Shown here in pieces: positions 1-6,825 of a stretch of 6,825 nucleotides of DNA. A program made the translations under genes and the position numbers. Every line of letters starts with the position of its first letter. Position 1 is the stretch's first letter. The stretch comes from an uncultured Selenomonadaceae bacterium (GTDB lineage Bacteria > Bacillota_C > Negativicutes > Selenomonadales > Selenomonadaceae), in NCBI GenBank assembly GCA_946402475.1, contig CAMIWP010000061.1:1-6825 (forward strand), read 5' to 3'. The notes beneath the pieces are model-generated. The model saw only the letters and a list, made by a program, of their open reading frames with translations. It had not been told where the DNA came from and ran no database searches.

Positions 1-1631
1 GATCGATGACCCACGCTCATGATGCCGGTATCGGGAAGATCTTTTCTCAAGAGTTCGTACATTTCCTGTTCCCTCGGCTCATCCAGCGCCGAGGTGGCCT
101 CGTCGAGGAAAAGCCACTTGGGCTTCACCAGGAGGATCCTTGCAAAGGCCAGACGCTGCTGCTCTCCCAAGGACAAAATACGGCTCCAGTCATCCACGGT
201 ATCCAGCTTTTCCGCAAAATGGCTCAGTCCCACCTTCCCGAGAACTTCTGACAGAGCCCCGTCGGCACCGGATTCGCTCATCGGATAGTACAGGGCGCGC
301 CGCAGGCTTCCCAAAGGAAGATATGGCTTCTGGGGCAGGAAAAGAACCCTGTCCTCCTGAGGAATGGATATCCTCCCCCCGCCGAATGGCCAGATGCCCG
401 CCAGCATGCGAAGGAAGGTACTCTTGCCGCAGCCGGAGGCTCCCATAACCAGAAGCCTCATACCCCGCGGCAGATCCAGATCGCAGTGATCCAGAAGAAT
501 GCGCCCGTCGGGAAGTTCCACCACCAGATCCTTCAGCTTCATGCTCGTCCCGTCATCGGCATCCCTGTCCACCCGGCTCTCGATGTCCGCCACTTCATCC
601 ACATGCTCCGTGAAGCCGGAGAGACGGCGGACGACAGCAGCCAACTGGGCGATGACATCGTAGGACTCCACGAAGTAGGAAAGGGCGTCCTGTACCCGCC
701 CGAAGGCCGAGACCGTCTGCATGAGCCCCCCCAGCGCCATGGCGCCGGAAAAATACTGGGGAGATGCCAATACCAAGGGAACGATGACAGCGAGCTGGGC
801 ATAGCCGTTCACGTAGAAATTCAAGAGCTTGGTCTGCTTCATGAGCTGCCAGTAGTTCGAAACGACATGGGCGAAGCGCTCCCTGAAGCCTTCCTTCTCC
901 GGCCGCTCTCCTGCGTAAAAGGCAATGCTCTCGCTGTTCTCCCTCACCCGCATCATGTTGAAACGGAAATCCGCTTCGTAGCGCTGCTGATCGAAATTCA
1001 GCCCGATGAGCTTCCTTCCCACCAGATGGACGAGCCCCGTACCCACAAGGGAATAGGCCAGGGAAAACCAAAACATATAGCCGTAGATCTCGAAAGAGTA
1101 GCTGCCCAGCGGCACCGTGAAGGCCCCGGAAAGATTCCAGAGCACCACGCTGAAGGCCGCCAGAGTGGTCATCTGCTTCAAGAACCCGATGAGGAGCTGC
1201 AGAGTCAGGGTAACGAATTGGTTGATGTCCTCCGAGATACGCTGATCCGGGTTGTCCGTGTCGCTTCTGAGTACCTGGAGGCGATAGTAGACCTGTTCCT
1301 TCATCCAGCGGTCGAGATATTTCTCCGTCATCCACGTCCGCCACTTGAGCTGAAGCATCTGCCTGAGATACACGGCATAAACGGCAATGCAGATATAGAG
1401 AAAGGCCAGACCCGTGAACTCTCCCACCAAAGGCCAAAAGAGCCCTTCCTCGTAGTTCTGCAAGGCGTTGTAGAACTCATTGTACCAGCTGTTGATTTTC
1501 ACCAGAAGGTACACCGTCGCAAAGTTCAGGGCAATAACAAGGGCCAGGAGACCCCTGGCCCGCCATTTCATCTCTGAGTTCCAGTATCCCTTGAACAGAA
1601 GCCATAATGCGCGAATATGCTTCCCCCTCAA
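1..1631 (-). CDS. YddA/SbmA-type ABC transporter, fused permease and ATPase (3' end missing)
   Basis: This is a half-transporter with the membrane domain followed by the ATPase (ABC_membrane_2/COG4178, the YddA, SbmA/BacA and ABCD group). The first 543 residues are in the window and the gene runs off at base 1. Hydrophobic segments lie at about residues 27-46, 71-90, 140-167, 184-205 and 275-293. The family-typical DNPDQRISEDI is at 125-135 and an EADFRF motif at 219-224. The ATPase shows Walker A GASGCGKST (397-405), signature LSLGEQQ (486-492), Walker B WLFLDE with D510 and E511, and the H-loop SVGHR with H542, so it looks catalytically intact. The TTG start at 1631 is chosen because GAGGAG lies 8 nt upstream and the leading residues MRGKHIRALWLLFKGYWNSE resemble the family N-terminus; the first in-frame ATG (1566) would remove them. 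It lies 2 nt after the STAS gene and is probably co-translated with it. Known relatives import peptides or cobalamin or move acyl-CoA; substrate and direction here are unknown. Confidence 0.93.
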   Translation of the reverse strand, partial: MRGKHIRALWLLFKGYWNSEMKWRARGLLALVIALNFATVYLLVKINSWYNEFYNALQNYEEGLFWPLVGEFTGLAFLYICIAVYAVYLRQMLQLKWRTWMTEKYLDRWMKEQVYYRLQVLRSDTDNPDQRISEDINQFVTLTLQLLIGFLKQMTTLAAFSVVLWNLSGAFTVPLGSYSFEIYGYMFWFSLAYSLVGTGLVHLVGRKLIGLNFDQQRYEADFRFNMMRVRENSESIAFYAGERPEKEGFRERFAHVVSNYWQLMKQTKLLNFYVNGYAQLAVIVPLVLASPQYFSGAMALGGLMQTVSAFGRVQDALSYFVESYDVIAQLAAVVRRLSGFTEHVDEVADIESRVDRDADDGTSMKLKDLVVELPDGRILLDHCDLDLPRGMRLLVMGASGCGKSTFLRMLAGIWPFGGGRISIPQEDRVLFLPQKPYLPLGSLRRALYYPMSESGADGALSEVLGKVGLSHFAEKLDTVDDWSRILSLGEQQRLAFARILLVKPKWLFLDEATSALDEPREQEMYELLRKDLPDTGIMSVGHR

Positions 1632-1633
1632 AA

Positions 1634-1936
1634 TCAGGACTCCTCAATGGTCAGAAAATCAATGAAGCCCGTCATCTCAAGAACCTCTTTCACGTCCCTG
1701 TTCACATGGCGAAGCCGCATTTCTCCCTGCTTCTTCATGCGCTTCTGGGCCACCAGCAGCGTCCTGAGGCCCGCCGATGCGATATAGCTCAGATCCTTGA
1801 GGTCGAAGACCAGATCCTTGATCCCGTCCAGGGAACTGGAGATCACCTTCTCCAAGTCCTGGGCCGTCACGGCGTCCAGTCTGCCGGACAGAGATATGAC
1901 AAGAGCGTCACCCTTCTGATCTTTTTTGATTTCCAT
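1634..1936 (-). CDS. STAS-domain protein, anti-sigma factor antagonist type (SpoIIAA-like)
   Basis: A 100-residue single STAS domain with nothing else attached. The start follows the SpoIIAA/RsbV pattern: beta strand ALVISLSGRLDAVTAQDLE (11-29), then the core strand DLVFDLKDLSYIASAGLR (41-58). S54 in the IASAG motif lines up with the serine phosphorylated in SpoIIAA by its partner kinase/anti-sigma factor, so a phosphorylation switch is possible; the residue before it is Ala where SpoIIAA has Asp. The helix LLVAQKRMKKQG and the final strand/helix (73-97) complete the fold. The ATG at 1936 is preferred because GGAG sits 10 nt upstream; the ATG at 1945 has that GGAG only 1 nt away. The gene follows the condensation/cNBD gene after 43 nt and precedes the ABC transporter by 2 nt, so it is the middle gene of one operon. 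Its usual partners (an HATPase anti-sigma factor and a PP2C phosphatase) are not in the window. It could also regulate the transporter or fusion protein directly. Confidence 0.93.
   Translation of the reverse strand: MEIKKDQKGDALVISLSGRLDAVTAQDLEKVISSSLDGIKDLVFDLKDLSYIASAGLRTLLVAQKRMKKQGEMRLRHVNRDVKEVLEMTGFIDFLTIEES
1640..1645 (-). promoter_or_regulatory. Ribosome binding site inside the STAS gene that sets the TTG start of the ABC transporter
   Basis: GAGGAG lies in the last codons of the STAS gene, 8 nt before the TTG at 1631. No ATG lies in frame upstream of this TTG, because an in-frame stop occurs shortly before. The arrangement implies translational coupling of the STAS protein and the transporter. 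Confidence 0.7.
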
Positions 1937-1946
1937 ACTTAACATT

Positions 1947-1950
1947 CTCC
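1947..1950 (-). promoter_or_regulatory. Ribosome binding site deciding the STAS start
   Basis: AAAGGAGA contains GGAG 10 nt before the ATG at 1936 but only 1 nt before the ATG at 1945. This favours the shorter 100-residue product. Confidence 0.6.
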
Positions 1951-1979
1951 TTTCAAATACACTGTACTTCCACCGCGAT

Positions 1980-3857
1980 TCACGCCTGCATCCACAGGCG
2001 CTGGTATTTCTCCAATTGTCGGGTGAGATGCTTTATGATACCCCTCACAAACTCCGGATATTTCGACACGAAATCCCTCACCCCGCCCATGGGACACACC
2101 AGGATCTCCGCCTCCTCGGTCAGCACCTCGGCGGAACACTGGGTCTTTCGATCGGTGAGAAAGACGGTATCATTGACCCAAGCCCCCGCTTTCAGAATAT
2201 CCAGCGTGTTATACCAACCGTCCCCGGTATCGACGTTCCTGGCCACCTTTCCGAAGGCCACAAAGATCAGGCAGTTCTCCATGACGGAACCGGAGATCCG
2301 ATCTCCCTCAAATTTCCGCTCCAAGCGGCCGTTCTTCGCAAAATGCTGAATAAGATGCCTGTCCACATTCTGCAAGACTTCGACCTCATCAAGGAGTTCC
2401 ACCATCCGTTCGGACTCGCTCTTCCGCTGGAGGGCGCTATCCTCCTTCTCCGCTTCCCAGATGCGGTGGCTCAGACGTCCCATGAAGGCATCGAGATCAA
2501 GATTCCAATCGGTGATCATCTGCTGCAGCGCGAGCAAATAACGATTGGCCAAAAGGTTCCCACCGTCCGGCATGAACCGGCGCTCATCGTACATGACGGA
2601 GAAAGAGACGTGCCCATCCTCGTATCGGAAGTAGATGCCAAGCTGGGCGCCCCGGGCATCCCAGGAGTTCCTCATGACAAGGGTTCCTTCCTGCGTTGCC
2701 GTAACCTCCGAATACTTTTGCTCCTCCACCATGAAGTCAAAGAAACTGAGAAAGTGATCGAAGGTCTGCCCCCCCGTCAGTTCCCGCAAGCCCTCCCAAT
2801 CGAAACAGCTGTAGGGCTGGGACACCAAAAGCTGCTGGAATTGCTGGGCTGCCAGCTTCTGCACGCTCATGTTGCCGCTGTTCTTGATCCGAACCGGCAT
2901 CATGTTGAACCCGCTGTTCTGCAGGCGGTTTCCCTTCTCCTTGCGCTCCGGCACCAGCAGGCAGAAGAACACATCCTTGCAGGAATTGTTGCACTCTTGG
3001 AGCACAAAGCCCCATGCGGTCTGAAGAATCGCCATGAGCATCATCCGGTTGGACTTCGCCTTTTCCCGAAGATCCGACATAATGTCCGTCGGAATGACCT
3101 TGCGATACACCCTCTGCCGGTAAATCTCCCCCCTCCTCGCCGTCTTTCTGCAAGGCAGGGCCGGTGTCTTGGGAAGATCGGACAGCATCTGGGCCCAATA
3201 CTCCCGCATGGCTCCCCCCAGCGCTGGCTTCCGGGGCAATGGGGCGGCGTCATGCTCCCGCTCTTCCGTCGAAATCTCCTGCCCGATGACCCTCAGGAAG
3301 ATCTCTCTCATATCCACCCGATCCAGTATGGCTTGGGCCACCGTAGCCAGGACGGCATACTCATTTCCGCCGGTATGGAACACCGTGAAGCGCAGGATAT
3401 TTCCGTGCCGCAGGTCGAATTCTTCCCGCATGTCGGCTTCCATGGCCTTCCTCAGCCTCGTGTCCACCTCCTCCGGTTCCATGTAGGACATGTTCTGGTA
3501 TACGATCTTCGGCAGATCCTTGCGCTCCCCGAAGACCACCGCGAGGGTGCCCTGATCCGTTGGACAGTAATTCGTGCGCAGGATGTCCGACTTCTCGATC
3601 ATCGTATGCAGCACGCGATTGAATCGAAGGGGCGTAAAATTGCCGCAAACCTTGTAGAGTGCCTGGGTCAGAAAATTGGGGGACAACACCATGCCCTCGG
3701 CGAAAATTCTCTTCTCGTACTCCGTCAGTTCCCTTGCGTAAAGAATCCTGTTTGCCACGTAGCCCTGTCCACCCCGAAAGTGGTGAACCCCATACACCTG
3801 GCGCAGCATGTCCTGCTGTGCCTCCGGAAGCTCATCCGGCTGCCATCGTTTTCCCAT
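1980..3857 (-). CDS. NRPS-type condensation domain (catalytically degenerate) fused to a cyclic-nucleotide-binding-like domain
   Basis: 625 residues from the ATG at 3857, with AAAGGG 8 nt upstream; an in-frame GTG at 3866 overlaps that site and is less likely. An N-terminal stretch of about 45 residues is followed by a condensation-domain fold (about 46-455). It shows a C1-like LTEYEKRIF (45-53), C2-like SDILRTNY (90-97), C4-like REYWAQML (218-225), C5-like GFNMMPVRI (316-324) and C6-like YSCFDWEGL (349-357). At the catalytic motif HHxxxDG the sequence reads AQAILDR (174-180): both histidines and the glycine are lost and only Asp remains, so peptide-bond condensation is not expected. Residues about 485-610 look like a CRP/cNMP-binding beta-roll and helix, but the phosphate-binding cassette has ND for GE (562-563 region) and Cys in place of the usual Arg before SA. 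There is no HTH, so it is not a transcription factor of the Crp type. No signal peptide or membrane segment is seen. It heads the operon with STAS and the ABC transporter. A sensor, scaffold or non-catalytic acyl/peptidyl binding role is inference. Confidence 0.85.
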   Translation of the reverse strand: MGKRWQPDELPEAQQDMLRQVYGVHHFRGGQGYVANRILYARELTEYEKRIFAEGMVLSPNFLTQALYKVCGNFTPLRFNRVLHTMIEKSDILRTNYCPTDQGTLAVVFGERKDLPKIVYQNMSYMEPEEVDTRLRKAMEADMREEFDLRHGNILRFTVFHTGGNEYAVLATVAQAILDRVDMREIFLRVIGQEISTEEREHDAAPLPRKPALGGAMREYWAQMLSDLPKTPALPCRKTARRGEIYRQRVYRKVIPTDIMSDLREKAKSNRMMLMAILQTAWGFVLQECNNSCKDVFFCLLVPERKEKGNRLQNSGFNMMPVRIKNSGNMSVQKLAAQQFQQLLVSQPYSCFDWEGLRELTGGQTFDHFLSFFDFMVEEQKYSEVTATQEGTLVMRNSWDARGAQLGIYFRYEDGHVSFSVMYDERRFMPDGGNLLANRYLLALQQMITDWNLDLDAFMGRLSHRIWEAEKEDSALQRKSESERMVELLDEVEVLQNVDRHLIQHFAKNGRLERKFEGDRISGSVMENCLIFVAFGKVARNVDTGDGWYNTLDILKAGAWVNDTVFLTDRKTQCSAEVLTEEAEILVCPMGGVRDFVSKYPEFVRGIIKHLTRQLEKYQRLWMQA

Positions 3858-3865
3858 AGCCAACA

Positions 3866-3871
3866 CCCTTT
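3866..3871 (-). promoter_or_regulatory. Ribosome binding site of the condensation/cNBD gene
   Basis: AAAGGG is 8 nt upstream of the ATG at 3857. It overlaps the alternative GTG start, which supports the ATG. Confidence 0.5.
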
Positions 3872-3935
3872 GCTCGTTGTGTCCATGCGGAGCATCCTCA
3901 TGCCCCTTTTCCGCAAAACATCCCCTACGACTATG

Positions 3936-3962
3936 ATTCGCCCTATCTCTCCAAAATCCTGC
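3936..3962 (-). promoter_or_regulatory. SigH-type promoter of the condensation/cNBD-STAS-ABC operon
   Basis: On the minus strand the -35 region reads GCAGGATTT (3962-3954), followed by 11 nt, then GGC and GAAT (3939-3936). This fits the Bacillus SigH consensus RNAGGAWWW-N11/12-RNNGAAT at every fixed position. The AGGA-to-GAAT gap is 17 nt, as I recall for the classical spoVG promoter. It lies in the 112-nt gap after the sigma-factor stop codon and would give a leader of roughly 70 nt before the ATG at 3857. The sigma gene just upstream encodes the matching factor type. Confidence 0.8.
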
Positions 3963-3969
3963 TCACAAT

Positions 3970-4677
3970 TCACGACGGTCCCGCATCCTCAAAACAGAGA
4001 AGCCGGTGAAAGTACTGCCGGAGCATTTTCAGCGTAATGTCCCCCCGGGCCTTGATCCCCGCGCGAATGGTGTGCTTTGCCCTCTGCAGGGCATTGTCCA
4101 CGGATTTCACGCTCCGCCCCATGATGCGCGCAATCTCCTCGTAGCTGTTTCCGTTCAGGTAGTGCAGAACCGCCTCGAACTCTACCCGCGAAAGTGCTTT
4201 CCTGATAAATGCATGGCAGATCTCATACTCTTCCTGTTGGATGATCTTGTCCGACGCCTCCACTCCACCCTTATCCATCAGGATGTCCATGAAGGTGACC
4301 TCCGAATCCTGCAGATGCACCATGGCATGAAGGGATACCGAGGAGTTCAGCGGGCGATGTTTCTGCCGGTTCGCCGTCTTTATGGCCGAAATGTACTGAC
4401 AACGGACGCAACGCTTGGCAAAGGCGGAAAACGGGGCTTCCCTATGCAGTTCATACCCCTTCACGGCCTTGAAAAAACCCAGGCGCCCTTCCTGCAACAA
4501 ATCCTCATCCCCTGCCTTCAGGAGAAAATAATGATGGCCTACCGCCTGAATCATACGGTTGTACCGTCGGTAAAGCTCCGACAAGGCCAGATTGTCATTC
4601 CTCTCCCGATAGCAACGAACAAGATGATCATCCGATAAATGCCTGTAGTCCACATCCCACTTACGATGTTTGCTCAT
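3970..4677 (-). CDS. sigH-like: SigH-family RNA polymerase sigma factor
   Basis: 235 residues, close to the length I recall for Bacillus SigH (about 218). Region 2 includes DEDLLQEGRLGFFKAVKGYE (57-76), the core-binding helix, and CVRCQYISAIKTANRQKH (90-107), covering the -10-recognition part. The following PLNSSVSLHA is a SigH hallmark. Region 4 holds a helix-turn-helix, SYEEIARIMGRSVKSVDNAL (178-197), then QRAKHTIR, which very closely resembles SigH. The ATG at 4677 is chosen over the ATG at 4683 because AGGGGA is 9 nt before the former and only 3 nt before the latter; the longer reading frame further upstream is AT-rich, unrelated to sigma factors, and overlaps the promoter. SigH normally drives transition-state, competence and early sporulation genes. 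Here matching promoters precede both this gene and the next operon, so autoregulation and a dedicated target are inferred. Whether it is the genome's main SigH or a paralogue tied to this locus cannot be decided here. Confidence 0.95.
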   Translation of the reverse strand: MSKHRKWDVDYRHLSDDHLVRCYRERNDNLALSELYRRYNRMIQAVGHHYFLLKAGDEDLLQEGRLGFFKAVKGYELHREAPFSAFAKRCVRCQYISAIKTANRQKHRPLNSSVSLHAMVHLQDSEVTFMDILMDKGGVEASDKIIQQEEYEICHAFIRKALSRVEFEAVLHYLNGNSYEEIARIMGRSVKSVDNALQRAKHTIRAGIKARGDITLKMLRQYFHRLLCFEDAGPS

Positions 4678-4723
4678 ATCCATCCGTCCCCTGTCATAAC
4701 GCAAAATTTGAATCCGCGTTCCA

Positions 4724-4746
4724 ACAAGGCAAGAGATTCCCCTTGT
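4724..4746 (-). other. Small hairpin in the sigma-gene leader
   Basis: ACAAGG and CCTTGT form a 6-bp stem with an 11-nt loop, within the transcript expected from the promoter at 4799-4825 and about 45 nt before the start codon. No U-run follows, so it is not a terminator. It may be chance. Confidence 0.25.
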
Positions 4747-4761
4747 CTCGCGATATCCTCT
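4736..4761 (-). promoter_or_regulatory. Possible second, off-spaced SigH-type promoter for the sigma gene
   Basis: AGAGGATAT (4761-4753) is followed by GGG-GAAT ending at 4736. Every consensus base is present, but the AGGA-to-GAAT gap is 16 nt instead of 17-18. It could be a weak tandem promoter or chance. Confidence 0.25.
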
Positions 4762-4798
4762 ATGAAGCAATCGTGAAAGAATCAGTCCACTTTTGAAT

Positions 4799-4825
4799 AT
4801 TCTACACCCAAAAAAAAAATCCTGC
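4799..4825 (-). promoter_or_regulatory. SigH-type promoter of the sigma-factor gene (autoregulation)
   Basis: On the minus strand GCAGGATTT (4825-4817) is followed by an 11-nt spacer of seven T then GGGT, then GTA and GAAT (4802-4799). All fixed positions of the SigH consensus RNAGGAWWW-N11-RNNGAAT match, and the AGGA-to-GAAT gap is 17 nt. The -35 element is identical to that at 3954-3962. The leader to the start codon would be about 110 nt. The ten-T run spans the 3' part of the -35 element and the spacer. Confidence 0.8.
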
Positions 4826-4865
4826 AAAAAAATTTCCACCCATGCCCCCTTCGAGCGATAACAGA

Positions 4866-4883
4866 GTCATCGAAGACGATGAC
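4866..4883 (-). terminator. Hairpin after the proline-rich gene, possible weak terminator
   Basis: GTCATCG, a TCTT loop and CGATGAC form a perfect 7-bp stem starting 17 nt after the stop codon at 4900. There is no immediate T-run; the nearest one (seven T, 4826-4832) is over 30 nt further. It could terminate, pause or protect the 3' end of the upstream operon. Confidence 0.35.
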
Positions 4884-4899
4884 AGAGCATGCCGGTTCG

Positions 4900-5670
4900 T
4901 TAGACCCTCACCTCAAATCGCTCTTCGCCATCCTTTTTCCCGGAAGGGCGCTGGAAATCTTGGCTGGACGGCTTCTTCGCCCTTGGGGAAGGCGCTGCTG
5001 CTCGAGCCGCATATTCCTTAGCCACCTGAAGGGGCGGCATCATGGGCGGCTTTGCCTCCTGCTGCCGGATCTCCTCCAATGCCTCCGCCGCAGTCATTCC
5101 CGCTCTCAGCTTAACCTCAAGCTCCTGCGGCGTGGGCTCCCTTGCCGTCCCCTTCTCCTTCTCTCGGAAGAGGATCTTTCGGAGGACCATCGCCACCAAA
5201 ACGGTGATGGCGAGAAGTGTGCTGCCCCAGTAGAACATCCCGTGATATTCCGGCGACTCCGGCAGCTTCGGAGGCGTTGCTTGCAGGGCTTGGCTGCTCC
5301 CGGCCGTATTTTCTTCGCCCATGAGCATTTGAGCCTGGGCATCCTGCTGGAGTGCGGTTCGATCGGTTTTGCTTCCTCCCGCAGGAATCCGGGGTTCTGC
5401 CATTCCCTTTTCCGACACAGGGGCTGTCACTTCCCGGGCATTTGGTTCCGGAGACTCCTTCTTTCCATCGGTCACTGTGGTCTTGGAGAGCGGCCCTTCT
5501 CCGTTGGCCACGGCTTCCCTGGCCTGCGCCTCGTGGATCTCCTCCTCTGTCCGAGGGCCGTGGCTCTGGGGCACGGTGGTCTCCTTCACGCTCCCCCCTT
5601 CCATAAGCTCTACCTTTGGAGGTATCGGCGGAGCAGGAGGCGTGGGAGGAGTAGGTGCTTTCAGCGCCAT
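4900..5670 (-). CDS. Proline-rich protein with one membrane segment, function unknown
   Basis: 256 residues that I cannot assign to a family. The N-terminus is a proline ladder, APTPPTPPAPPIPP (5-18), followed by a long polar, probably disordered stretch (about 20-140). One strongly hydrophobic helix follows at about 145-168 (FYWGSTLLAITVLVAMVL at 146-163), flanked by RKILFREKEKG. The basic flank on the C-terminal side suggests, by the positive-inside rule, that the C-terminus is cytoplasmic and the proline-rich N-terminus is outside, without a cleavable signal. The cytoplasmic part has an amphipathic helix (PQELEVKLRAGMTAAEALEE, 181-200) and a basic, Pro/Ala-rich tail. The ATG at 5670 is 2 nt after the stop codon of the ROK gene, with GAGGGGGG just upstream, so the two are translationally coupled. 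Proline ladders often reach across a cell envelope or bind partners, as in TonB-like proteins, but no TonB C-terminal domain is present. That comparison is only suggestive. Confidence 0.75.
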   Translation of the reverse strand: MALKAPTPPTPPAPPIPPKVELMEGGSVKETTVPQSHGPRTEEEIHEAQAREAVANGEGPLSKTTVTDGKKESPEPNAREVTAPVSEKGMAEPRIPAGGSKTDRTALQQDAQAQMLMGEENTAGSSQALQATPPKLPESPEYHGMFYWGSTLLAITVLVAMVLRKILFREKEKGTAREPTPQELEVKLRAGMTAAEALEEIRQQEAKPPMMPPLQVAKEYAARAAAPSPRAKKPSSQDFQRPSGKKDGEERFEVRV

Positions 5671-5672
5671 GA

Positions 5673-6650
5673 CTAGCCCCCCTCTTGCTCCAAATGCTCT
5701 ATCGCCAGGGCATAGACCCCCTGCCCGTAATCCTCCAGTATGTCGGGACGGATCACGATAGTGGGCAGGAACTTCGCAGGAAGCTCCCGACTGCACAGTT
5801 CCATGATGCGTGGCAAATCCCCCATGCCGAGACCCGCATGGTACAGGATCATTCCGTGGGGATTCCATGTCTTCGTCATGAGGACAACCGTCCGAGCCGC
5901 TTCCCGTACCGGATCCCTCGACGGTTGCCATTCCTTTTGGAAACGGTGTCCCAATTCTCCCGCAATGCCGTCACGTCCCCGGTAGAGTTTCCCCCCGAGG
6001 AGAATTCCCGCTTCCGGCGGATCATTCTTGGGCCAGTAGACGCCGATGATCGTTTCCTCCACTACGGTCTTCCCGAAGAGGTTGCCGGAGCCAGCCACGG
6101 CGGCGTGAATGTCGCTGGTGAAATACACGGGGCGGTTCAACTCTGCGGACAGCCATTTGGAAAAAGGCATACCCTTCAGAGCAGGATAGTCCACCACTTC
6201 CAGCGTGCCACCCACCTCGGCACCCGACATTCCCACCACCGCCAATGCGATCCGAGGATACTCCTTGAGGATGGGCAGCAGATTCTCCGGGAAGATCTCC
6301 TTCGTCACGTTCTCCGGGTAGATCTCCCTCTGCTCCACGATCTCCCCCAGGAGGTTCACGAGGAACACCATCATCTTATGTCGGTCGCCTTCCTCGTACA
6401 TATAGCAGGCAAGGGCCATCCTGCGCTCCCCACAGAAGCGATACTGCTGAGCGGGACGCCCGCCAATGGAGACAGCCTCCTCCACCGGCTCCGCCTCGCG
6501 TTCCTCTAAAAGCGTCTGCATCAAGGCGTTCACTGTCACCACGCTGAGTCCCGTTTCACTGGCCAGCTTCGGCTTCGATGCCTGCCGTAGCTTCCGCAGT
6601 GCCTCCCGCAAGAGCTCCAGATTTTTTTTACGCAAATCCTTCTTATCCAT
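5673..6650 (-). CDS. ROK-family protein with N-terminal winged helix (XylR/NagC type), degenerate
   Basis: 325 residues. Residues about 4-55 form an N-terminal helix-turn-helix (LASETGLSVVTVNALMQTLL at 29-48), followed by the ROK fold. The sugar-kinase-like core is recognised by SDIHAAVAG (179-187, matching the family's NDANAAALG with the catalytic Asp kept) and by GILLGGKLYRGRDGIAGELGH (215-235). The Cys cluster CxCGxxGCxE that binds zinc after the GH motif is absent: the sequence reads RFQKEWQPSRDPVREAAR. The N-terminal phosphate loop (DxGxT type) is also not evident, so kinase activity is unlikely and a sugar- or ligand-responsive regulator is more plausible. The ATG at 6650 is chosen because GGAGG ends 5 nt before it; an in-frame TTG at 6662 lies upstream of that site. 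It is the first gene of a two-gene operon with the proline-rich membrane protein, and it may control its own promoter region, which carries inverted repeats. Confidence 0.88.
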   Translation of the reverse strand: MDKKDLRKKNLELLREALRKLRQASKPKLASETGLSVVTVNALMQTLLEEREAEPVEEAVSIGGRPAQQYRFCGERRMALACYMYEEGDRHKMMVFLVNLLGEIVEQREIYPENVTKEIFPENLLPILKEYPRIALAVVGMSGAEVGGTLEVVDYPALKGMPFSKWLSAELNRPVYFTSDIHAAVAGSGNLFGKTVVEETIIGVYWPKNDPPEAGILLGGKLYRGRDGIAGELGHRFQKEWQPSRDPVREAARTVVLMTKTWNPHGMILYHAGLGMGDLPRIMELCSRELPAKFLPTIVIRPDILEDYGQGVYALAIEHLEQEGG

Positions 6651-6655
6651 GGCGA

Positions 6656-6660
6656 CCTCC
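6656..6660 (-). promoter_or_regulatory. Ribosome binding site of the ROK gene
   Basis: GGAGG is placed 5 nt before the ATG at 6650. It is the best such site in the window and decides the start over the TTG at 6662. Confidence 0.75.
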
Positions 6661-6689
6661 AAATTACATTATAACGAGGCGAAAGATGT

Positions 6690-6713
6690 CCCCCACCTCC
6701 GCAGGGGGGAGGG
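6690..6713 (-). other. C/G-rich inverted repeats in the ROK leader region
   Basis: The stretch can fold in two exclusive ways on the minus strand: CCCCC with GGGGG around a 9-nt loop, or CCTCC with GGAGG around CCCCTGC. It lies about 40-60 nt before the start codon. Possible leader control or operator; it could be composition alone. Confidence 0.3.
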
Positions 6714-6771
6714 TAGCCTCTATAATAAGCGGTACGCATATCTCCTGCCTCGTTGAAACGACAATTGGAAG

Positions 6772-6790
6772 ATTTCGCTTATGGCGAAAT
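6772..6790. promoter_or_regulatory. Inverted repeat upstream of the ROK gene, candidate operator
   Basis: ATTTCGC, a 5-nt spacer TTATG and GCGAAAT form a perfect 7-bp dyad about 122 nt before the ROK start codon. A second dyad, CGTT-GA-AACG, lies at 6751-6760. On the minus strand TTCCAATT occurs twice nearby, as a direct repeat at about 6764-6771 and 6787-6794. No U-run follows the dyad, so an operator is more likely than a terminator, but binding by the ROK protein is inference. Confidence 0.35.
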
Positions 6791-6825
6791 TGGAACAATG
6801 GCGTTATAAAGTCATTCTGATAGGA

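Follow-up and report, generated by a model that had tools for sequence, protein, structure and literature searches.

Two near-identical promoter sites of SigH type bracket a gene for a SigH-like sigma factor, which raises the question of whether they are read by the product of the flanked gene or by another sigma factor. The arrangement occurs on a contig of 6825 bases (hereafter the window, meaning the whole stretch of DNA analyzed), whose affinity lies with the rumen Selenomonadaceae, the nearest named relatives of its sigma factor coming from Selenomonadaceae and Veillonellaceae MAGs (82-86%). An earlier reading of the letters themselves (the sequence-only reading) had proposed a self-amplifying switch, i.e., a sigma factor which activates both its own gene and an adjacent target operon of its own.

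Organization of the locus and its two promoter sites

The genes on the minus strand of the window encode a ROK-family protein, a proline-rich protein, a sigma factor, a condensation/cNMP-binding-like protein, a STAS protein and an SbmA/BacA-like ABC transporter. The sigma factor (3970..4677, minus strand, 235 aa) combines the Sigma70_r2 and Sigma70_r4_2 domains, and its top NCBIfam models are those of SigH, with scores below the cut-off. Its coding start most likely lies at 4677 (an ATG preceded by GGGGACGG); a long ORF reaching 4839 is an open-frame extension, which spans the first promoter site. Downstream on the same strand lie a condensation-domain protein carrying a cNMP-binding-like domain at its C terminus (1980..3857; PF00668, E 3e-22; PF00027, E 1.8e-4, below cut-off), a STAS-domain protein of the anti-sigma-factor-antagonist family (1634..1945; PF01740, E 8.8e-18; TIGR00377 above cut-off) and, truncated at the window edge, an SbmA/BacA-like ABC transporter with a fused ATPase (3..1631; PF06472, PF05992 and PF00005). 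The proline-rich protein (256 aa, window 4900-5670) is encoded directly upstream of the sigma promoter and displays a hydrophobic stretch by eye; it has no Pfam match above cut-off and none in NCBIfam. A search for plasmid origin of the contig returned zero matches.

The first site (4825-4799, minus strand) reads GCAGGATTT TTTTTTTGGGT GTA GAAT, with the -35 element at 4825-4817 and the -10 GAAT at 4802-4799, and precedes the sigma gene. The second (3962-3936, minus strand) reads GCAGGATTT TGGAGAGATAG GGC GAAT, with the -35 element at 3962-3954 and the -10 element at 3939-3936; it is situated after the sigma stop (3970) and before the next start (ATG at 3857), and so precedes the condensation/cNBD-STAS-ABC operon. 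The coordinates, strand and spacing given for GCAGGATTT-N11-RNN-GAAT in the sequence-only reading are all borne out, as is its count of just two minus-strand matches, which extends to both strands, an exact scan of the window recovering these two sites alone. Its figure of eight fixed bases needs correction, the motif having 13 fixed positions and one purine, such that its rarity had been understated.

As this motif is simply the overlap of the two sites, an independent SigH consensus provides a fairer test. The SigH consensus of B. subtilis is RNAGGAWWW-N11/12-RNNGAAT, and a scan of both strands of the window with it recovers the same two sites and no others. With two mismatches tolerated, there are still just two sites, as against a mean of 0.13 in dinucleotide shuffles, none of which (0/200) reached two. 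Each site carries AGGAWWW with an AGGA-to-GAAT gap of 17, within the 17-18 nt that define a SigH-type promoter. The B. subtilis consensus agrees with the AGGA and GAAT elements at 17-18 nt described in PMC12456013. The earlier assignment of the signals to the SigH type further gains from the enrichment of the class across the family and its occurrence before orthologous genes (see below), and the interpretation of both sites as genuine SigH-class promoters (AGGA-17/18 nt-GAAT) is supported at the level of sequence. Additionally, a scan of positions 3800-5000 found no terminator-like site between the sigma stop and the condensation gene; hence, read-through from the first site into the operon would also be possible.

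A divergent SigH paralogue with partly retained recognition helices

The window sigma factor fails the SigH equivalog models, scoring 169.7 bits against a cut-off of 294.8 for TIGR02859 and 175.9 against 208 for NF006148, whereas the canonical SigH proteins of the relatives G002, G003 and G005 (3/3 tested) pass TIGR02859 at 369-381 bits. Orthologues with 71-86% identity are present in 6 of the 189 family genomes, the next best match falling to 44%. In the phylogenetic tree, the window protein and these six orthologues form a branch of their own away from canonical SigH (support 92/83, not starred), in a topology with several long branches and two rows dropped, where placement between the groups is unsure. 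By the family test, then, it is not SigH, and it is best described as a divergent, lineage-limited SigH paralogue. All six genomes bearing the paralogue possess a second sigma gene of canonical SigH type, which groups with canonical SigH in the tree (that of G004 being split into two contig pieces), and from these relatives a canonical SigH is inferred for the window's own genome. In two of them, both genes lie within about 3 kb on one contig (G002, C19 14806-17829; G004, C40 1474-5164), a proximity which suggests an origin by local duplication. A literature search found no report of a SigH paralogue in Negativicutes or of SigH in Selenomonas, an absence which is thereby not proven.

Comparison of the consensus of the seven paralogues with that of 21 canonical SigH proteins from the family helps to judge what the paralogue might bind, given limits of regions 2.1-2.2, 2.4 and 4.2 which we presume to be correctly placed on these sequences. 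The two consensuses share 15/21 residues (71%) in the -10 helix (region 2.4) and are 50% identical in region 4.2, where VKS[IV]DNALQR is retained; beyond these two regions, identity is 21-41%. At the level of individual positions, the residues near-invariant in SigH which are retained in all seven paralogues number 11/20 in region 2.4, 14/24 in region 4.2 and 11/27 in regions 2.1-2.2. This pattern suggests that the specificity of the paralogue overlaps with that of SigH and, as much of the -10 and -35 recognition helices is retained, the paralogue is likely to recognize promoters of the same class.

The SigH promoter class across the family

A motif scan over genomes, which the sequence-only reading had proposed as a check, places the class well above its reversed control. 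The GAATA form of the site is found in all 189 family genomes, and in the 183 that lack the paralogue it totals 2098 sites, as compared with 119 for the control (~18-fold), the count per genome being higher than the control in 182 and lower in one. A form with a laxer -10 element, AGGAWWTT-N11/12-NN-GAAWA, yields 30, 35 and 31 sites in G001, G002 and G003, the three closest-genus genomes compared, and 2, 1 and 0 when read backwards; for G004, G005 and G006 the values are 31, 34 and 47, against 13, 9 and 13 backwards, all of these counts taking in sites inside genes. Site counts are higher in the paralogue genomes (15-29 against a median of 10; Mann-Whitney p about 2e-4), an excess which is not taken as proof because the six genomes form two close groups.

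Among the matches listed for G001-G003, sites precede genes for CheV, SpoVS, a CdaA-like cyclase, phosphofructokinase and a sugar-binding protein with a chemoreceptor in all three genomes, and genes for CheR-like and HD-GYP-like proteins in two of the three. These names come from sequence reading in the presence of many shadow reading frames, the Pfam check having covered CheV, SpoVS and HATPase. Pfam bore out the identities of SpoVS and of CheV, which combines a CheW with a receiver domain. HisC-like matches inside coding sequence and LepA-like matches overlapping the gene start were dropped from the named targets and kept in the G001-G006 counts.

The two confirmed targets were followed into 14 genomes drawn from the 183 without the paralogue, including the top ten by site count. 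A site within 300 bp upstream of the CheV gene was recovered in 14/14 (L320-L333), always with a gap of 17 and in 13 cases with GAAT; the SpoVS gene is preceded by one within the same distance in 6/6 of the genomes possessing it (L314-L319). The reversed controls gave 1/14 and 0/6, respectively, and across gaps of 8-30 in the CheV test, no gap besides 17 exceeds 5/14. Thus, the SigH promoter class appears firmly to be alive across this gut and rumen family, with CheV as its firmest member in the 14 genomes tested.

A search for the Spo0A C-terminal domain (PF08769) gave 0/12 in six genomes with and six without the paralogue, assemblies whose completeness is not given, with B. subtilis detected as the positive control. 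As Spo0A went undetected in all 12, the SigH class here seems to serve a purpose other than sporulation, chemotaxis being represented by CheV, its firmest member.

Sites upstream of the sigma and condensation genes in relatives

The sequence-only reading had also proposed examining the signals in homologous loci. Upstream of the paralogue gene, a site with a gap of 17 is present in four of the six relatives, ending in GAAT in G002 and in GAAA in G004, G005 and G006; none was found in G003 (400 bp scanned) or in G001 (211 bp scannable). Hence, the proposed autoregulation retains its site before the sigma gene in 4/6 relatives, but self-activation is not separable from activation by SigH, as such a site is equally expected under SigH control and under self-activation. 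Two further ideas were tried and rejected. Autoregulation as an ancestral property of SigH would place sites before canonical SigH genes, and none of the 21 examined has one up to 400 bp from the match. A private -10 variant, GAAATA, prompted by G004-G006, was counted across the 189 genomes, those with the paralogue showing no concentration of it (1-7 sites against 0-5 elsewhere).

The downstream operon has a different distribution. At E<=0.001, the condensation protein has a match in 111 of the 189 genomes, the paralogue being present in 6, and in the five relatives with a complete condensation gene that gene never adjoins the sigma gene (0/5). The upstream test covered 73 stretches: 67 from 63 paralogue-free genomes, five from paralogue genomes and that of the window, the partial G005 copy with an internal stop being left out. 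Among the 67 paralogue-free loci, a loose form of the site is present within 150 bp in 12 (control 2) and within 500 bp in 14 (control 4), the other 53 having none within 500 bp. The stricter RNAGGAWW-RNNGAAT with a gap of 17 or 18 occurs within 500 bp in 11/67, and other gaps give 0-1 loci save for a gap of 10 (four loci), these being inner GAATs in loci which already hold a gap-18 site. With the loose pattern within 150 bp, the gaps of 10, 17 and 18 are represented by 6, 5 and 7 loci. Many of the positive loci are nearly alike (G134/G137/G140/G141; G149/G156/G157/G159), such that they amount to fewer independent cases, about five separate kinds by eye. Since sites precede condensation genes in genomes free of the paralogue, the presence of this predicted SigH-class promoter is independent of the paralogue. 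As regards the homologous loci, then, the promoter class stood up, preceding 11/67 (strict) to 14/67 (loose) paralogue-free condensation genes, while the order of sigma and condensation genes is absent in the relatives and the operon cannot be called a conserved target of the sigma factor's own.

Among the six loci tested from paralogue carriers, including that of the window, a site within 500 bp of the condensation gene is confined to the window and G004. In G001, it lies farther upstream, before an RsbW-like ATPase gene heading an ATPase-condensation-STAS-ABC cluster, and in G002 about 0.9 kb upstream of the condensation gene, before a different gene. A survey of 32 condensation loci, with a flank of at most about 1.5 kb in 27 of them, found a STAS gene nearby in eight, an RsbW-like ATPase gene upstream in four and an ABC gene in two. 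The four ATPase loci are L080 (5783-10299; HATPase_c_2 by Pfam) and, by similarity to it, L212, L217 and L227. The recurrent pairing of ATPase and STAS genes resembles a partner-switch pair; a tie to the paralogue finds no support here.

The condensation domain itself is degenerate. At the position of HHxxxDG, which we take to be the condensation-domain motif, an alignment of the window protein with 20 of the 102 found lacks the first histidine in 21/21 proteins and retains the second in 1/21, as judged by eye. The cNMP-binding-like domain fused to it (FEGDRI..GDGWYNTLDI) is strongly conserved.

Which sigma factor reads the sites

The class is found family-wide, and before CheV, SpoVS and condensation genes in genomes without the paralogue, which makes SigH the likelier main reader. 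Canonical SigH, kept by these bacteria without a detected Spo0A, would be the default reader and most likely drives both promoters of the window. By transcribing the paralogue gene, it would place the paralogue downstream of itself. The paralogue, which kept much of the recognition helices of SigH but drifted elsewhere in its sequence, would in turn read the same class, resulting in a cascade from SigH to the paralogue with possible positive feedback, which may feed the condensation/cNBD-STAS-ABC operon, itself a predicted SigH-class target. To this reading, i.e., SigH as the main reader and a downstream paralogue which probably shares its promoter class, we assign a probability of about 0.65.

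The switch as originally envisaged, with the paralogue as sole reader of both sites, activating its own gene and controlling the neighboring operon as a dedicated target, draws on the two near-consensus sites flanking the sigma gene, the recurrence of the upstream one in G002, G004, G005 and G006 and the largely retained recognition helices; the greater number of sites in paralogue genomes would also fit targets of its own. Yet the class is family-wide with the paralogue in 6/189 genomes, and in its absence sites precede the genes for CheV and SpoVS as well as some condensation genes. Further, a SigH gene of canonical type is co-resident in all six carriers, and the condensation gene does not adjoin the sigma gene in relatives. 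Reading of both sites by the flanking sigma factor is therefore decidedly unlikely as a sole explanation, and self-amplification, while possible, is not favored over a cascade driven by SigH. That the sites are coincidental, or the first a SigA promoter, is more improbable by far: a sigma-70-type 9/12 match (TTTGCA-18-TAGAAT) does overlap the first site at 4828-4799, but such matches occur at chance level (one found, 0.9 expected), whereas two SigH-type sites are not expected in the shuffles and similar ones recur before orthologous genes.

Canonical SigH might instead be the sole reader of both sites, with the paralogue having a shifted specificity or serving as a conditional output with other targets. 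In keeping with this, genomes without the paralogue have both the class and individual sites upstream of CheV, SpoVS and a part of the condensation genes, and the paralogue itself is strongly diverged, having given up many near-invariant SigH residues in regions 2.1-2.2, 2.4 and 4.2 alike. By consensus identity, however, retention is highest in region 2.4 and in the recognition helix for the -35 element, and the GAAATA variant, a possible private class, shows no concentration in the paralogue genomes. On balance, sole reading by SigH seems doubtful, and the cascade from SigH to a paralogue with overlapping specificity is preferred. A bolder extension of that cascade, which we put forward as speculation and hold to be rather improbable, is that a SigH duplicate retained the helices with which SigH reads DNA and took over a SigH promoter for its own gene, and might thereby act as a bistable amplifier on a Selenomonadaceae SigH programme without detectable Spo0A, possibly tied to regulation of sigma activity by partner switching via the neighboring STAS protein, joined in some relatives by an RsbW-like kinase.

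Relation to known SigH systems

The SigH (Spo0H) of Bacillus and Clostridia shares with the window system the -35 AGGA, the -10 GAAT and the gap of 17-18 nt, as well as the domain order and, largely, the recognition helices of the sigma factor. Unlike it, the window protein falls below the family cut-off and on a branch of its own, with relatives in which it coexists with canonical SigH, and the setting differs in that Spo0A was not found in 12/12 Selenomonadaceae genomes. Sporomusa belongs to the same bacterial class as the window organism. A study of Sporomusa sphaeroides KIAC describes an expanded SigH regulon with 322 starts bearing a SigH-type promoter; the motif derived from mapped starts (AGGA/GAAT, 17-18 nt) was assigned to SigH through resemblance and expression correlation (PMC12456013). 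A large class of SigH-type promoters is thus common to both, but Sporomusa has a sporulation programme, whereas here Spo0A is undetected and a sigma paralogue is present. The non-sporulating Listeria and Lactobacillus sakei likewise retain this sporulation sigma factor, which there is linked to competence genes (via PMC12456013); in contrast, the shared targets here, among the matches listed, are CheV, SpoVS, CdaA-like, CheR-like and others.

The promoter class of a sporulation sigma factor therefore looks active across this gut and rumen family, where Spo0A went undetected (12/12 tested). In one lineage, a duplicated sigma factor retaining much of the DNA-reading surface has been added to it, a setting in which to ask how two similar sigma factors divide or share a single promoter class. 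A second divergent SigH-like set, which the tree separates from the window clade as well as from canonical SigH, is present in G148, G162, G164, G165 and G185 (L254, L256, L260, L261 and L262).
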